NCBI RefSeq assembly: GCF_014217685.1
Contig: NZ_CP043653.1
Coordinates: 562,419-626,418, forward strand
Length of the DNA stretch: 64,000 nt
Reading direction: 5' to 3'
From: Glaciihabitans sp. INWT7
Lineage (GTDB): Bacteria; Actinomycetota; Actinomycetes; Actinomycetales; Microbacteriaceae
A program made the translations under genes and the position numbers. The notes beneath the pieces were generated by a model, which was given only the letters and a program-made list of their open reading frames with translations, had not been told where the DNA came from and searched no databases. Positions 1 to 64,000 of this stretch are shown here, in pieces. Position 1 is the first letter of the stretch; each line of letters starts with the position of its first letter.

Positions 1-279
1 CTTGCAGGCCAGCCGGTTGCGACCGTTGATGCGCATCGCGTCGGAGCCGCAGACACCATGGGCGCACGAGCGGCGGAACGTCAGCGAAGCATCCTGCTCC
101 CACTTGATCTTGTGCAGGGCGTCGAGCACTCGGTCGGTGCCGCCCATGACCACGTCGAAGTCTTCCCAGCGTGGCTCGAGGTCCACCTCCGGGTCGAAGC
201 GACGGATGATGAGGGTCGCCGTGAAGGTCGGAATCTCTTCCGGAACGGAGGGACGATTCTCCAGGACTGCGTTACTCAT
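1..279 (-). CDS. sdhB: Succinate dehydrogenase iron-sulfur subunit (5' part; C-terminus off the left edge)
   Basis: Electron-transfer subunit of complex II, carrying electrons from the flavoprotein SdhA to the membrane quinone site. The 93 codons present read through the plant-type ferredoxin domain: SCAHGVCGSDAM supplies C72, C77 and D80 and the downstream Cys is C92, the classical [2Fe-2S] ligand set with the Asp variant. The [3Fe-4S] and [4Fe-4S] half lies outside the window. The start at 279 is preferred because an AAAGAGG ribosome site precedes it; an ATG overlapping the sdhA stop opens only a four-codon frame. It is the last gene of sdhCDAB, 20 bp after sdhA. Confidence 0.97.
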   Translation of the reverse strand, partial: MSNAVLENRPSVPEEIPTFTATLIIRRFDPEVDLEPRWEDFDVVMGGTDRVLDALHKIKWEQDASLTFRRSCAHGVCGSDAMRINGRNRLACK

Positions 280-299
280 GGATCAGTTCGCCTCTTTCA

Positions 300-2120
300 T
301 TAGTATTTTCTCTCCATCGGCGGGTAGTTGGTGATCACGACGGGCTTCCAGCCGAGCTTGATGTGCTCGCCGGCATCCGCGGACTCCGGGTCGCCCACCA
401 GGTAGGCCATCGTGTGCACGAGGAAGTTCTCGTCGTCGCGGTCGGGATAGTCCTCGCGCATGTGACCGCCCCGGCTCTCCTTGCGTGAGCGTGCGGAGTA
501 GACGACGACCTCGGCGAGGTCGAGCAGGAAGCCGAGCTCGACGGCTTCGAGCAGGTCGGTGTTGAACCGCTTGCCCTTGTCGCGGAGCGCGATGTTCTTG
601 TAGCGGGCGCGCAGCCGTTCGATGAGTTCCGTGACCTCGGCCAGCGACTCGTCGGTGCGGAAGATCTGCGCGTTGCGATCCATGGAGTCCTGCAGTTCCT
701 TGCGGATCGCTGCGATGTTCTCCGACCCGTTTCCGCTGCGCACCATGTCGAGGATCTTGCGCACCCCGGCTGCCGGATCATCCGGAAGCGGTACGAACTC
801 TGCGGTCTTCACGTACTCGACCGCATTCTGGCCACTGCGCTTGCCGAACACGTTGATGTCGAGCAGCGAGTTTGTGCCGAGACGGTTGGACCCGTGCACA
901 CTCACGCAGGCGCACTCTCCGGCCGCGTAGAGGCCCGGCACGACCTCGGTGTTGCTGCGCAGCACCTCGGCCTTGACGTTCGTGGGGATGCCGCCCATCG
1001 CGTAATGCGCGGTGGGGAGCACGGGAACGGGCTCGGTGTAGGGCTCGACACCGAGGTACGTGCGAGCGAACTCCGTGATATCCGGGAGCTTCTCGTCGAT
1101 GACCGCCGGCTCGAGGTGGGTGATGTCGAGGTAGAGGTAGTCCTTGTTGGGGCCGGCTCCGCGTCCCTCACGGATCTCCGTCGCCATCGAGCGTGCCACG
1201 ATGTCGCGCGGCGCGAGGTCCTTCAGGGTCGGCGTGTACCGCTCCATGAACCGCTCACCGGTGGAGTTGCGCAGGATCGCGCCCTCGCCGCGGGCCGCTT
1301 CGGAGAGCAGGATGCCGAGTCCGGCGAGGCCGGTCGGGTGGAACTGGTAGAACTCCATGTCCTCGAGCGGAAGTCCCTTGCGCCAGATGATGCCGACGCC
1401 GTCGCCGGTGAGGGTGTGGGCGTTCGAGGTGGTCTTGTAGATCTTGCCGAATCCACCCGTGGCGAAGATGATCGCCTTGGCCTGGAACACGTGCAGCTCC
1501 CCGGTGGCGAGCTCGTAGGCGACGACTCCGGACGGCTGCTCCTTGGTCACACCGAAGGCATCCGTCACCTCGGTCATGACCAGATCGAGCACGTAGTACT
1601 CGTTGAAGAAGTTGATGCCGAGTTTGACGCAGTTCTGGAACAGCGTCTGGAGGATCATGTGACCGGTGCGGTCAGCGGCGTAGCAGGCGCGACGCACGGG
1701 AGCCTTGCCGTGCTCGCGGGTGTGGCCTCCGAAGCGGCGCTGGTCGATCTTGCCGTCGGGGGTGCGGTTGAACGGCAGCCCCATGTTCTCGAGGTCGAGG
1801 ACGGCATCGATCGCTTCCTTCGCGAGGATCTCCGCCGCATCCTGGTCGACCAGGTAGTCGCCACCCTTGACGGTGTCGTAGGTGTGCCACTCCCAGTTGT
1901 CTTCCTCGACGTTGGCGAGAGCCGCCGCCATGCCGCCCTGTGCCGCACCCGTGTGGGAGCGCGTGGGGTAGAGCTTCGAGATGACTGCGGTGCTCGCGTG
2001 CGGTCCGGCCTCGATGGCCGCACGCATCCCGGCGCCGCCGGCGCCCACGATCACGATGTCGAACTGGTGGTAGTGCACCCCGTCGATGACCGACGAAGTC
2101 CCCTGTGCGTCTGTTCCCAT
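300..2120 (-). CDS. sdhA: Succinate dehydrogenase flavoprotein subunit
   Basis: Oxidises succinate to fumarate with covalently bound FAD on the cytoplasmic face of the membrane. The 606-residue length is normal for the family. The FAD dinucleotide fold GAGGAGM is at residues 26-32 and the FAD-linking histidine is H56 in [22 protein letters not shown] (active-site Arg region), [10 protein letters not shown] and [12 protein letters not shown] follow in the expected order. It lies 13 bp downstream of sdhD and 20 bp upstream of sdhB in one operon. No key residue is missing. Confidence 0.98.
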
Positions 2121-2133
2121 TATGTGTCCGGCC

Positions 2134-2580
2134 CTACTTGGCCGGGCAGAAGGACGGGAGGAGCTCGGCTGGCGAGCCCGCAGGACAGGGATTGAAGGTG
2201 TAGATCACGAGGGTTCCCAGCAGGATCAGTAGAACGGCGGACGCGAGGAGTGCGCCCTTGAATATGCGGCGGACAAGAGGGTTGGAGGCGTAGTCGTTCA
2301 CGATCGTGCGCATGCCGTTCGCGCCATGGATGAGAGCGAGCCAGAGCAGCAGGGTGTCCCAGATCTGCCAGAAGGGCTGCGACAGCTTGCCGCCGACGAA
2401 GCCGAAGTCGATGGCTTTGACTCCCTCTCCGGCGACGAGGTTGACGAAGAGGTGTCCGAAGATCAGCACGACGAGAACGACGCCGCTCGCGCGCATGTAG
2501 ATCCAGCCCCACTTCTCGAGGTTGACCTGGGAGTTGTGCTGTGCTCGTGGTGAACGCGGCGTTTCAATGGTGGTGGTCAT
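2134..2580 (-). CDS. sdhD: Succinate dehydrogenase hydrophobic membrane anchor subunit
   Basis: Small membrane anchor (148 residues) of complex II. Three hydrophobic helices are visible (roughly residues 30-52, 72-95 and 110-135), with a histidine in IFGHLFVN and another in [11 protein letters not shown] as candidate haem or quinone-site residues. ATG 2580 is chosen because the GGAGGGG ribosome site is about 8 nt upstream of it; a GTG at 2586 overlapping the sdhC stop is also in frame but only 2 nt from that site. Assignment rests on position in sdhCDAB and topology, because SdhD sequences are poorly conserved. Confidence 0.93.
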
Positions 2581-2582
2581 GA

Positions 2583-3035
2583 TCACGCCCCTCCGAAGAT
2601 GTGCATGAGCTGACGGGGGAGGAAGCCCGCCATCAGGACGACCCAGATTCCGATGACGATCCAGAACATGAGGCGCTGGTGCTTGGTGCCGACGCTCCAG
2701 AAGTCGATGAGGATGATGCGCAGGCCGTTGAGGGCGTGGAAACCGATGGCGGCGACCAAGCCCGCTTCACCGAGGCCCATGATGGGCGTCTTGTACTGGT
2801 CGATCACCGCGTTGTAGGCCTCCGGGCTGAGCCGCACGAGCGAGGTGTCGAGGATGTGCACGAGCAGGAAGAAGAAGATCGCGACCCCGGTGATGCGGTG
2901 GAGTACCCACGACCACATCCCTTCCCGACCCCGATACAGCGTGCCTCGTGGCACCCGCGGAGCTGAGATCCTGGGTGTCGGAAATTTCTTATCTGGCGTA
3001 GGTGCAGCCAGGGCCCCCGCCGACTTCTCTGGCAC
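2583..3035 (-). CDS. sdhC: Succinate dehydrogenase cytochrome b556 subunit
   Basis: Haem-binding membrane subunit of complex II and first gene of the operon (150 residues). WSWVLHRITGVAIFFFLLVH matches the SdhC signature region with its ligand-type histidines. Three membrane helices are seen. The GTG at 3035 is chosen because AAGGAGGG sits just upstream; a longer in-frame opening back to 3089 would place that ribosome site inside the protein. The 5' leader is about 60 nt if the TAGAAT box at 3105-3110 is the -10 element. Confidence 0.93.
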   Translation of the reverse strand: MPEKSAGALAAPTPDKKFPTPRISAPRVPRGTLYRGREGMWSWVLHRITGVAIFFFLLVHILDTSLVRLSPEAYNAVIDQYKTPIMGLGEAGLVAAIGFHALNGLRIILIDFWSVGTKHQRLMFWIVIGIWVVLMAGFLPRQLMHIFGGA

Positions 3036-3075
3036 GAACAACCCTCCTTGGCGTCGGTGAGCTCCATAACAGAAG

Positions 3076-3091
3076 CTGTGAAAGTTCACAG
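3076..3091. promoter_or_regulatory. Candidate operator (16-bp palindrome) in the sdhC leader
   Basis: CTGTGAAAGTTCACAG is a perfect inverted repeat with 7-bp arms and a 2-bp centre. It lies between the inferred -10 box (TAGAAT, 3105-3110, minus strand) and the sdhC start. It resembles a CRP/FNR-superfamily half-site pair (TGTGA/TCACA), but with a spacer of 4 rather than the 6 of classical CRP sites. A position downstream of the inferred transcript start would suit a repressor. The regulator is unknown. Confidence 0.45.
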
Positions 3092-3231
3092 ATGAACTGA
3101 GTCGATTCTATTCCCGGCGATGGGGAGCACTCTGCCAAGAGGCCTCCAGAACGTCTCGGTATCGAGACATTTCCCAGCTTGTGCGGCGCGGTGGACCATG
3201 CTGCCCCGGTGAGGGTCGCGGTCCCGACGGA

Positions 3232-3237
3232 TAGTGT
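3232..3237 (+). promoter_or_regulatory. -10 box for leaderless manC transcript
   Basis: TAGTGT ends 7 nt before the ATG at 3245, the spacing expected between a -10 hexamer and the first base of a transcript. No ribosome site precedes the ATG, so transcription and translation probably start together. Confidence 0.6.
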
Positions 3238-3244
3238 GGGCGAC

Positions 3245-4366
3245 ATGGTCACACCTCCGGAACCGCTCGCCCGTTTCTACAGCGTGATTCCCGCCGGCGG
3301 CATCGGCTCCCGGCTCTGGCCGCTGTCCCGTGCCGATGCCCCGAAGTTCCTCCACGACCTCACCGGCTCCGGAAGCACCTTGTTGCGCGCCACCTGGGAT
3401 CGCCTCGCGCCCATCTCCGGTCCGGATCGCATCATGGTCGTGACCGGCCGGGCGCATCGCGCGGCCGTCGAGGCGCAGCTGCCCGATCTGACCGACCCGA
3501 ATGTGGTGCTCGAAAGCGAGCCGAAGGATTCCTCCGCCGCGATCGGACTGGCCGCGGCGATCCTGGTGCGCCGGGAGCCGGATGTCATCATCGGATCCTT
3601 CGCCGCGGACCATGTCATCTCCGACCAGCGCGGTTTCCGCCGGGCGGTCGTCGAAGCGGTCGCGGCGGCGGAGGCCGGATATATCGCGACGATCGGCATC
3701 ACCCCGACGGATGCCGCCATCGGCTTCGGGTATATCCACTGTGGGGAGCCGCTCGATATTGCGGATGCCCCCCGAGCCGTGAGCGTCGACAGCTTCGTCG
3801 AAAAGCCCGACCTCTCCACGGCCCAGTCCTACCTCGCCGACGGCAACTACCTCTGGAACGGGGGCATGTTCATCTCTCGTGCCGACGTGCTTCTCACACA
3901 GCTCGGGGAGACGGAGCCGCAGCTGCTCGCGGGTCTCGAGGAGCTCGCCGAAGCGTGGGACACCCCCCGCCGCGGAGCCGTGGTCGACAAGGTCTGGCCG
4001 GAACTGAAGAAGATCGCCATCGACTACACCGTCGCGGAGCCCGCGGCGGCGGCTGGCCGCCTCGTCGTCATCCCCGGAGACTTCGACTGGGACGATGTCG
4101 GCGACTTCGCGGCGATCGCCAAGCTTCACTCCGGAGGGCGCAAGTCCGATCTGGCGATCCTCGGCGAGAACGCGCGGGTGCTCGCCGATGCCTCCAGCGG
4201 TGTGGTGATCAGCCAGACCGGTCGCCTGATCTCCCTCATCGGCGTGACCGACATCGTTGTCGTCGACACCCCGGACGCACTCCTCGTCACCACCAGCGCG
4301 AACGCGCAGCGGGTGAAGTCCGTGGTGGATGCCCTCAAACTGTCTGGTCGCAGCGACGTCCTCTGA
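3245..4366 (+). CDS. manC: Mannose-1-phosphate guanylyltransferase
   Basis: Makes GDP-mannose from GTP and mannose-1-phosphate for glycolipid and glycan synthesis. The 373-residue protein opens with the nucleotidyltransferase signature GGIGSRLWPLSR (residues 18-29) followed by the lysine of ADAPK. FVEKPDL and WNGGMFISRADVLL form the sugar-phosphate half, and DFDWDDVGDF is the family's C-terminal motif. It is of the short form without a phosphomannose-isomerase domain. It stands alone, divergent from sdhC. ATG 3245 is selected over an upstream GTG because of the leaderless promoter spacing. Confidence 0.9.
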   Translation: MVTPPEPLARFYSVIPAGGIGSRLWPLSRADAPKFLHDLTGSGSTLLRATWDRLAPISGPDRIMVVTGRAHRAAVEAQLPDLTDPNVVLESEPKDSSAAIGLAAAILVRREPDVIIGSFAADHVISDQRGFRRAVVEAVAAAEAGYIATIGITPTDAAIGFGYIHCGEPLDIADAPRAVSVDSFVEKPDLSTAQSYLADGNYLWNGGMFISRADVLLTQLGETEPQLLAGLEELAEAWDTPRRGAVVDKVWPELKKIAIDYTVAEPAAAAGRLVVIPGDFDWDDVGDFAAIAKLHSGGRKSDLAILGENARVLADASSGVVISQTGRLISLIGVTDIVVVDTPDALLVTTSANAQRVKSVVDALKLSGRSDVL

Positions 4367-4423
4367 CTTCATGGGCGAAATCCGCGTGATTATTTCTGCA
4401 ACATTTCCTGACCATCGCATCTT

Positions 4424-4484
4424 GGTAACCATTGGGTCCCAGAGGTCACGGATGGCTGATCCGCTGTCGTAACATTCGGTAACC
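4424..4484. promoter_or_regulatory. Two GGTAACC palindromes upstream of the nucleoside-binding lipoprotein gene
   Basis: The 7-bp palindrome GGTAACC occurs at 4424-4430 and 4478-4484, with a third GTAAC at 4468. The second overlaps TAACCT (4480-4485), a possible -10 box. They could be a regulator's half-sites for the transport operon; this is inference from repetition alone. Confidence 0.3.
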
Positions 4485-4497
4485 TGACACCACTATG

Positions 4498-4520
4498 GCC
4501 ACGGCAACCGATGCCGTGGC
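4498..4520 (+). promoter_or_regulatory. Stem-loop in the leader of the Bmp lipoprotein gene
   Basis: GCCACGGCA (4498-4506) and TGCCGTGGC (4512-4520) form a perfect 9-bp stem with a 5-nt loop. It ends 11 nt before the GGAGG ribosome site at 4532-4536. It may stabilise the message or modulate initiation. Confidence 0.5.
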
Positions 4521-4541
4521 TGCACCTTCTTGGAGGACATC

Positions 4542-5648
4542 TTGAGAATCACCACCCGTAAGGCCGCGCTCAGCGGTCTTGCTCTGGTCGGCGCCGTTTC
4601 CCTGCTCGCGGGTTGCGCAGCAGCGCCCAAAGCCGACACCACCACCGCAGCAACGACGAAATTCCTTCCGTGCATGGTCTCTGATGCTGGTGGGTTCGAC
4701 GACAAGTCCTTCAACCAGCTCGGCCTCGAGGGCCTGCAGTCTGCGGCCAAGTCTCTCGGTGCTTCGTACAAGAAGGCGGAGTCCAACGCCGACACCGACT
4801 ACGCACCGAACATCGACAGCATGGTCGCCGCGAACTGCAACCTGATCATCACCGTCGGCTTCAACCTCTCCGCCGCGACTCTCGCTGCGGCCAAGGCCAA
4901 CCCCGACATCCAGTTCGCCATCATCGATGACGCTGCCGACGCCAACTTCGACGGCAAGGTCGACGAGCCGAACATCAAGCCGATCCTCTTCGACACGGCC
5001 CAGGCCGCGTTCCTCGCGGGATACGCCTCGGCGAGCTACAGCAAGTCGGGCATCGTCGGCACCTTCGGTGGCATGCAGTTCCCGACCGTCACGATCTTCA
5101 TGGACGGCTTCGCCGATGGCGTCGCGCAGTTCAACAAGGACAAGAGCAAGGACGTCAAGGTCGTCGGCTGGGATGTCACGAGCCAGAAGGGTTCGTTCAC
5201 CGGTGGTTTCGACGCGAACGACACCGCGAAGAGCACGGCCCAGAACCTGATCGACCAGGGTGCTGACGTCATCTTCCCCGTCGGTGGCCCGATCTTCCAG
5301 AGCGCGGGAGCGGCGATCACCGACTCGAAGAAGGACATCGCGCTCCTCGGAGCCGACGCCGACGTCTACAACACGTTCCCGCAGTACGACAAGCTCTACC
5401 TCACCTCGGTGCTCAAGGGCATCGATCCGGCCACGCAGGCCGTCGTCAAGGCGAGCGCCAAGCAGGCAAAGGGCTCGTTCGACAACGTGGCCTACGTCGG
5501 CAACCTGAAGAACGACGGAGTGGGCATCGCCCCGTTCCACGACTTCGAGTCGAAGGTCGATTCCGGACTGCAGGGCGAGCTGGACAAGCTCAAGGCCGAC
5601 ATCATCAGCGGCAAGCTGACGGTGAAGTCCTACCTCTCCGGTAGCTGA
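4542..5648 (+). CDS. BMP/PnrA-family nucleoside-binding lipoprotein
   Basis: Extracellular solute-binding protein for a nucleoside ABC importer, anchored by a lipid. The signal peptide ends in a lipobox LLAGC with the lipidated Cys at about residue 25. The mature part reads as a Bmp domain (SDAGGFDDKSFNQ near the start, then NLIITVGFNLS, FLAGYASASYSKSG, ADVIFPVGGPIFQSAG). The TTG at 4542 is chosen because GGAGG lies 5 nt upstream; a TTG four codons earlier overlaps that site. The following ABC ATPase and two permeases complete the system, and the downstream cdd and deoA point to nucleosides as substrate. Confidence 0.92.
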   Translation: MRITTRKAALSGLALVGAVSLLAGCAAAPKADTTTAATTKFLPCMVSDAGGFDDKSFNQLGLEGLQSAAKSLGASYKKAESNADTDYAPNIDSMVAANCNLIITVGFNLSAATLAAAKANPDIQFAIIDDAADANFDGKVDEPNIKPILFDTAQAAFLAGYASASYSKSGIVGTFGGMQFPTVTIFMDGFADGVAQFNKDKSKDVKVVGWDVTSQKGSFTGGFDANDTAKSTAQNLIDQGADVIFPVGGPIFQSAGAAITDSKKDIALLGADADVYNTFPQYDKLYLTSVLKGIDPATQAVVKASAKQAKGSFDNVAYVGNLKNDGVGIAPFHDFESKVDSGLQGELDKLKADIISGKLTVKSYLSGS

Positions 5649-5666
5649 TAACACACGAAACGACGG

Positions 5667-5697
5667 GCGGGGAGGCCAGCGATGCTGGTCTCCCCGC
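5667..5697 (+). terminator. Hairpin between lipoprotein gene and ABC ATPase gene
   Basis: GCGGGGAGGCCAGC (5667-5680) pairs over 14 positions (one G-U) with 5684-5697 around a 3-nt loop. Without a strong T-run it is either a terminator or a 3'-end stabiliser, and it would let the binding protein be made in excess over the transporter. Confidence 0.7.
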
Positions 5698-5770
5698 TCT
5701 GCTTAACCATCCACTCTGCCGCTCGCAGACCTGATTGACTTGCGGCTACAACTCCTGCAACGTTGCCGGA

Positions 5771-5776
5771 TAGATT
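5771..5776 (+). promoter_or_regulatory. -10 box for leaderless ABC ATPase transcript
   Basis: TAGATT ends 7 nt before ATG 5784 and no ribosome site is visible. Together with the hairpin at 5667 it suggests that the transporter genes have their own promoter. Confidence 0.6.
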
Positions 5777-5783
5777 GGGACGC

Positions 5784-7300
5784 ATGAAGCTCGAACTCCG
5801 TGGGATCACCAAGAGATTTGGTGCCCTTGTGGCCAACGATCACATCGATCTCGTCGTCGAACCCGGCGAGATCCACTGCCTCCTCGGGGAGAACGGCGCC
5901 GGCAAGTCCACGCTCATGAACGTGCTCTACGGCCTCTATCAGGCCGAGGAGGGCGAGATCCTGCTCGACGACGCCGTGCAGCACTTCGCCGGCCCCGGTG
6001 ACGCGATGGCGGCCGGTATCGGAATGGTGCACCAGCACTTCATGCTCATCCCCGTCTTCTCCGTCGCGGAGAACGTGATGCTCGGCCACGAGCAGACCTC
6101 CTTCGGTGGCCGCCTCGACCTCGCGGCGGCACGCGAACAGGTGCGCCAGATCTCGAGCCGCTTCGGATTCGACGTCGATCCCGACGCCCTCGTCGACGAC
6201 CTTCCCGTCGGGGTCCAGCAGCGGGTGGAGATCATCAAGGCACTCTCCCGCGACGCGAAGGTGCTCGTCTTCGACGAACCGACCGCGGTGCTCACCCCTC
6301 AGGAGACGGATGAGCTGATGGTGATCATGAAGCAGCTCAAGGCGGCAGGCACCTCCATCGTCTTCATCACCCACAAGCTGCGCGAGGTGCGCGAGGTCGC
6401 CGACCGGATCACCGTCATCCGGCTCGGCAAGGTCGTCGGCGAAGCATCCCCGACCGCGACCAACACCGAACTCGCCTCGCTGATGGTGGGTCGACCGGTC
6501 GAACTCACTGTGAACAAGGGCCCGGAGAAGCCCGGCGACGCGGCGCTCGTGATCAGTCACCTCTCGGTCATCGATCACCGCGGGCAGCTCGTCGTGAACG
6601 ACGTGAGCTTCGAGGTGAAGTCCGGGGAGATCCTCGCGATCGCCGGCGTGCAGGGCAACGGGCAGACCGAGCTCACCGAGGCGATCATGGGGCTTCAGCC
6701 CCGGGTCACCGGATCCATCATGCTCGACGGCACCGATCTGCGTCGCGGATCGACCAGGAAGGTGCTCGACTCCGGAGTCGGCTTCGTGCCGGAGGACCGC
6801 GGGGAAGACGGACTCATCGCGGAGTTCACCATCGCCGAGAATCTCATGCTCGACCGATCCGACGGGGCTCCGTTCGTGAAGGCGGGGACCCTCCAGCTCG
6901 GCGGCCTCGCGGAGTTCGCCGAGCAGAAGATCGTGGAGTTCGACATCCGCGCTCAGGGCATCGGCACCCACGCCGGCAAACTCTCCGGGGGCAACCAACA
7001 GAAGGTCGTGCTCGCCCGCGAGCTGAGCCGCGACCTCCGGCTCTTCGTGGCCGCGCAGCCGACCAGGGGACTGGATGTCGGCTCGATCGAGTTCGTGCAT
7101 ACGCGCATCGTCGCGACGCGCGACGCCGGCACCGCCGTGATCGTCGTGTCCACCGAGCTCGATGAGGTCGTCGCGCTCGCAGACCGCATCGCCGTGATGT
7201 ACCGGGGAGGGATCGTCGGGATCGTGCCGGGCAACACCCCTCGTGAAGTGCTCGGGCTCATGATGGCGGGCGAACTGCCCGACACGGCGGAGGTGGCGGC

Positions 7301-7304
<4 letters not shown>
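5784..7304 (+). CDS. Nucleoside ABC transporter ATP-binding protein (two fused NBDs)
   Basis: Energises nucleoside import at the inner face of the membrane. The 506-residue protein holds two ABC domains. The first has Walker A GENGAGKST (residues 35-43) and Walker B VLVFDEPTAVLTP, but a degenerate signature (LPVGVQQRVEI). The second has a degenerate Walker A (GVQGNGQTEL), an intact LSGGNQQKVVLAREL signature and a Walker B in which the usual Asp-Glu is replaced (LFVAAQPTRGLD). This asymmetry is usual in the RbsA/NupO-type family. Its stop overlaps the first permease start by 4 bp. Confidence 0.93.
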
Positions 7305-8583
<1,279 letters not shown>

Positions 8584-8587
<4 letters not shown>

Positions 8588-9879
8588 CCACCGTGACAGG
8601 CAATCAGGGCGTCTCGAGCAGCGCCCCCATCGCGCTCGAGTCGGCAGTGGTGAAAAGCTGGAAGGCACCCATCGCCCTCGGCTTCTTCGCCCTGCTCTCG
8701 CTCGTGCTCTTCGGCATCTTCGGCCGCTCGGGAATCAGCACCTTCCGGCTGTCCACCGACTCCGACTTCTTCCAGATTCCCCCCATCCCCGTCGACGCCC
8801 GCCCCGCCTCGATCGTCACGTCGGTGCTGTTGCTGCTCATCGCCGGTTGGGCGGCCTGGCTCGCGCAGCACGCGCGACGCGTTCCGCTCTGGGTCACCGC
8901 CGTGTTCGCGATGCTGTTCCTGTTCACCTTCCTGGTCTGGGCATCCGCGGGTCTGCGCTCCATTCCCGTGGCCGGACTGCTCGTCGGCGCCGTCGGACTC
9001 AGCGTTCCGCTGATCTTCGGGGCGCTCGGAGGAGTGATCTCGGAGCGGGTCGGTGTGGTCAATGTGGCCATCGAAGGCCAGCTTCTCGCCGGAGCCTTCG
9101 TTTCGGCGCTCGTCGCCTCCGCGACCCGCCTTCCCCTCCTCGGGTTGCTCGCGGCTATGGTCGCCGGCATGTTGGTGTCGTTCGTGCTCGCGGCTTTCTC
9201 GATCAAGTACTTCGTCGACCAGGTGATCGTCGGCGTGGTTCTCAATGTGCTCGTCACCGGGCTCACGAGCTTCTTGTACACGACCCTGTTGAGCCCCAAC
9301 CAGACCACCCTCAACTCCCCGGAGCGGTTCCAGCGAATCAACATCCCGCTGCTCAGCGAGATCCCGATCATCGGACCGACGCTGTTTCGGCAGACGATCA
9401 TCATCTACATCATGTACGTCGCGGTCTTCGCCGTCTGGTACGCCCTCTTCCACACCAAGTGGGGTCTCCGGCTGCGGTCCTCGGGAGAGAACCCGCAGGC
9501 CGCGGACACGGTAGGCATCAACGTCAACCGCACCCGCTTCTGGAACGTCTCCCTCGCCGGCGCCATCGCGGGGTTCGGCGGAGCGTACTTCACCCTCGGA
9601 TCCGTGGGCAGCTTCAGCAAGGAGATGACGGCCGGCGCCGGGTTCATCGCCCTCGCCGCGGTGATCTTCGGGCGCTGGGATCCGATCCGCGCGACCCTCG
9701 CCGCCCTGCTGTTCGGGTTCGCCACCAACCTCCAGAGCGTGCTGTCGGCCATCGGCTCCCCGGTGCCCAGCGAATTCATGCTGATGTTGCCGTACGTGAT
9801 CACCATCTTCGCCGTCGCCGGGCTCGTCGGATCCGTGCGACCCCCCGCCGCATCGGGCAAAGCGTACGTGAAGGGCTGA
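8584..9879 (+). CDS. Nucleoside ABC transporter permease 2
   Basis: Second membrane subunit, same BPD_transp_2 family, 431 residues. ISERVGVVNVAIEGQLL and the coupling motif LRSSGENPQAADTVGIN are well conserved. An additional pair of hydrophobic segments with a periplasmic-looking loop precedes the permease core. ATG 8584 overlaps the stop of permease 1; its TGA overlaps the cdd start (ATGA). Confidence 0.92.
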
Positions 9880-10289
9880 TGATGTCGGAGATCGACTGGG
9901 AGGCCCTGCGGCTCGTCGCCAACGAGGCGAACACGCACGCCTATGTGCCCTATTCGAAGTTCCCGGTGGGTGTCGCCGCGATCGTCGATGACGGAAGGAT
10001 CATCTCCGGCGCCAATGTGGAGAACGCGTCCTACGGCCTCACCCTCTGTGCCGAGTGCGCCCTGGTCTCCTCGTTGCACATGACCGGGGGCGGGCGCCTC
10101 GTGGCCTTCACCTGCGTCGACGGCCACGGCAACATCCTCATGCCCTGCGGCCGGTGCCGGCAGCTGCTCTACGAACATTCCGCACCTGGCATGCTTCTCG
10201 AGACCGTCTCCGGCGTCAAGACGATCGATGAAGTGATCCCGGATGCCTTCGGGCCGCGACAGCTCGCCGAATACCGCGACGCGGACTGA
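9879..10289 (+). CDS. cdd: Cytidine deaminase
   Basis: Converts cytidine and deoxycytidine to uridine and deoxyuridine. The 136-residue length and three-cysteine zinc site (C57 in the CAEC motif, C90 and C93 in PCGRC) identify the homotetrameric class; E59 is the proton shuttle. Two tandem ATG codons (9879, 9882) can serve as start; the first overlaps the permease stop. Position between the importer and deoA indicates salvage of imported pyrimidine nucleosides. Confidence 0.95.
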   Translation: MMSEIDWEALRLVANEANTHAYVPYSKFPVGVAAIVDDGRIISGANVENASYGLTLCAECALVSSLHMTGGGRLVAFTCVDGHGNILMPCGRCRQLLYEHSAPGMLLETVSGVKTIDEVIPDAFGPRQLAEYRDAD

Positions 10290-10322
10290 ATTCTCTCTTC
10301 CCCAACGATCGGACTCTCCATC

Positions 10323-11621
10323 ATGGCCATCGAAGCCTTCGACGTCGTCGACCTCATCCACGCCAAACGCGACCGCGGGGTGCTCTCGACGGAGCAGATC
10401 CGCTGGCTGGTGGACGCCTATACCCGGGGCTACGTCGCCGACGAGCAGATGGCCGCCATGGCGATGGCGATCTTCCTCAACGGTATGGAGCGGCGGGAGA
10501 TCCGTGATCTCACGCTCGCCATGATCGCCTCCGGCGAGACTATGGACTTCTCCGGCCTGTCGAAAAAGACGACCGACAAGCACTCCACCGGAGGCGTCGG
10601 TGACAAGATCACCCTTCCGCTCGCCCCGCTCGTGGCGAGCTTCGGAGTGGCCGTTCCCCAGCTCTCCGGACGCGGTCTGGGACACACCGGTGGCACGCTC
10701 GACAAGCTCGAGTCGATCCCCGGCTGGCAGGCGAATATCTCCGGGCAACGGATGCGCGAGATCCTGGATGACGTCGGTGCGGTGGTCTGCGCGGCCGGAT
10801 CCGGCCTCGCTCCCGCCGACGGCAAGCTCTACGCCCTGCGCGACATCACCGGGACCGTCGAGTCGATCCCCCTGATCGCGTCATCGATCATGTCGAAGAA
10901 GATCGCCGAAGGAACCTCCGCGCTCGTGCTCGACGTGAAGTTCGGCTCCGGGGCCTTCCTGAAGGACATCGCCCAGTCTCGCGAACTCGCCCAGACGATG
11001 GTGGCGCTCGGCGAGGATGCCGGGGTCGCGACATCCGCTCTCCTCACGAACATGAACGTGCCGCTCGGTCTGGCCATCGGCAATGCCAACGAGGTGCGTG
11101 AATCGGTGGAGGTGCTCGCCGGCGGTGGCCCTTCGGACATCGTCGCGCTCACCGTCGCCCTCGCCCGGGAGATGCTCAGGCACGCCGGGCAGCCGGACGC
11201 CGACGTGGAAGCGGCGCTCTCCGACGGACGCGCCATGGACAGCTGGAACCGGATGATCCGCGCACAGGGGGGGGACCCCTCGGCCGCACTGCCGGTGGCG
11301 CGAGAGACCCACGTGGTCAGCGCGGAACGCGATGGGGTGCTCGTCGAGCAGCAGGCGCTGCCCTTCGGAATCGCGGCCTGGCGGCTGGGAGCGGGGCGCG
11401 CGCGGAAGCAGGACCCGGTGCAGCACGCCGCGGGCATCGACCTCCATGCGAAGCCGGGCGACCGGGTCACGGCCGGGCAGCCGCTCTTCACCCTCAGCGC
11501 CGACGAGCCTGAGCGATTCGCCCGGGCGCTCGAGGCCCTCGAGGGGGCGTACCGTGTGGGAGAGGCGGGCGAGGAGATCCTCGACGGAGGCCCGCTGATC
11601 GCCGAACGAATTGGAGCCTGA
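10323..11621 (+). CDS. deoA: Thymidine/pyrimidine-nucleoside phosphorylase
   Basis: Phosphorolyses thymidine or uridine to base and (deoxy)ribose-1-phosphate. The 432-residue protein carries the family signature SGRGLGHTGGTLDKLE and the phosphate-binding KHSTGGVGDK; the C-terminal all-beta domain is intact. It follows cdd by 33 bp without an obvious ribosome site and overlaps the next small gene by one base (TGATG). Specificity for thymidine versus all pyrimidine nucleosides cannot be told from sequence. Confidence 0.95.
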   Translation: MAIEAFDVVDLIHAKRDRGVLSTEQIRWLVDAYTRGYVADEQMAAMAMAIFLNGMERREIRDLTLAMIASGETMDFSGLSKKTTDKHSTGGVGDKITLPLAPLVASFGVAVPQLSGRGLGHTGGTLDKLESIPGWQANISGQRMREILDDVGAVVCAAGSGLAPADGKLYALRDITGTVESIPLIASSIMSKKIAEGTSALVLDVKFGSGAFLKDIAQSRELAQTMVALGEDAGVATSALLTNMNVPLGLAIGNANEVRESVEVLAGGGPSDIVALTVALAREMLRHAGQPDADVEAALSDGRAMDSWNRMIRAQGGDPSAALPVARETHVVSAERDGVLVEQQALPFGIAAWRLGAGRARKQDPVQHAAGIDLHAKPGDRVTAGQPLFTLSADEPERFARALEALEGAYRVGEAGEEILDGGPLIAERIGA

Positions 11622-11914
11622 TGTCACGCCGTAAGGACCGCCTGGACTGGATGTTCCGCAGCCGCGAGAACGGCAAGATCACCATCGGCCAGCCCGCCAA
11701 CCTCGAGCAGAAGATCTTCTCTGGTGCGACGCTGGTGGGCGTGATGCTGCCCGCATCCAAGCTGCGCACCGGAGTCGGTGTCGTCGCGGTGCTCGCGCTG
11801 GTCGTCTGGGCGGTCGACGAAATGGCTCGAGGGGTCAATCCGTTCCGCCGCATCCTGGGTGGTGCGGCCCTCGGTGGGCTGGCCTGGCTCGCCGTGCGCC
11901 GGCCCCGCCACTGA
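11621..11914 (+). CDS. Small membrane protein of unknown function
   Basis: 97 residues with a basic N-terminus, a hydrophobic segment near residues 50-67 (VGVVAVLALVVWAVDEMA) and a second weaker one near the C-terminus. The start overlaps the deoA stop, so it is co-translated with the salvage operon and ends it. No domain is recognised and no function is proposed. Confidence 0.75.
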   Translation: MSRRKDRLDWMFRSRENGKITIGQPANLEQKIFSGATLVGVMLPASKLRTGVGVVAVLALVVWAVDEMARGVNPFRRILGGAALGGLAWLAVRRPRH

Positions 11915-11951
11915 GGCATCCGCCCCTCAGCTTCCGTCCGCACGCCATGTT

Positions 11952-12050
11952 CATCATTCAGGAACATGCGGGGCGGGAGTGACTGGAGTAGGTGGAGTGA
12001 AACTTTCCACTCCCACTGACCACTCCCGCCACAGAAGCTCCTGAATGATG
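11952..12050. repeat. 99-bp palindromic element, copy 1
   Basis: Begins CATCATTCAGGAAC and ends GCTCCTGAATGATG, terminal inverted repeats with one mismatch. Pairing continues inwards (GGCGGGAGTG against CACTCCCGCC), so most of the element can fold into one long hairpin. The left arm holds three GGAGT steps. It lies 38 bp after the end of the deoA operon, between convergent genes, and 39 bp before copy 2. Confidence 0.9.
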
Positions 12051-12089
12051 AGGTCGCGCTCTCCCGATGGGACTGCACGATCGTGCTTT

Positions 12090-12188
12090 CATCATTCAGG
12101 AACACGTGGGGCTGGAGTGAATGGAGTGTCAGATCGATGCCTCACCGGTCTCGGTATTCACTCCCGTCCCGGATGTTCCTGAATGATG
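12090..12188. repeat. 99-bp palindromic element, copy 2
   Basis: Same length and orientation as copy 1 with perfect 14-bp terminal inverted repeats (CATCATTCAGGAAC / GTTCCTGAATGATG). The GGAGTGAAT of the left arm pairs with ATTCACTCC on the right. The interior differs from copy 1. It ends 22 bp from the 3' end of the nucleoside hydrolase gene. Confidence 0.9.
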
Positions 12189-12209
12189 CGAACCGGAGGG
12201 CAACGGTCG

Positions 12210-13157
12210 CTATCGGGACGGGTCGCCGATGCGCACCAGGGCATCCACGATCATGGCCCAGAAGCGCGGCACATCCAGTGCGGTCGCCGCATGGGTGGTG
12301 CAGCCCTCCGGCGCCTCGGTGCGGAAGTCGGCGACGGTCATTCCCAGGGTCAGCGTGCCCGCAAGCTCGATGTCCAGGGGCACGCGCACGACGGTCATCA
12401 CGGTCGGGTCGATGACGAGGGCGACAGCGCAGGGATCGTGCACGGGCGGGTGCTCAAAGCCCTGCGCGTTCCGGTAGGTGGTGCCGAAGAAGTCGAGCAG
12501 TTCGCCGACGAAGCGCGCCGGCGCGGTGTCGACGGCGGCGATGGCCGCGATCACCTCCGGGGTCGCGAGAGCCTGGTGCGTGACATCCAGCCCCACCATC
12601 GTGAGCTTCCAGCTCTCGTTGAAGACGATGTGAGCCGCCTCCGGATCGATCACGATGTTGAACTCCGCGGCGGCGCTCCAGTTGCCGACGTTATAGCCGC
12701 CGCCCATCAGCACCACCTCCTTCACGAGGGACGCGATGCGCGGCTCCTTCCGCACGGCGAGGGCGATGTTGGTGAGAGCGCCGGTCGGCACGAGGGTGAT
12801 GGTGCGGGCAGGCGCGGCCATGATCGTGTCGATAATGAGATCGACGGCGTGCCGCGGATCGGCGGCGAACAGGGGCTCGGGGAGTTCGGGTCCGTCGAGA
12901 CCGGACGAGCCGTGGATCGACTCTGCCACTTCGGCGGTGCGCACCAGGGGCCGATGGGCGCCGGCGGCGAACGGAATGCCGGTGATTCCGGCGATCCGGG
13001 CGATGGCCAGCGCATTGCGCGTGACCTTCTCGATGGTCTGGTTCCCGTGCACCGTCGTCACCGCGACCAGCTCGATCTCGGGGTTGCCGTGGGCGAGGAT
13101 CAGCGCGATCGCGTCATCGTGCCCCGGGTCACAATCCAGAATGATCTTCTTGGCCAT
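12210..13157 (-). CDS. Inosine-uridine-type nucleoside N-ribohydrolase
   Basis: Hydrolyses nucleosides to base plus ribose. The calcium-binding signature of the family, DCDPGHDDA, is at residues 8-16, TTVHGNQTIEK follows, and NIVIDPEAAHIVF plus HDPCAVALVID complete the metal and ribose site. Length (315 residues) is typical. It is transcribed divergently from add, with only 42 bp between the two start codons, so the two probably respond to shared signals. Base preference is not predictable here. Confidence 0.93.
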   Translation of the reverse strand: MAKKIILDCDPGHDDAIALILAHGNPEIELVAVTTVHGNQTIEKVTRNALAIARIAGITGIPFAAGAHRPLVRTAEVAESIHGSSGLDGPELPEPLFAADPRHAVDLIIDTIMAAPARTITLVPTGALTNIALAVRKEPRIASLVKEVVLMGGGYNVGNWSAAAEFNIVIDPEAAHIVFNESWKLTMVGLDVTHQALATPEVIAAIAAVDTAPARFVGELLDFFGTTYRNAQGFEHPPVHDPCAVALVIDPTVMTVVRVPLDIELAGTLTLGMTVADFRTEAPEGCTTHAATALDVPRFWAMIVDALVRIGDPSR

Positions 13158-13163
13158 TCCGTC

Positions 13164-13169
13164 AGGTTA
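13164..13169 (-). promoter_or_regulatory. -10 box for leaderless nucleoside hydrolase transcript
   Basis: TAACCT on the minus strand ends 6 nt before the ATG at 13157; no ribosome site is seen. It lies back to back with the add promoter. Confidence 0.55.
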
Positions 13170-13187
13170 GCGGCCGGCGGCACCCGA

Positions 13188-13193
13188 TAGATT
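13188..13193 (+). promoter_or_regulatory. -10 box for leaderless add transcript
   Basis: TAGATT ends 6 nt before ATG 13200; the intervening bases (TGGGGC) are not a usable ribosome site at that distance. Confidence 0.6.
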
Positions 13194-13199
13194 TGGGGC

Positions 13200-14315
13200 A
13201 TGACCACCTCAGACTTCTTCATGCCCGGCGGCGGCGCGAACATCACCGCGCTTCCCAAGGTCTCCCTCCACGACCACCTCGACGGGGGCCTCCGTCCGCA
13301 GACCATCGTCGAGCTCGCCGCCGAGATCGGCCTGGAGCTCCCCGAGACGGATGCCGCGGCGCTCGCCGACTGGTTCGCCGAGAAGGCGGATTCCGGCTCC
13401 CTCGTCGACTACCTGAAGACCTTCGACATCACCACCGCTGTCATGCAGACGGCAGCGGGGCTCACCCGCGTCGCCCGCGAGTTCGTGGAGGATCTGGATG
13501 CCGACGGCGTGATCTACGGCGAGATCCGTTGGGCCCCCGAACAGCACCTCGCCCGCGGCCTCAGTCTCGATGAGGCCGTCGAAGCGGTGCAGGAAGGCAT
13601 CGAGGAGGGCATCAACGCCGTCGCCGAGGCGGGGCGCAGCATCCGGATCGGGCAGTTGGTCACCGCTATGCGTCACGCCGATCGTGGGCTCGAGATCGCA
13701 GAGCTCGCCGTGCGCCACCGCAACAACGGGGTCGTCGGCTTCGACATCGCCGGCGCAGAGGCCGGATTCCCCGCGGGCAACCACCGCCATGCCTTCGACT
13801 ATCTCGCGTCGCACTTCTTTCCCACGACAGTGCATGCGGGGGAGGCCGACGGCCTCGAGAGCATTCGTGGAGCGCTGTTTGACGGCCGCGCGCTGCGCCT
13901 CGGGCACGGCGTTCGCCTCGCCGAGGACATCACGGTGGACCGTTCGGACGACGAGAACACCTACGTGGAGCTCGGGCGGCTCTCGCAATGGGTGAAGGAT
14001 CGGGAGATCGCGCTCGAGTTGAGTCCCTCGTCGAACCTTCAGACGGGTGCTATCGCGCAATGGGGCGACGAACTCATCGATCACCCCTTCGACCTGCTCT
14101 ACCAGCTCGGCTTCCGAGTGACGGTCAATACCGACAACCGGCTGATGAGCCGTACTTCGCTGAGTCGCGAGCTCGCACTTCTCGCGGAGACATTCGACTA
14201 CGACCTGACCGACCTCGAGGTGTTCCAGCTCAACGCCGCCGGATCGACCTTCCTCCCGTTCGAAGAGCGCGAAGAGCTGGCCGATCGCATCAGCGCCGGT
14301 TTCGAGCGGGCCTGA
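13200..14315 (+). CDS. add: Adenosine deaminase
   Basis: Deaminates adenosine or deoxyadenosine to inosine or deoxyinosine. Zinc ligands H24 and H26 lie in SLHDHLDGG; HAGEAD carries the third histidine and catalytic Glu region, LGHGVRL the His base and TDNRLMS the metal-binding Asp. The 371-residue length is normal. It heads a run of genes with 4-bp or smaller overlaps: add, PTS EIIA, PTS EIIB. Related enzymes act on other adenosyl compounds, so the exact substrate is open. Confidence 0.93.
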   Translation: MTTSDFFMPGGGANITALPKVSLHDHLDGGLRPQTIVELAAEIGLELPETDAAALADWFAEKADSGSLVDYLKTFDITTAVMQTAAGLTRVAREFVEDLDADGVIYGEIRWAPEQHLARGLSLDEAVEAVQEGIEEGINAVAEAGRSIRIGQLVTAMRHADRGLEIAELAVRHRNNGVVGFDIAGAEAGFPAGNHRHAFDYLASHFFPTTVHAGEADGLESIRGALFDGRALRLGHGVRLAEDITVDRSDDENTYVELGRLSQWVKDREIALELSPSSNLQTGAIAQWGDELIDHPFDLLYQLGFRVTVNTDNRLMSRTSLSRELALLAETFDYDLTDLEVFQLNAAGSTFLPFEEREELADRISAGFERA

Positions 14316-14761
14316 TGCCACTTCCCCTTCTCGCCGAATCGGCGATCATCGTGGGAGCCGAGGCCGGTGACTGGCGCGAAGCCGTGCGGCTGGCCGGCCG
14401 CGCCCTCACGGCTTCCGGTGCCACCAGACCGGGTTACGCCGACGAGATGATCCGCATGATCGACGAGCACGGACCCTACGTCGTGATTGCTCCAGGGCTT
14501 GCACTCGCTCACGCGCGACCGGGACCGGATGTGCTGGCCGACGGTCTCGCGGTGGTGACGCTTGCCACTCCGGTGTCGTTCGGGCATCCGCACAACGACC
14601 CGGTCAGCGTGGTGCTCGGCCTCGCGATCAAGTCGGCGGACTCGCACATCGAGGCCGTCGCCGAGCTCGCGAACGTCTTCAACGACTCGAGCGCGATCGC
14701 CAGGCTCACGGCGGCGACTTCGGTGTCCCAGGTGCTCGAGATCATGGGGACAGGCTCGTGA
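14315..14761 (+). CDS. PTS EIIA component (fructose/mannitol/ascorbate-type)
   Basis: Phosphocarrier domain of a sugar phosphotransferase system, 148 residues in the cytoplasm. H66 in LALAHARPG is the expected phosphorylated histidine, and PVSFGHPHNDPVSVVLGLA is the conserved stretch with a second histidine. The start shares a base with the add stop and the end overlaps EIIB by 4 bp. No membrane EIIC is encoded in the window, so it either serves an EIIC elsewhere or acts in regulation. Confidence 0.88.
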   Translation: MPLPLLAESAIIVGAEAGDWREAVRLAGRALTASGATRPGYADEMIRMIDEHGPYVVIAPGLALAHARPGPDVLADGLAVVTLATPVSFGHPHNDPVSVVLGLAIKSADSHIEAVAELANVFNDSSAIARLTAATSVSQVLEIMGTGS

Positions 14762-15030
14762 AGATCGTTGCTATCTGCGGGGCGGGGATCGGCAGCTCCG
14801 GCATCCTCAAGGTGAACGCGGAGCGGGTGCTCGCGCGGCTCGGCCTGGAGGCGGATGTCACGGCAGCCCATCTCTCGAGCCTCAGCACCGATGCGGCGGA
14901 TGCCCAGGTCATCCTCACCTCTGCCGAATTCGTGGATGCGATCGGACCGACGAATGCCGACGTCATCGTGATCGAGAACTATTTCGACACCGCCGAACTC
15001 GCTCGGAAGCTCGAAGAGTCACTCGGCTGA
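14758..15030 (+). CDS. PTS EIIB component (ascorbate/galactitol-type)
   Basis: 90-residue cytoplasmic phosphotransfer protein. C7 in ICGAGIGSS is the phosphocysteine of the lactate-dehydrogenase-like EIIB fold used by Ula/Gat-type systems. GTG start overlaps the EIIA stop by 4 bp. It is followed by 72 bp containing a palindrome and the promoter of the next two genes. Confidence 0.88.
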   Translation: MKIVAICGAGIGSSGILKVNAERVLARLGLEADVTAAHLSSLSTDAADAQVILTSAEFVDAIGPTNADVIVIENYFDTAELARKLEESLG

Positions 15031-15058
15031 AGTTTCATATATAAAAACTGCTTTCATA
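15031..15058. promoter_or_regulatory. Candidate IclR-type operator upstream of the SAH-hydrolase-like gene
   Basis: An AT-rich island in a GC-rich region: AGTTTCATATATAAAAACT (15031-15049) has 5-bp arms AGTTT/AAACT round a TATATA centre, and TTTCATA recurs at 15052-15058, 19 bp after its first occurrence. A -10-like TAAGCT lies just downstream at 15063-15068. The nearest regulator gene is the IclR protein two genes on, so autoregulation is plausible. Confidence 0.45.
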
Positions 15059-15102
15059 GGCGTAAGCTCGATGGCATCATCCCATCCGAGTGAGGAACGA
15101 CC

Positions 15103-16281
15103 ATGTCCAGTGAGCTCGTCGAACGCGGCCATCAGCGGCTGGAATGGATCCGGTCGCGAATGTCGCTGCTGGCGGCCGCACGGCAGGAGTTCTCCGCCTC
15201 CCAGCCCTTCGCCGGGCGCCGGATCGGCGTCGCAATCCATCTCGATCCGAAGACCGCGGTGTTGCTCGAAGTGCTCGCGGTGGGCGGGGCGGAGATCGTG
15301 GCCACCGGGAATCACGGATCCACCCAGGACGACATGGTCGCCGTGCTTCGCGAGCAAGGCCTCGTCGTGTTCGGGCGGCGGGACGACACCATCGAACAGC
15401 ACCGCGCCAACGTCGCGAGCGTGCTCGATACGAAACCCGACATGATCCTCGACAACGGGGCGGACCTCATCGCCGGGGTGGTGCACCGCGGTGTCGCCGC
15501 AAGCGTGATCGGGGCGACCGAAGAGACTTCATCGGGTGCCGACCGGCTGCGCGGCGAACTCGCCGACCACATCCCCTTTCCCGTCATCGTCATCAACGAC
15601 AGCCCTCTCAAGGCGATCGGCGAGAATCGGCATGCGGTTGGACAGTCCGTCGTCGAGAGCCTCATGCGCATCACCGGGCTCATGGTGCCCGGCCGCCGCT
15701 ACGTCGTCGTGGGATACGGCTGGTGCGGTCGAGGCATCGCCCAGTACCTTCGCGCGCTCGGCGGTCGGGTCGCGATCGCGGAGGTGGACGACCTCAAGGC
15801 ATTCGAGGCGGCGCTCGACGGCTATCGGGTTGCACCGATCGCCGAGCTCGCGGGATGGGCGCAGACGGTCATCACGGCCACCGGGCGGCCGGGGGTGATC
15901 GGGGCATCCGAGTTCGCGCTGCTCGAATCCGGCACCGTGCTCGCCAACAGCGGGCACTTCGACTGGGAGATCGACGTGCCGGCCCTCACCGCCTCCGCGA
16001 GTCGGGTCGTGCCGGTGGATGACGCGATCGAGCGGGTGGAATTCGCGGACGGGCGTCACGTGGTGCTTCTCGCGGGTGGGCGCATGGTCAACCTCGCCGG
16101 CCGAGAACCGCGCGGCAATTCGCTCGAATCGATGGATCTCGGCTTTCTCCTGCAAGCGCTCTCGCTAGAACGGATCGCCGGATCCGCCGCCCTGCTCCCC
16201 TCGGGCGCCCAGCCCGTGCCCGACGACCTCAACCGCCTGATCGCACGTCGGATGGTCGCGGCGATGTCGGCGTCCCGATGA
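15103..16281 (+). CDS. S-adenosylhomocysteine hydrolase-like NAD-binding protein
   Basis: Short (392-residue) member of the adenosylhomocysteinase family. Recognisable blocks are ATGNHGSTQDD, DNGADLIAGVV, IGATEETSSGADRL, VIVINDSPLKAIGENRHAVG and the Rossmann motif VVVGYGWCGRG; the C-terminal KPxxYRY tail of long enzymes is absent, as in archaeal and Thermotoga-type forms. The active-site position usually Asp (after the catalytic Lys) is Glu, and the following Cys of long enzymes is Val. ATG 15103 has GAGGAA upstream. It overlaps the IclR gene by 4 bp. It may act on a related nucleoside thioether rather than SAH. Confidence 0.75.
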   Translation: MSSELVERGHQRLEWIRSRMSLLAAARQEFSASQPFAGRRIGVAIHLDPKTAVLLEVLAVGGAEIVATGNHGSTQDDMVAVLREQGLVVFGRRDDTIEQHRANVASVLDTKPDMILDNGADLIAGVVHRGVAASVIGATEETSSGADRLRGELADHIPFPVIVINDSPLKAIGENRHAVGQSVVESLMRITGLMVPGRRYVVVGYGWCGRGIAQYLRALGGRVAIAEVDDLKAFEAALDGYRVAPIAELAGWAQTVITATGRPGVIGASEFALLESGTVLANSGHFDWEIDVPALTASASRVVPVDDAIERVEFADGRHVVLLAGGRMVNLAGREPRGNSLESMDLGFLLQALSLERIAGSAALLPSGAQPVPDDLNRLIARRMVAAMSASR

Positions 16282-17066
16282 GTGGTACCGCACTCCCGGG
16301 CTCCGCCGCTCCGATGCCCGGCTCCCAGCGGTCCGACTCCCCGGCCCCCGACTACTCGGTTCCGGCGCTGGACAAGGCGCTCGATATCCTCGAACTCCTG
16401 GCGGCACGATCAGGCGGGCTCAGCCAGGCTGCCATCGCGGAGGCGGTCGGTCGATCGGTCAGCCAGGTCTTCCGGGTTCTTCAGACCCTGGAGGGGCGGG
16501 GATACCTCGTGCGCGAGGAGCGCTCGGGGCTCTACCGCTTGTCGATGCAGCTGTTCACGCTCGCCCATCGGCAGGAGCCGCTTCGCGGTCTCGAGACTGC
16601 CGCGCTTCCGGCGATGCGGGCCTTCGCGGACGAGGTGCGGCAATCCTGCAACCTCGGAGTTCTCTCGGCCGGCCGGGTTCTCGTGCTCGCCCAGGTGGAG
16701 AGTCCGGCGAACTTCGGATTCCGCGTGCGGGTCGGTTCGGAGTTCCCGCTCGAGGGCACCGCGACCGGTGCCGTGCTCGCGGCCTTCGGCGAGGAGTCGG
16801 TGACCGAGCCGTGGTTGTCGGGTCTTTCCCGCGGCGCTCGGGATCGGGTCGATCGTGTGCGACTCCGGGGCTTCGAACGCGCGGACGACAGCCTCCAGCC
16901 GGGCATCACCGACATCGTCTTTCCGGTCTTCGGGAGGGGAGGCTCGGCGGTGGCGGCACTCACCGTGCCCTATGTCTCGACGAGTTTCAGCGCGGCACGC
17001 ACCCACCAGGTCGAGGCCCGGGCACGGGCGGCAGCCGAGACGATCTCAGGCGCGCTCGGCCATTAG
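16278..17066 (+). CDS. IclR-family transcriptional regulator
   Basis: Winged helix-turn-helix at about residues 28-95 (ALDKALDILELLA, GLSQAAIAEAVGRSVSQVFR, GYLVREERSGLYRLS) followed by the GAF-like IclR effector domain. Co-transcribed with the SAH-hydrolase-like gene (ATGA overlap), so its likely targets are this gene and the neighbouring PTS/add genes. The last 21 bp overlap the 3' end of the convergent mutase gene. Effector is unknown. Confidence 0.88.
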   Translation: MSGTALPGSAAPMPGSQRSDSPAPDYSVPALDKALDILELLAARSGGLSQAAIAEAVGRSVSQVFRVLQTLEGRGYLVREERSGLYRLSMQLFTLAHRQEPLRGLETAALPAMRAFADEVRQSCNLGVLSAGRVLVLAQVESPANFGFRVRVGSEFPLEGTATGAVLAAFGEESVTEPWLSGLSRGARDRVDRVRLRGFERADDSLQPGITDIVFPVFGRGGSAVAALTVPYVSTSFSAARTHQVEARARAAAETISGALGH

Positions 17067-18713
17067 CTGGCGCATGGCGGATTCGAGCCGGTCGACGGCA
17101 CCCTGGGCGACCGCCTGCCGGTGCGCGGCGGTGCCCTCGGCGCTCGAGGCGTCGATGTAGACCTTCACCTTCGGCTCGGTGCCGCTCGGACGCACGATCA
17201 CCCGCGATCCATCATCGAGCAGGTAGCGCAGGATGTCGCTGGCGGGCAGGCCGGCGAAGCCATCCGCGAAGTCATCGACCTGTCGAACGGCCACGGCGCC
17301 GATCCGCTCTGGTGGGGACAGCCGCAACGCAGACATCAGGCGCGGGATGTCGGCGAGATCAGTCATCCGAATCGACACCTGCGACGAGGCGAAAGCGCCG
17401 AAGCGCTCGGCGAAGTCGGTGAGGTGATCGGTGACGGTGCGGCCGACGGCCTTGAGGTCCGACACGAGCCCCAGGAACTCGACCGCCGCCGAGATCCCGT
17501 CCTTGTCGCGCACCTTTTCGGGGTCGACGAGGTAGCCGAGGGCCTCTTCGTAGCCGTAGGAGAGGCCGGGCACACGCGACACCCACTTGAATCCGGTGAG
17601 CGTGTCGACGTAATCGAGCCCGTACTGGCGCGCCACCTCGGCGAGGGCCGGGGAGGAGACGATCGATGCCGCGAGGGTGCCAGAGGCGCCCGCCGCGGCA
17701 AGTCGCTCGGCCGCGCGCCAGCCGAGCAGCGCACCGACCTGGTTGCCGCTCAGCCGCTGCCACTCGCCGTCAACGTCGGGGATGCCGATGGCGAGGCGGT
17801 CGGCATCCGGATCGTTGGCGATCACGAGTTCGGCGTCGGCGGTGATGGCCGCATCGAACGCGAGATCCATCGCCCCGGGTTCTTCCGGGTTGGGGAAGGT
17901 GACCGTGGGGAAGGCCGCATCCGGCTCGATCTGTGCCGAGACGACTGTGGGTTCGCCGAATCCGGCGTCGAGGAAGACACGATGTGCCGTCTCCCAGCCG
18001 ACCCCGTGCATCGCGGTGTAGACGTAGCGCACCGCGGCCGGGGGGCGCCCGGCGATGGCAGCCGTGCGGCGCACGTAGGCGTCGATCACCTGCTCGTCGG
18101 CCGTCTCATAGGCCGTGGATCGGGGCAGCTGCAAGACGCTCTGGTCGGCGGCGACGGTCAGGATGTGCGCCGCGATCTCGCCATCCAGCGGCGGCACGAT
18201 CTGGGAGCCCTGGTCGGCGTCACCGAGGTAGACCTTGTAGCCGTTGTCCTGTGGGGGGTTGTGGCTCGCCGTGACCATCACCCCGGCGCTGACGCCGAGC
18301 TCGCGCACGGCGAACGCCAGAACGGGAGTGGGAAGCAATCGGGGAAGCAGCACGGCGCGCACTCCGGCGCCGGCCATCAACTCCGCGGTATCGGTGGCGA
18401 AGATCTTCGAGTTCTTGCGGCCGTCGTATCCGATCACCACGCTCGGTGCGCCCCCGCGGGAGACCAGGAAGCTCGCGAATCCGGCGGCGGCCTGACTCAC
18501 GAGCACCCGGTTCATCCGGTTCGAGCCGGCCTCGATCCGGCCGCGAAGCCCGGCGGTGCCGAACTCGAGTCGGGTATCGAAGCGGTCGTGCAGTTGCGCG
18601 AGCGCGATGTCGGAACCAGACTCGGCGTCTGCCAGGAGCAGGGCGAGTTCTGTTCGGGTCTCGTCATCCGGATCCTGGTCGTGCCAGGCGCGCGCGACAT
18701 CGACGACGCTCAC
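17046..18713 (-). CDS. Phosphohexomutase-superfamily enzyme, possible phosphopentomutase
   Basis: 555-residue alpha-D-phosphohexomutase: catalytic serine in ASHNPPQDNGYKVYLG, magnesium loop DPDADRLAIG, sugar loop GYEEALGYLVDP and phosphate loop RPSGTEPKVKVY are all present. The length and the GYEEALGY sequence match the PGM2-like branch, some of which interconvert ribose-1- and ribose-5-phosphate. Its GTG start shares one base with the stop of purine nucleoside phosphorylase and no deoB-type mutase is seen, so a phosphopentomutase role is inferred; phosphomannomutase activity is the alternative. Confidence 0.8.
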   Translation of the reverse strand: MSVVDVARAWHDQDPDDETRTELALLLADAESGSDIALAQLHDRFDTRLEFGTAGLRGRIEAGSNRMNRVLVSQAAAGFASFLVSRGGAPSVVIGYDGRKNSKIFATDTAELMAGAGVRAVLLPRLLPTPVLAFAVRELGVSAGVMVTASHNPPQDNGYKVYLGDADQGSQIVPPLDGEIAAHILTVAADQSVLQLPRSTAYETADEQVIDAYVRRTAAIAGRPPAAVRYVYTAMHGVGWETAHRVFLDAGFGEPTVVSAQIEPDAAFPTVTFPNPEEPGAMDLAFDAAITADAELVIANDPDADRLAIGIPDVDGEWQRLSGNQVGALLGWRAAERLAAAGASGTLAASIVSSPALAEVARQYGLDYVDTLTGFKWVSRVPGLSYGYEEALGYLVDPEKVRDKDGISAAVEFLGLVSDLKAVGRTVTDHLTDFAERFGAFASSQVSIRMTDLADIPRLMSALRLSPPERIGAVAVRQVDDFADGFAGLPASDILRYLLDDGSRVIVRPSGTEPKVKVYIDASSAEGTAAHRQAVAQGAVDRLESAMRQLMAERA

Positions 18714-19534
18714 TACAACTCCTGCACAATGCGCGCCAACAGCGCCGAGATCACCGGTTCGGCATCCCGACCGGCCTCGAGCACCTCGGCGTGGCTCAAT
18801 GGAGACTTCTGGATGCCCGCAGCGAGGTTGGTGATCAATGACAGTCCGAGGATCTCCATGCCGGCCTGCCGGGCCGCGATCGCCTCGAGGGCGGTGGACA
18901 TCCCCACGATGTGGCCGCCGATGGTCTTCGCCATCTGCACCTCCGCGGGAGTCTCGTAGTGCGGTCCGCGGAACTGGGTGTACACGCCCTCGTCGAGGGT
19001 GGGATCGACGGACTTCGCGATCGCACGCAGGCGGGCGCTGTAGAGGTCCGTGAGATCGATGAAGGTCGCACCCTCGAGCGGTGAGTCCGCGGTGAGGTTG
19101 ATGTGGTCGCTGATGAGTACCGGGGTGCCGGGCTTCCAGGTCTCGCGGATGCCGCCGGCACCGTTGGTGAGGATCATGATTTTCGCCCCGGTGGCTGCCG
19201 CTGTGCGCACGCTATGCACGACCCGGCGCACGCCGTGGTTCTCGTAGTAGTGGGTGCGCGCCCCGATCACGAGGGCGTTCCTGCCATCGGCGAGGCGGAT
19301 GGATCGCAGCGTTCCCACGTGGCCCTCGAGCGCGGGAGCGCTGAACCCGGTGATCTCTGCAGCGGGAATGGTCGTGGTGGTCACACCGATGAGGTCGGCC
19401 GCCTTGCCCCAGCCGCTTCCGAGTGTCAGGGCGATGTCATGGTGGTCGACACCCGTCCGCTCGGCGATCTCGGCCGCTGCGAGAGCAGCGATCTCGAAGG
19501 GGTCGGCAGCGTTGTCGTCGAGAGGATTCGGCAT
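18713..19534 (-). CDS. punA: Purine-nucleoside phosphorylase (trimeric type)
   Basis: Phosphorolysis of inosine/guanosine and deoxy forms to base and pentose-1-phosphate. TLGSGWGKAADLI (phosphate loop), ARTHYYENHGVRRVVHSVR, LTNGAGGI, QFRGPHYETPAE and LITNLAAGI follow the order of the trimeric (NP-II) family; the Asn in LITNLAAG favours 6-oxopurines. 273 residues. It is upstream of and coupled to the mutase gene, forming a two-step route from purine nucleoside to pentose-5-phosphate. Confidence 0.93.
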   Translation of the reverse strand: MPNPLDDNAADPFEIAALAAAEIAERTGVDHHDIALTLGSGWGKAADLIGVTTTTIPAAEITGFSAPALEGHVGTLRSIRLADGRNALVIGARTHYYENHGVRRVVHSVRTAAATGAKIMILTNGAGGIRETWKPGTPVLISDHINLTADSPLEGATFIDLTDLYSARLRAIAKSVDPTLDEGVYTQFRGPHYETPAEVQMAKTIGGHIVGMSTALEAIAARQAGMEILGLSLITNLAAGIQKSPLSHAEVLEAGRDAEPVISALLARIVQEL

Positions 19535-19540
19535 CCGCCC

Positions 19541-19546
19541 AGCCTA
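19541..19546 (-). promoter_or_regulatory. -10 box for leaderless punA transcript
   Basis: TAGGCT on the minus strand ends 6 nt before ATG 19534, with no separate ribosome site. It drives the punA-mutase pair. Confidence 0.55.
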
Positions 19547-19630
19547 TGGGAGAGCCGCGTCGGTTGCGCGGATGCCGGCCTTCGCTGCCCTGATTCGCCG
19601 CTCCGCCGCTCTCTACGGGAGAATGGGCGC

Positions 19631-21067
19631 ATGTCCTATGAATTCGAGCGCAAGCAACGTATCGCCGTGGTCGGGGGCGGTCCCGGGGGATACGAAGCTG
19701 CGCTCACCGGAGCCCAGATGGGCGCCGAGGTCACCGTCGTCGAGCGCGTGGGGGTCGGCGGATCAGCCGTGCTCACCGATGTCGTCCCCTCGAAGACGCT
19801 CATCGCGACCGCCGAGGCGGCGAACGCGATCGGCGAGGCTGCCGATCTCGGAGTGCAGTTCTTCGTGCGCGGAGATTCCGGCAGACCCGTGCGGCCAGAA
19901 GTCACCGTCAATCTCGCCGCTGTCAACCAGCGCCTCCTGCGCCTGGCCCGCCAGCAGTCCGAAGACATGAAGTCGCAACTCATCAAGGCCGGCGTCACCG
20001 TGATCCAGGGTGACGGTCGACTGGACGGACCGAATCGCGTCATCGTGTCCACCGGCAAGGGCAAGACCAGCACCGACTTCGACGAGATCAATGCCGACAC
20101 GATCGTCGTCTCGGTCGGCGCGAGTCCGCGCATCCTTCCTTCCGCCGTTCCCGATGGCGAACGCATCTTCACGTGGACGCAGCTGTACACGCTCAAGGAG
20201 ACGCCCGAGCACCTGATCGTGGTCGGATCCGGTGTCACCGGCGCGGAGTTCGCTTCGGCGTTCACGGCGCTCGGCTCCAAGGTCACGCTCATCTCGTCCC
20301 GCGACCAGGTGCTTCCGGGCGAGGATGCCGATGCCGCGCGCGTGATCGAGGACGTCTTCAAACGCAATGGCATGACCGTGCTCTCCAAGTCCCGGGCAGA
20401 TTCCATCGTGCGAACCGCGGATGGCGTCGTCGCGACCCTCTCGGACGGCCGCACCGTGGAAGGCAGTCACTGCCTCATGGCGGTCGGCTCGGTACCGAAC
20501 ACCGCCGGCATCGGGCTGGAAGAGGCTGGCGTTCAGCTCACCGACTCCGGGCACATCCGGGTGAACCGGGTGGCGCGTACCTCGATGCCCTCCATCTACG
20601 CGGCCGGTGACTGCTCGGACTTCCTGCCCCTGGCATCCGTCGCGTCCATGCAGGGCCGCACCGCCGTCTTCCACGCCATGGGCGATGCGGTGAACCCGAC
20701 GGAACTCCGTAACGTCACCTCGAACATCTTCACGCAGCCGGAGATCGCAACTGTCGGCTGGTCGCAGAAGCAGATCGAGGACGGCATCGCGCAAGGCGTG
20801 ATCTACAAGCTGCCCCTCGCCTCGAATCCGCGGGCGAAGATGATGGGGATCAGGGACGGCTTCGTCAAACTGTTCGCCCGCACCGGCTCCGGCACCGTCA
20901 TCGGCGGCGTGATCGTCGCGCCCCGGGCATCCGAGCTCATCCTGCCGATCGCGATCGCAGTCGAACACCGGCTGACCGTCGACCAGGTGGCGCGGGCCTT
21001 CGCCGTCTACCCCTCGCTCTCCGACAGCATCACGGATGCGGCGCGCGCGATGCACATCGTCAACTAG
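19631..21067 (+). CDS. NAD(P)H-quinone dehydrogenase (LpdA-type flavoprotein)
   Basis: Pyridine nucleotide-disulfide oxidoreductase fold with FAD motif VVGGGPGGYEAAL and NAD(P) motif VVGSGVTGAEFASA, plus the dimerisation domain. The redox cysteines of lipoamide dehydrogenases are replaced (GVGGSAVLTDVVPSK), and the His-Glu pair region reads VYPSLSDSI; both are hallmarks of the mycobacterial LpdA (Rv3303c) group that reduces quinones. 478 residues. It is separated from punA by 96 bp and divergent from it. A weak -10-like GAGAAT ends 6 nt before the ATG. Confidence 0.85.
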   Translation: MSYEFERKQRIAVVGGGPGGYEAALTGAQMGAEVTVVERVGVGGSAVLTDVVPSKTLIATAEAANAIGEAADLGVQFFVRGDSGRPVRPEVTVNLAAVNQRLLRLARQQSEDMKSQLIKAGVTVIQGDGRLDGPNRVIVSTGKGKTSTDFDEINADTIVVSVGASPRILPSAVPDGERIFTWTQLYTLKETPEHLIVVGSGVTGAEFASAFTALGSKVTLISSRDQVLPGEDADAARVIEDVFKRNGMTVLSKSRADSIVRTADGVVATLSDGRTVEGSHCLMAVGSVPNTAGIGLEEAGVQLTDSGHIRVNRVARTSMPSIYAAGDCSDFLPLASVASMQGRTAVFHAMGDAVNPTELRNVTSNIFTQPEIATVGWSQKQIEDGIAQGVIYKLPLASNPRAKMMGIRDGFVKLFARTGSGTVIGGVIVAPRASELILPIAIAVEHRLTVDQVARAFAVYPSLSDSITDAARAMHIVN

Positions 21068-21111
21068 CGCCGTCGCCCGTCACCCGTCCCGACTGCGGTT
21101 CATGCGGCCTT

Positions 21112-21210
21112 CATCATTCAGGAAGGTTTGTGACGGGAGTGGCGGGAGTACACGGTGGGGTGGTCTCGCGCCTCCTTAGCCCCTTCCCTCACAGGAATTC
21201 CTGAATGATG
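21112..21210. repeat. 99-bp palindromic element, copy 3
   Basis: Starts CATCATTCAGGAA and ends TTCCTGAATGATG; 13-bp perfect terminal repeats. Inside the left arm TGTGACGGGAGTGGCGGGAGT keeps the GGGAGTG motif. It lies 44 bp after lpdA and 37 bp before the DUF559 gene, so it precedes that gene's ribosome site. Confidence 0.9.
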
Positions 21211-21247
21211 CTTCTCCACCGGGTGCTGAGGTGGGGGAGCGGAGCGG

Positions 21248-22165
21248 ATGCTGGCAGCCCACGCTGGCGCGATGACAGACCTTGCTCACGCCATCGACGT
21301 CCTCGGCGGCATCGCGACCAGGCAGCAGCTCCTCGCGATCGGCTTCACGGGCGCTGACCTCACTCGCGCCGTGCGAGGTGGCGGGATATGGCGCGTCCGG
21401 CAGGCACGCTACGCCTCGCCGACAGCGCACATCGACCGTGTCGCCGCGGCACGGGTCGGTGGCCTGCTCGCCGGGCCGAGTGCCGCGGCGACATACGGAC
21501 TGTGGGCGGGCCTCGATCCCCGACTCCACATCAGCGTCGGCCGCAATTCGGCACGTCTGCGCACCAATGTCGCTCCCTCGTTCAGCGACCGGATGACGCT
21601 CAGTCCGGACTCGTCGGGACGACCGATCGTGCTGCATTGGATTGGCGGAGGGGCCGTTCCCGAACGGGGTCCGGAATGCTGGCGGACGTCCTTCGAACAA
21701 TGCCTTCGCCAGACCGTGGCCTGGTGCGACACCGAGACCGCAGTCGCGTGCCTCGACACCGCGCTCGCGGTGGCGAACTGCTCGCCCGCCCGGATCTTCG
21801 AGATCTTCTCACCTGCTTCGGCATCGGACCGACTCACCGCTTCTCTCTGCCGGCAAGGGAGCGATTCCGGCAGTGAGTCGCTCGTGCGCCAGCGGCTCGA
21901 CCGGCTCGGCATCCGCTATCGACAGCAGGTGGAGGTTGCCTCGGTCGGTCGGGTGGACTTCGGTCTGATTGGCACGCGCATCGTCATCGAAGTCGACAGC
22001 TGGCGATATCACGGCGACCGAATCGCGTTCGAACGCGACCGCCGGCGCGACGCCGAACTCGTGGCTCGCGGGTATACCGTCATCCGACTCACCTATCAGC
22101 GGATCATGAACGACTGGCCGTGGTGCGAGCGCATGATCCTCGCCGCGCTCGCTGCGGGGCGCTGA
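21248..22165 (+). CDS. AbiEi-type wHTH plus DUF559 endonuclease-like protein
   Basis: 305 residues. The N-terminus (about 10-60, GGIATRQQLLAIGFTGADLTRAV) resembles the winged helix of AbiEi antitoxins. The C-terminus (about 215-300) reads as the DUF559/Vsr-like nuclease fold: E in SESLVRQRL, VDFGL, IVIEVDSWRYH, a DRRRDAEL helix and TVIRLTYQRI. A possible start at 21272 exists; 21248 is preferred for the GGGGGAG upstream. No AbiEii partner is adjacent. The gene sits exactly between repeat copies 3 and 4. Function is unknown; DNA binding and cleavage are inferences from the folds. Confidence 0.8.
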   Translation: MLAAHAGAMTDLAHAIDVLGGIATRQQLLAIGFTGADLTRAVRGGGIWRVRQARYASPTAHIDRVAAARVGGLLAGPSAAATYGLWAGLDPRLHISVGRNSARLRTNVAPSFSDRMTLSPDSSGRPIVLHWIGGGAVPERGPECWRTSFEQCLRQTVAWCDTETAVACLDTALAVANCSPARIFEIFSPASASDRLTASLCRQGSDSGSESLVRQRLDRLGIRYRQQVEVASVGRVDFGLIGTRIVIEVDSWRYHGDRIAFERDRRRDAELVARGYTVIRLTYQRIMNDWPWCERMILAALAAGR

Positions 22166-22204
22166 CGATCCTCCGCCCGCTCGTCGGGCGACGATGCTGC
22201 CTCG

Positions 22205-22303
22205 CATCATTCAGGAACATGTGGGGCCAGTGAGGCTGAAGAGTCGCGTGTATGCCTCGGGCGTCACTCTTTCCTCGGGAATCACAGGAGTTCCTGAATG
22301 ATG
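22205..22303. repeat. 99-bp palindromic element, copy 4
   Basis: Perfect 14-bp terminal repeats CATCATTCAGGAAC / GTTCCTGAATGATG; interior unlike the other copies apart from ATGTGGGGC on the left. It lies 39 bp after the DUF559 gene, and its last bases merge into the 8-bp tandem repeat. Confidence 0.9.
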
Positions 22304-22400
22304 CGGGGATGCGGAGATGCGGGGATGCGGGGATGCGGAGATGTGGATATGCGGGGGTGCGGAGATGCGGAGATGCGGGATGCGGAGGCGGGGATGCGGT
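22301..22400. repeat. 8-bp tandem repeat (ATGCGGRG)
   Basis: About a dozen imperfect units of ATGCGGGG or ATGCGGAG, with single-base variants and shortened units towards the right end. The unit length is not a multiple of three and the tract lies between convergent genes, so it is non-coding. The first ATG is the terminal ATG of repeat copy 4. Confidence 0.9.
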
Positions 22401-22432
22401 AGGCGGGCTAGAACGGCGGCGCAGCCGGCCGC

Positions 22433-24193
22433 TCAGGAAACGATATCGAGCAGCAGGTAGCCCGACGACACGGTCTCACCGACGGCGGCGTTCACGTTGG
22501 CGATGACCCCGTCTTTGTGGGCGGCGATCGGCTGCTCCATCTTCATCGCCTCAAGCACCAGGATCAGGTCGCCCTTCACCACGGTGTCGCCCTCGGCGAC
22601 GGCGAGTTTCACGATCGTGGCCTGCATCGGTGCCTTGACCGAATCGCCGGTGGCCGTCACGACCGCGCCAGCGCCACCGCGGCGCTTGGGAGCGGCCCCG
22701 AGGGTAGCGGAGGCGCCTCCGGATGCCGCGGCAAGGCGAGCCGGGAGTGACACTTCGATGCGCTTGCCGTCAACCTCGACGACGATGGTCTGGCGTGCGG
22801 CTGTGGACGCCGCATCCGGGAGGGATCCGCTCCACGGCTCGATGTCGTTGACGAAGTCGGTCTCGATCCAGCGGGTGTAGATGGAGAAGGGGGACGACGT
22901 GAAGGCCGGGTCGCGCACGATCTTGCGATGGAACGGCAACACGGTCGGCAGTCCGGCGATCTCGAACTCGTCGAGGGCGCGGCGGGAGCGCTCGAGGGCA
23001 TCCGCGCGGGAAGAGCCGGTGACGATCAGCTTGGCGAGCAGGGAGTCGAACGCGCCGCTGATCACGTCGCCGGTGGTCACGCCGCTGTCGACCCGCACGC
23101 CAGGACCGCCGGGAAAACGCAACGCGTGCACGGGGCCGGGAGCGGGGAAGAAGTTGCGTCCGGGATCCTCGCCATTGATGCGAAACTCGAAGGAATGCCC
23201 CTCGGCAATCGGGTCGTCGTAGTCGAGGGCGCCGCCCTCGGCGAGGCGGAACTGCTCGCGGACGAGGTCGATTCCGGTCACCTCTTCGGAGACGGGATGC
23301 TCGACCTGCAGTCGGGTGTTGACCTCGAGGAACGAGATTGTGCCGTCCTTGGCGACGAGGAACTCGCAGGTGCCGGCACCGAGATAGCCGACCTCCTGGA
23401 GGATCGCCTTGGAGGCGGAGTAGAGAAGAGCGTTCTGATCGTCGGTGAGGAACGGCGCCGGCGCCTCCTCCACGAGCTTCTGGTGACGTCGTTGCAGGGA
23501 GCAGTCGCGGGTGGAGATCACGACGACCTTGCCGAAGGCGTCGGCGAGACACTGCGTCTCGACGTGTCGCGGCTGGTCGAGATACTTCTCGACGAAGCAC
23601 TCTCCCCGGCCGAAGGCGGCGATCGCCTCGCGGGTAGCCGACTCGAAGAGCTCGGGGATCTCTTCGCGCGTGCGCGCGACCTTGAGCCCGCGGCCCCCTC
23701 CGCCGAAGGCCGCCTTGATGGCGACGGGAAGGCCGTGGATGTCGACGAAGTCCAGCACCTCCTGGGCGCCGGAGACCGGGTTGAGGGTTCCGGGTGCGAG
23801 CGGGGCGCCCACCTTCTCCGCGATGTGACGGGCGGAGACCTTGTCGCCGAGCTTCTCGATCGCATCCGGCGACGGCCCGATCCAGATGAGTCCGGCATCG
23901 ATGATGGCGCGGGCGAACTCGGCGTTCTCGGCGAGGAATCCGTATCCCGGATGCACAGCGTCGGCTCCGGAACGGCGTGCGATCGACAGCACCTTGTCGA
24001 TACGCAGGTAGGTGTCCGCGCTGGTGGACCCGTCTAGGGCGTAAGCCTCATCGGCGAGTTTCACGTGCCGGGCATCCCGATCCTGGTCGGCGTAGACGGC
24101 CACGGAGGTGATTCCCGAGTCCTTCGCGGCCCGGATGACTCGAACGGCGATTTCGCCGCGATTGGCGACTAGGACCTTCGTGATGCGGGGCAT
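22433..24193 (-). CDS. Acyl-CoA carboxylase alpha subunit (biotin carboxylase plus biotin carrier)
   Basis: 586 residues. Biotin carboxylase domain: [18 protein letters not shown] at the N-terminus, ATP-grasp loop [31 protein letters not shown] and [14 protein letters not shown]. The C-terminal 75 residues are a biotinyl domain with the acceptor lysine in EAMKMEQP. This matches actinobacterial AccA/PccA subunits that pair with the beta and epsilon subunits encoded near 30-32 kb. The ATG at 24193 lies 8 nt after a TAGGCT box. Substrate (acetyl-, propionyl- or other acyl-CoA) is set by the beta subunit. Confidence 0.93.
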
Positions 24194-24201
24194 AGTCCTT
24201 T

Positions 24202-24207
24202 AGCCTA
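24202..24207 (-). promoter_or_regulatory. -10 box close to the carboxylase alpha start
   Basis: TAGGCT on the minus strand ends 8 nt before ATG 24193. The spacer AAAGGACT resembles a ribosome site but is too close to be used normally, so the message is leaderless or nearly so. Confidence 0.5.
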
Positions 24208-24280
24208 TGGGGCGAAGACGGGCACCCTTTGGTGGTGGGCTACAAAAATGCCAGATGAGTCCGTGACGGGTTCCACAAGA

Positions 24281-24922
24281 TCACCGGTTCCACAGCGACG
24301 GCCAGCCCACATCGAACTGGAGCAGCAGCGACCGCAGCGTCGACAGCGACAGACCGACGACCGCGTGAGGATCCCCGTCCACTGCGGTGATGAATGGCGC
24401 GCCGAGACTGTCGATCGTGAACGCGCCGGCCACCTCGAGCGGTTCGCCGGTGGCGATGTACGCGTCGATCTCCTGATCGGAGATGTCGGCGGCGAACGTG
24501 ACCCCGGCCGTCGCGACCTCGCCGACCGCTCCACGATGTCGCCCGCCCCGATGATCGATGAGCCAGTGTCCGGAGTGGAGGTGTCCCGTTCGGCCGCGCT
24601 GGAGCATCCAGCGTTCACGGGCCACCTCGGGAAGGTGCGGCTTGCCGTAGACGGTGCCGTCGAGCTCGAAGACCGAGTCCCCGCCGAGCACGAACCCGTC
24701 CACCTCCGGGCCGAGCACCGCGGATGCCTTGAGCCGGGCAAGCAGCAGCACCATGTCGACAGGGGTGATCGGCGTCGCCGCCTCAACGGCGGCATCCTCG
24801 TCGACATGCGAGGGCATGACAACGGGCTCGATCCCCGCCGCGCGGAGCGTCGCCAAGCGGGCGGGAGAGGTGGAGGCGAGGTAGAGGCGGGTGGGCGAAA
24901 GAGGCTCGGATGAGTGGGGCAC
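24281..24922 (-). CDS. maf: Maf-family nucleotide pyrophosphatase
   Basis: Hydrolyses non-canonical or pyrimidine nucleoside triphosphates to monophosphates. LYLASTSPARLATL at the N-terminus, PSHVDEDAA, VLGGDSVFELDGTVYGKP and GVTFAADISDQEIDAYIATGEPLEVAGAF are the Maf blocks. 213 residues. The GTG at 24922 has AGGAGG 5 nt upstream. It is transcribed towards the carboxylase alpha gene (87 bp gap), an association common in Actinobacteria. Confidence 0.92.
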   Translation of the reverse strand: MPHSSEPLSPTRLYLASTSPARLATLRAAGIEPVVMPSHVDEDAAVEAATPITPVDMVLLLARLKASAVLGPEVDGFVLGGDSVFELDGTVYGKPHLPEVARERWMLQRGRTGHLHSGHWLIDHRGGRHRGAVGEVATAGVTFAADISDQEIDAYIATGEPLEVAGAFTIDSLGAPFITAVDGDPHAVVGLSLSTLRSLLLQFDVGWPSLWNR

Positions 24923-24948
24923 GGCGCCTCCTGTGGCAAGCTCGAGGG

Positions 24949-26223
24949 ATGGGTGAATTGCTGGGCACAGAGGTCGAGATCGACGTAACCAACGTAGCCC
25001 ACGGGGGTGTTGCGGTGGCGAGGCACGAGGGCCGCGTGATCTTCGTGAGCGACGCCATCCCTGGAGAGCGGGTATTGGCCCGCATCACCGAAGACTCGAA
25101 GAAGTCCTTCTGGCGGGCCGAAACTGTGGCGGTGGTGACGGCATCCGAGCACCGCCAGCCGCACATCTGGGGCGCGGCATCCATCGATCGTGCGCCGGAG
25201 GAGCGTGCCGGCGGTGCCGAGTTCGGCCACATCGAGATCGGTCACCAGCGCGAGCTCAAGCGCCAGGTCCTCGCCGATTCCCTGAAGCGCATGGCCGGTG
25301 TCGAGAGCGACGTCATCGTCGACGCGATCCCCGGCAACGCGGATGGCACGGGATGGCGCACCCGCCTCCGACTGCACGTCGCGGCCGATGGCACGCCCGG
25401 ACCGTACGCCGCGCGCTCGCACCATGTCGTGGAGGTCACGGACCTCCCGCTCGCGACCGCCGAGGTCGCCGCGATCACTCCCCTCGATGAGAGTTTCCCC
25501 GGTTTCGACCACGTGGACGTGGTCGTTCCGAGCGCGGGCAATCCCTTCGTTCTCACCGGCAACGCGCCGAAGCCCAGCCGGGAGCGGGGAAAGGGTGAGA
25601 AAGCGGAGCGACCGAAGCCGCAGCGCATCGTCGAGCGCGTGGGCGACCGGGAGTTCCGCCTGGATGCCCGCGGTTTCTGGCAGGTGCACCGTCACGCCGC
25701 GGAGACCCTCACTCTCGCTGTCCAGGAGGCGATCGACGCGAGCCTGTTCGATCCGCGCGCGGCAAACCTCGACCTCTACGGCGGCGTCGGTCTGCTCGCA
25801 GCGGCCGTCGGGGACCGCTTCGGCAACCACCTGCGCATCACCACGGTGGAGAGCGACCCGCTGGCGACTGACCACGCCGCCGAGAACCTCTCGGAATGGG
25901 TGGGGGCCGCCGCCGTCACCGCGCGGGTCGACAACTTCCTGCGGCAGCTACGATCCACCGCGAGCCCGAGCGAGCGCGCCAGGCTCGGCGCAGGGACCGT
26001 CGTCCTCGATCCTCCGCGTGCAGGGGCCGGAAAGGGCGTGGTCGACGAACTGCTCACCCTCGACCCGGCGCAGGTCGTCTACGTGGCGTGCGATCCGGTG
26101 GCTCTTGCGCGGGATGTCGCCCTGTTCGCCGCCGGAGGCTATGCGCTCACCCGGCTGCGCGCATTCGACCTCTTCCCGAACACGCATCATGTCGAAGCGG
26201 TGGCGACCCTCACGAAGGCGTAG
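24949..26223 (+). CDS. TRAM-domain class I SAM-dependent RNA methyltransferase (RlmD/TrmA-like)
   Basis: Probable uracil-C5 methyltransferase of tRNA or rRNA. The N-terminal 55 residues form a TRAM domain (TEVEIDVTNVAHGGVAVARH, GERVLARITED). The Rossmann part has the SAM loop LDLYGGVGLLAAAVG, the DPPRAG motif and the catalytic cysteine in YVACDPVALARD. The iron-sulfur cysteine set of RlmD is not seen, so the cluster is probably absent. 424 residues. It is divergent from maf, with start codons 26 bp apart. Confidence 0.88.
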   Translation: MGELLGTEVEIDVTNVAHGGVAVARHEGRVIFVSDAIPGERVLARITEDSKKSFWRAETVAVVTASEHRQPHIWGAASIDRAPEERAGGAEFGHIEIGHQRELKRQVLADSLKRMAGVESDVIVDAIPGNADGTGWRTRLRLHVAADGTPGPYAARSHHVVEVTDLPLATAEVAAITPLDESFPGFDHVDVVVPSAGNPFVLTGNAPKPSRERGKGEKAERPKPQRIVERVGDREFRLDARGFWQVHRHAAETLTLAVQEAIDASLFDPRAANLDLYGGVGLLAAAVGDRFGNHLRITTVESDPLATDHAAENLSEWVGAAAVTARVDNFLRQLRSTASPSERARLGAGTVVLDPPRAGAGKGVVDELLTLDPAQVVYVACDPVALARDVALFAAGGYALTRLRAFDLFPNTHHVEAVATLTKA

Positions 26224-26425
26224 AGGCGACCTCTCCGCGAGGAACGGTGGCGGTTCTCTGCCGCAGTCCCTCGATCAGCGCGCGGCTGGCGGGTGCTCGA
26301 CGCCCAATTGCGACACACGTGCCCCGATGCCGCGGCTCTCGCCTCCGGGTGCTCCGCCGGCCGGTACCATGGTCTCCGGGGGAATGACTGAATTACCAGC
26401 AACACGGGGGCAGACGGGATCGACC

Positions 26426-27130
26426 ATGGCGCAGACCACAACAGAGGAAACCACACCCGGATTGCACCAGAGTGCAGTACGGGTGTCGGTCGTAGACGAC
26501 CATGAATCGGTGCGGCTGGGGCTCAAGGCCGCCTGTATCGAGGCAGGATTCGACTTCATCCTCGCGGCGGCGTCGGTGCAGGAATTCGTGGACAATCTCG
26601 ACGGTCGGGAGAACGACGTCGTCGTGCTCGACCTGTCGCTCGGCGATGGTTCGACGGTGACCGAGAACGTGAAGCGGGTGCAGGCCACCGGCTCGGCCGT
26701 GCTGATCCATTCGATCGCCGACCGGGTCGCCTCGGTTCGCGAGGCGCTCGCGGCCGGAGCGGCCGGAGTCATCCCCAAATCATCAGCGACGAAGACCGTC
26801 ATGTCGGCGGTGGAGACCGTCGCGCGCGGTGAGGTGCTCAACAACCTCGAATGGGCGACCGCGATCGACGCGGACCGCGACTTCGCCAAGGCCCAGCTCG
26901 GTCGTCGCGAGCGCGAGATCCTGCACCTCTATGCGTCTGGCCTTCCGCTGAAGCTCGCCGCGCAGCAACTCGGAATCGGATATTCGACCGCGCGGGAATA
27001 TCTCGACCGCATCCGGGTGAAGTACGTGGAGGTCGGCCGACCGGCACCGACAAAGGTCGATCTGCTGCGTCGAGCCGTGGAAGACGGAATCCTGCCGGGT
27101 CTTGACCCGGATGGTGGTGATGGCCGCTAA
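26426..27130 (+). CDS. Two-component response regulator, NarL/LuxR-type
   Basis: Receiver domain with acidic pair D24/D25 (VVDDHE), phosphoacceptor D69 (VVVLDLSL) and the lysine of VIPKSSA, then a LuxR-type helix-turn-helix (RREREILHLYASGLPLKLAAQQLGIG). 234 residues. ATG 26426 is chosen over in-frame ATGs at 26369 and 26384, which lack spaced ribosome sites or place one directly on the codon; the choice is uncertain. It heads a three-gene operon with the kinase and a kinase-like protein. Confidence 0.88.
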   Translation: MAQTTTEETTPGLHQSAVRVSVVDDHESVRLGLKAACIEAGFDFILAAASVQEFVDNLDGRENDVVVLDLSLGDGSTVTENVKRVQATGSAVLIHSIADRVASVREALAAGAAGVIPKSSATKTVMSAVETVARGEVLNNLEWATAIDADRDFAKAQLGRREREILHLYASGLPLKLAAQQLGIGYSTAREYLDRIRVKYVEVGRPAPTKVDLLRRAVEDGILPGLDPDGGDGR

Positions 27131-28463
27131 GGGAGGTTCGCCGCCGCCCGGATCGCTGGCCCGGCAACCACACAATCCGATCAGCCGACCGCAGATCGAG
27201 ACCGTCGTGTCCCGATCCGTGGCCATCTTCGGGTTGGTGTTCGGCGCCCAGGCCGTGCCCGCAGTACTTCAGCAGTTGCCGACCGCATCGACGGTCTGGG
27301 CCATCACCTTCGGTGTCGGCATCTATGGCGGCATCGTCGCCACCCTCGTCGCATCCTTCGCCAAGCGGTGGGTTCGCGGTGTGAATGCCTACGTCTCGTT
27401 CGCCTACCTCGTCGCCCTCGCGGGCTGGCCATTCGTCGTCGACGAGCCACTCACCGTGGTGACGGAACGACCCTGGCTCTGGCTGTTGTGCACGGTTGCC
27501 ACCTCCACAGCCGCCATCGCCTTCAGCACCTGGCAGGCGACCGCCTACCTGTTCGTGACCCCGGTGGTCTACGGCCTTGTGCGGATCACGCCGGCCGGCG
27601 GCGGTGCGAGCGTCGCGTCGGCGACCCTCGATATCGCGTACGCGATAATCCTGGGCGGTGCCGTCCTGATCCTCATCACGCTCTTGCGCCAGGCCGCTGC
27701 CTCTGTTGACAACGCGCAGGGCACCGCGCTCGACCGTTATGCGCACGCCGTGAGGCAACACGCGACGGAGGTGGAGCGGGTGCAGGTGGACTCCATCGTG
27801 CACGACAGCGTGCTCACCACCCTTCTCTCGGCGGCTCGGGCCTACACCCCGGAGGCGAAGGAACTCGCCACGCGCATGGCCCGCAACGCCATGGGCCACC
27901 TGAAGGATGCCGCGGCCGCGTCACCCGACGACGATGCGACGGTCACCCTCGATCAGCTCGCCCGGCGAATCGCGGATTCGATGAGCACCCTCTCCGGGCC
28001 ATTCGAGCTGCGTACGCGGTCCGTCGGCATGCGGACCATCCCGGTGCAGTCCTCAGAAGCCGTCTACTCGGCCGCGATGCAGGCGATGGTCAACAGCCTC
28101 CAGCATGCCGGCACCGGCGACGACGTGCACCGCTGGCTCGTCGTCGAGGGCGCTGAGGGGGGAGGCATCCGCATCGGTGTCGGTGACGACGGAGCGGGAT
28201 TCGCTTTGGACAGCGTCCCGAGCGAGCGTCTCGGGCTCCGCGTGTCGATCATCGAGCGTGTCGCGAACGCGGGCGGCTCGGTCGAGATCGACGCGGGCAT
28301 CGACCGCGGTGCCGTGATCTGGATCACCTGGCCTCAGCCGGATGCATCCTCGGACGGGCGGGGGCAGTTCGATGCCGAGGTCTCGACGTCCGCCGGTGCC
28401 CCCCTGGCGACCGGCGCTGCGACCTCCAGCTCAGCGATGACAGGGGAAGGCCAAGCGCTGTGA
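27111..28463 (+). CDS. Membrane sensor histidine kinase (HATPase)
   Basis: About 450 residues. Five or six membrane segments fill the first 200 residues, with no large extracellular domain. The probable phosphoacceptor is H231 in SIVHDSVLTTLLSAAR. The ATPase domain has an N-box (AMQAMVNSLQHAG), G1 (VGDDGAGF) and G2 (RLGLRVSIIERVANAGG). The start (ATG 27111 or 27120) lies within the regulator's 3' end, so the two are coupled. Partner of the NarL-type regulator; stimulus is unknown. Confidence 0.83.
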   Translation: MVVMAAKGGSPPPGSLARQPHNPISRPQIETVVSRSVAIFGLVFGAQAVPAVLQQLPTASTVWAITFGVGIYGGIVATLVASFAKRWVRGVNAYVSFAYLVALAGWPFVVDEPLTVVTERPWLWLLCTVATSTAAIAFSTWQATAYLFVTPVVYGLVRITPAGGGASVASATLDIAYAIILGGAVLILITLLRQAAASVDNAQGTALDRYAHAVRQHATEVERVQVDSIVHDSVLTTLLSAARAYTPEAKELATRMARNAMGHLKDAAAASPDDDATVTLDQLARRIADSMSTLSGPFELRTRSVGMRTIPVQSSEAVYSAAMQAMVNSLQHAGTGDDVHRWLVVEGAEGGGIRIGVGDDGAGFALDSVPSERLGLRVSIIERVANAGGSVEIDAGIDRGAVIWITWPQPDASSDGRGQFDAEVSTSAGAPLATGAATSSSAMTGEGQAL

Positions 28464-29509
28464 TCGTCTCCGTGCCCCGACTGCTCATCGTCTCCCTCGC
28501 GGCCATCTTCTCGGCCTACCACCTCGTGCTCGCCGTCGTATCGATCGATGTGCCCCACCAGAAGGCCCCCTATCTCGCCGCAATGGCGCTGTATGGGCTG
28601 GCGACGCTGCTCAGCCTTCTCCTCTCGCGCACCCAACGGATGCCGACCTGGGTCGCCGCATTCAATGTCGCCGTCGCCGTGGTGGTGCCCCTGCTCGTGA
28701 CCAGTCAGTTCGACCAGGTAGAAGCCAAGGGCACCTATGCCGCCTGGCACACGGCAGCCATCGGCACGCTGATGGTCATCACCTCCACCCGGCGACGCCA
28801 CACCTTCGCCTGGATCGGCACCGCAGCGCTCGTTGTTCAGACGGTGGCGTGGGCCGGCCCGGGAGGTCTCGTCACGTATGGGGTGATCGGCAGCGTCGGC
28901 TGGGTAGCCGTGTCGCACGCGCTGTCCCTCTCCCTCGCGAAGGCGGGCAGGGATACCCGGCAGTACGCCCTCGCCGAGCGAGAGGCGGTGGAATGGCGTG
29001 CGGCCCAGGAGGCTCACGTCTCCGAGCGGCAGTTCCGTCTCGGCCAGACGAGCCGGATGTCACTGCCGATGTTGCGCCAGATCGTCGCGGTCGGTGGCGA
29101 ACTCACCGATTCGCAGCGACTCGAATGTCTCTACCTCGAAGGCGCGATCCGCGACGAGATCCGCGGTCGAAAGCTCTTGAACGATCGAGTGCGCGAGCAG
29201 ATCATGATCGCCCGCCGCAATGGGACCATCGTCACCCTTCTCGACGAGGGAGGCATCGACGACCTCTCCGACGGGGATCTCGAACGGGTGCTGAATCGGC
29301 TGGCAGACGCGATCCGCGACACGAAGACCGGCAAGCTCATCGCGCGCACCGTGCCGGAGGGTTCCGACATCGCGGTGACGGTGGTGGGGCTCTCGTCGCT
29401 CGACGAGGGACATTCCAGCGCGCTCGGCAGCCAGGGCATCGATGATGAAGAGGATCGGGTGGATCTCTGGCTCGAGATCCCGCGCACCGGGGCGACAGTC
29501 TCCGCCTGA
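28460..29509 (+). CDS. Membrane protein with degenerate kinase-like cytoplasmic domain
   Basis: 349 residues: five or six hydrophobic segments up to about residue 155, then a cytoplasmic part with helices rich in charge (ALAEREAVEWRAAQEAH, LECLYLEGAIRDEIRGRKLL, RVREQIMIARRNG). The layout copies the preceding histidine kinase, but no phosphoacceptor His and no GHKL glycine boxes are seen. GTG start overlaps the kinase stop by 4 bp. It may tune or sense for the two-component pair. This is inference from architecture. Confidence 0.7.
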   Translation: MIVSVPRLLIVSLAAIFSAYHLVLAVVSIDVPHQKAPYLAAMALYGLATLLSLLLSRTQRMPTWVAAFNVAVAVVVPLLVTSQFDQVEAKGTYAAWHTAAIGTLMVITSTRRRHTFAWIGTAALVVQTVAWAGPGGLVTYGVIGSVGWVAVSHALSLSLAKAGRDTRQYALAEREAVEWRAAQEAHVSERQFRLGQTSRMSLPMLRQIVAVGGELTDSQRLECLYLEGAIRDEIRGRKLLNDRVREQIMIARRNGTIVTLLDEGGIDDLSDGDLERVLNRLADAIRDTKTGKLIARTVPEGSDIAVTVVGLSSLDEGHSSALGSQGIDDEEDRVDLWLEIPRTGATVSA

Positions 29510-29619
29510 TCCGCGATCATCGGCAGCCGGTGTCGCCGGGCGTCTCTCCGCGCCCGCAAGCGGTGCCCAGCCGACAAAGCCGAAAGCGGCGACAGCCCGG
29601 TCTTGAGCCCGCACATGGA

Positions 29620-29653
29620 AAACGGGACCGGCCCCCGAAGGCCGATCCCGTTT
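29620..29653. terminator. Bidirectional hairpin terminator
   Basis: AAACGGGACCGGCC (29620-29633) pairs over 14 positions with GGCCGATCCCGTTT (29640-29653), with a G-U or A-C pair in the middle depending on strand. T-runs follow the stem on both strands, so it can end both the sensor operon and transcripts from the right. Confidence 0.75.
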
Positions 29654-29661
29654 CAAGCTCC

Positions 29662-29696
29662 GGGTCAGGGCAATAACCCGAATATTGCCCTGACCC
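29662..29696. terminator. Second perfect hairpin next to the terminator
   Basis: GGGTCAGGGCAATA (29662-29675) and TATTGCCCTGACCC (29683-29696) form a perfect 14-bp stem with a 7-nt loop. No T-run follows, so it may be a processing or stability element or a backup terminator. Confidence 0.6.
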
Positions 29697-30059
29697 GCCC
29701 CCAAGCCATGAACCCGCTTACCCTAGTCGGTCCATGGTTGGCGGTGTAACTCGAAGAGCAACACCTAGCAAGATCAATAATGCGTGCCAGAGGCATGCCC
29801 GCAAAGTCGACACTTCGGGGGACATTCGGGGGACAGTTTTGTCCCCCGATTCGGAAAAGAAGCCCGTCAGACGCAATATATCGTTGTCCCCCTCGACGAA
29901 TCCCGGGGTACATTTCGCGATTCCCTGAGCTATTGAGCAGTGCAGTTGGCGCAACAATGCGGATTCCGTCGCCGTCGCTGCGGAATTCGTACATTTCGAA
30001 CCCAGAATTGCGCGATACCGAAGTATCACCCCTCAACGGGGCACACTTTCGTCGGCGAG

Positions 30060-30317
30060 CTATCCCGAGAAGGAGCGCCAAGCTCCGGCACCGCGAAGCA
30101 GCGGTCTGCGGATGCTGCGCTGACTGCGTTGCCACGCACTGACGACGGCTCCCTCGGCGCGCTGCCCATCCTCGAGTTCTTCGATCATGGACGTGAGCAC
30201 CGCGGTCACCGCGGCAAGCTCTGCCGGGGACGGTTGACCCGCGATCACCTCGAACTCCGGGCCATCGCCCCGCTCCCGAGTCTCCGCCTCGTCGTTCCCC
30301 GGCTGCTGGAGGGTCAC
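30060..30317 (-). CDS. Acyl-CoA carboxylase epsilon subunit
   Basis: 85-residue accessory protein that stabilises actinobacterial acyl-CoA carboxylases by joining alpha and beta subunits. The core [20 protein letters not shown] and the C-terminal Trp-rich tail (GAGAWRSF) match the ACC_epsilon family; the N-terminus is acidic and likely disordered. The GTG start overlaps the beta-subunit stop (GTGA). Its neighbour and size make the assignment firm despite low complexity. Confidence 0.88.
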
Positions 30318-31915
30318 AGCGGGATGTTCCCGTGCTTCTTGGGCGGCAGGGTGGCCCGCTTTGTCCTGAGCGCCCTCAGGGCCTTCACGACCACCACGCG
30401 GGTGGCCGCCGGCTCGATCACCCCGTCGAGCTCACCGCGCTCCGCCGCCAGGAAGGGGGATGCCACGTTGTAGGTGTACTCGTTGGCGAGCTTCGTGCGC
30501 ACCGCCGCGACATCCTCTCCCGCCGCTTCTGCGGCCTTGATCTCGTTGCGGTAGAGGATGTTCACGGCCCCCTGCCCGCCCATGACCGCGATTTCGGCGG
30601 TCGGCCAGGCGTAGTTGAGGTCGGCTCCGAGCTGCTTGGAGCCCATCACGATGTAGGCCCCGCCGTAGGCCTTGCGGGTGATGACGGTCACGAGCGGCAC
30701 GGTGGCCTCGGCATACGCGTAGAGCAGCTTCGCGCCGCGGCGGATGACCCCGGTCCATTCCTGGTCGGTGCCGGGAAGATAGCCGGGAACGTCGACGAGG
30801 GTCAGGATCGGGATCGAGAAGGCATCGCAGAAGCGCACGAAACGGCTCGCCTTCTCGCCGGCCTCGATATTGAGGGTTCCCGCCATGGCGTTCGGCTGGT
30901 TCGCCACGACACCCACCGCGCGCCCCTCGACCCGGCCGAAACCGACGACGATGTTGGGGGCGAAGAGCGGCTGGGTCTCGAGGAAGTCGCCGTTGTCGAC
31001 GATGTGCTCGATGATCGTCTTCACGTCGTAGGGCTGATTGGGGCTGTCGGGGATCACCATGTTGAGCTTGCGGTCCGCGTCCGTCGTCTCGAGTTCGACC
31101 GCGCTCTCGTACACCGGATGCTCGGCGAGGTTGTTGTCCGGCAGGAAGCTGAGCAGCGTGCGGGCGTAGTCGAGCGCGTCATCCTCGTCGCTGGCGAGCC
31201 AGTGTGCCACGCCTGAGATCTTGTTGTGGGTGAGGGCTCCACCGAGCTCCTCCATGCCGACGTCCTCACCGGTGACGGTCTTGATCACGTCTGGCCCGGT
31301 CACGAACATCTGGCTGGTCTTGTCGACCATGATCACGAAGTCGGTGAGCGCGGGGGAGTAGACGGCGCCACCGGCTGCCGGTCCCATGATGATCGAGATC
31401 TGGGGGATGACTCCGGAGGCAGCGGTGTTGCGGCGGAAGATCTCGCCGTACTTACCGAGCGCGACCACGCCCTCCTGGATGCGGGCGCCTCCAGAGTCCA
31501 GCATCCCGATGATCGGCACGCCGGTCTTGAGGGCGAGATCCATCACCTTGATGATCTTCTCTCCGGCCACCTCGCCGAGCGATCCGCCGAAGATGGTGAA
31601 GTCCTGGCTGTAGACCGCGACCTGGCGACCGTGGATGGTGCCGGTACCGGTGACGACCGCGTCGCCGTAGGGCCGCTTCTTCTCCATGCCGAAGGCGTGG
31701 GTGCGGTGGCGGACGAACTCGTCGAGCTCGACGAAGGATCCGTGATCGAGCAGCTGCTCGATGCGCTCCCGTGCGGTCTTCTTGCCCTTGGAGTGTTGCT
31801 TCTCGATGGCCGCCTCGCCGCTCGCGGTCACAGCTTCGTGGTAGCGAACCTTGAGGTCGGCGAGCTTGCCCGCGGTGGTGTACAGGTCATTCGTGGCGTT
31901 CGTATCAGCAGTCAC
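30314..31915 (-). CDS. Acyl-CoA (propionyl-/acetyl-CoA) carboxylase beta subunit
   Basis: Carboxyltransferase of 533 residues that moves CO2 from carboxybiotin to acyl-CoA. N-terminal [20 protein letters not shown], oxyanion stretch [51 protein letters not shown] and [19 protein letters not shown] are crotonase-fold blocks of the AccD5/PccB type. First gene of a two-gene operon with the epsilon subunit and divergent from birA, which would biotinylate its alpha partner. GTG start is leaderless-type. Confidence 0.93.
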
Positions 31916-31921
31916 GCGTTC

Positions 31922-31927
31922 ACTTTA
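31922..31927 (-). promoter_or_regulatory. -10 box for leaderless carboxylase beta transcript
   Basis: TAAAGT on the minus strand ends 6 nt before the GTG at 31915; no ribosome site is present. Confidence 0.55.
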
Positions 31928-31986
31928 CCGTCGGGCTTCTGCGCGAACCGGTGGTGGGATCCTACAAAGCTCGTCGATGGTGCCCG

Positions 31987-31992
31987 TAGCCT
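31987..31992 (+). promoter_or_regulatory. -10 box for leaderless birA transcript
   Basis: TAGCCT ends 6 nt before ATG 31999. The adjacent TGGGGG is too close to the start to act as a ribosome site. Confidence 0.55.
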
Positions 31993-31998
31993 TGGGGG

Positions 31999-32811
31999 AT
32001 GCAGCTTCCCCGCAGCGCCGCAGTCGCCTCCCGCCTCGAGATCCTCGACGAGTGCGGATCGACCAACACCGAGCTGGCGTCCCGGGCGTCCGGAGCCGAG
32101 GGGGACGGCTGGCCCGACTTCTCCGTTCTCGTCACGGCAAGCCAGACGGATGGACGGGGGCGACTCGGCCGTGTCTGGGTTGCGCCGCCCGGCCAGACTC
32201 TGGCGATCTCCGTGCTGCTCCGGCCGCGCCTTCCCGCCGGCGAGCCCCTCGATATCGACCACTACGGGTGGTTGTCCCTCATCGCGGGAATCGCCATGAC
32301 GAATTCGCTCGCGCCGCTCGTTCCGTCGCATTCCGTGCGGCTGAAGTGGCCCAACGACGTGCAGATCGACGGACGGAAGGTCTCGGGGCTCCTCGCAGAG
32401 CTGCTCCCCGGCGGGCGTTCCGTCGTGATGGGCGCCGGCCTCAATCTCAGCATCGGTGAGCCGGACCTGCCGACGCCGACCTCGACATCCTTGGGGCTCA
32501 ACGATCCGATTGCTCCGGATGCCGAACTCGCCGACCGCGCGCTCGCTGGCTACCTCGGCGAGCTGGGAAGGCTGTACGCCGAATTCCTGCGTTTCGGTGC
32601 CGACCCGGAGGCCAGCGGCATCGGGGAGCAGCTGCGCGAGCTGTGCAGCACTCTCGGCAGCCAGGTGCGGGTTCTCCTGCCGGGCGGCGATGAGCTTCTC
32701 GGCACGGCGGTGGGCATCGACGGCAGCGGCAGGCTGAGGGTGAAGAAGTCTTCGGATGGCCGTGTAGTGGCTGTCGCCGCCGGTGACGTGACCCATCTGC
32801 GGTATGAATAG
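31999..32811 (+). CDS. birA: Biotin--[acetyl-CoA-carboxylase] ligase
   Basis: Attaches biotin to the carboxylase alpha subunit. 270 residues with no N-terminal helix-turn-helix, so it is a group I ligase without repressor function. CGSTNTELASRA, the biotinyl-AMP loop QTDGRGRLGRVW, and LKWPNDVQIDGRKVSGLL (with the conserved Lys) are present, followed by the small C-terminal SH3-like domain. It is divergent from the carboxylase beta/epsilon operon with 83 bp between starts. Confidence 0.93.
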   Translation: MQLPRSAAVASRLEILDECGSTNTELASRASGAEGDGWPDFSVLVTASQTDGRGRLGRVWVAPPGQTLAISVLLRPRLPAGEPLDIDHYGWLSLIAGIAMTNSLAPLVPSHSVRLKWPNDVQIDGRKVSGLLAELLPGGRSVVMGAGLNLSIGEPDLPTPTSTSLGLNDPIAPDAELADRALAGYLGELGRLYAEFLRFGADPEASGIGEQLRELCSTLGSQVRVLLPGGDELLGTAVGIDGSGRLRVKKSSDGRVVAVAAGDVTHLRYE

Positions 32812-32814
32812 GTG

Positions 32815-33366
32815 ATGAGCGACGCACAGGACACCGAGCGGGTGGTGGCCCGCCTGAGGCCGCATGGGCGCGTCCTGTTCTGGCCGAGCGTGCTGTTCAT
32901 CGCGGTCGCGGCCGCCGTCGGTTATTTCCAGGGGAGTTTTGCCCAGTCCTGGCAGAACATCGCCCTGCTCGCCGGTGCCGCCCTCGTGGTCGTGCTCCTG
33001 TGGCTGCTCCCGCTCGTGGCGTGGCTGGGGAAGCGATACGTGATCACGACACGTCGCATCATCCTGCGCACCGGCTTCTTCGTGCGCATCCGCCAGGAGC
33101 TGCTGCACAGCCGGGGCTACGACGTGACGGTGCGCCAGAACGGTTTGCAGAGCATGTTCCGCAGCGGCAACATCCTGATCAACACCGGGCTGGACCAGCC
33201 CGTGGTGCTTCGAGACGTGCCCGGGGCGGACCTCGTGCAGGCCGCGCTCCATGACCTGATGGAGAAGAGCCTCAACCCGATAGCGGCCCGGCGTCAGGCC
33301 GAGGCCTCGCGTTCGGGGCGGGATGTGGCACCCAGCGACGAGACGACCGCGTGGGGACAGCGCTAG
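32815..33366 (+). CDS. PH-domain membrane protein
   Basis: 183 residues with two hydrophobic helices (about 24-42 and 50-72) and a cytoplasmic bacterial pleckstrin-like (bPH_2/DUF304) domain: RYVITTRRIILRTGFF, RQELLHSRGYDVTV and GNILINTGLDQPVVLRDV. ATG 32815 follows the birA stop by 3 bp; a GTG one codon earlier is possible. The stop codon shares a CTAG with the convergent gtrA stop. Biological role is unknown. Confidence 0.82.
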   Translation: MSDAQDTERVVARLRPHGRVLFWPSVLFIAVAAAVGYFQGSFAQSWQNIALLAGAALVVVLLWLLPLVAWLGKRYVITTRRIILRTGFFVRIRQELLHSRGYDVTVRQNGLQSMFRSGNILINTGLDQPVVLRDVPGADLVQAALHDLMEKSLNPIAARRQAEASRSGRDVAPSDETTAWGQR

Positions 33367-33920
33367 GGTCGCGCTGCTTCTTCACTCGCGGTCTGCTCGT
33401 CTTCGAAGATCGACAGGCGGGCCGCCTCGGCCTTGTGCTCGCGAGCCGTGAGGCCGTCGGCGCGGTGGTGCCCGTAGACCCAGAAGCGGTAGAGCAGGAA
33501 GCGGAACGAGGTGCCGAGCACGAGTCCGACGAGGTTCGAGGAGATGTTGTCAGCGAATAACGAGGTGAAGCCGAGGAGATAGTGGGAGACCCACAGGCAG
33601 GCGAGCCCGATGAGGATGCCGCCCACCGACACCGCGCTGAATTCCGCGAGCTCGAGCACGAAGTTCTTGCGCCGATGTTCCCGGAAGGTCCAGTAGCGGT
33701 TGCCGAACCAGGTGACGACGGTCGCAATGCCGGCCGAGAGGATCTTGGCGCCGATCGGCCCCTGGAAGAAGTGGCCATCGCCGAAAGCACCGAGGCGGAG
33801 GGCGTTGAAGAGCCCAACGTCGACGAAATAGCCGGCGAGACCGACGACCCCGAATTTGAGCACATACCGCAGGAGCTTCTCATAGAGCAGACGTGCGAGG
33901 GAGACGAGGCGGGAGGGCAT
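33363..33920 (-). CDS. GtrA-family membrane protein
   Basis: Four-helix polytopic protein (185 residues) of the GtrA/DPMS3 family, which moves or presents polyprenyl-linked sugars. KFGVVGLAGYFVDVGLFNAL, WFGNRYWTFREHRR and FRFLLYRFWVY are the three family blocks. ATG 33920 is chosen for AAGGAGG just upstream; a TTG five codons earlier overlaps that site. It lies at the edge of the surface-polysaccharide region and has no adjacent flippase partner. Confidence 0.88.
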   Translation of the reverse strand: MPSRLVSLARLLYEKLLRYVLKFGVVGLAGYFVDVGLFNALRLGAFGDGHFFQGPIGAKILSAGIATVVTWFGNRYWTFREHRRKNFVLELAEFSAVSVGGILIGLACLWVSHYLLGFTSLFADNISSNLVGLVLGTSFRFLLYRFWVYGHHRADGLTAREHKAEAARLSIFEDEQTASEEAARP

Positions 33921-33992
33921 GGCGCCCTCCTTCAAAGGATCGGTGAACGGGCTCGAGAATCATAACCGGCTGCCCCGATGCTTATCCGAAAG

Positions 33993-33998
33993 TAGGCT
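33993..33998 (+). promoter_or_regulatory. -10 box for leaderless purK transcript
   Basis: TAGGCT ends 6 nt before the GTG at 34005. Confidence 0.55.
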
Positions 33999-34004
33999 GG
34001 CAGC

Positions 34005-35123
34005 GTGACTCTTCGGGTAGGTGTGATCGGTGGCGGACAGCTCGCGCGAATGATGATTCCCGCGGCGGTGAACCTCGGCATCGAACTGAGTGTGTTCGCC
34101 GAGACCGCAGGCGAATCGGCTTCCCTCGCGGTGACAACCCTTGGCGACTTCCGCGATACCGCAGATGTCCTCCCCTTCGCCCGCACGGTGGATGTCGTGA
34201 CCTTCGATCACGAGCACGTGCCGCAGGAGGTGCTCGCGGCCCTCATCGAGGCGGGCGTGGCAGTGCGCCCCGGTCCCGAAGCCCTGCTCTACGCCCAGGA
34301 CAAACTCCTCATGCGGGAGCGCCTGACTGCTCTCGGGCTCCCGGTGCCGGACTGGGCGCGGATCGACGAGGAAGCTCAGCTCGCCGAATTCCTGTCCGAT
34401 CACGGCGGCCGTGCCGTGGTGAAGACCGCCACCGGCGGTTACGACGGCAAAGGGGTGCGGGTGGTCCGCGCCGCGTCAGAGGCCTCCGATTGGCTTGCCC
34501 TCGGGCATCCGCTGCTCGCCGAGGAGTTGGTGGATTTCCGACGCGAGCTCGCCCAGTCGGTCGCCCGTCGCCCGTCGGGTGAACTCGCTTGCTGGCCGGT
34601 GGTGGAGAGCATCCAACGCGACGGCGTCTGTGCGGAGGTGATCGCCCCCGCCCCCTCGTCCCGCGGAAGGCTCGCGGATGTCGCGGAAGAGATCGCGCGG
34701 TCTGTCGCGGAGAACCTCGGGGTGACCGGCGTGCTCGCGGTGGAGCTCTTCGAGACCACCGACGATCGGCTTCTGGTCAACGAGCTCGCGATGCGCCCCC
34801 ACAACACCGGGCACTGGACGATCGACGGCTCCACCACGAGCCAGTTCGAGCAGCACCTGCGCGCAGTGCTCGACCTTCCCCTCGGCGCGACCGGATGCCG
34901 TGACGAATGGTCGGTGATGGTCAATATCCTCGGTGGTCCGGCGACGGGCGACCTCGACGACCGCTACCCGCACGCCTTCTCCGATGAGCCCTCGGTGAAG
35001 GTGCACAACTACGGCAAGGCGCCGAGGCCAGGGCGCAAGGTGGGCCACGTCACGGCCGCGGGATCCGACCTCGACGAGGTCGTGTTCCAGGCGCGTGCCG
35101 CTGCAGAGCATTACCAGAACTGA
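34005..35123 (+). CDS. purK: 5-(carboxyamino)imidazole ribonucleotide synthase
   Basis: Uses ATP and bicarbonate to carboxylate AIR on nitrogen in purine synthesis. 372-residue ATP-grasp enzyme: [12 protein letters not shown] at the N-terminus, [15 protein letters not shown] (ATP loop), [16 protein letters not shown] near the C-terminal half. It starts with GTG. The partner mutase purE follows after 17 bp but has its own -10 box. Confidence 0.95.
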
Positions 35124-35127
35124 CCTT

Positions 35128-35133
35128 TAGGCT
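35128..35133 (+). promoter_or_regulatory. -10 box for purE within the purK-purE gap
   Basis: TAGGCT begins 5 bp after the purK stop and ends 7 nt before ATG 35141, suggesting an extra leaderless promoter inside the operon. Confidence 0.5.
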
Positions 35134-35140
35134 GATCGCT

Positions 35141-35653
35141 ATGCTCGAGCCCCTGTCTTCTGCGCTGCCCGTCGTGGCCGTCGTCATGGGATCCGACTCC
35201 GACTGGACCGTCATGAAAGACGCCGCGGCGGTGCTCGCCGAGTTCGATGTGCCCCACGAAGTCGAGGTGGTCTCGGCCCATCGCACCCCCGAGAAGATGA
35301 TCTCCTTCGGGCGGGAAGCAGCCGACCGCGGCATCCGCGTGATCATCGCCGGTGCCGGTGGCGCCGCCCACCTTCCCGGAATGCTCGCGGCCGTCACCAC
35401 CCTTCCCGTGGTCGGAGTGCCCGTCGCGTTGGCGAAGCTCGACGGACTCGATTCCCTGCTGTCGATCGTGCAGATGCCCGCCGGGGTTCCCGTGGCGACG
35501 GTATCGATCGGCGGCGCACGGAACGCCGGGCTGCTGGCCATCCGGATGCTGGCGATCTCCGATCCGGCGCTCTCGGCGGCGCTTGCCGGCTTCGCTCGCG
35601 ATCTCGAAGCCTCAGTGGCGGCCAAGAACACCGCGCTGAAGTCGAGCCTGTGA
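35141..35653 (+). CDS. purE: N5-carboxyaminoimidazole ribonucleotide mutase
   Basis: Shifts the carboxyl group of N5-CAIR to give CAIR. 170 residues, class [22 protein letters not shown] (catalytic His), [12 protein letters not shown] and [14 protein letters not shown] are all present. It overlaps the LCP-family gene by 4 bp, a purine-cell wall gene coupling common in Actinobacteria. Confidence 0.95.
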
Positions 35654-36993
35654 GCGCGATGACCGCGACCAGCCCGATCCGAACCCCGGATCTGCGGTCT
35701 ACCCCGACCATGACCAAGCGAGCCTGGTGGCTCGTCGGTCTCAACCTCCTCATCCCGGGCTCGGCGCAGATTCTCGCCGGCAATCGTCGTCTCGGTCGTT
35801 TCGGTGTCGGCACCACGTTCCTGCTCTGGGCAATCGGCGTCGTCGGCATCATCACCTGGATCGTCGCTCATACCGTGATCCTCAGCATCGTGACCAATCC
35901 GATCGGGCTCACCGTCATCCAGGTCGTCCTGGCCGCCTACGCGGCGCTCTGGATCGTGCTCACCCTCGACACCCTTCGGCTCACCAGGCTCATCGCCACC
36001 GCGCCGGCGATGCGGCCCGCGATCGCCGCCCTCTCGATCCTCGCCCTCGTCGCCACGGCCGGTATTGCGGGATACGGGGCCGTCAGCGCGGGTAGCGCGC
36101 GCAATGCGGTCAGTGCGATCTTCGCCGGGAGCGACATGGCCCCGCCGGTCGACGGTCGATACAACATCCTGCTGCTGGGAGGGGATGCCGGGCCAGACCG
36201 CACCGGCCTCCGACCCGACAGCACCTCTGTGGCGAGCATCGACGCGCAAACCGGAGCCACGACGATCATCGGCATTCCCCGCAACATGGAGCAGATCCAG
36301 TTCGCGAAAAGTTCGCCGCTCTACGGTCCCTTCCCGAACGGCTACGACTGTGGCGACCAGTGCCTCATCGACTACCTCTACACCTATGCGGAGGAGCACA
36401 AGTCCCTTTACCCCAATGCGGAATCGAAGGGCAGCTCGGCCGGCATCGAGGCGATGAAGGATGCCGCCGAGGGCGTGACCGGCCTCAAGATCCAGTACTA
36501 CGGGCTCATCGACATGCAGGGCTTCGCCGATCTGATCGACGCACTCGGCGGCGTGACGATCGACGTGCCGGCCAAGCTCCCTTATGGACCCGTGACCGCG
36601 ACGAAGCCCTACGGCACATTCCCGGCAGGCTCCCAGCACCTGGATGGCGCGCTCGCGCTCTGGTACGGGCGATCCCGCTACATGGGCAACGACTACGAGC
36701 GGATGGCCCGCCAGCGGGTGGTGCAGGAGGCGATGCTCAAACAGTTCCAGCCCCAGATCGTGCTGACGAAATTCCAGGACATCGCCAAGGCCGGAGCGCA
36801 GGTGGTGAAGACGGATATCCCCTCAGCGGCGCTGCCCGGTTTCGTCGATCTCGCCGAGAAAGCCCGAAAGCTTCCGGTGACCCAGCTCGAGCTGGTGCCC
36901 CCCGCGTTCGACCAGACACACCCCGACTACGCGAAGCTCCATGCGGCGGTGCAGGCGGCGACGCGCCCGACGACGGCGACGCCTGCTCCGTAG
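35650..36993 (+). CDS. LytR-CpsA-Psr (LCP) family cell-wall glycopolymer ligase
   Basis: Transfers polyprenyl-pyrophosphate-linked glycopolymer to peptidoglycan on the outer face of the membrane. Several N-terminal membrane segments (about residues 25-150) precede the LCP domain: [43 protein letters not shown] and [18 protein letters not shown] carry the catalytic Arg/Asp set. 447 residues. It stands just before the polysaccharide locus and could ligate its product, but LCP targets are not predictable from sequence. Confidence 0.9.
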
Positions 36994-37070
36994 GGTCTCG
37001 ATACGCGTTCTGGCGGGCGCTACTCGACAGCGGAAGAGCGCTGGTCGAGGAGGGCGTTCCACGCCCCTAA
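36993..37070. repeat. Possible dispersed repeat fragment
   Basis: GGTCTCGATACGCG followed by GCTACTCGAC and GCTGGTCGAGGAGGGCG looks like the dispersed GGTCTCGATACGC/CTACTCGACC intergenic repeat seen in many actinobacterial genomes. There is only one copy in the window, so the claim rests on memory of the motif. Confidence 0.3.
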
Positions 37071-37098
37071 CCGGTCCTCCGAAGCCACAGGTGCGCGG

Positions 37099-38241
37099 CT
37101 ACAGGTCGGCGTGCAGCTGCCACACCTTCTCGGCGGAATCCTTCCAACTGAAGGTGCGCGCGCGGTCCCGACCCGCGAACCCCATGCGCTCCGCACGAGC
37201 CGGGTCCGAGGCGACGGACGCGATAGCGTCCGCCAACCGCTCGGGGTACGACTCCGCGGGTTCCCGTGCCACCGCGAGGCCGGCCCCGGCAGACACCTCG
37301 AGCACTGCGGGTGCATCCGAGTGCACCACCGGGGTTCCGAAGTGGAAAGCCTCGATCACGGGCAAGCCGAACCCCTCCGCCAGACTGGGGAACACAAACA
37401 CCGTTGCGCGGTCGAGAGCGACCGCGAGATCGGCGTCGGCGAGATAACCGAGCGCCCGCACCCGTCCTTCCGCGAGTCCCGCTTCCGACGCGATCCCCGC
37501 GACATCGAGCCCCTCTGATCCCTCGGGCCCGGCGATCAGCAGGGTGTAGCCGTCCAGCTCGGGCGCCGCCATGGCCCGGATGAGCTCGGCTATGCCCTTG
37601 TGCGCCTGAAGAGTTCCGACGCTCAGAATGAATCGTTTCGGCAGTTCGAGGCGCTCCGCACGGACGTCCGGATCCACGGGAAGAGTGAGCTTCGAACTCA
37701 CTGCTCCGCCGATCACCCGCACCCGATCGCCGAAATCGTGGATATTGGAGAGCTGGGACGCAACCGTGTGGGTCGGCACGACCACGGCATCCGCGTACCG
37801 GTAGGCCCGCTTCACCATCGCCTTGTACCAGCCGAGGCGTCGCGAAGAGAGGGCCTCGGGGTTGGTCCAGGGGATGGCGTCGTGGATGGTCACGGCGATC
37901 TGCTCGCCGACGCTGTTCACGCGATCGTGTTTGAACAGGGGGGCGAACAATCCGGTCGCGTGGATCATGCCGCTCCCCGGCAGGCGGGTGAATCCGTGTT
38001 GCCAAGCCAGCTCCAACTCGCGGCGGGCGAGCGCGCTCTTGAAGAGTCCGTCGAGGCCGGGAAGCACTGTCTCGATCAGTTCGTAGTGCGATTCGGGGGA
38101 GGACGAGACGATCCCGCTCACGTGACAGCCCCTCGGCGCGGTACGGATCAATTCGCGGGTGAGCTCTTCCGTGTAGCGACCGATGCCGCCGGGGATGGGG
38201 GCGACGATCTGGTCAACGATCACGCGCAGGGTCGTCGTCAT
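37099..38241 (-). CDS. Glycosyltransferase family 4 (GT-B)
   Basis: 380 residues. GGIGRYTEELTREL at the N-terminus is the acceptor-side glycine loop; FILSVGTLQAHKGIAELIRA and the EX7E-type nucleotide-sugar motif EGFGLPVIEAFHFGTPVV give a retaining GT4 enzyme, mannosyl- or rhamnosyltransferase-like. ATG at 38241 is preceded by GGAGTGG. It is the first gene of the surface-glycan locus and is transcribed away from the methyltransferase. Confidence 0.88.
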   Translation of the reverse strand: MTTTLRVIVDQIVAPIPGGIGRYTEELTRELIRTAPRGCHVSGIVSSSPESHYELIETVLPGLDGLFKSALARRELELAWQHGFTRLPGSGMIHATGLFAPLFKHDRVNSVGEQIAVTIHDAIPWTNPEALSSRRLGWYKAMVKRAYRYADAVVVPTHTVASQLSNIHDFGDRVRVIGGAVSSKLTLPVDPDVRAERLELPKRFILSVGTLQAHKGIAELIRAMAAPELDGYTLLIAGPEGSEGLDVAGIASEAGLAEGRVRALGYLADADLAVALDRATVFVFPSLAEGFGLPVIEAFHFGTPVVHSDAPAVLEVSAGAGLAVAREPAESYPERLADAIASVASDPARAERMGFAGRDRARTFSWKDSAEKVWQLHADL

Positions 38242-38433
38242 TCCACTCCAATGAAGTTGTCGGGGATCGCCGATTCCCCCGCATCGACATTACCAGCGAG
38301 CCGCAGACCCCGCGAATGGGGGTCAGCCTTGAGAGCTTCGCTTCCGTCATCGTCCCGCGTCTCCGGTCCTCTCAGACACCGTGCCATCATGGGAGTGCAA
38401 TCTCGAAGAAGCTCTCGAATCGAAAGTCCACAC

Positions 38434-39177
38434 GTGTCGAATGACGAACCAGGCTCCGGCAGCTCCGACTATGTCGAGTGGAAGGGGTGGGTAGACCAGA
38501 CGCCTTTCGGTTTGCTTTCCGCCGGCGAAGCGGCCTATTTCACCAGTGAGCTGAAAGACGTGCGTGCGGGTCGAGACGGTATCCGGGATGTTCTCGAAAT
38601 CGGATACGGCAATGGATCGTTTCTCGCCTACTGCCGGTCGAAAGGCTGGAATATCACGGGGACCGAATTGGATCCCGGACTCGTGCAGGCCGGGATCGAT
38701 TCGGGTTATGAGGTCTTTGCCGCCGATCGCATGGATCGACTCGCCGGCCGCACCTTCGACCTGATCGCGGTCTTCGACGTGCTCGAGCACATACCGCAGG
38801 AGGCGGTGCCGGCTTTTCTCATCGAGTTGTCCGGCGCGCTCCGCGAGGGGGGCAGGATGATCTTCCGCTTCCCGAATGCCGACAGCTGGCTGGGCAACCC
38901 GCTCCAGAACGGCGACCCGACCCACGTGACCGCAATCGGGTATCTGAAGATGACGTTCTTCGCTCTCCAATCCGGACTCGAGGTCGTCGCCTTCCGTGGT
39001 GCGCGTCGCCATGGCTTCGCGACTTCCGTCGCCAACGGGGTCTACTCTCTTGTCGCTGGACCGGTCATCGCAGTTTCAGCCGCCGTCAAGCGAGCGTTGT
39101 ACTTTCCCGGACTGCCCGTCGTGCTTTCGACTTCCAACGTCGTGTGCATCGTTCGTCGTGCGGGCGCATCGCGCTAG
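38434..39177 (+). CDS. Class I SAM-dependent methyltransferase
   Basis: 247 residues. Motif I VLEIGYGNGSFLAYC, then GTELDPGLV, and VFDVLEHIPQEAVP with the family's acidic post-motif; the remainder is Methyltransf_23-like with a hydrophobic tail near the C-terminus. Position suggests methylation of a glycan sugar or lipid carrier. The GTG at 38434 is favoured; an ATG at 38389 would add 15 residues. Stop is 3 bp from the convergent rmlD stop. Confidence 0.75.
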   Translation: MSNDEPGSGSSDYVEWKGWVDQTPFGLLSAGEAAYFTSELKDVRAGRDGIRDVLEIGYGNGSFLAYCRSKGWNITGTELDPGLVQAGIDSGYEVFAADRMDRLAGRTFDLIAVFDVLEHIPQEAVPAFLIELSGALREGGRMIFRFPNADSWLGNPLQNGDPTHVTAIGYLKMTFFALQSGLEVVAFRGARRHGFATSVANGVYSLVAGPVIAVSAAVKRALYFPGLPVVLSTSNVVCIVRRAGASR

Positions 39178-39180
39178 AAC

Positions 39181-40038
39181 TCAGCGAGCGAGATCAAGAG
39201 CTCCGGCGGAAAAGGCCGCAGAAAGAGCGGCTTTCCAATTCCTCATCGGCGAGAGGCCCGCGGCCGCCCAGCCATCATGCCCGAGCACCGAGTAGTCCGG
39301 GCGGGGGGCCGGGCGCACGAACTCCGAGCTCGTGGTGCTCTTCACCCGCTCCGGGTCGAGGCCGACCACCTGGAAGATCTCGCGGGTGAAGTCGTACCAG
39401 CTCGCTTCGCCGGAATTGGTGGCGTGATAGACGCCCGGAGCGGCATCCGCGTCGAGCAGCTCGACGATCTGGCGGGCGAGATCACCGGTCCAGGTCGGTT
39501 GTCCCAGCTGGTCGGTCACCACGCTCACCGTATCGTGGCTCGCCGCGAGTCGCAGCATGGTCTTGGCGAAATTGGGGCCGCCGGCGCCGTAGAGCCAAGC
39601 GGTGCGCACTATGTAGGTGCCTTCGGGATTGGCGGCCAGCGCGAGACGCTCACCCTCGGCCTTGGTGCGACCGTAGGCCGAGATCGGGTTGAGCGGAGTC
39701 GCCTCGTCGTAGGGAGAAGTCGCCGACCCATCGAACACGTAGTCGGTGGAGACCTGCACGAGCTTCGCGGCGGCCTCGGACGCCGCGATGGCCAGGTTCT
39801 GCGCACCCGTTGCGTTGACGGCGAAGGCATCGGCCTCGTTTGTCTCGGCATCATCTACCTTCGTGTAGGCGGAGGCATTGATCACGACGTCGTGTCCGGC
39901 CACCGCTGATCGCGCGGCTTCCAGGTCGGTGACGTCTAGGTCAGCGCGAGCGAGAGCGGTGAACTCCCGGCCGGCGAGGGCCTTCTGCAGGTCCTGGCCG
40001 AGCATTCCGGATGCTCCGGTGATGAGGTATTTCGTCAC
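39181..40038 (-). CDS. rmlD: dTDP-4-dehydrorhamnose reductase
   Basis: Last step to dTDP-L-rhamnose. 285-residue extended SDR: YLITGASGMLGQDLQKAL, STDYVFDG, YGRTKAEGE (YxxxK) and RTAWLYGAGGPNFAKTML. GTG 40038 overlaps the rmlB stop, so it is made from the same message. rmlC and rmlA lie 3-5 kb away on the other strand. Confidence 0.95.
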   Translation of the reverse strand: MTKYLITGASGMLGQDLQKALAGREFTALARADLDVTDLEAARSAVAGHDVVINASAYTKVDDAETNEADAFAVNATGAQNLAIAASEAAAKLVQVSTDYVFDGSATSPYDEATPLNPISAYGRTKAEGERLALAANPEGTYIVRTAWLYGAGGPNFAKTMLRLAASHDTVSVVTDQLGQPTWTGDLARQIVELLDADAAPGVYHATNSGEASWYDFTREIFQVVGLDPERVKSTTSSEFVRPAPRPDYSVLGHDGWAAAGLSPMRNWKAALSAAFSAGALDLAR

Positions 40039-41018
40039 AGCGCGGCGCGCTCCTTCAGGGGTTCCCACCAGGCGCGGTTGTCGCGATACCACCGCACGAC
40101 ATCCGCGAGCCCTTGCTCGAACGGCACCTGGGGCTCGTAGCCGAGTTCGGCCTGGATCTTGCCGATGTCGACGCTGTAGCGGAGGTCGTGACCGAGGCGA
40201 TCGGTGACCCGGTCCACGTAGGACCAGTCCTTGCCCGTGGCATCCAGCAGCAGCTGCGTGAGCTCCTTGTTGGTGAGTTCTGTGCCCCCACCGATGTTGT
40301 AGATCTCACCCGCGCGACCGCCGACGAGCACCATGGCGATGCCGCGGCAGTGGTCGTCCACGTGTAGCCAGTCCCGGATGTTGTTGCCCTCGCCGTAGAG
40401 CGGCACGTGCTTGTCGTCGATCAGGTTCGTGACGAACAGCGGGATCACCTTCTCGGGGAAGTGATATGGGCCGTAGTTGTTGGAGCACCGGGTGATCGAG
40501 AGGTTGAGGCCGTGGGTGCGGAAGTAGCTGCGGGCGAGCAGGTCGCTTCCGGCCTTCGACGCCGAGTATGGCGAGTTCGGTTCGAGCGGCCGTGACTCGT
40601 CCCAGGAGCCCTCGGCGATCGATCCGTAGACCTCGTCGGTGGACACGTGCACGAAACGCTTGAGCTCGGCGCGCAGCGCCGCGTCGAGCAGGCGCTGGGT
40701 GCCGAGCACGTTCGTCTCCACGAAGATGCCGGAGTCGCGCACCGAGCGGTCGACGTGGGACTCCGCAGCGAAGTGAACGACGGCATCCACGGTCGGAAGG
40801 AGCTTATCGAGCAGCTCGGAGTCGCGGATGTCCCCGTGCACGAACTCGTACCGCGGGGAGTCGGCGATAGGCGCGAGGTTCTCGAGGTTGCCGGAGTAGG
40901 TGAGCGCGTCGAGCACCATCACATCCGCACCCTCGAGGCCGGCATAGGCGTCCTGCAGGGTGCGGCGAACGAAGTTCGAGCCGATGAAACCGGCGCCGCC
41001 GGTGACGAGGATTTTCAT
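40035..41018 (-). CDS. rmlB: dTDP-glucose 4,6-dehydratase
   Basis: Second step of dTDP-rhamnose synthesis. 327 residues: NAD motif VTGGAGFIGSNFVRR, HFAAESHVDRSV, STDEVYGSI and YSASKAGSDLL (YxxxK with the preceding acidic dehydratase residues), then RCSNNYGPYHFPEKVIPL and GEGNNIRDWLHVDDHC. An AAAGGAACG ribosome site precedes the ATG. Confidence 0.96.
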   Translation of the reverse strand: MKILVTGGAGFIGSNFVRRTLQDAYAGLEGADVMVLDALTYSGNLENLAPIADSPRYEFVHGDIRDSELLDKLLPTVDAVVHFAAESHVDRSVRDSGIFVETNVLGTQRLLDAALRAELKRFVHVSTDEVYGSIAEGSWDESRPLEPNSPYSASKAGSDLLARSYFRTHGLNLSITRCSNNYGPYHFPEKVIPLFVTNLIDDKHVPLYGEGNNIRDWLHVDDHCRGIAMVLVGGRAGEIYNIGGGTELTNKELTQLLLDATGKDWSYVDRVTDRLGHDLRYSVDIGKIQAELGYEPQVPFEQGLADVVRWYRDNRAWWEPLKERAAL

Positions 41019-41114
41019 GGGACAGCGTTCCTTTATTGCGACGAGACGAGCAGGGACGGAGCCCCTGGAGTGGCGTTGGTAGGCTTACAGCGTATTCTTC
41101 CAGCCAGCGATGGG

Positions 41115-41363
41115 ATGACGATGACGGAAATTACGCCGAACGACGCCATCGATTACGAGCGGGATGCGCGGCAACTGGCGCTCGTGGATCGGATAATCGG
41201 GCTCGAGGCACAAGTTGCACATCTCCGATCCGTCAACACGTCGCAGGCACTCCGAGAGCAGCTCAATGAGGTGAAGTCCTCGACCACCTGGAAGGCTGGC
41301 CGACTCGTTCTTGCGCCCGCTCTCGCACTCAAGCGTCTCATGGGTCGGACCGCTGCTAAATGA
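41115..41363 (+). CDS. Small coiled-coil protein of the glycan locus
   Basis: 82 residues, mostly helical and charged (ALVDRIIGLEAQVAHLRS), ending in SSTTWKAGRLVLAPALALKR. Similar short stretches occur as linkers inside glycosyltransferases. Its stop overlaps the next gene by 4 bp, so it may be a split-off N-terminal coiled coil of that enzyme. Start could be ATG 41115 or 41121. No ribosome site is evident. Confidence 0.6.
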   Translation: MTMTEITPNDAIDYERDARQLALVDRIIGLEAQVAHLRSVNTSQALREQLNEVKSSTTWKAGRLVLAPALALKRLMGRTAAK

Positions 41364-42817
41364 CTTCTGCGGTAACCGTGGTGGTGGTGTCGGCCACGCA
41401 ACCCAGCGGAAGGCTCGAAGAATCTGTGACGGGTGAGGGTTTCGAACTCCGAAGAGTCAACCGGGTGCCCGACGAGTCTGTTGCGACAGCAGTGGTGCAG
41501 GCTCTCTCCGATTCGACGAGCGAGTTCATCGCTGTCGTAGAGAGCGATGGCTGGATGTCCCCGCACGCGGGTGACGCGATTCGGCAATATCTGAGTGCGA
41601 ACCCGTCGGTCGACGTGCTCTACGCAGATGGGGCTGCAGTGGGACGACGAGGGCGCACGACATCGGTCGCGCGTCCCGACTATTCCCCGGAACGCCTACG
41701 CTGTCAGTTCTACTGGGGCGATCTCGTGATCTACCGCAGGTCGGTATTCGAGTCGCTCGGCGGTCTCGATTCGACGGTTCCCGGAGCTGAACTCTATGAT
41801 CTGGCACTCCGGTCGACAGCGGTTGCCCACTCGATCGAGCACCTCGCCCTTCCGGTTTTCACCCGTCCGAGCGCAGCCATCCGTCCGCTCAACTACCAGG
41901 AGCTCGAGTCCACCCGCGTCGCTCTGGAGCGCCATCTTGCCGCGACTGGCGGAGGCACCGTCAGGTCGGTCGGAGCCGATGGTGTCCACGACACCCGTCG
42001 CAGTGTCAAGGGCGAACCCCTGATCTCGATCGTGATCCCATCACGGGGAATCCATAGCATGGTCGACGGCCGGACACGGTGCTACCTTATCGATGCTGCC
42101 CAAAGCATTATGGATCTCTCGACATATCGCAACTTCGAGATCGTGGTCGCGCTCGACAGCGTCGCTGAACCGGCCGTTGTCACCGAGCTTGCAGACATCG
42201 TGGGCGATCAACTCCGAATCGTCGAATGGACGAGGCCGTTCAATTTCTCTGAGAAAGTCAATGCGGGAGTGCTCCACTCGCGAGGCGAGTTCGTCCTTCT
42301 CCTGAATGACGACGTCAGGGTCCTCGACGAGGATTGGCTCGAATCGTTGCTCGCTCTTGCACAGCTACCGGGCGCCGGTATGTCAGGCGGCCTCCTCTAC
42401 TACGAAGACGACACCATTCAACATGCGGGACATGGCTACTTCGAGGGAGACGCGTCGCATATCGGGTTGGACGCGCAAAGGACGGACCCTGGCCCCCTGG
42501 AGGGATACCGCGTTGAACGCGAAGTGTCCGGCGTAACCGCCGCCTGCGCGATGATGCCTCGGTCGGTCTATCTCGAAGTAGGCGGCCTCTCCAATCTCCT
42601 TCCCGGCAACTTCAATGACGTAGACCTGTGCATGAAAGTCACCTGGCGGGGATACCCGATCTATTGGACTCCTCACGCCGAGTTGTACCATTTCGAGTCG
42701 AAGACCCGCGACGCATCTGTGCACGCTTTCGAAGTGGACGTCGCGTGGGGACGCTGGGGGTTCCGCATGCATGACCCGAGGTACTGGCCGTACCCGCACA
42801 ATCGGCCACCAAGCTAG
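41360..42817 (+). CDS. Glycosyltransferase family 2 with degenerate N-terminal GT-like half
   Basis: 485 residues. The C-terminal half (about 225-470) is a clear GT2 fold: ISIVIPSRG, FEIVVALDSVAEP, LLNDDVRVLDEDWLESLL (DDD-type metal site) and GNFNDVDLCMKVTWRGY. The first 220 residues repeat the outline (VVESDGWMSPHAG, SVDVLYADG) with weaker motifs, so this looks like a two-module enzyme of rhamnan or galactan type. Substrate unknown. Confidence 0.82.
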   Translation: MTSAVTVVVVSATQPSGRLEESVTGEGFELRRVNRVPDESVATAVVQALSDSTSEFIAVVESDGWMSPHAGDAIRQYLSANPSVDVLYADGAAVGRRGRTTSVARPDYSPERLRCQFYWGDLVIYRRSVFESLGGLDSTVPGAELYDLALRSTAVAHSIEHLALPVFTRPSAAIRPLNYQELESTRVALERHLAATGGGTVRSVGADGVHDTRRSVKGEPLISIVIPSRGIHSMVDGRTRCYLIDAAQSIMDLSTYRNFEIVVALDSVAEPAVVTELADIVGDQLRIVEWTRPFNFSEKVNAGVLHSRGEFVLLLNDDVRVLDEDWLESLLALAQLPGAGMSGGLLYYEDDTIQHAGHGYFEGDASHIGLDAQRTDPGPLEGYRVEREVSGVTAACAMMPRSVYLEVGGLSNLLPGNFNDVDLCMKVTWRGYPIYWTPHAELYHFESKTRDASVHAFEVDVAWGRWGFRMHDPRYWPYPHNRPPS

Positions 42818-43052
42818 TCGCGACCTGGCGAGTAAGTAAGCACATAATATCGATTGTGTGCCGGATCGCGCCCCTGGACTTGGGGCGAATGCAAACACGA
42901 CATATGGGCGCTCGGCTACCATTTCTTCGGTGCCGCTTCGGTAGGAATTCACAAGGTGCTGGCGGTCACGACACGGCCCAGACTCCTCTACGGTGAGGCG
43001 GTCCGCGTGTAAGCAGAAGGGTCGACGACGCGGCCGCGCGAAGCCGCCTTGG

Positions 43053-43058
43053 TAAGCT
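43053..43058 (+). promoter_or_regulatory. -10 box for leaderless rmlC transcript
   Basis: TAAGCT ends 6 nt before the GTG at 43065. The 247 bp upstream of rmlC holds no gene. Confidence 0.55.
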
Positions 43059-43064
43059 CTCGGT

Positions 43065-43676
43065 GTGCAAATTCGCGAACTCTCTATCCCTGACTCCTAT
43101 GAAATTACGCCAAATCCGTTTTCGGACGATCGGGGTGTGTTCATGGAGTGGTACCGGTTCGACCGGTTCGCGGAGGTAGTGGGGCATCCAATCGATCTGC
43201 GCCAAGGCAACCTCTCCGTCTCCAAGAAGGGTGTGGTGAGGGGCATCCATTTCGCTGATGTGCCGCGTGGCCAGGCCAAATACGTCAGCGCAGTACACGG
43301 AGCAGTACTCGACTTCGTCGTCGACATTCGCGTGGGATCGCCGACGTTCGGCCAGTGGGATTCGGTGCTCCTCGACGATGTGCAACATCGGTCGATCTAC
43401 ATCGCCGAAGGGCTGGGTCATGCGTTTGTCGCTCTCACCGAAGGAGCAGTGGTGAGCTACCTGGTGAGTGACACCTACAACGCCGCTCGTGAGCACGGCA
43501 TCGACCCCCGTGACGGCCAGATCGGATTGGTCTTTCCGCCCGAGGCCGGAGAACTCATCCTCTCGTCGAAAGACACCGATGCGCCGACTCTCGCCGAGGC
43601 GGAAGTGAGCGGACTCCTTCCCTCCTGGGTAGACCTCCGGGCCTTCTATTCGTCCAACGACGCGACGGGAAGCTGA
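43065..43676 (+). CDS. rmlC: dTDP-4-dehydrorhamnose 3,5-epimerase
   Basis: 203-residue cupin epimerase. [12 protein letters not shown] at the N-terminus, active-site base H62 in [25 protein letters not shown] and [19 protein letters not shown] are intact. It is followed by rmlA after 4 bp; together with rmlB and rmlD these complete the dTDP-L-rhamnose pathway in the window. Confidence 0.95.
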
Positions 43677-43680
43677 ACAA

Positions 43681-44541
43681 ATGCGTGGAATCATCCTCGC
43701 CGGGGGATCTGGCACGCGGCTCTGGCCCATCACCAAGGGCATCTCGAAGCAGCTGATGCCGATCTACGACAAGCCAATGATCTATTACCCCCTTTCCACC
43801 CTGATGATGGCTGGAATCAAAGAGATACTGGTGATTACGACCCCGGAGTACAACGACCAATTCAAGGCCCTTTTGGGAGATGGTTCCCAGCTGGGAATCA
43901 CGATCGAGTACGCCGTTCAGCCGTCACCGGACGGTCTGGCTCAGGCCTTCATCATCGGCGAAGAGTTCATCGGCGACGACAGCGTGGCGTTGGTTTTGGG
44001 GGACAATATTTTCCACGGCGCGGGACTGGGCGCATCTTTGCGCGCCCACGAATCGATCGACGGAGGATTGATTTTCGCTTACCACGTCTCCAATCCCGCG
44101 GCCTATGGAGTCGTGGAGTTCGACGAGAATATGGTAGCTCGTTCTATCGAGGAGAAGCCTGTTTCTCCAAAGAGCAGCTACGCGGTTCCGGGCTTGTATT
44201 TCTACGACAATTCGGTCGTCGGTATCGCGAAGACAATAGCGCCGAGTTCTCGCGGTGAACTCGAGATATCGACGATAAACGAGAGATATCTCCAACGCGG
44301 CAACCTCCAGGTGCAGATCCTCGACCGAGGCGTGGCCTGGCTCGACACTGGCACCTTCGAATCGATGATGCAGGCTTCCGAGTATGTGCGCGTGATCGAA
44401 GATCGTCAGGGGTTCAAAGTCGGTTGCATCGAAGAGATCGCGTGGCGGGCTGGCTGGATCGATGATGACGAGTTGGCCGCTCTTTCCGTTCCATTGATAA
44501 AAAGCGGCTACGGCACGTATCTAGCGAGCCTGCTCGGCTGA
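43681..44541 (+). CDS. rmlA: Glucose-1-phosphate thymidylyltransferase
   Basis: First step to dTDP-rhamnose. 286 residues: [57 protein letters not shown] and FEIS-type metal motif region [26 protein letters not shown]. No strong ribosome site is seen, and expression is probably coupled to rmlC. Confidence 0.96.
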
Positions 44542-44561
44542 TTGGCGAGGGCGCGTAGAGC

Positions 44562-45422
44562 TCAATCGTGAACGAGCCATCGTGCCCGGAATTCCAGGCC
44601 GACGCGAAGCGCGACTCGCAACGGGGCGAGGTACCACGCGGCATATTTTCGGGAGAGGTAGAGATACGCGCTTTTGTGGTGCGCAGTGATCATGCGGGAA
44701 GACTCGGTGTTCGTGGAGTGCGCGCCGGTGTGGGTGACTACAGCCCCCGGTTCATAGATATTGGACCAGCCCGCCTTACCGAGTCGATAGCCGAGATCGA
44801 CATCTTCGAAATACATGAAGAACGCGTCATCGAAGCCGCCGAGTTGTTCGAAGGCCGTGCGCCGCACCAAGAGGCATGAGCCCGACAACCAGCCGGCAGG
44901 GCGTCGCACTGCGGCGGCGCTGAAATCCGAAAGGTATCGAGTGGTCCACGGATTTGATCGCCAGATCCGGCCAAGGAGGGCATGACCTATTCCCGTACGA
45001 AGAGAGGGAAGCTCCCGCGCGGAAGGATAGCTGGATCCATCTGAATTGAGGACTTTGGGGCCGACGGCCCCCGCTGTCCCGTCTCGCTCAAGCGCGGTCC
45101 GAAGCGTGCTGAGAGCGCCTCCACGGAATTCGACATCGGGATTGCTGATCAGTACGGAATCGATTGTCCCGGGAAGTGTAGCGACAGCCCGATTGACCGC
45201 CCCGCCGTACCCGTAATTGTCCCCGAGTTCGAGGAGCACCGCGGAGTATTCCACGCAGGCCAAGCGTGTCTGAGCGAGGTCGTTCGATCCGTTGTCGGCC
45301 ACGATGATGGTGACGGTACTGGACTCTGTCGCGCGGACGGAGGAGAGAAACGCCCTCAGATGGGCGCCCGAGTTGTAGGACACCGTGACCACTGCAGTCG
45401 ATGCAAGCGCAGTGTCAGACAT
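44562..45422 (-). CDS. WbbL-like glycosyltransferase family 2
   Basis: 286 residues, GT2 of the rhamnosyltransferase (WbbL) branch: VVTVSYNSGAHLRAF, IIVADNGSNDLA, NYGYGGAVNRAV, LISNPDVEFRGGAL, WLSGSCLLVRRTAFEQLGG and FMYFEDVDLGYRL. In mycobacteria WbbL adds the first rhamnose on the lipid-linked linker, so a similar early step is plausible. Start ATG 45422 lies 8 nt after TAAGCT (45431-45436, minus strand). Confidence 0.88.
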   Translation of the reverse strand: MSDTALASTAVVTVSYNSGAHLRAFLSSVRATESSTVTIIVADNGSNDLAQTRLACVEYSAVLLELGDNYGYGGAVNRAVATLPGTIDSVLISNPDVEFRGGALSTLRTALERDGTAGAVGPKVLNSDGSSYPSARELPSLRTGIGHALLGRIWRSNPWTTRYLSDFSAAAVRRPAGWLSGSCLLVRRTAFEQLGGFDDAFFMYFEDVDLGYRLGKAGWSNIYEPGAVVTHTGAHSTNTESSRMITAHHKSAYLYLSRKYAAWYLAPLRVALRVGLEFRARWLVHD

Positions 45423-45469
45423 GATTCACGAGCTTACTCTGACCTCTGACACCGCCGTTGCGGGGGGCA

Positions 45470-45499
45470 TTGCTAAGGTTGACTGTTCGCAAGTAATAC
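45470..45499 (+). promoter_or_regulatory. Candidate promoter of the WsaF-like gene
   Basis: TTGCTA (45470-45475) and TAATAC (45494-45499) with an 18-bp spacer. A ribosome site AAAGGA at 45517-45522 precedes ATG 45527. Confidence 0.4.
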
Positions 45500-45526
45500 G
45501 GGCGGGCCCGGGATGTAAAGGACCAA

Positions 45527-46762
45527 ATGAGATTTTTGAGACTGGTCGCCGTCGGCCTTCGAATACTTCGGACCGAAGGTTGGCAGTCGTTTCTCGCCCG
45601 TTCGCGCAAGCGGCTCACTTCGGAGATTTCGGGTGAGACCGTGGACATGGCCGTGCGTACCGAGGACGCACTCGAAGCGGATTGGGCTCGCCCTCCCGTG
45701 CAACTGTCGAGCCCCGACACGGTCAAATCCGGTGAAGTGACCATCGCCTGGATAATGTCTCCCCCGAGTGCGAATAGCGGCGGTCACCAGAACCTGTTCC
45801 GTTTCATCGACTTCGCCGAGAAGGCGGGGCATATCTGCAAGGTCTACTTCTACACGAGCACGCCGGTCATTGTGAATCCCAAGGACATGCGGGCGATGAT
45901 GCGTGAATCAGGCGGATATCCCGATGTTCGTGCATCGATGGAGATGTTGGACAGGAGGAAAGGAGTCGACGACTCTGTTCAGGCGATCTTCGCTACAGGA
46001 TGGGAGACCGCCTATCCTGCGTTTCTTGACAAATCGACCGCCCGGCGGTTCTATTTCGTCCAGGATTTCGAGCCGGGTTTCTACCCGCTCGGCTCGGAAT
46101 CGATACTCGCTGAGAACACTTATAGGTTCGGATTTCACGGGATCACTGCGGGTGGATGGCTTTCCCAAAAGCTCCACGACGAATACGGAATGAAGACCGA
46201 CCATTTCGATTTCGCCGTCGAACGGAGTCTCTATTCGGTGACCAATACCAGTCCCCGAACCGAGATCTTCTTCTACGCACGTCCCGTGACCCCACGGCGA
46301 GGCTTTGAGATCGGTATTATGGCGCTCGAAGAATTCGCCGCCCGGAAGCCGGAGATAACAATCAACCTGGCCGGGTACGACGTTTCCCGCTGGAAGATCG
46401 GATTCCCCCACAAAAATCTTGCCGGTGTGGACGTTCCTGCGCTGAACGAAATCTACAACCGGTGTGCTGCCGGTCTTGTAATCTCCGCGACCAATATGTC
46501 GTTGTTGCCGCTTGAGTTGATGTCAGCCGGGGTTGCTCCGGTCGTCAATGATGCCCCCAACAATCGCCTCGTCTCGGACAACCCGTACATCGACTATGTG
46601 GCATCTTCGCCCGGTGCGATCGCGGATCGGCTAGTGGAGGTCGTGGAGAGAGCGGATGCGACCGAGCGCGCCGTCGCGATGTCGGAGTCACTGGACGGAC
46701 TCACCTGGGAGCGTTCAGGTGAACAATTCGTGGACGCTTTCGAAAGGGCCATGCGTGGCTAA
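45527..46762 (+). CDS. WsaF-like rhamnosyltransferase (GT4/GT-B)
   Basis: 411 residues. SPPSANSGGHQNLFRFIDFAE is the opening of the rhamnosyltransferase WsaF type; FYFVQDFEPGFYPLGSE, FGFHGITAGGWLSQKL and the LLPLELMSAG acceptor-donor loop follow. Such enzymes build polyrhamnan chains. First gene of a set with the following epimerase (overlap 8 bp) and GT2. Confidence 0.85.
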   Translation: MRFLRLVAVGLRILRTEGWQSFLARSRKRLTSEISGETVDMAVRTEDALEADWARPPVQLSSPDTVKSGEVTIAWIMSPPSANSGGHQNLFRFIDFAEKAGHICKVYFYTSTPVIVNPKDMRAMMRESGGYPDVRASMEMLDRRKGVDDSVQAIFATGWETAYPAFLDKSTARRFYFVQDFEPGFYPLGSESILAENTYRFGFHGITAGGWLSQKLHDEYGMKTDHFDFAVERSLYSVTNTSPRTEIFFYARPVTPRRGFEIGIMALEEFAARKPEITINLAGYDVSRWKIGFPHKNLAGVDVPALNEIYNRCAAGLVISATNMSLLPLELMSAGVAPVVNDAPNNRLVSDNPYIDYVASSPGAIADRLVEVVERADATERAVAMSESLDGLTWERSGEQFVDAFERAMRG

Positions 46763-47684
46763 AGCTGTTGTCATCGGAGCCAATGGTTTCATCGGTTCCC
46801 ACCTCGTCGATGTCCTGGCCGCTGAGGGGCACGATGTGGCAGCGTTCGGGCGTTTCAGCTCTTCAGCGCCGAAATTCACGGCGAAGGGTGTTCAAATCGT
46901 GCGCGGGGAGTTTCTCAATCGCACGGATGTCGACTCCCTCGTCGAAGGAGCAGATTCCGTATTCCACTTCCTCTCGACGACGACTCCGGCCACTGCGGAG
47001 AGCGACCCGACACTCGACATCCGCACGAACGTCGTGCGGTCGGTCGAATTGCTGGAGGCCTGCGTGGCCGCCGAAGTGGGGCACGTCTACTTCGCTTCGA
47101 CGGGAGGGGCGATCTACGGGCCTCAGGGGAAACAAATCTACGTCGAGACGGATCGAACGGATCCAGTCTCACCGTATGCGATCGGCAAGCTCTCGATCGA
47201 GAACTACCTACGCTATTTCGAAGTCATGCACGGATTGCGGTCTACCGCACTCAGGATTTCCAACCCCTACGGCACACGGCAGCCGCCCCTGCGGCGACAG
47301 GGTCTGATCCCGATCGCGCTGCGCCAGATCCTGACCGATCAACCGATCGTGCGATTCGGTGACGGATCGATGGTGCGGGACTACTTATACGTCGAAGACC
47401 TGGTGCGGATGATTGCGCGAATGGTTGATAAGACGCCGGCCCAGTCCACGTACAACCTCGGCAGCGGCGTCGGGCATTCGGTCGCCGACGTGCTCGATTC
47501 GCTTCACCGCGTAACTGGTCGGGAATTGGTGGTCGTCGAGAAGCCGATTCCCGCGACTTTCGTCGACCGAGTCGTGCTCGATACGTCCCGGTTTCGGACC
47601 GAGTTCGGCGAATTCGACCTAACCTCGCTAGACGAAGGTGTCAGCCGCACCTATGAAGAAATGAGAGCCCAACATGAACAGTGA
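46755..47684 (+). CDS. NAD-dependent sugar epimerase/dehydratase
   Basis: 309-residue extended SDR: VVIGANGFIGSHLVDVL (glycine loop), STGGAIYGPQ, YAIGKLSIE (YxxxK), RISNPYGTRQ and DYLYVEDLVRMI. Substrate is likely a nucleotide sugar such as UDP-glucose or a dTDP-4-keto sugar; the sequence does not decide. GTG start overlaps the preceding gene and the end overlaps the next by 11 bp. Confidence 0.82.
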   Translation: MAKAVVIGANGFIGSHLVDVLAAEGHDVAAFGRFSSSAPKFTAKGVQIVRGEFLNRTDVDSLVEGADSVFHFLSTTTPATAESDPTLDIRTNVVRSVELLEACVAAEVGHVYFASTGGAIYGPQGKQIYVETDRTDPVSPYAIGKLSIENYLRYFEVMHGLRSTALRISNPYGTRQPPLRRQGLIPIALRQILTDQPIVRFGDGSMVRDYLYVEDLVRMIARMVDKTPAQSTYNLGSGVGHSVADVLDSLHRVTGRELVVVEKPIPATFVDRVVLDTSRFRTEFGEFDLTSLDEGVSRTYEEMRAQHEQ

Positions 47685-48677
47685 CAAGGACTCTGCTCCT
47701 ATCGTGGCAAGCGTTGTAATCCTCACCTTCAACGGCGAGAAGTACCTGCGGCGTATTCTCGACTCCGTTCTCGCCCAGGATCTCGAGGGCGAGTTCGAGG
47801 TCCTGGTCATCGATTCGGGATCCACCGACGGCACCCTGTCAATCGTCTCCGAGTATCCCGCGGTGAGGCTGCACCAGATCCCGAACTCTGAGTTCGGCCA
47901 CGGTAGGACGCGAAATCTCGCCGCCTCACTTGCGACAGGAGAATTCATCGCCTATCTGACACACGATGCCATCCCAGTCTCACCGTCGTGGCTCCACGAG
48001 ATTACGGCGCCGTTCGGGATTGATGAGCGAATTGTCGCCGTTATGGGCAAACAGATTCCGAGAGCAACCTGCTTTCCGCTCATGAAATATGAGATCAACG
48101 GCGTTTTCGCACAATTCGGACCTGACTTCGGCACCAGCGTTTTCTATCGCGACATGTTCGTCAAGGATGCCGGCACACTGGCAGCGATAACCTTCTACTC
48201 AGACGTGAATTCCGCGGCTCGCCGCGCCCTTCTGGTCGATACGATCCCGTATCGGGACGTCCGATATGCCGAAGACCAGATGTTCGGTCAGGACGTGATC
48301 GAGGCAGGGTACTGGAAGGCCTACGCACCGCGCGCGGCGGTGGAGCACTCGAACGACCTCACTTATTCGGAGTTCGGAGCGAGGATCTTCGATGAGACAG
48401 TCGGGTTGCGGCAGATCGGTGTCGAGGTCCCGCAGATGTCCAGGCTGGGCCTGATTCGGAGGGTTCTGCGGTCCGCCGCGGGAGATACCGAGCGGATTCT
48501 GCGGGACCGGTCCTACAGCTGGAAGCGCCGCCTGTTCTGGCTGGTCATCAACCCGTTCTATCAGGCTCGCAAGTGGTCAAGCCTGAGGGCCGCGGCAAAT
48601 ATCGATCTCGAGGACTCCGCCGGTATCGCGGCAGGTTCACTCGAGCATCAGCGCAAGGGGGCTGATGCTATCGGCGA

Positions 48678-48699
<22 letters not shown>
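47674..48699 (+). CDS. Glycosyltransferase family 2 (rhamnosyltransferase-like)
   Basis: 341 residues: VVILTFNGEKYLRRIL, VLVIDSGSTDGTLSI, EFGHGRTRNLAASLATGEF (typical of rhamnosyl-type GT2 enzymes), YLTHDAIPVSPSWL and YAEDQMFGQDVIEAG. Its 3' end overlaps the convergent wzt gene by 22 bp. Confidence 0.85.
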
Positions 48700-49877
<1,178 letters not shown>

Positions 49878-49880
49878 GGT

Positions 49881-50852
49881 TTACAGCTCCTGCGCGAAAT
49901 TGCCCTGCAGGCGGGAAAACACCCGCTGCGAAATCCACAGAAGAACCACACTCACAACCAGCGCTATCACTAGTCGGAGTTCGAGGTGCGCTGGCCAAAA
50001 TTGTACGATTCCGCCGGCACCATTCGAGCCCGATGTCCAAAGCGCTTTCTGTGCGCCGACTATAGCGATAGTCACGGGGTTAGCAAGATAGAGCTCTTCT
50101 AGCCAGTTCCCTCCGAGCTCGCGGTGCACGAAGGTGAATGGGTAGACGATCGGGGAGGCCCAAAAGAAAACGAGCAAGTAGATCTCAACGAAGTGTTGCA
50201 CGTCGCGGAGGTAGACGTTCAGCGCCGCGACGAGTAGCGCAATAGCTGTCCCGAAGGTGAGGAGCGTGATGAAGGACAACGGCGCGAGCAGCAGGGTCGG
50301 AGCGAATGCATAGGTACTGAGCAGTGCGATTCCGATGAGAAGCACCGCGAACTGGATGAAGAAGTTCACTAGGGCGCTACCGATCGAGCTCAGCGGGAAT
50401 ATCTCTCGGGGGAGATAGACCTTTTTCACCAAGCCGGCATTGTCCATAATCGAGCGCACCCCGCCAGCGATTATCTCGCTGTAAAGCATCCAGAAGGTCA
50501 GTCCGATGAAAACGAAAATTGCGAAGTCAGGCGTCTGCCGCCCGGCACCCATAATTTTGCCGATGGCAAAATAGTAGATGAGCAGTTGAATGAGCGGCCG
50601 GAACAGACTCCAGACGATCCCGAGCTTGCTGTCTTTATATCGTGCCTTCACCTCGCGCCTGACCAGGCGACCCAGCAGTTCGCGATGCTGCCAGATTTCG
50701 CTGATCGACTTCACTGTGCCGCCGAAGAATCCGCCCGACGTGCCGACATCGAGAAACGGCATCTCGTTAATTTTGGCGAGACGTTCTGCCTTGATGAGGC
50801 GGGTCTGAGTCAGTGAGTCCAATGGCTTGATTCGTTCTTTCTCTGCCGGCAC
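49881..50852 (-). CDS. wzm: Polysaccharide ABC exporter permease
   Basis: About 323 residues, ABC2-type permease with six hydrophobic segments; ELLGRLVRREVKARYKDSKL is the N-terminal amphipathic part and FLQF-like FFIQFAVLLIG plus SPIVYPFTF are conserved. GTG 50852 is preferred because the TATAAT box is only 3 nt from an earlier in-frame GTG (50861), which would lie before the transcript start. Partner of wzt. Confidence 0.9.
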   Translation of the reverse strand: MPAEKERIKPLDSLTQTRLIKAERLAKINEMPFLDVGTSGGFFGGTVKSISEIWQHRELLGRLVRREVKARYKDSKLGIVWSLFRPLIQLLIYYFAIGKIMGAGRQTPDFAIFVFIGLTFWMLYSEIIAGGVRSIMDNAGLVKKVYLPREIFPLSSIGSALVNFFIQFAVLLIGIALLSTYAFAPTLLLAPLSFITLLTFGTAIALLVAALNVYLRDVQHFVEIYLLVFFWASPIVYPFTFVHRELGGNWLEELYLANPVTIAIVGAQKALWTSGSNGAGGIVQFWPAHLELRLVIALVVSVVLLWISQRVFSRLQGNFAQEL

Positions 50853-50864
50853 ACCCAGCACTCG

Positions 50865-50892
50865 ATTATAAGTCGCACCGCCCTGAAGTCAG
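50865..50892 (-). promoter_or_regulatory. Consensus-like promoter of wzm-wzt
   Basis: On the minus strand CTGACT (50887-50892) and a perfect TATAAT (50865-50870) with a 16-bp spacer; a strong housekeeping-sigma-type promoter in a region where most boxes are TAGNNT. Confidence 0.6.
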
Positions 50893-51124
50893 ACGGGTGA
50901 CGAGTTCGCGAACTTGGCGCGCGAACTCGAGCGGATGGCGGGGGATCGCTACATACTAGACGGAACGTCTGCGGGGAACATGGACTGCGTGGCATAGGAA
51001 TCCAGAATGTCCGGCCATTTCGGCCAATCCTAGGTAATCTGAACACCGGGGGGAATGCGCTGCGACTCTGCAGCGGGCTGTGAGCGGGCGTCTTCCCTTA
51101 GCGTTCGCTCTTCTGGGAGATCTC

Positions 51125-53410
51125 GTGAAATCGAAATATCGAATTGTCGCAATAATGACGGCGGCTGTGCTGGTGGCGTCGATACTGCCCGCCACCGCGC
51201 CGGCCCATACAGCCGACGCGGCCGTCGGAAGTCAATTCAACGCCGGGATGATCATCAGCGATTCCATGTTCTACGACGGCGGCGCCATGTCTATCGAGAC
51301 TGCTCAGAATTTCCTGAACTCCAAGGTTCGGAGCTGCCAGGCTGGCTACACCTGCCTGAAAGACTACCGGCAGGACACGCCGTCACGCGCCGCAGTTGCC
51401 GGGAGGTGCGCGGCATACCAGGGCCTTGCGAACGAGTCGGCAGCCCAGATCATCGCCAGAGTGGGTGCTGCCTGCGGAATAAGTCAAAGAGCCCTTATCG
51501 TCTTGCTGGAAAAAGAGGAAGGTCTCGTCACCTCTACCGCACCGTCGGCCGGCCGGTACAAGATAGCCACCGGATTCGGATGCCCGGATACTGCTGCGTG
51601 CGATTCGACCTACTACGGATTCTTCAACCAGCTGTGGGCCGCATCCCTCCAGTTCAAGATTTATTTGACTTCGCCCGGTTCTTTCAACATCAGAGCAGGC
51701 AGGGTGAACCAGGTTCGATGGAGCCCCAACGCTGCCTGTGGCGCGAGTGCGGTCTTCGTCCAAAATTCCGCGACCGCCGGCCTCTATAACTACACGCCGT
51801 ATCAGCCCAACGCGGCTGCGCTGGGCAACATGTACGGTACCGGAGACGCGTGCAGTTCCTACGGTAATCGCAACTTCTGGGCTCTGTTCACAGACTGGTT
51901 CGGCGCCACAACGGCGTCTTCGATGCTGCGGACCGCAGCGGACCCCACGGTCTACATGGTCGTTGGAACCAACAAATACCCGGTCACCAGTTTCGCGGTG
52001 TACAACGCGTTCGCTCCACTCGGTCCGGCGAGCATCGTTTCGCAGACCTACCTCGACACACTCACTACGGGCCGAACCCTCGGACGTATTGTCCGCGGTC
52101 CTGACGGCGCGATTTATTTCATAGATGCGGCGATTAAACTTCAATTCACGTCCTGTGCCCAGGTGGTCGACTATGGCGGATCCTGCGCTGCTGATGGGTA
52201 TGTGAATATGACCGATGCGCAGGTCGCCGCCTTCCACACCGGACCTTATGTAACGCCGGTCCTCGGCACGCAGGGGGGCCCGCGTTACTGGCTTTCCGCG
52301 GGTGTTAAGCACGAGGTTTTGGACAACGCTTCGCAGTCTGCGGCGGGGATAGTCGCTGGCTTTAACGTCCTCACTGAGGCGGCCCTCGCCGATCTCCCAT
52401 TCGGCCCTCCCGTAGTGCGCGATTCCGTCTATGTCGGGCAACGAGGGACTGGAGAGTACTTCTACCTTGGGTCGTCCAAGAAATTCCCCCTCGCACCGAG
52501 CGACGTGTCGACAGTCGGAGCGGCAGCACGGGCTGCTGGCTCGTTGCGTGCAGAGAGCCTGGCTTTGATCGCTTCCGGCGCGAGCAACTTCACCGGTGCG
52601 GTGACTGCACCAGCATCCACCACACCGCAGGTTCTCAGTGCTGGTGGCAGATATGCGTCAGTCTTGCTTCCGTCGGTACCCACTGCAGCCGTCCTGCCTG
52701 CGAGCCAGGCCTTCGTGGATTCGTATGCAGATTTGGGGACCCTGCCGGAGGGTTCCTTCGTGAAATCACCGATCGACGCATCAGTATTCGTGACTACTCC
52801 GACGGCTTTGCGCCCGGTTGGTGGGTGGGATGCACTGGTCGCGATCGCGAATACAGCCAATCCGACAATCCTCAGTCTCCCAGGTGCGCTCGTCTCGGGG
52901 ATGGCCAAGGGACCACTGGTTCTCGGGCCGGGAAATATGTACCGAACCACCGGTAATCCGCAGATCTTCCTTCTCGATGGACTAGGTGGGAAGATCCCCG
53001 TGGGCAACTTTGACTACACCACTTCCGCCGGCTTCACGATGTGGTCGTACGCGACGGCAGGCAGCTTGGACAGCTACGCACTGAACCCCAGTCGGCTCAC
53101 TTTCGGTATCCAGTGCGGCAGCACGAAGTCGGTTTCGGTGGGCGGCGCTCTTCGGCCCGTCGATTCGCTAATGCAGTCGCTCTTCCCATTCACCTATGTG
53201 CAACTAGATCCGCTCACCTGTGCTCACACGACAACAGCGGCGCCGGCGATCAATTTCATCCGCACGGCCGACGGCGCCATCTACCAGATTGCCGGGGGGC
53301 AGCGCCACCACGTGGGAGCCTCAACTTTCGCTGCGCTCAACGCAGGCAAGGGCTGGATGCAGGTTCCATTTAGCTTCGCTGCGTCCATCCCGCTCGGCGC
53401 GAACGTCTGA
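51125..53410 (+). CDS. Secreted protein with lysozyme-like N-terminal domain and repeat region
   Basis: 761 residues with a Sec signal peptide (about 1-33, basic start then VAIMTAAVLVASILP, cleavage near AHTADA). Residues about 35-262 form a conserved domain: MFYDGGAMSIETAQNFLNSK, RALIVLLEKEEGLVTSTAPS (candidate catalytic Glu at 131/132), FGCPDTAACDSTYYGFFNQ, YTPYQPNAAALGNMYG, SSYGNRNFWALFTDWFG, with several cysteines. From about 272 on, eight or nine repeats of roughly 50-70 residues share a Y/F-hydrophobic-x-G-x-K/R pattern (near 272, 326, 384, 441, 549, 611, 664, 715). GTG 51125 has GGGAGA upstream. Probably cell-wall bound; hydrolase activity is inference. Confidence 0.8.
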   Translation: MKSKYRIVAIMTAAVLVASILPATAPAHTADAAVGSQFNAGMIISDSMFYDGGAMSIETAQNFLNSKVRSCQAGYTCLKDYRQDTPSRAAVAGRCAAYQGLANESAAQIIARVGAACGISQRALIVLLEKEEGLVTSTAPSAGRYKIATGFGCPDTAACDSTYYGFFNQLWAASLQFKIYLTSPGSFNIRAGRVNQVRWSPNAACGASAVFVQNSATAGLYNYTPYQPNAAALGNMYGTGDACSSYGNRNFWALFTDWFGATTASSMLRTAADPTVYMVVGTNKYPVTSFAVYNAFAPLGPASIVSQTYLDTLTTGRTLGRIVRGPDGAIYFIDAAIKLQFTSCAQVVDYGGSCAADGYVNMTDAQVAAFHTGPYVTPVLGTQGGPRYWLSAGVKHEVLDNASQSAAGIVAGFNVLTEAALADLPFGPPVVRDSVYVGQRGTGEYFYLGSSKKFPLAPSDVSTVGAAARAAGSLRAESLALIASGASNFTGAVTAPASTTPQVLSAGGRYASVLLPSVPTAAVLPASQAFVDSYADLGTLPEGSFVKSPIDASVFVTTPTALRPVGGWDALVAIANTANPTILSLPGALVSGMAKGPLVLGPGNMYRTTGNPQIFLLDGLGGKIPVGNFDYTTSAGFTMWSYATAGSLDSYALNPSRLTFGIQCGSTKSVSVGGALRPVDSLMQSLFPFTYVQLDPLTCAHTTTAAPAINFIRTADGAIYQIAGGQRHHVGASTFAALNAGKGWMQVPFSFAASIPLGANV

Positions 53411-53449
53411 GGCCGGCATCCTCCGAGAATCCATAGATGAGGGTCGGGC

Positions 53450-54448
53450 ATGACCGGGACCGTCTCAGTCGCTTTGTGTACTCGCAACGGTGCAGATTTC
53501 GTCGTTCCCCAGGTTGAAAGCATTCTTCGACAGTCATCGTTGCCGATCGAGGTGATCGTCTCGGATGACGCTTCGACGGACGACACAGTTCACAGGATCA
53601 GAGCCGTGTTCGCGGGGCTGCCCGAGGGAAGCCGGGAGGCGCGTGTGCGTCTCGTCGTGATCGAAAATCCGAAACCTCTCGGTGTCACAAAGAATTTCGA
53701 ACAGGCTCTGCTGGCGTGCTCCGGCGACCTGATCGCACTCTGCGACCAAGACGATCTGTGGGACGAGGGGCGGCTGGAGAAACAGGCAGCGGAGATGTGG
53801 TCGCACCCCCATCTGACGGCGCTGTTCGGCGACGCACGCCTTGTTGATGCATCGGGAACGAGCCTCGGCCTTGGACTCTTCGACGCCCTCGAGATCGATG
53901 CCGATGTGATCCGGCAGGTTCGTAGTGGAGCCGCCTTCGACGTCCTTCTCCGGCGGAATGTCGCGACCGGAGCAACGATGATGGTGCGTCGGGAGCTTCT
54001 CGATTCTGCTGCTCCCTTCCCGCTCCCCTGGGTGCACGATGAATGGTTGGCCATCATCGCCGCGGCCACTGCCAGCGTCGATCTGATGACAGAGCGCCTC
54101 GTCGACTATCGGCAGCATGGCGCAAATCAGATCGGCGTGCGACGAGCAACGCTGAGGGTGAAAATCAGGCGTGTGCTGGAGCCTCGCGGTGATCGTAATG
54201 CCGGTCTTGCCGTGCGGTCCGGACTTCTCGTCGAACGCTTGACCTCGCTCGGTTCGCGAGTTCCGGCGCCGTATCTTGAGCGCGCGCGTGCGAAGGAGCG
54301 CGTCGAAGAGTGGCGCACGAGGCTTCCCGACGCGCGACTCCTACGTCTTGGTCCGATCCTTCAAGCGAATGCCCGACACTGGTACAGCGACTTCACCAGC
54401 CAAGGACGCCTCGACATGGTGAGAGACCTGCTCCAACCCCATCGTTAG
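53450..54448 (+). CDS. Glycosyltransferase family 2
   Basis: 332 residues: SVALCTRNGADFVVPQVESIL, VIVSDDASTDDTV, GVTKNFEQALLACSGDLIALC followed by DQDDLWDEGRLE, and VHDEWLAIIAA as the acceptor loop. The CDQDDLW motif is typical of rhamnosyl- and galactosyltransferases of capsule loci. The C-terminus lacks membrane segments. Start ATG 53450 follows the previous gene by 39 bp. Confidence 0.86.
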   Translation: MTGTVSVALCTRNGADFVVPQVESILRQSSLPIEVIVSDDASTDDTVHRIRAVFAGLPEGSREARVRLVVIENPKPLGVTKNFEQALLACSGDLIALCDQDDLWDEGRLEKQAAEMWSHPHLTALFGDARLVDASGTSLGLGLFDALEIDADVIRQVRSGAAFDVLLRRNVATGATMMVRRELLDSAAPFPLPWVHDEWLAIIAAATASVDLMTERLVDYRQHGANQIGVRRATLRVKIRRVLEPRGDRNAGLAVRSGLLVERLTSLGSRVPAPYLERARAKERVEEWRTRLPDARLLRLGPILQANARHWYSDFTSQGRLDMVRDLLQPHR

Positions 54449-54451
54449 AGT
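54446..54451 (+). promoter_or_regulatory. -10 box for leaderless acyltransferase transcript
   Basis: TAGAGT overlaps the stop codon of the preceding glycosyltransferase gene and ends 7 nt before ATG 54459. Confidence 0.5.
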
Positions 54452-54458
54452 TGACTTG

Positions 54459-55718
54459 ATGGAAGACAACGCCCGACCTATGACCAGCCAGAGTCCCGAC
54501 CTCGCCAAGGCGACCACCGGGCAAGTTGCGACGTCGTCTTGGCTTTCGCCCCGGACGATTTCTGAAGGTCTGTCCGGTCACAGCAACTCTTTTGGCGTAA
54601 TCAGGCTGGTGCTCGCCTCCTCAGTTATCTTCTCCCACGCGTTTCCTCTCGGTGGTTGGGGCGAGGATCCCCTCCTGCTCCGGTCCAAAGGGCAAGAAAA
54701 CATCGGGGGCATCGCTGTTCTCGGCTTTTTCGCGATCAGCGGATACCTCATCGCGAAGAGTGGTCTCGGTTCTGATCCCCTTCAGTTCATTTGGCGACGG
54801 ATCCTCCGAATATTTCCCGCGTTCTGGGCCGCTTTGGTCGTCGCAGCTTTCGTCGTCGGGCCTATCGCGTGGCTCATGGTCGGGCGTCCCCTCGGAACCT
54901 ACTTCAGCTTCAGCTCAGCGGGCCCCTTCAACTACGTGATCTCCAATGCGGATCTCACCATCCGGGCTTATGGGGTCTATGACATATTCGCGTCAACGAC
55001 GCCATATGGAGAGATCGGCGGAGCCGTTTTCAACGGATCGATTTGGACACTGTTCTACGAGTGGAGCTCATACCTCATCATCCTGGTGTTGGTCATTTTC
55101 GGGGTGCTCAAAAGAGCGCCGTTCCTCGTTCTGGTGCTAACTGCCTTCTACTTTCTCGCAAACGTCGCGAGGCTCGTCGCGCCAGGATCTACAGGGCAGC
55201 TGCTTCCTCTTCTCGAGGACAGGTATCAGATCACCCTGCCACTCATCTTCTTGTATGGGGCTTGTTTGGCCGTGTACTCGCGTCGAGTGACGCTCGATTG
55301 GCGTCTTGCCGCGTTTGCCGCCGTCATCGCATTCGGCACCCTGTGGAAGGGGGGATTGACCGTCCTGGGCTATCCCGCGATCGCGTATCTCGTGATCTGG
55401 CTCGCGGCGAGCCTGCCCAAATCGTTCCACTGGATCGGGAGCAAGAACGACTATTCATACGGAATCTACGTGTACGGATTCCTGGTGGCACAGTTCACCG
55501 CTTTCCTGGGCTGGTACCACTGGGGATACGTTCCCTGGGTGCTCGCAACCCTCGTAATCACCGTTGGTATGGCGTGGTTGAGCTGGCACGGGATAGAGAA
55601 GCGTGCTCTCTCATTGAAAGACGTCGGCCCCGGCAGGGGACTGCGGATCTGGTACGACCGCGTTCGGGCTCTCGGGCGTCCGAAGCCGGTGCCGGAGCCC
55701 GTATCGATGGCCGAGTGA
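54459..55718 (+). CDS. Membrane acyltransferase 3 family (OafA-like)
   Basis: 419 residues with about ten membrane segments. SFGVIRLVLASSVIFSHAFPL gives the conserved R and H of acyltransferase-3 proteins, and FFAISGYLIAKS and WRRILRIFPAFWAAL follow; GSIWTLFYEWSSYL is also typical. Likely O-acetylates a glycan residue in the membrane. A polar tail of about 60 residues precedes the first helix. Confidence 0.9.
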   Translation: MEDNARPMTSQSPDLAKATTGQVATSSWLSPRTISEGLSGHSNSFGVIRLVLASSVIFSHAFPLGGWGEDPLLLRSKGQENIGGIAVLGFFAISGYLIAKSGLGSDPLQFIWRRILRIFPAFWAALVVAAFVVGPIAWLMVGRPLGTYFSFSSAGPFNYVISNADLTIRAYGVYDIFASTTPYGEIGGAVFNGSIWTLFYEWSSYLIILVLVIFGVLKRAPFLVLVLTAFYFLANVARLVAPGSTGQLLPLLEDRYQITLPLIFLYGACLAVYSRRVTLDWRLAAFAAVIAFGTLWKGGLTVLGYPAIAYLVIWLAASLPKSFHWIGSKNDYSYGIYVYGFLVAQFTAFLGWYHWGYVPWVLATLVITVGMAWLSWHGIEKRALSLKDVGPGRGLRIWYDRVRALGRPKPVPEPVSMAE

Positions 55719-55774
55719 GGCCGCCGCTCTTGTAGGCTCGAATTCGCTTATCCACCCCGCCCCGCAAAATTAGG

Positions 55775-56848
55775 ATGTCCGTGACCGGATCAACTATCGG
55801 CACCGTGCTCGTGACAGGCGGCGCCGGATTCATCGGCAGCGCGCTGTCCCATCTGATGGCATCCTCAGCAGAGCGCTGGGTCGTCTTGGACAACTTGCAC
55901 CCGCAGGTCCATCCGTCAGGTGAACGGCCCCCATCGCTGCACCCTGCGGCGGAACTGGTCATCGGTGACGTCTCGGACCCATCCGTGTGGACCGGATTGC
56001 TCGCTGATTTCCGCCCCGAATTCGTCGTTCACCTTGCCGCAGAGACGGGGACTGCCCAGTCCCTTCACGAGGCCAGCCGTCACGCCGAAGTGAACGTACT
56101 CGGCACGACGCGGATGCTGGATGCTTTCGCGACAGCTGGGCATGTGCCGAGCCACTTCATCCTGAGCAGCAGCCGTGCAGTCTACGGAGAGGGCGTGTGG
56201 CTCCGGGAGGATGGGACGAGCTTTCTCCCCGGTCAGCGTTCGCATGCGCAATTCGAGCGCGGGGAGTGGGACTTTCCCGGCGCAGTAGCCCAGGCGAGCG
56301 AAGCGACGAGAACATGGCCTGCACCTACCAGCGTCTATGGCGCGACGAAACTCGCGCAGGAGCACCTCCTGCACGCCTGGACGGGATCTCACGACTCTCA
56401 ACTGACAGTTCTCAGATTTCAGAATGTCTATGGGCCGGGACAATCGCTCATCAATCCCTACACCGGGATCGTCTCGCTCTTCTCTCGGATGGCAATGCGC
56501 GGGGAGTCGATCCCGATTTACGAAGACGGAGCCATCGTGCGCGATTTCGTCTACATCGATGACATCGCCGCATCGCTCGGTGCGGTCATCGAAAGACGGC
56601 CGACTGTGCATCCGGCTATCTTCGACATCGGATCGGGAGTGGGAACGACGATCCTCGAGCTCGCCCAGCACATTGCCGCCTTTCACCACGCACCCCCGCC
56701 CCACGTGACCGGTGCCTACCGGGACGGAGACGTGCGGTTTGCCGAATGCGATATCTCCCGCTCCGTGACCAACATCGACTGGACGCCGAAGTGGGATGTC
56801 GAGCAGGGAGTGGCGCGATTGCAGGAGTGGATCGCATCTCAGCCGTGA
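55775..56848 (+). CDS. NAD-dependent epimerase/dehydratase (dTDP-/UDP-sugar)
   Basis: 357-residue extended SDR: VLVTGGAGFIGSALSHLM, HLAAETGTAQSLHEASRHA, LSSSRAVYGEG, VYGATKLAQEHLL (YxxxK), RFQNVYGPGQSLINPYTGI and DFVYIDDIAASLGAV. Similar to UDP-glucose 4-epimerase-like enzymes; substrate not determined. A TAGGCT box at 55733-55738 may drive it with a 30-nt leader. Its end overlaps the flippase start by 4 bp. Confidence 0.85.
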   Translation: MSVTGSTIGTVLVTGGAGFIGSALSHLMASSAERWVVLDNLHPQVHPSGERPPSLHPAAELVIGDVSDPSVWTGLLADFRPEFVVHLAAETGTAQSLHEASRHAEVNVLGTTRMLDAFATAGHVPSHFILSSSRAVYGEGVWLREDGTSFLPGQRSHAQFERGEWDFPGAVAQASEATRTWPAPTSVYGATKLAQEHLLHAWTGSHDSQLTVLRFQNVYGPGQSLINPYTGIVSLFSRMAMRGESIPIYEDGAIVRDFVYIDDIAASLGAVIERRPTVHPAIFDIGSGVGTTILELAQHIAAFHHAPPPHVTGAYRDGDVRFAECDISRSVTNIDWTPKWDVEQGVARLQEWIASQP

Positions 56849-58098
56849 ACTCGGAGTCATCGGCGACGCCGGCCACTCGAGACCGCAGTGCTCTCCTCAT
56901 CATCGGAGCGACCGTCGTTGCGGGTATCACGGGATATGCCGTGACGTTCGTGGTTTTCCGCGCGACCGGTGCGGCGGCATACTCAGTGTTCGCGGTCTTC
57001 TGGGCGGCCCTCTACCTCGTGATCGGTGGTCTGTCCGGGATCCAGCAAGAGATTGCGCGGGCCACGCATCGAATCGACGCAGAGTCCAGGACCGCGCCTA
57101 GTAGGGCACGTACATTCGGTATCGTCACCGCTGGTGTGGTGTTTCTCCTGGTCGTGGTCTCCTCGCCCCTGTGGTCTTCGGCGAGTTTCCGGACCGATGC
57201 TCAGGCGCTGGTCTTGCCGTTGGCGGTCGGAAGCGCCTGCTACGTGTTGGTAGCGACCATGAGCGGCTCGCTCTACGGCGTATCGCAGTGGCGCTCAGTC
57301 GCCCTCCTCGTCGCCGCGGACGGCGTCCTGAGGCTCGTTCTCCTGCTGGTCGCCCTTCTCTTCACTAGGGACATCGTGGTGCTGGCGTGGGTGGTCGCCC
57401 TTCCTTTCCCCCTCGCCCTCGTTCTCTCGTGGAGGTTCATCCGCGGGGGTTTCGTCGGGAGGAGCGATCTGGACGTGGGATACCGCGCTCTGACGTGGAA
57501 TGTCGCCCGCACGGTGCTGGCCTCCGCTTCGACGGCTATTCTCGTCAGCGGCTTCCCCCTGCTGCTCGGCCTCACCGCGAAGTCCGAGCCCGGCGGATTG
57601 GTGGGTCAGTTGATCTTCACCATCACCCTGACTCGAGCGCCCCTGATCGTCTCGGTGATGGCACTTCAGAGTTACTTTGTCGTGCGTTTCCGCGACGGTG
57701 CACGCTCGATGTCCCGGACCCTTCTTTACGTGCTTCTCGCCGTCATAATCGGCACGTTGCTCCTGGCAGGACTGGGCTGGCTTTTCGGTGCGCCGCTCTT
57801 GGAGTGGGTATCGGGGTCCCGCCACATCTCAATCGAAGGAAACGTCATAGCCGTTCTCATTGCATCCTCCGGGCTTGTTGCGGCCCTCTCGGTCACGGGA
57901 TCTGCCGTGCTCGCCAGATCGAGACATCTTGTGTACTCGTCGGGATGGTTTGCCGCAGCGATCGTGACCATCGGGGTGATGTTGACCGGAATAGATTTCA
58001 TTCCCCGAGTTGAAACTGCGCTGATTCTCGGACCTGCGGCCGGCCTACTCTTTCACCTCGCAGTATTTGCGGCTCGACCGCGTCGGGTTGCCTCGTGA
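56845..58098 (+). CDS. Wzx-like oligosaccharide flippase
   Basis: 417 residues, about twelve hydrophobic segments of the MOP/polysaccharide-biosynthesis (MATE-like) superfamily: GITGYAVTFVVFRATGAAAYSVF, GLSGIQQEIARATHR, VATMSGSLYGVSQWRSVAL. Would move lipid-linked repeat units. Its presence beside Wzm/Wzt is notable. GTG 56845 overlaps the epimerase stop; its stop overlaps the next gene by 4 bp. Confidence 0.82.
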   Translation: MNSESSATPATRDRSALLIIGATVVAGITGYAVTFVVFRATGAAAYSVFAVFWAALYLVIGGLSGIQQEIARATHRIDAESRTAPSRARTFGIVTAGVVFLLVVVSSPLWSSASFRTDAQALVLPLAVGSACYVLVATMSGSLYGVSQWRSVALLVAADGVLRLVLLLVALLFTRDIVVLAWVVALPFPLALVLSWRFIRGGFVGRSDLDVGYRALTWNVARTVLASASTAILVSGFPLLLGLTAKSEPGGLVGQLIFTITLTRAPLIVSVMALQSYFVVRFRDGARSMSRTLLYVLLAVIIGTLLLAGLGWLFGAPLLEWVSGSRHISIEGNVIAVLIASSGLVAALSVTGSAVLARSRHLVYSSGWFAAAIVTIGVMLTGIDFIPRVETALILGPAAGLLFHLAVFAARPRRVAS

Positions 58099-59972
58099 GC
58101 TTCCCCATTCCGCAATCCCTCGAACCGAGGTCGGCCAGGTGGCGTCCATCGGTGTTTGCGATCATCTTCGCTTCGATAGTTGTGGCAGCGGGTACCGCGG
58201 GGCTCTTCGGATTTCCTAGCTGGATTCCGATCGTCCTCAGCTCGGCTCCTTGGGCGCTGTTTTTGCGCGAACGCTGGGGAGGGTCGATAGCATTCGTGAC
58301 AATTGTGATCGTCGATTTCTGGGCGATCCTCGGCGTGATGATGGCTACGACGGTGACGCATCTGCCGCTTATACCGACGGTCATCGTGTTGTGGGTTGTG
58401 ACCGGCCTGTCCGGACTGGTCAAACTCGATCGGTTGGTGGGACGGCTGCCCTCGCCGATTCGAGGTCGAAGCGTCTGGTTCTCGGCCTTGGTAGGCCCGG
58501 TCATCTGGCTGGCTTCGATCGGTGTCTCGAGTTTGGTCCCGGGTGCTGCGCGCTACCTCTGGGTGATGTCGAATGACATGGCAAACAACTTGTTGTTTGC
58601 TCGGGAGATCATCTATCGGGGCGGTATCGGAGTCGGATTCAATGAGAACCCCGTGCCTCTCCCGGCGGCGGTCCTCGCCCTAGCGATGTCGTCGGGTCGC
58701 GATTCGGTGTCATCGGAGATGCTGCTCCGACACGACATCGGAGCATTCGTGCAGGTCTGGGCCCTACTGATCGCGCTTCTGTGCTTCCTCACCGGTTTGC
58801 TCACGGCTCAGATCGTTCGCCTAATCGTCGACCGCCCACGTATCGCGGCCATGGTCGGGGTCACTGGATCGATCGTCCCCCTGTCTTGGTTCTTTACGAG
58901 CTATCCCCTCGACTACGGTTTCATCAGCACCCATTTCGCACTAGTAATAGTGCTCGGATGTGTTCTGGTCTCAATCCGGCCGGGACAGCATCAGCGGATC
59001 GCCTTCACTTTGCTTTGTCTTGCCGCCACGTGCCTCCTGGCGGTGTGGAGTCCCCTCGTCCTGATACCGGCAACGATCGCTGCGGCCCTGATCGTTTCTC
59101 ATCGACGCGCATTTCTGCCCCTGTCAGGGCGGGACGCCTTTATTCCCTGGTTCGGTTTGATTCAGGTGGCGGCGTACGGTATCGGAATCGCGCTTCCGAG
59201 TTTCTTGAGCCTGCGGGCTTTCCTCAAAGCTCCCGGGGGCGTTTTCGCGTTCCCTCATTGGATGTTTCCGGTTCTCGCCGCGATCGCAGTCCTTCTTGCC
59301 GGTGTTGCGCTATGGCGAAACCACAAGGCTGCGCTCGTCGCCATAGTCGGAGTAGCGACGGGTGCTCTACTCGGCCTTGGCGGGCTGCTCTTCTTCACCA
59401 GGAACGCTCCCGATCCTTGGACGTACTATCCCACAAAATACGCCTGGATCGCCTCGGCTGTTCTCGTGGTGATGATCATCGGCCTGCTGCCCGCGGCAGT
59501 GGCGGCAGTATCCAAGCGAGGTGCCGTACGAATGGTGGCCGTTGCGGTTGCCGCCGCGGCGGCGACGGGTATCGTCGGGGCAGCTCCTCCCTCTGACGCA
59601 CTGCATAACTGGGAACAGCCGATCGTCTGGATCCTCTCCGGAAACGTGGTCGGGGCGGGTGATGACGTGGCCGAGAAGATCCTCACGGCAGCTGACCTGA
59701 AACATCCGGCGATCTACTGGCAATCGAGAGAGAGGCACCAGCTTTTCATCAACTTCTGGCTTCTCGAGGTGGCCGCCGATTCGATGACGAAGAGCAATGC
59801 GCTCCGTGTGGCGTCATACGGCGGCTACAACGAGGACAAGATCCTGGACCTGTGTTCGATCATGAAGACCCTCGGCGGCTCAGTTCGGGTTCACACCGCA
59901 AACAGCGGTCTCGAATCCCAAATAGCCTCAGCGTGCCCGACTCTGGGAGCCAGGGTGATCGTCAACCGCTGA
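58095..59972 (+). CDS. Large polytopic membrane protein of unknown function
   Basis: 625 residues with about 13 hydrophobic segments and a soluble C-terminal part from about 510. Position in the glycan locus and topology suggest a GT-C-like glycosyltransferase or polymerase, but no catalytic motif is certain. GTG start overlaps the flippase gene. The last 45 bp overlap the convergent DUF2304 gene. Confidence 0.75.
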   Translation: MSFPIPQSLEPRSARWRPSVFAIIFASIVVAAGTAGLFGFPSWIPIVLSSAPWALFLRERWGGSIAFVTIVIVDFWAILGVMMATTVTHLPLIPTVIVLWVVTGLSGLVKLDRLVGRLPSPIRGRSVWFSALVGPVIWLASIGVSSLVPGAARYLWVMSNDMANNLLFAREIIYRGGIGVGFNENPVPLPAAVLALAMSSGRDSVSSEMLLRHDIGAFVQVWALLIALLCFLTGLLTAQIVRLIVDRPRIAAMVGVTGSIVPLSWFFTSYPLDYGFISTHFALVIVLGCVLVSIRPGQHQRIAFTLLCLAATCLLAVWSPLVLIPATIAAALIVSHRRAFLPLSGRDAFIPWFGLIQVAAYGIGIALPSFLSLRAFLKAPGGVFAFPHWMFPVLAAIAVLLAGVALWRNHKAALVAIVGVATGALLGLGGLLFFTRNAPDPWTYYPTKYAWIASAVLVVMIIGLLPAAVAAVSKRGAVRMVAVAVAAAAATGIVGAAPPSDALHNWEQPIVWILSGNVVGAGDDVAEKILTAADLKHPAIYWQSRERHQLFINFWLLEVAADSMTKSNALRVASYGGYNEDKILDLCSIMKTLGGSVRVHTANSGLESQIASACPTLGARVIVNR

Positions 59973-60371
59973 GTCGACGATCGGCGGGCTCTCCGACCGA
60001 GTGATCGGCTTCTCCGCCTCCGGCGACGAACCACGCTTCCTAAGATCCAATTCCATCAGGGCTACGCGCTCAGCCAACGTCCTCGTCTTGCTCTCGAGTT
60101 TGGTGAGCTCCGAGCTGTGTTGGAGACAGACGAGGAAGAGGATCGTGATGCTGACGAAGAACACCAGGTTGATCGGTACTTCGATGCCGATCAGTCCGGC
60201 AGCCCACTCCAGCGTCGAAGGAAAGACCCCAGCGACGAGCGCCAGCAGGCCGGCGATGAACCACCATACCGCATGACGTTCTCGAAGATGACGACGTCTC
60301 AGCAATTCCACGACAACGATGAGGATCATGACGGCCGAAACGATGCCGAAGACATAGCTGGCGACGCTCAT
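59928..60371 (-). CDS. DUF2304-family membrane protein
   Basis: 147 residues: three hydrophobic segments (about 4-22, 33-50, 64-86), then a coiled coil (ELTKLESKTRTLAERVALME) and a disordered tail. DUF2304 proteins are commonly paired with dolichyl-phosphate-type GT2 enzymes, exactly as here: the ATG overlaps the stop of the DPM1-like gene. The tail overlaps the neighbouring gene on the other strand. Confidence 0.85.
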   Translation of the reverse strand: MSVASYVFGIVSAVMILIVVVELLRRRHLRERHAVWWFIAGLLALVAGVFPSTLEWAAGLIGIEVPINLVFFVSITILFLVCLQHSSELTKLESKTRTLAERVALMELDLRKRGSSPEAEKPITRSESPPIVDSAVDDHPGSQSRAR

Positions 60372-61102
60372 GCGCTCCCTCCCACTCGGTAGGTCGAGGG
60401 TGGTCGAATCATCGCGAATACGAGCGCGAGTCCCGCTCTTGCAAGGTACGCAGCTGCACGGAAAGGGTTGTGTGAGGGAACTCCGCCCGCCCGCTGCCGC
60501 ATGGCCACTGGAACCTGTCGGATCACGAGCCCCGATCTCGACGCGATAACCAGTGCCTCGATTGTGTCTCCCAGGTACTCGGCAGGGTAGTGCTCGGCGA
60601 ACAGGGCGACAGCTCGAGGGCCGGATGCCCGGAATCCCGAAGTCGTGTCGGTGAGTCGAGTGCGGGAAGTGCGGCTGAGGATAGAGGCGAGCGCGACCAT
60701 CGCCCACTGACGTGGCCCTGTGGCGCGATAGTCGCCGGCACCGGCGAAGCGTGCGCCGAGGACCAGATCAGCAGTGGCCAATTCAGCGAGAAGGGCGGGT
60801 ACGCCGAGAGGGTCGTGTTGGCCATCGGAATCGATTTGGACGACGTTGCTGAAGTCGTTTTCAATGGCGTAACGGAATCCCGTCCGCATCGCGCCACCGA
60901 CACCGAGGTTGAAGGGAAGGATGGCTACAAGAGCGCCAGCGGCTGCCGCTTCCTCCGCGGTCGTGTCCGCTGACCCGTCATCCACCACGAGGATCGTTAC
61001 ATCGGGGAGGGCGGCAAAGACCTCGCGGACCACCGCGCCCACCGAAGCCTCTTCGTTGAACGCCGGCATCACTATCAGCGTGCGTTCGGTTGATTTCGAC
61101 AC
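60368..61102 (-). CDS. DPM1-like glycosyltransferase family 2
   Basis: 244 residues: LIVMPAFNEEASVGAVV, ILVVDDGSADTTAEEA, NLGVGGAMRTGFRYA, VVQIDSDGQHDP and LVLGARFAG. This is the polyprenyl-phosphate sugar synthase type that charges a lipid carrier for GT-C enzymes, and a GT-C-like protein gene lies 36 bp upstream on the same strand. A TAGAAT box (61110-61115, minus strand) ends 7 nt before GTG 61102. Confidence 0.9.
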   Translation of the reverse strand: MSKSTERTLIVMPAFNEEASVGAVVREVFAALPDVTILVVDDGSADTTAEEAAAAGALVAILPFNLGVGGAMRTGFRYAIENDFSNVVQIDSDGQHDPLGVPALLAELATADLVLGARFAGAGDYRATGPRQWAMVALASILSRTSRTRLTDTTSGFRASGPRAVALFAEHYPAEYLGDTIEALVIASRSGLVIRQVPVAMRQRAGGVPSHNPFRAAAYLARAGLALVFAMIRPPSTYRVGGSA

Positions 61103-61109
61103 GCAGGCG

Positions 61110-61115
61110 ATTCTA
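61110..61115 (-). promoter_or_regulatory. -10 box for leaderless DPM1-like transcript
   Basis: TAGAAT on the minus strand, 7 nt upstream of GTG 61102. Confidence 0.55.
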
Positions 61116-61138
61116 TCGAAGGCGCTCGCGGGCGGAGT

Positions 61139-63178
61139 TCACGGAGTAATCGGAACGACCCGATAGATCGTGTATGGCGCCTTTTGGGTGCGTGTCCTTT
61201 CATCCACGGCCAGGCATTTCGCGTCGATGCTGCCCTCTGCCAGCACGTATTTGACGTGCCGTTGGGCGAAGTCAGAACACGCATCGAGTGTCACGACGAT
61301 CTGATCCAGCGAGGGATTCAAAACCTTCGGCTCGCCGGTGCCGAGCTTCCAGTTCACGAAGCCGATTCGGTCCCATTGGTTTCGGTATCGATTCGATGGA
61401 TCAACCTGCTTCCACATGAGCGGAGAGGGAGCGCCCTGCACGCCGTTGTAAGCCCGGACACCTGCCTCGACGAGGCTCGCGGTCACCAAGGGATTGCCAA
61501 TGCCCACCCACGTTCCGGGATCCTCCGCATTGACCTGAATGACCTCGCGCGAGATTGGAGCCTGTCTCAGGTCGAAAACTCCGATGTAGGCCGGGTTTAC
61601 CGAGAAGGATGCAGGAACGGTCGCGAGAAGCAGCGCCAACGCCCCGAGTGCAGGACGCCGTCGCGCGAAATGAAAGAGTGCACTCGTGGAGGAGAGAGCG
61701 AAGAACCACCAAAACGGGCTTGCATCGTTAAGGGCGTGGATACCTCCGCGATACACCAAGGCACCGCCGATCACCAATTGCGAGAGCAGGAACGCACCCG
61801 CACCAACACCGGAAAGGCGCCACCCCGGGGGTGTGCCGGCGTCGTCGAGAATTCGAATCACGCAGATCAGGAGTGCCACGGAGGCGAGTCCGAGGCCGAT
61901 CTCGAAACCAACGCGCTGAGCGTCGATGGGGATTCGGTCCAGGAACAGGACATGGGCGATTAGATCCCAGCCGGGGATGAAGGCGTAGGCGAAGAAGAGA
62001 ACGACGATTGCGAGGAGCCCAATCAGCGTCCACGGCAACACTACGCGGGATCGCCGCGCTCGCCGCGCTCGCCAGACCGCCCACACCGCGATGGGTACGA
62101 GGAATATCCCTACGAAGAAGAAGGTTGATGCTTCGGATGAGTTCGCCCCGAGGAAGCCTCCCGCATTCTGCAGCGACTCGGTGAACGACGAGGCAAGCAC
62201 CCTCGCCAAGGAACGCAGGGGAACTGAACCAGTCTCCGATAGACGAGCTCCGGGATACACGGTCGAGAGAAACCCATCGACGGTGCTCGATCGTATGGCG
62301 AGGAAGATTCCGGTGATTGCGGCTCCCACCGCGCCCCCGGCGAAGATCGGGGCGATCGACGAGAGGACTCGACGCCAGGTCGCTCCACGCCGCAAGTTCT
62401 CGACCACGAGTCCGACTCCGAAGAACGCGACCACGTAAGCAACAGCGAGGATGTATGGGACGTAGATCCCCATCGCCATCACCGCGGTGAGATATGCGAT
62501 CACCGCGCCCCATATCCATCGCGGCAGGGCGCGCGACGTCTTCGTCGCCCATACAAGCCCTGCCATCGTCGCGAGCCCCCAGACCGCGGGCCAAAAAGTG
62601 GATGACTGGTACCACCACTGGAAGAAGGGACTGTAGAAGAATGCGACAGCGATGGTGGCGCCGACCAGTGGTCGGCGGGGGAGCACAGTGACCGAGAACG
62701 CATAGAGGGCTGCGATCAGGGCGAGCCCGCTTGCCCACCACCGCCAGGACTGGCCGTGGTCTGCGTCAAGGAACAAGAAGCCGATGAGGTGTGGACGGAA
62801 GGCAACTGACCAGTCGAGCCGAGGAAGATCGTAGGGAAGAGCCGCGTCCATTCCGCCGGGGAAGGTCTCGTTGCGCTCCGGCAAACCCTGCTGGAGTTGG
62901 GAAATGGTCCAGGAGGTTCCCGTATTCCATTCGTCCGAGCGGATTGTCTGCGGAGTTCCACTGATCAGGTCGGGATCTGCACCGTTGTAAACGCTCGAGT
63001 AATAGGCACCAGAAGACGTGCCGTTCAGGCCGAGTCCCACGAGGACTGCGCCAAGCAGGAGGAGGATCAGGGGAAAAGCGAAAAGCACCCGCAGGCGAGG
63101 CAGATCATCCGTTGTCGGAGTGATGAAGGATCTGTAGCGAGCCAGGATCTTCTTCGCCCGAATGGCGGGGTTGCTCAC
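61139..63178 (-). CDS. Large membrane protein, GT-C-like
   Basis: 679 residues. About twelve membrane segments with a first extracellular loop (about 55-130) containing IRSDEWNTGTSWTISQLQQG and DLPRLDWSVAFRPH, the acidic loop position of GT-C lipid-dependent glycosyltransferases, and a soluble C-terminal domain of about 150 residues. Clustered with the DPM1-like and DUF2304 genes, so it may use a polyprenyl-phosphate sugar. GTG 63178 has GAGG nearby. Function inferred. Confidence 0.75.
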   Translation of the reverse strand: MSNPAIRAKKILARYRSFITPTTDDLPRLRVLFAFPLILLLLGAVLVGLGLNGTSSGAYYSSVYNGADPDLISGTPQTIRSDEWNTGTSWTISQLQQGLPERNETFPGGMDAALPYDLPRLDWSVAFRPHLIGFLFLDADHGQSWRWWASGLALIAALYAFSVTVLPRRPLVGATIAVAFFYSPFFQWWYQSSTFWPAVWGLATMAGLVWATKTSRALPRWIWGAVIAYLTAVMAMGIYVPYILAVAYVVAFFGVGLVVENLRRGATWRRVLSSIAPIFAGGAVGAAITGIFLAIRSSTVDGFLSTVYPGARLSETGSVPLRSLARVLASSFTESLQNAGGFLGANSSEASTFFFVGIFLVPIAVWAVWRARRARRSRVVLPWTLIGLLAIVVLFFAYAFIPGWDLIAHVLFLDRIPIDAQRVGFEIGLGLASVALLICVIRILDDAGTPPGWRLSGVGAGAFLLSQLVIGGALVYRGGIHALNDASPFWWFFALSSTSALFHFARRRPALGALALLLATVPASFSVNPAYIGVFDLRQAPISREVIQVNAEDPGTWVGIGNPLVTASLVEAGVRAYNGVQGAPSPLMWKQVDPSNRYRNQWDRIGFVNWKLGTGEPKVLNPSLDQIVVTLDACSDFAQRHVKYVLAEGSIDAKCLAVDERTRTQKAPYTIYRVVPITP

Positions 63179-63305
63179 TGTTGGCCTCGTCCGGTAGGTA
63201 CTGAATTTTTATGCGCGTCCACCCTATCCTCGATTTCCAATGCCATCGGTAGACTGCAAATCGGATCAGCAACTGGGGCACTGGCCCCGAACCGACGGGA
63301 CAAAT

Positions 63306-64000
63306 ATGGCCGCGCTTTCTCCATACGCAACGCATTCTTTCGTTGCCGAGTCGACGAACAACAGCTGGTCGAATATGTTCAGATTCATCCCTGACGGCTC
63401 GAGAGTCCTCGATGTGGGATGCTCGACCGGCAATTTCGGAAGCGCGCTGCAGGAGCTGAAGGGATGCACCGTGGTTGGCGTCGACATCAACGATGCCGAC
63501 ATCGAGGAAGCTCGTTCGCGCCTGACCGAGGCCCATGTTCTCGACATTCGAGATGAGGGCGTCGGAGACGTCCTCGGCCGCTTCGACGTCGTAGTGTTCG
63601 GAGATGTCATCGAACATCTTCCTGATCCACGGTCGGTGTTGCAGGCAGTTCATGGGCTACTGACTCCCGGCGGCGCAATCGTGTACTCGATTCCGCACAT
63701 GGGCCACATCTCGGTGCGGATGGACCTCATGGATGGGAGGTTCGGCTACACGGAGATCGGGTTGCTCGACAAGACTCACCTGCACTTCTACGACCGCCAG
63801 GAGGTCTATTCCGTCTTCGAGGACTCAGGATTTGTGATTGCGGATGAGCTGCCGACCGTTGCAAGCTATCCGGAGAAGTGGCTCACGACACGGCTCGCTT
63901 CTATGGGGCTGTCCCCGTTACCGCAGTACTTCGCCATGCTTGCGAGCACGGACGCGCACGTGTTCCAATATGTCGGCATCGCACTGCCTGCCGGTGAATA
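63306..64000 (+). CDS. Class I SAM-dependent methyltransferase (3' end beyond the window)
   Basis: The frame is open from ATG 63306 to the window edge (231 codons), with no stop. Motif I is RVLDVGCSTGNFGSAL, motif II VVGVDINDADIEEAR, and FGDVIEHLPDPRSVL the post-motif; TPGGAIVYSIPHMGHISVR and DKTHLHFYDRQEV are typical of Methyltransf_23-type enzymes in glycan clusters. Divergent from the GT-C-like gene with 127 bp between starts. Confidence 0.87.
   Translation, partial: MAALSPYATHSFVAESTNNSWSNMFRFIPDGSRVLDVGCSTGNFGSALQELKGCTVVGVDINDADIEEARSRLTEAHVLDIRDEGVGDVLGRFDVVVFGDVIEHLPDPRSVLQAVHGLLTPGGAIVYSIPHMGHISVRMDLMDGRFGYTEIGLLDKTHLHFYDRQEVYSVFEDSGFVIADELPTVASYPEKWLTTRLASMGLSPLPQYFAMLASTDAHVFQYVGIALPAGE

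Follow-up and report, generated by a model that had tools for sequence, protein, structure and literature searches.

The four 99-bp elements of the window, the 64,000-nucleotide stretch of DNA analysed here, are best read as paired-end DNA elements that are bound, and probably mobilised, by a cognate nuclease encoded between two of them. We put at roughly 0.6 the probability that each element serves as a two-ended DNA site for the protein whose gene such elements flank. This reading draws on the flanking of the gene by elements, the matching of ends to genes, the helical spacing of the ends, the co-variation of their inner parts and the invariance of the nuclease residues. If it is true, a large and little-studied gene family would gain a function and a DNA partner, a nuclease fold not named in the cited literature as a driver of dispersed repeats would take on that role, and bacteria would offer a natural experiment in helical twist. 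The private ends matched to paralogous proteins would also supply a ready code for testing how winged helices read DNA.

Elements in the window and the source genome

The window corresponds to C1:562419-626418 of the source genome (G000). All four of the 99-bp copies in the preliminary description are confirmed, none with a strand assignment: two solitary elements, copy 1 at 11952-12050 and copy 2 at 12090-12188, 39 bp past copy 1, and the two elements of locus L200 that flank the nuclease gene, copy 3 at 21112-21210 on the left and copy 4 at 22205-22303 on the right. They start with CATCATTCAGGAA and terminate with TTCCTGAATGATG, except for one change in the right end of copy 1, which reads CTCCTGAATGATG. 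Half-sites with up to 2 mismatches number 9 in the window against 1.05 expected, a count reached by 0 of 100 shuffles.

None of the outcomes that the preliminary description named as counting against it (four copies only with variable lengths elsewhere, or a match to a catalogued family) was observed. A search of the whole source genome, as the preliminary description had proposed, returned more than four copies: 13-mer half-sites with at most 1 mismatch occur 30 times (reversed control, 0) and pair into at least 16 elements, a lower bound since copies with more decay at both ends escape a half-site search. Ten of these are 99 bp long, three are 100 bp, and the remaining lengths are 101, 90 and 81 bp, one each; 3 of the seeds listed have no partner. 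Elsewhere the lengths fall into steps instead of varying freely, and the window matches none of 4227 Rfam families at gathering score. The 8-mer ATTCAGGA, the common core of the ends, has 53 occurrences in the same genome versus 6 for its reversal.

The GGGAGTG-type motif that had been noted in the arms is real. Among 18 elements with a 91-bp core, drawn from the source genome and its relatives, both arms hold a G every 9 bp, with G columns 15 and 24 invariant and column 33 nearly so. The position just after a plus-strand stop codon, in turn, describes the copies in the window and is not general beyond it: with ORFs called by a simple script, only 9 of the 16 source-genome copies lie between tandem ORFs, the others being placed between convergent ORFs (5), between divergent ORFs (1) or within a doubtful ORF (1).

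The nuclease gene between copies 3 and 4

Absent from the preliminary description, this gene is the key to the elements. It occupies 21248-22165 on the plus strand (alternative start 21272), is the only gene that fits in this space and is separated from the two copies by 37 and 39 bp. Its predicted product joins an AbiEi-like winged-helix N-terminus to a Vsr/EDxHD-like nuclease (DUF559 / REase_MTES_1575). Pfam returned REase_MTES_1575 (PF18741) at 1.1e-9 and DUF559 (PF04480) at 2.3e-8, and in PADLOC the profiles of homing endonuclease (5.5e-5) and AbiEi (7.5e-4) matched weakly. The AlphaFold model has a mean pLDDT of 71.5, with the nuclease part mostly at 77-94 and one block at 61. Its top structural matches are AbiEi 6y8q (E 6.6e-4) and the endonuclease I-Bth0305I 3r3p (TM 0.81, scaled to target length); Vsr 1vsr ranks sixth. 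Because the TM to AbiEi over the whole chain is low, at 0.19-0.25, it is E-values and sequence profiles that support the N-terminal assignment. Taken together, the domain calls by Pfam, NCBIfam, PADLOC and Foldseek are AbiEi-like and Vsr-like, and they include no Y1/HUH tyrosine transposase. Residues E203, D230, E241, H248 and D257 of the nuclease are invariant in 17 of 17 proteins; by eye they agree with the EDxHD motif, and the predicted structure has the Vsr-like fold with its conserved E, D, H and D.

The neighbours of the gene are a pyridine-nucleotide oxidoreductase (lpd-like) and a biotin carboxylase in the window, and a class II tRNA synthetase (glyS-like) and a DSBA-like gene in G178, a genome of another genus. 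No nucleotidyltransferase toxin gene was found beside the nuclease among the domain-checked neighbours in the window and G178. Carriage on plasmids or phages was considered and rejected, with 3 weak plasmid matches and 1 weak phage match. At E 1e-20, gene family matches occur in 208 of 299 family genomes, a count that pools flanked and unflanked subfamilies.

Association of the gene with flanking elements

A scan of named genomes yielded 12 relatives of the nuclease, all from Microbacteriaceae except for one record titled only Actinomycetota. By eye, palindromes with like ends stand on both sides of the gene at 10 of these 12 loci; at L169 and L172 they are not clear on both sides. The lpd-like/biotin carboxylase and glyS-like/DSBA-like settings recur (domains of the neighbours were checked in the window and G178, and recognised by eye elsewhere). 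Among the 30 best family matches, some of which come from genomes behind the query alignment, 21 lie between two palindromes that have at least 9 bp in common, and 14 of 19 further fetched matches are likewise flanked, one of which repeats one of the 30 (L257 = L210). Control ORFs of at least 200 aa from the fetched element-rich regions, scored with a slightly narrower downstream window, are flanked in 7 of 456 cases, 5 of the 7 by genuine elements. At the order level, 10 of 29 loci are flanked, some through short matches that may be due to chance.

DUF559 was first dropped as a general partner because only 1 of 4 PF04480 matches in the source genome lay beside a known element; it was reinstated on account of the flanking at loci of other genera and of the different end sequences at other genes. 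Fifteen other matches to the DUF559 Pfam model, from eight genomes, mark the limits of the association: L177 is clearly flanked on both sides and L174 nearly so, L175, L180 and L183 have one-sided or decayed ends, and ten are unflanked, these being mostly from other DUF559 subfamilies and including one true Vsr. The rarity of flanking in this set indicates that the association belongs to one subfamily and not to DUF559 at large.

The source genome holds at least five such genes at E 1e-20, a count that may rise as it comes from scoring 7 of 42 first-look candidates, and four of the five are flanked, each by its own ends. These are CATCATTCAGGAA for the gene at 583690, GCATAACTCCTGCAG for the paralog at 551828, GTGCGAAATGCAGGA for that at 2473403 and AAAACGCAGGAGATTCGCC for that at 639031; the paralog at 1273144 has no flanking elements. 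Solitary copies also exist in this genome for the end types CATCATTCAGGAA, GCATAACTCCTGCAG and GTGCGAAATGCAGGA. Four paralogs with four private ends are the strongest sign that the protein reads the ends.

Gene and elements also occur together across the 299 family genomes, in which co-occurrence was counted by hand. Elements with the ATTCAGGA core are found in 24 of the 28 genomes with a gene match at E<=2e-98 versus 27 of the 271 others (p 1.9e-17), a comparison that is partly circular because flanking copies were counted as elements and some of the genomes supplied the alignment. Conversely, a gene match at E 1e-20 is present in 34 of 34 genomes with at least 3 elements versus 174 of 265 others (p 2.1e-6). 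The core pattern itself occurs in 7 of 13 genomes of the genus, the source genome included, and in 51 of the 299 family genomes, representing 24 of 85 genera (reversed control, 0). Beyond this common core the ends vary by lineage, with CATCATTCAGGAA in the source genome, TCGGAAATTCAGGA and an inner AAGTCTG in G178, an inner CTTTGG in G007 and CTCCTCATTCAGGA in part of G121, and the ends of most families are built around a CAGGA core. Arrays of 31-bp half-sites were set aside as a general feature, since 54 occur in one genome and 0 in the other 298, and are regarded as a local elaboration.

Element lengths and helical phasing

Core lengths bunch near 72, 84, 92 and 105 bp. Among 173 distinct elements, core spans are 70-74 bp in 24, 82-86 bp in 76, 90-95 bp in 59, 104-107 bp in 8 and elsewhere in 6. 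When periods of 8 to 13 bp were tested in half-base steps on the 169 elements of 65-110 bp, the best was 10.5 bp (Rayleigh R=0.725), a statistic to be read with the elements being related by ancestry and the collection searches having used limited gap windows. The highest R in 2000 uniform simulations was 0.29, and periods of 10.0 and 11.0 bp are nearly as good as the best (R 0.714 and 0.702). In the window's own family the short forms step by 9 bp (99, 90 and 81) and not by 10.5.

A cleaner, independent test of the stepped lengths is provided by a second end family, AACTCCTGCA, which was scanned with a wide window over 840 kb of the source genome, about a quarter of the chromosome. Its 12 pairs measure 73 bp (2), 83 bp (2), 84 bp (6), 85 bp (1) and 94 bp (1). 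A comparable length periodicity in the internal eliminated sequences (IESs) of Paramecium has been interpreted as looping between two protein-bound ends, according to part of the text of PMC3464196.

Residence and possible movement

G178 provides one case of a recent copy. Two of its elements, 5 kb apart, are equal at 76 of 82 bases (6 differences) and have unrelated flanks; their interior identity is 0.89, and that of all other pairs is at most 0.55. Of the 15 elements that a genome-wide search returned for this genome, 11 are no further than 50 kb from the gene (reading of the region gave 13 there); in G121 the elements show no clear clustering around it. Identical 79-bp copies in G001 were not accepted as element hops, since the identity extends through the 70 bp read on either side.

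The lpd-acc slot, behind lpd, changes its occupants within the genus. Ten genus genomes have an lpd match and the slot was scored in 7 of them (G002, G007 and G008 were not judgeable): it holds the window-type gene in the source genome, a different nuclease-like family in five genomes (G001, G003, G005, G009 and G011), and is empty in G010, with 203 bp between stops. In G001, and less strongly in G003, the second-family gene too lies between matching palindromes, and this family is carried by G018, of another genus, as well. One recent copy pair and a slot of changing occupants suggest, from comparison of genomes, that the elements may be mobile. On each side of the gene stands a whole element, where a classical transposon would have a single end, and no target-site duplication was apparent by eye in the flanks read.

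Other observations point to long residence. In one 44-kb region of G178, comparison by eye places six and perhaps seven of nine elements in an intergenic gap that also holds an element in G007, a genome of a different genus; many elements have thus been in place for a long time. Their ends fit the genus-wide consensus though the middles have diverged, which suggests selection in place and not frequent movement. Shared gaps together with genus-consensus ends need one of three processes: selection in place, repeated overwriting of the ends, or re-insertion at hot spots.

Pairing within the elements

A hairpin RNA was among the options raised in the preliminary description, and single copies do fold well on both strands (z -4.9 to -8.1). 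The alignments lend little support to it, whether as a terminator or as a small RNA sited at gene ends. In the 84-bp class (53 elements) pairing between the arms exceeds column expectation chiefly at positions 9-15, the arm middles at positions 16-34 pair at chance level, and the centre retains a CCGCG motif. Pairing chiefly near the ends and a kept centre indicate that the constraint in this class is on the ends, centre and spacing of duplex DNA. The case against a hairpin is weaker in the window's own 91-bp class (n=18), where co-variation above expectation extends to positions 25-27, and the 72-bp class (n=11) pairs above expectation at positions 18-22, both samples being small. A check for compensatory changes likewise gave a divided answer: 5 of 20 consensus pairs have changed on both sides, and covariation contributes just -0.07 kcal/mol to the consensus fold. 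With length steps that fit the DNA helix and a window that has no Rfam match, the elements are probably not RNA hairpins, an explanation that we consider very unlikely.

Proposed mechanism and alternative explanations

The other options of the preliminary description fare better. A protein site is supported by the position of the elements on either side of a gene for a predicted DNA-binding nuclease, selection on spacing by lengths stepped near the helical repeat, and a non-autonomous mobile element by these stepped lengths and the flanking of a nuclease gene. In the mechanism that we propose, the winged helix would read the element ends, two protein units on the same face of the helix would meet by bending the short intervening DNA into a paired-end complex, and the nuclease would then nick or cut the element. 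Such a complex is plausible because AbiEi bends DNA at paired inverted repeats and an EDxHD enzyme dimerises on a site just short of 60 bp, as described in parts of the sources cited below. The gene with its two flanking elements would form a self-sufficient unit, and the scattered 99-bp copies would be gene-less derivatives that spread through cutting and repair or transposition and were then held in place while their middles drifted.

Many of the same observations could be accommodated if a domesticated winged-helix nuclease binds and loops intergenic sites that serve regulation or chromosome organisation, with host selection keeping the sites and nothing moving today. Intergenic positions common to two genera, genus-specific ends retained beside diverged middles, and flanking elements at an operator-like 37 and 39 bp from the gene all speak for such sites, and AbiEi proteins recognise inverted repeats in pairs and bend the DNA (PMC7319586, in part). 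A pure binding role has no need of invariant catalytic residues, however, and one recent copy with unrelated flanks, changes of slot occupancy within a genus and several paralogs with distinct ends in one genome likewise speak against static sites, so that we hold this explanation to be unlikely, if a serious contender.

Short elements with inverted ends, no internal gene and a preference for intergenic sites might also be MITEs of the usual kind, belonging to a DDE or other transposon that has escaped notice, and the nuclease gene would then be nearby only by coincidence. This is highly improbable given that most close relatives of the gene are flanked, compared with 7 of 456 controls, that the end sequence tracks the gene, and that no target duplication was apparent by eye in the flanks read. 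At the loci read, the gene seen between paired elements was the winged-helix nuclease. A toxin-antitoxin or defence-like gene with its operators, of which the solitary copies would be orphans, could be suspected from the AbiEi-like N-terminus, AbiEi being known to bind inverted repeats of its own promoter (PMC7319586, in part). Only the nuclease gene fits between the window elements, which leaves no space there for a toxin partner, the downstream element is not at an operator position, and elements also stand beside unrelated genes; we give this idea hardly any weight.

Comparison with known systems

Paired-end elements with a cognate nuclease look like a type of bacterial mobile or selfish element that has yet to be described, the novelty of the class being less sure than the association of gene and element. 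More tentatively, and at a little short of even odds, they may represent a novel form of bacterial selfish DNA in which a winged-helix protein with a Vsr-type nuclease joins helix-phased ends and copies very short elements, and in which paralogs with private ends compete for intergenic slots and leave gene-less elements behind. The case for novelty derives from the system falling outside the definitions of the REPtron, the AbiE operon and the Rfam families. No link between DUF559, MTES_1575 or AbiEi-type genes and flanking repeats was found in literature titles and abstracts, with subscription journals mostly outside the scope of the search.

The overall plan resembles that of REPtrons and TIRtrons, in which REPs or terminal inverted repeats border a RAYT gene: a nuclease-type gene lies between palindromic repeats, and gene-less copies are scattered intergenically (PMC3733652). 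As set out in part of that source, however, RAYT is a tyrosine transposase and the repeats are palindromes of 20-40 bp tagged GTAG or CGTC, whereas here a Vsr-like enzyme with an AbiEi-like winged helix accompanies elements of about 70-110 bp that have other, helix-phased ends and poorly paired middles. Enzyme and element geometry thus place the system outside the REPtron definition.

AbiEi operators offer a likeness in DNA binding, since an AbiEi-type protein acts on paired 23-bp inverted repeats and bends the DNA (PMC7319586, in part). The present system differs in having no toxin gene, ends about 60-100 bp apart, an added nuclease domain and many scattered copies, and it falls outside the definitions of AbiE operons and Rfam families. 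The EDxHD homing endonuclease I-Bth0305I shares the nuclease fold and similar catalytic residues and, according to part of PMC3943268, dimerises on a target of almost 60 bp. Unlike that enzyme, the nuclease studied here is encoded outside any intron, intein or phage, with a single weak match in the phage collection, and its gene is flanked by its own repeats. The Paramecium IESs, finally, are also short two-ended elements with a length period of about 10 bp, which has been taken as DNA looping in a transpososome-like excision complex; they differ in being eukaryotic, removed by a domesticated piggyBac transposase and, at least for some, derived from Tc1/mariner transposons (PMC3464196, in part).

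Alternative occupants and end families

The slot downstream of the lpd-like gene, which holds the window's nuclease gene in Glaciihabitans sp. INWT7 (G000), is also taken by a second nuclease-like gene family (loci L282, L274, L281, L277, L279, and L283), whose proteins carry the motifs ..ADRPGES..VDFWWPQF..GEFDGR.KY.. and whose member in L282 is bordered on both sides by small palindromes (44 and 46 bp) with matching ends.

G000 itself contains a second multi-copy element family with the ends GCATAACTCCTGCA (contig C1, 184582-748621), the 10-base core of which was found in 12 exact pairs in the 840 kb of this genome that was scanned and the cognate gene of which lies at C1 551828. The end family TTTCTCCGGAGG, a variant that surrounds or adjoins related genes in L165, L166, L203, and L266, diverges most from the CAGGA core.

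Placement of elements and half-sites

Elements at G178:C1:3502276 and G049:C1:2512673, together with counterparts in G125, G229, and G269, look as if they lie inside conserved coding sequence, and appear to occupy the same place across several species. An 8-bp tandem array (GATGCGGG/GATGCGGA, 12.9 copies, window 22300-22399) starts where copy 4, the 99-bp element to the right of the nuclease gene, has its right end.

Half-sites, the single end sequences of elements, also occur outside elements. In G157, probably Marisediminicola senii, they recur at an exact 31-bp spacing on both sides of the gene (L070, 1409-1508 and 2946-3045); this genome has 54 such 31-bp steps, and the 298 other genomes searched have none. 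A single degenerate half-site, CGTCATTCAGGAG, is present at window 42299-42311 and was partnerless in a scan of the window.
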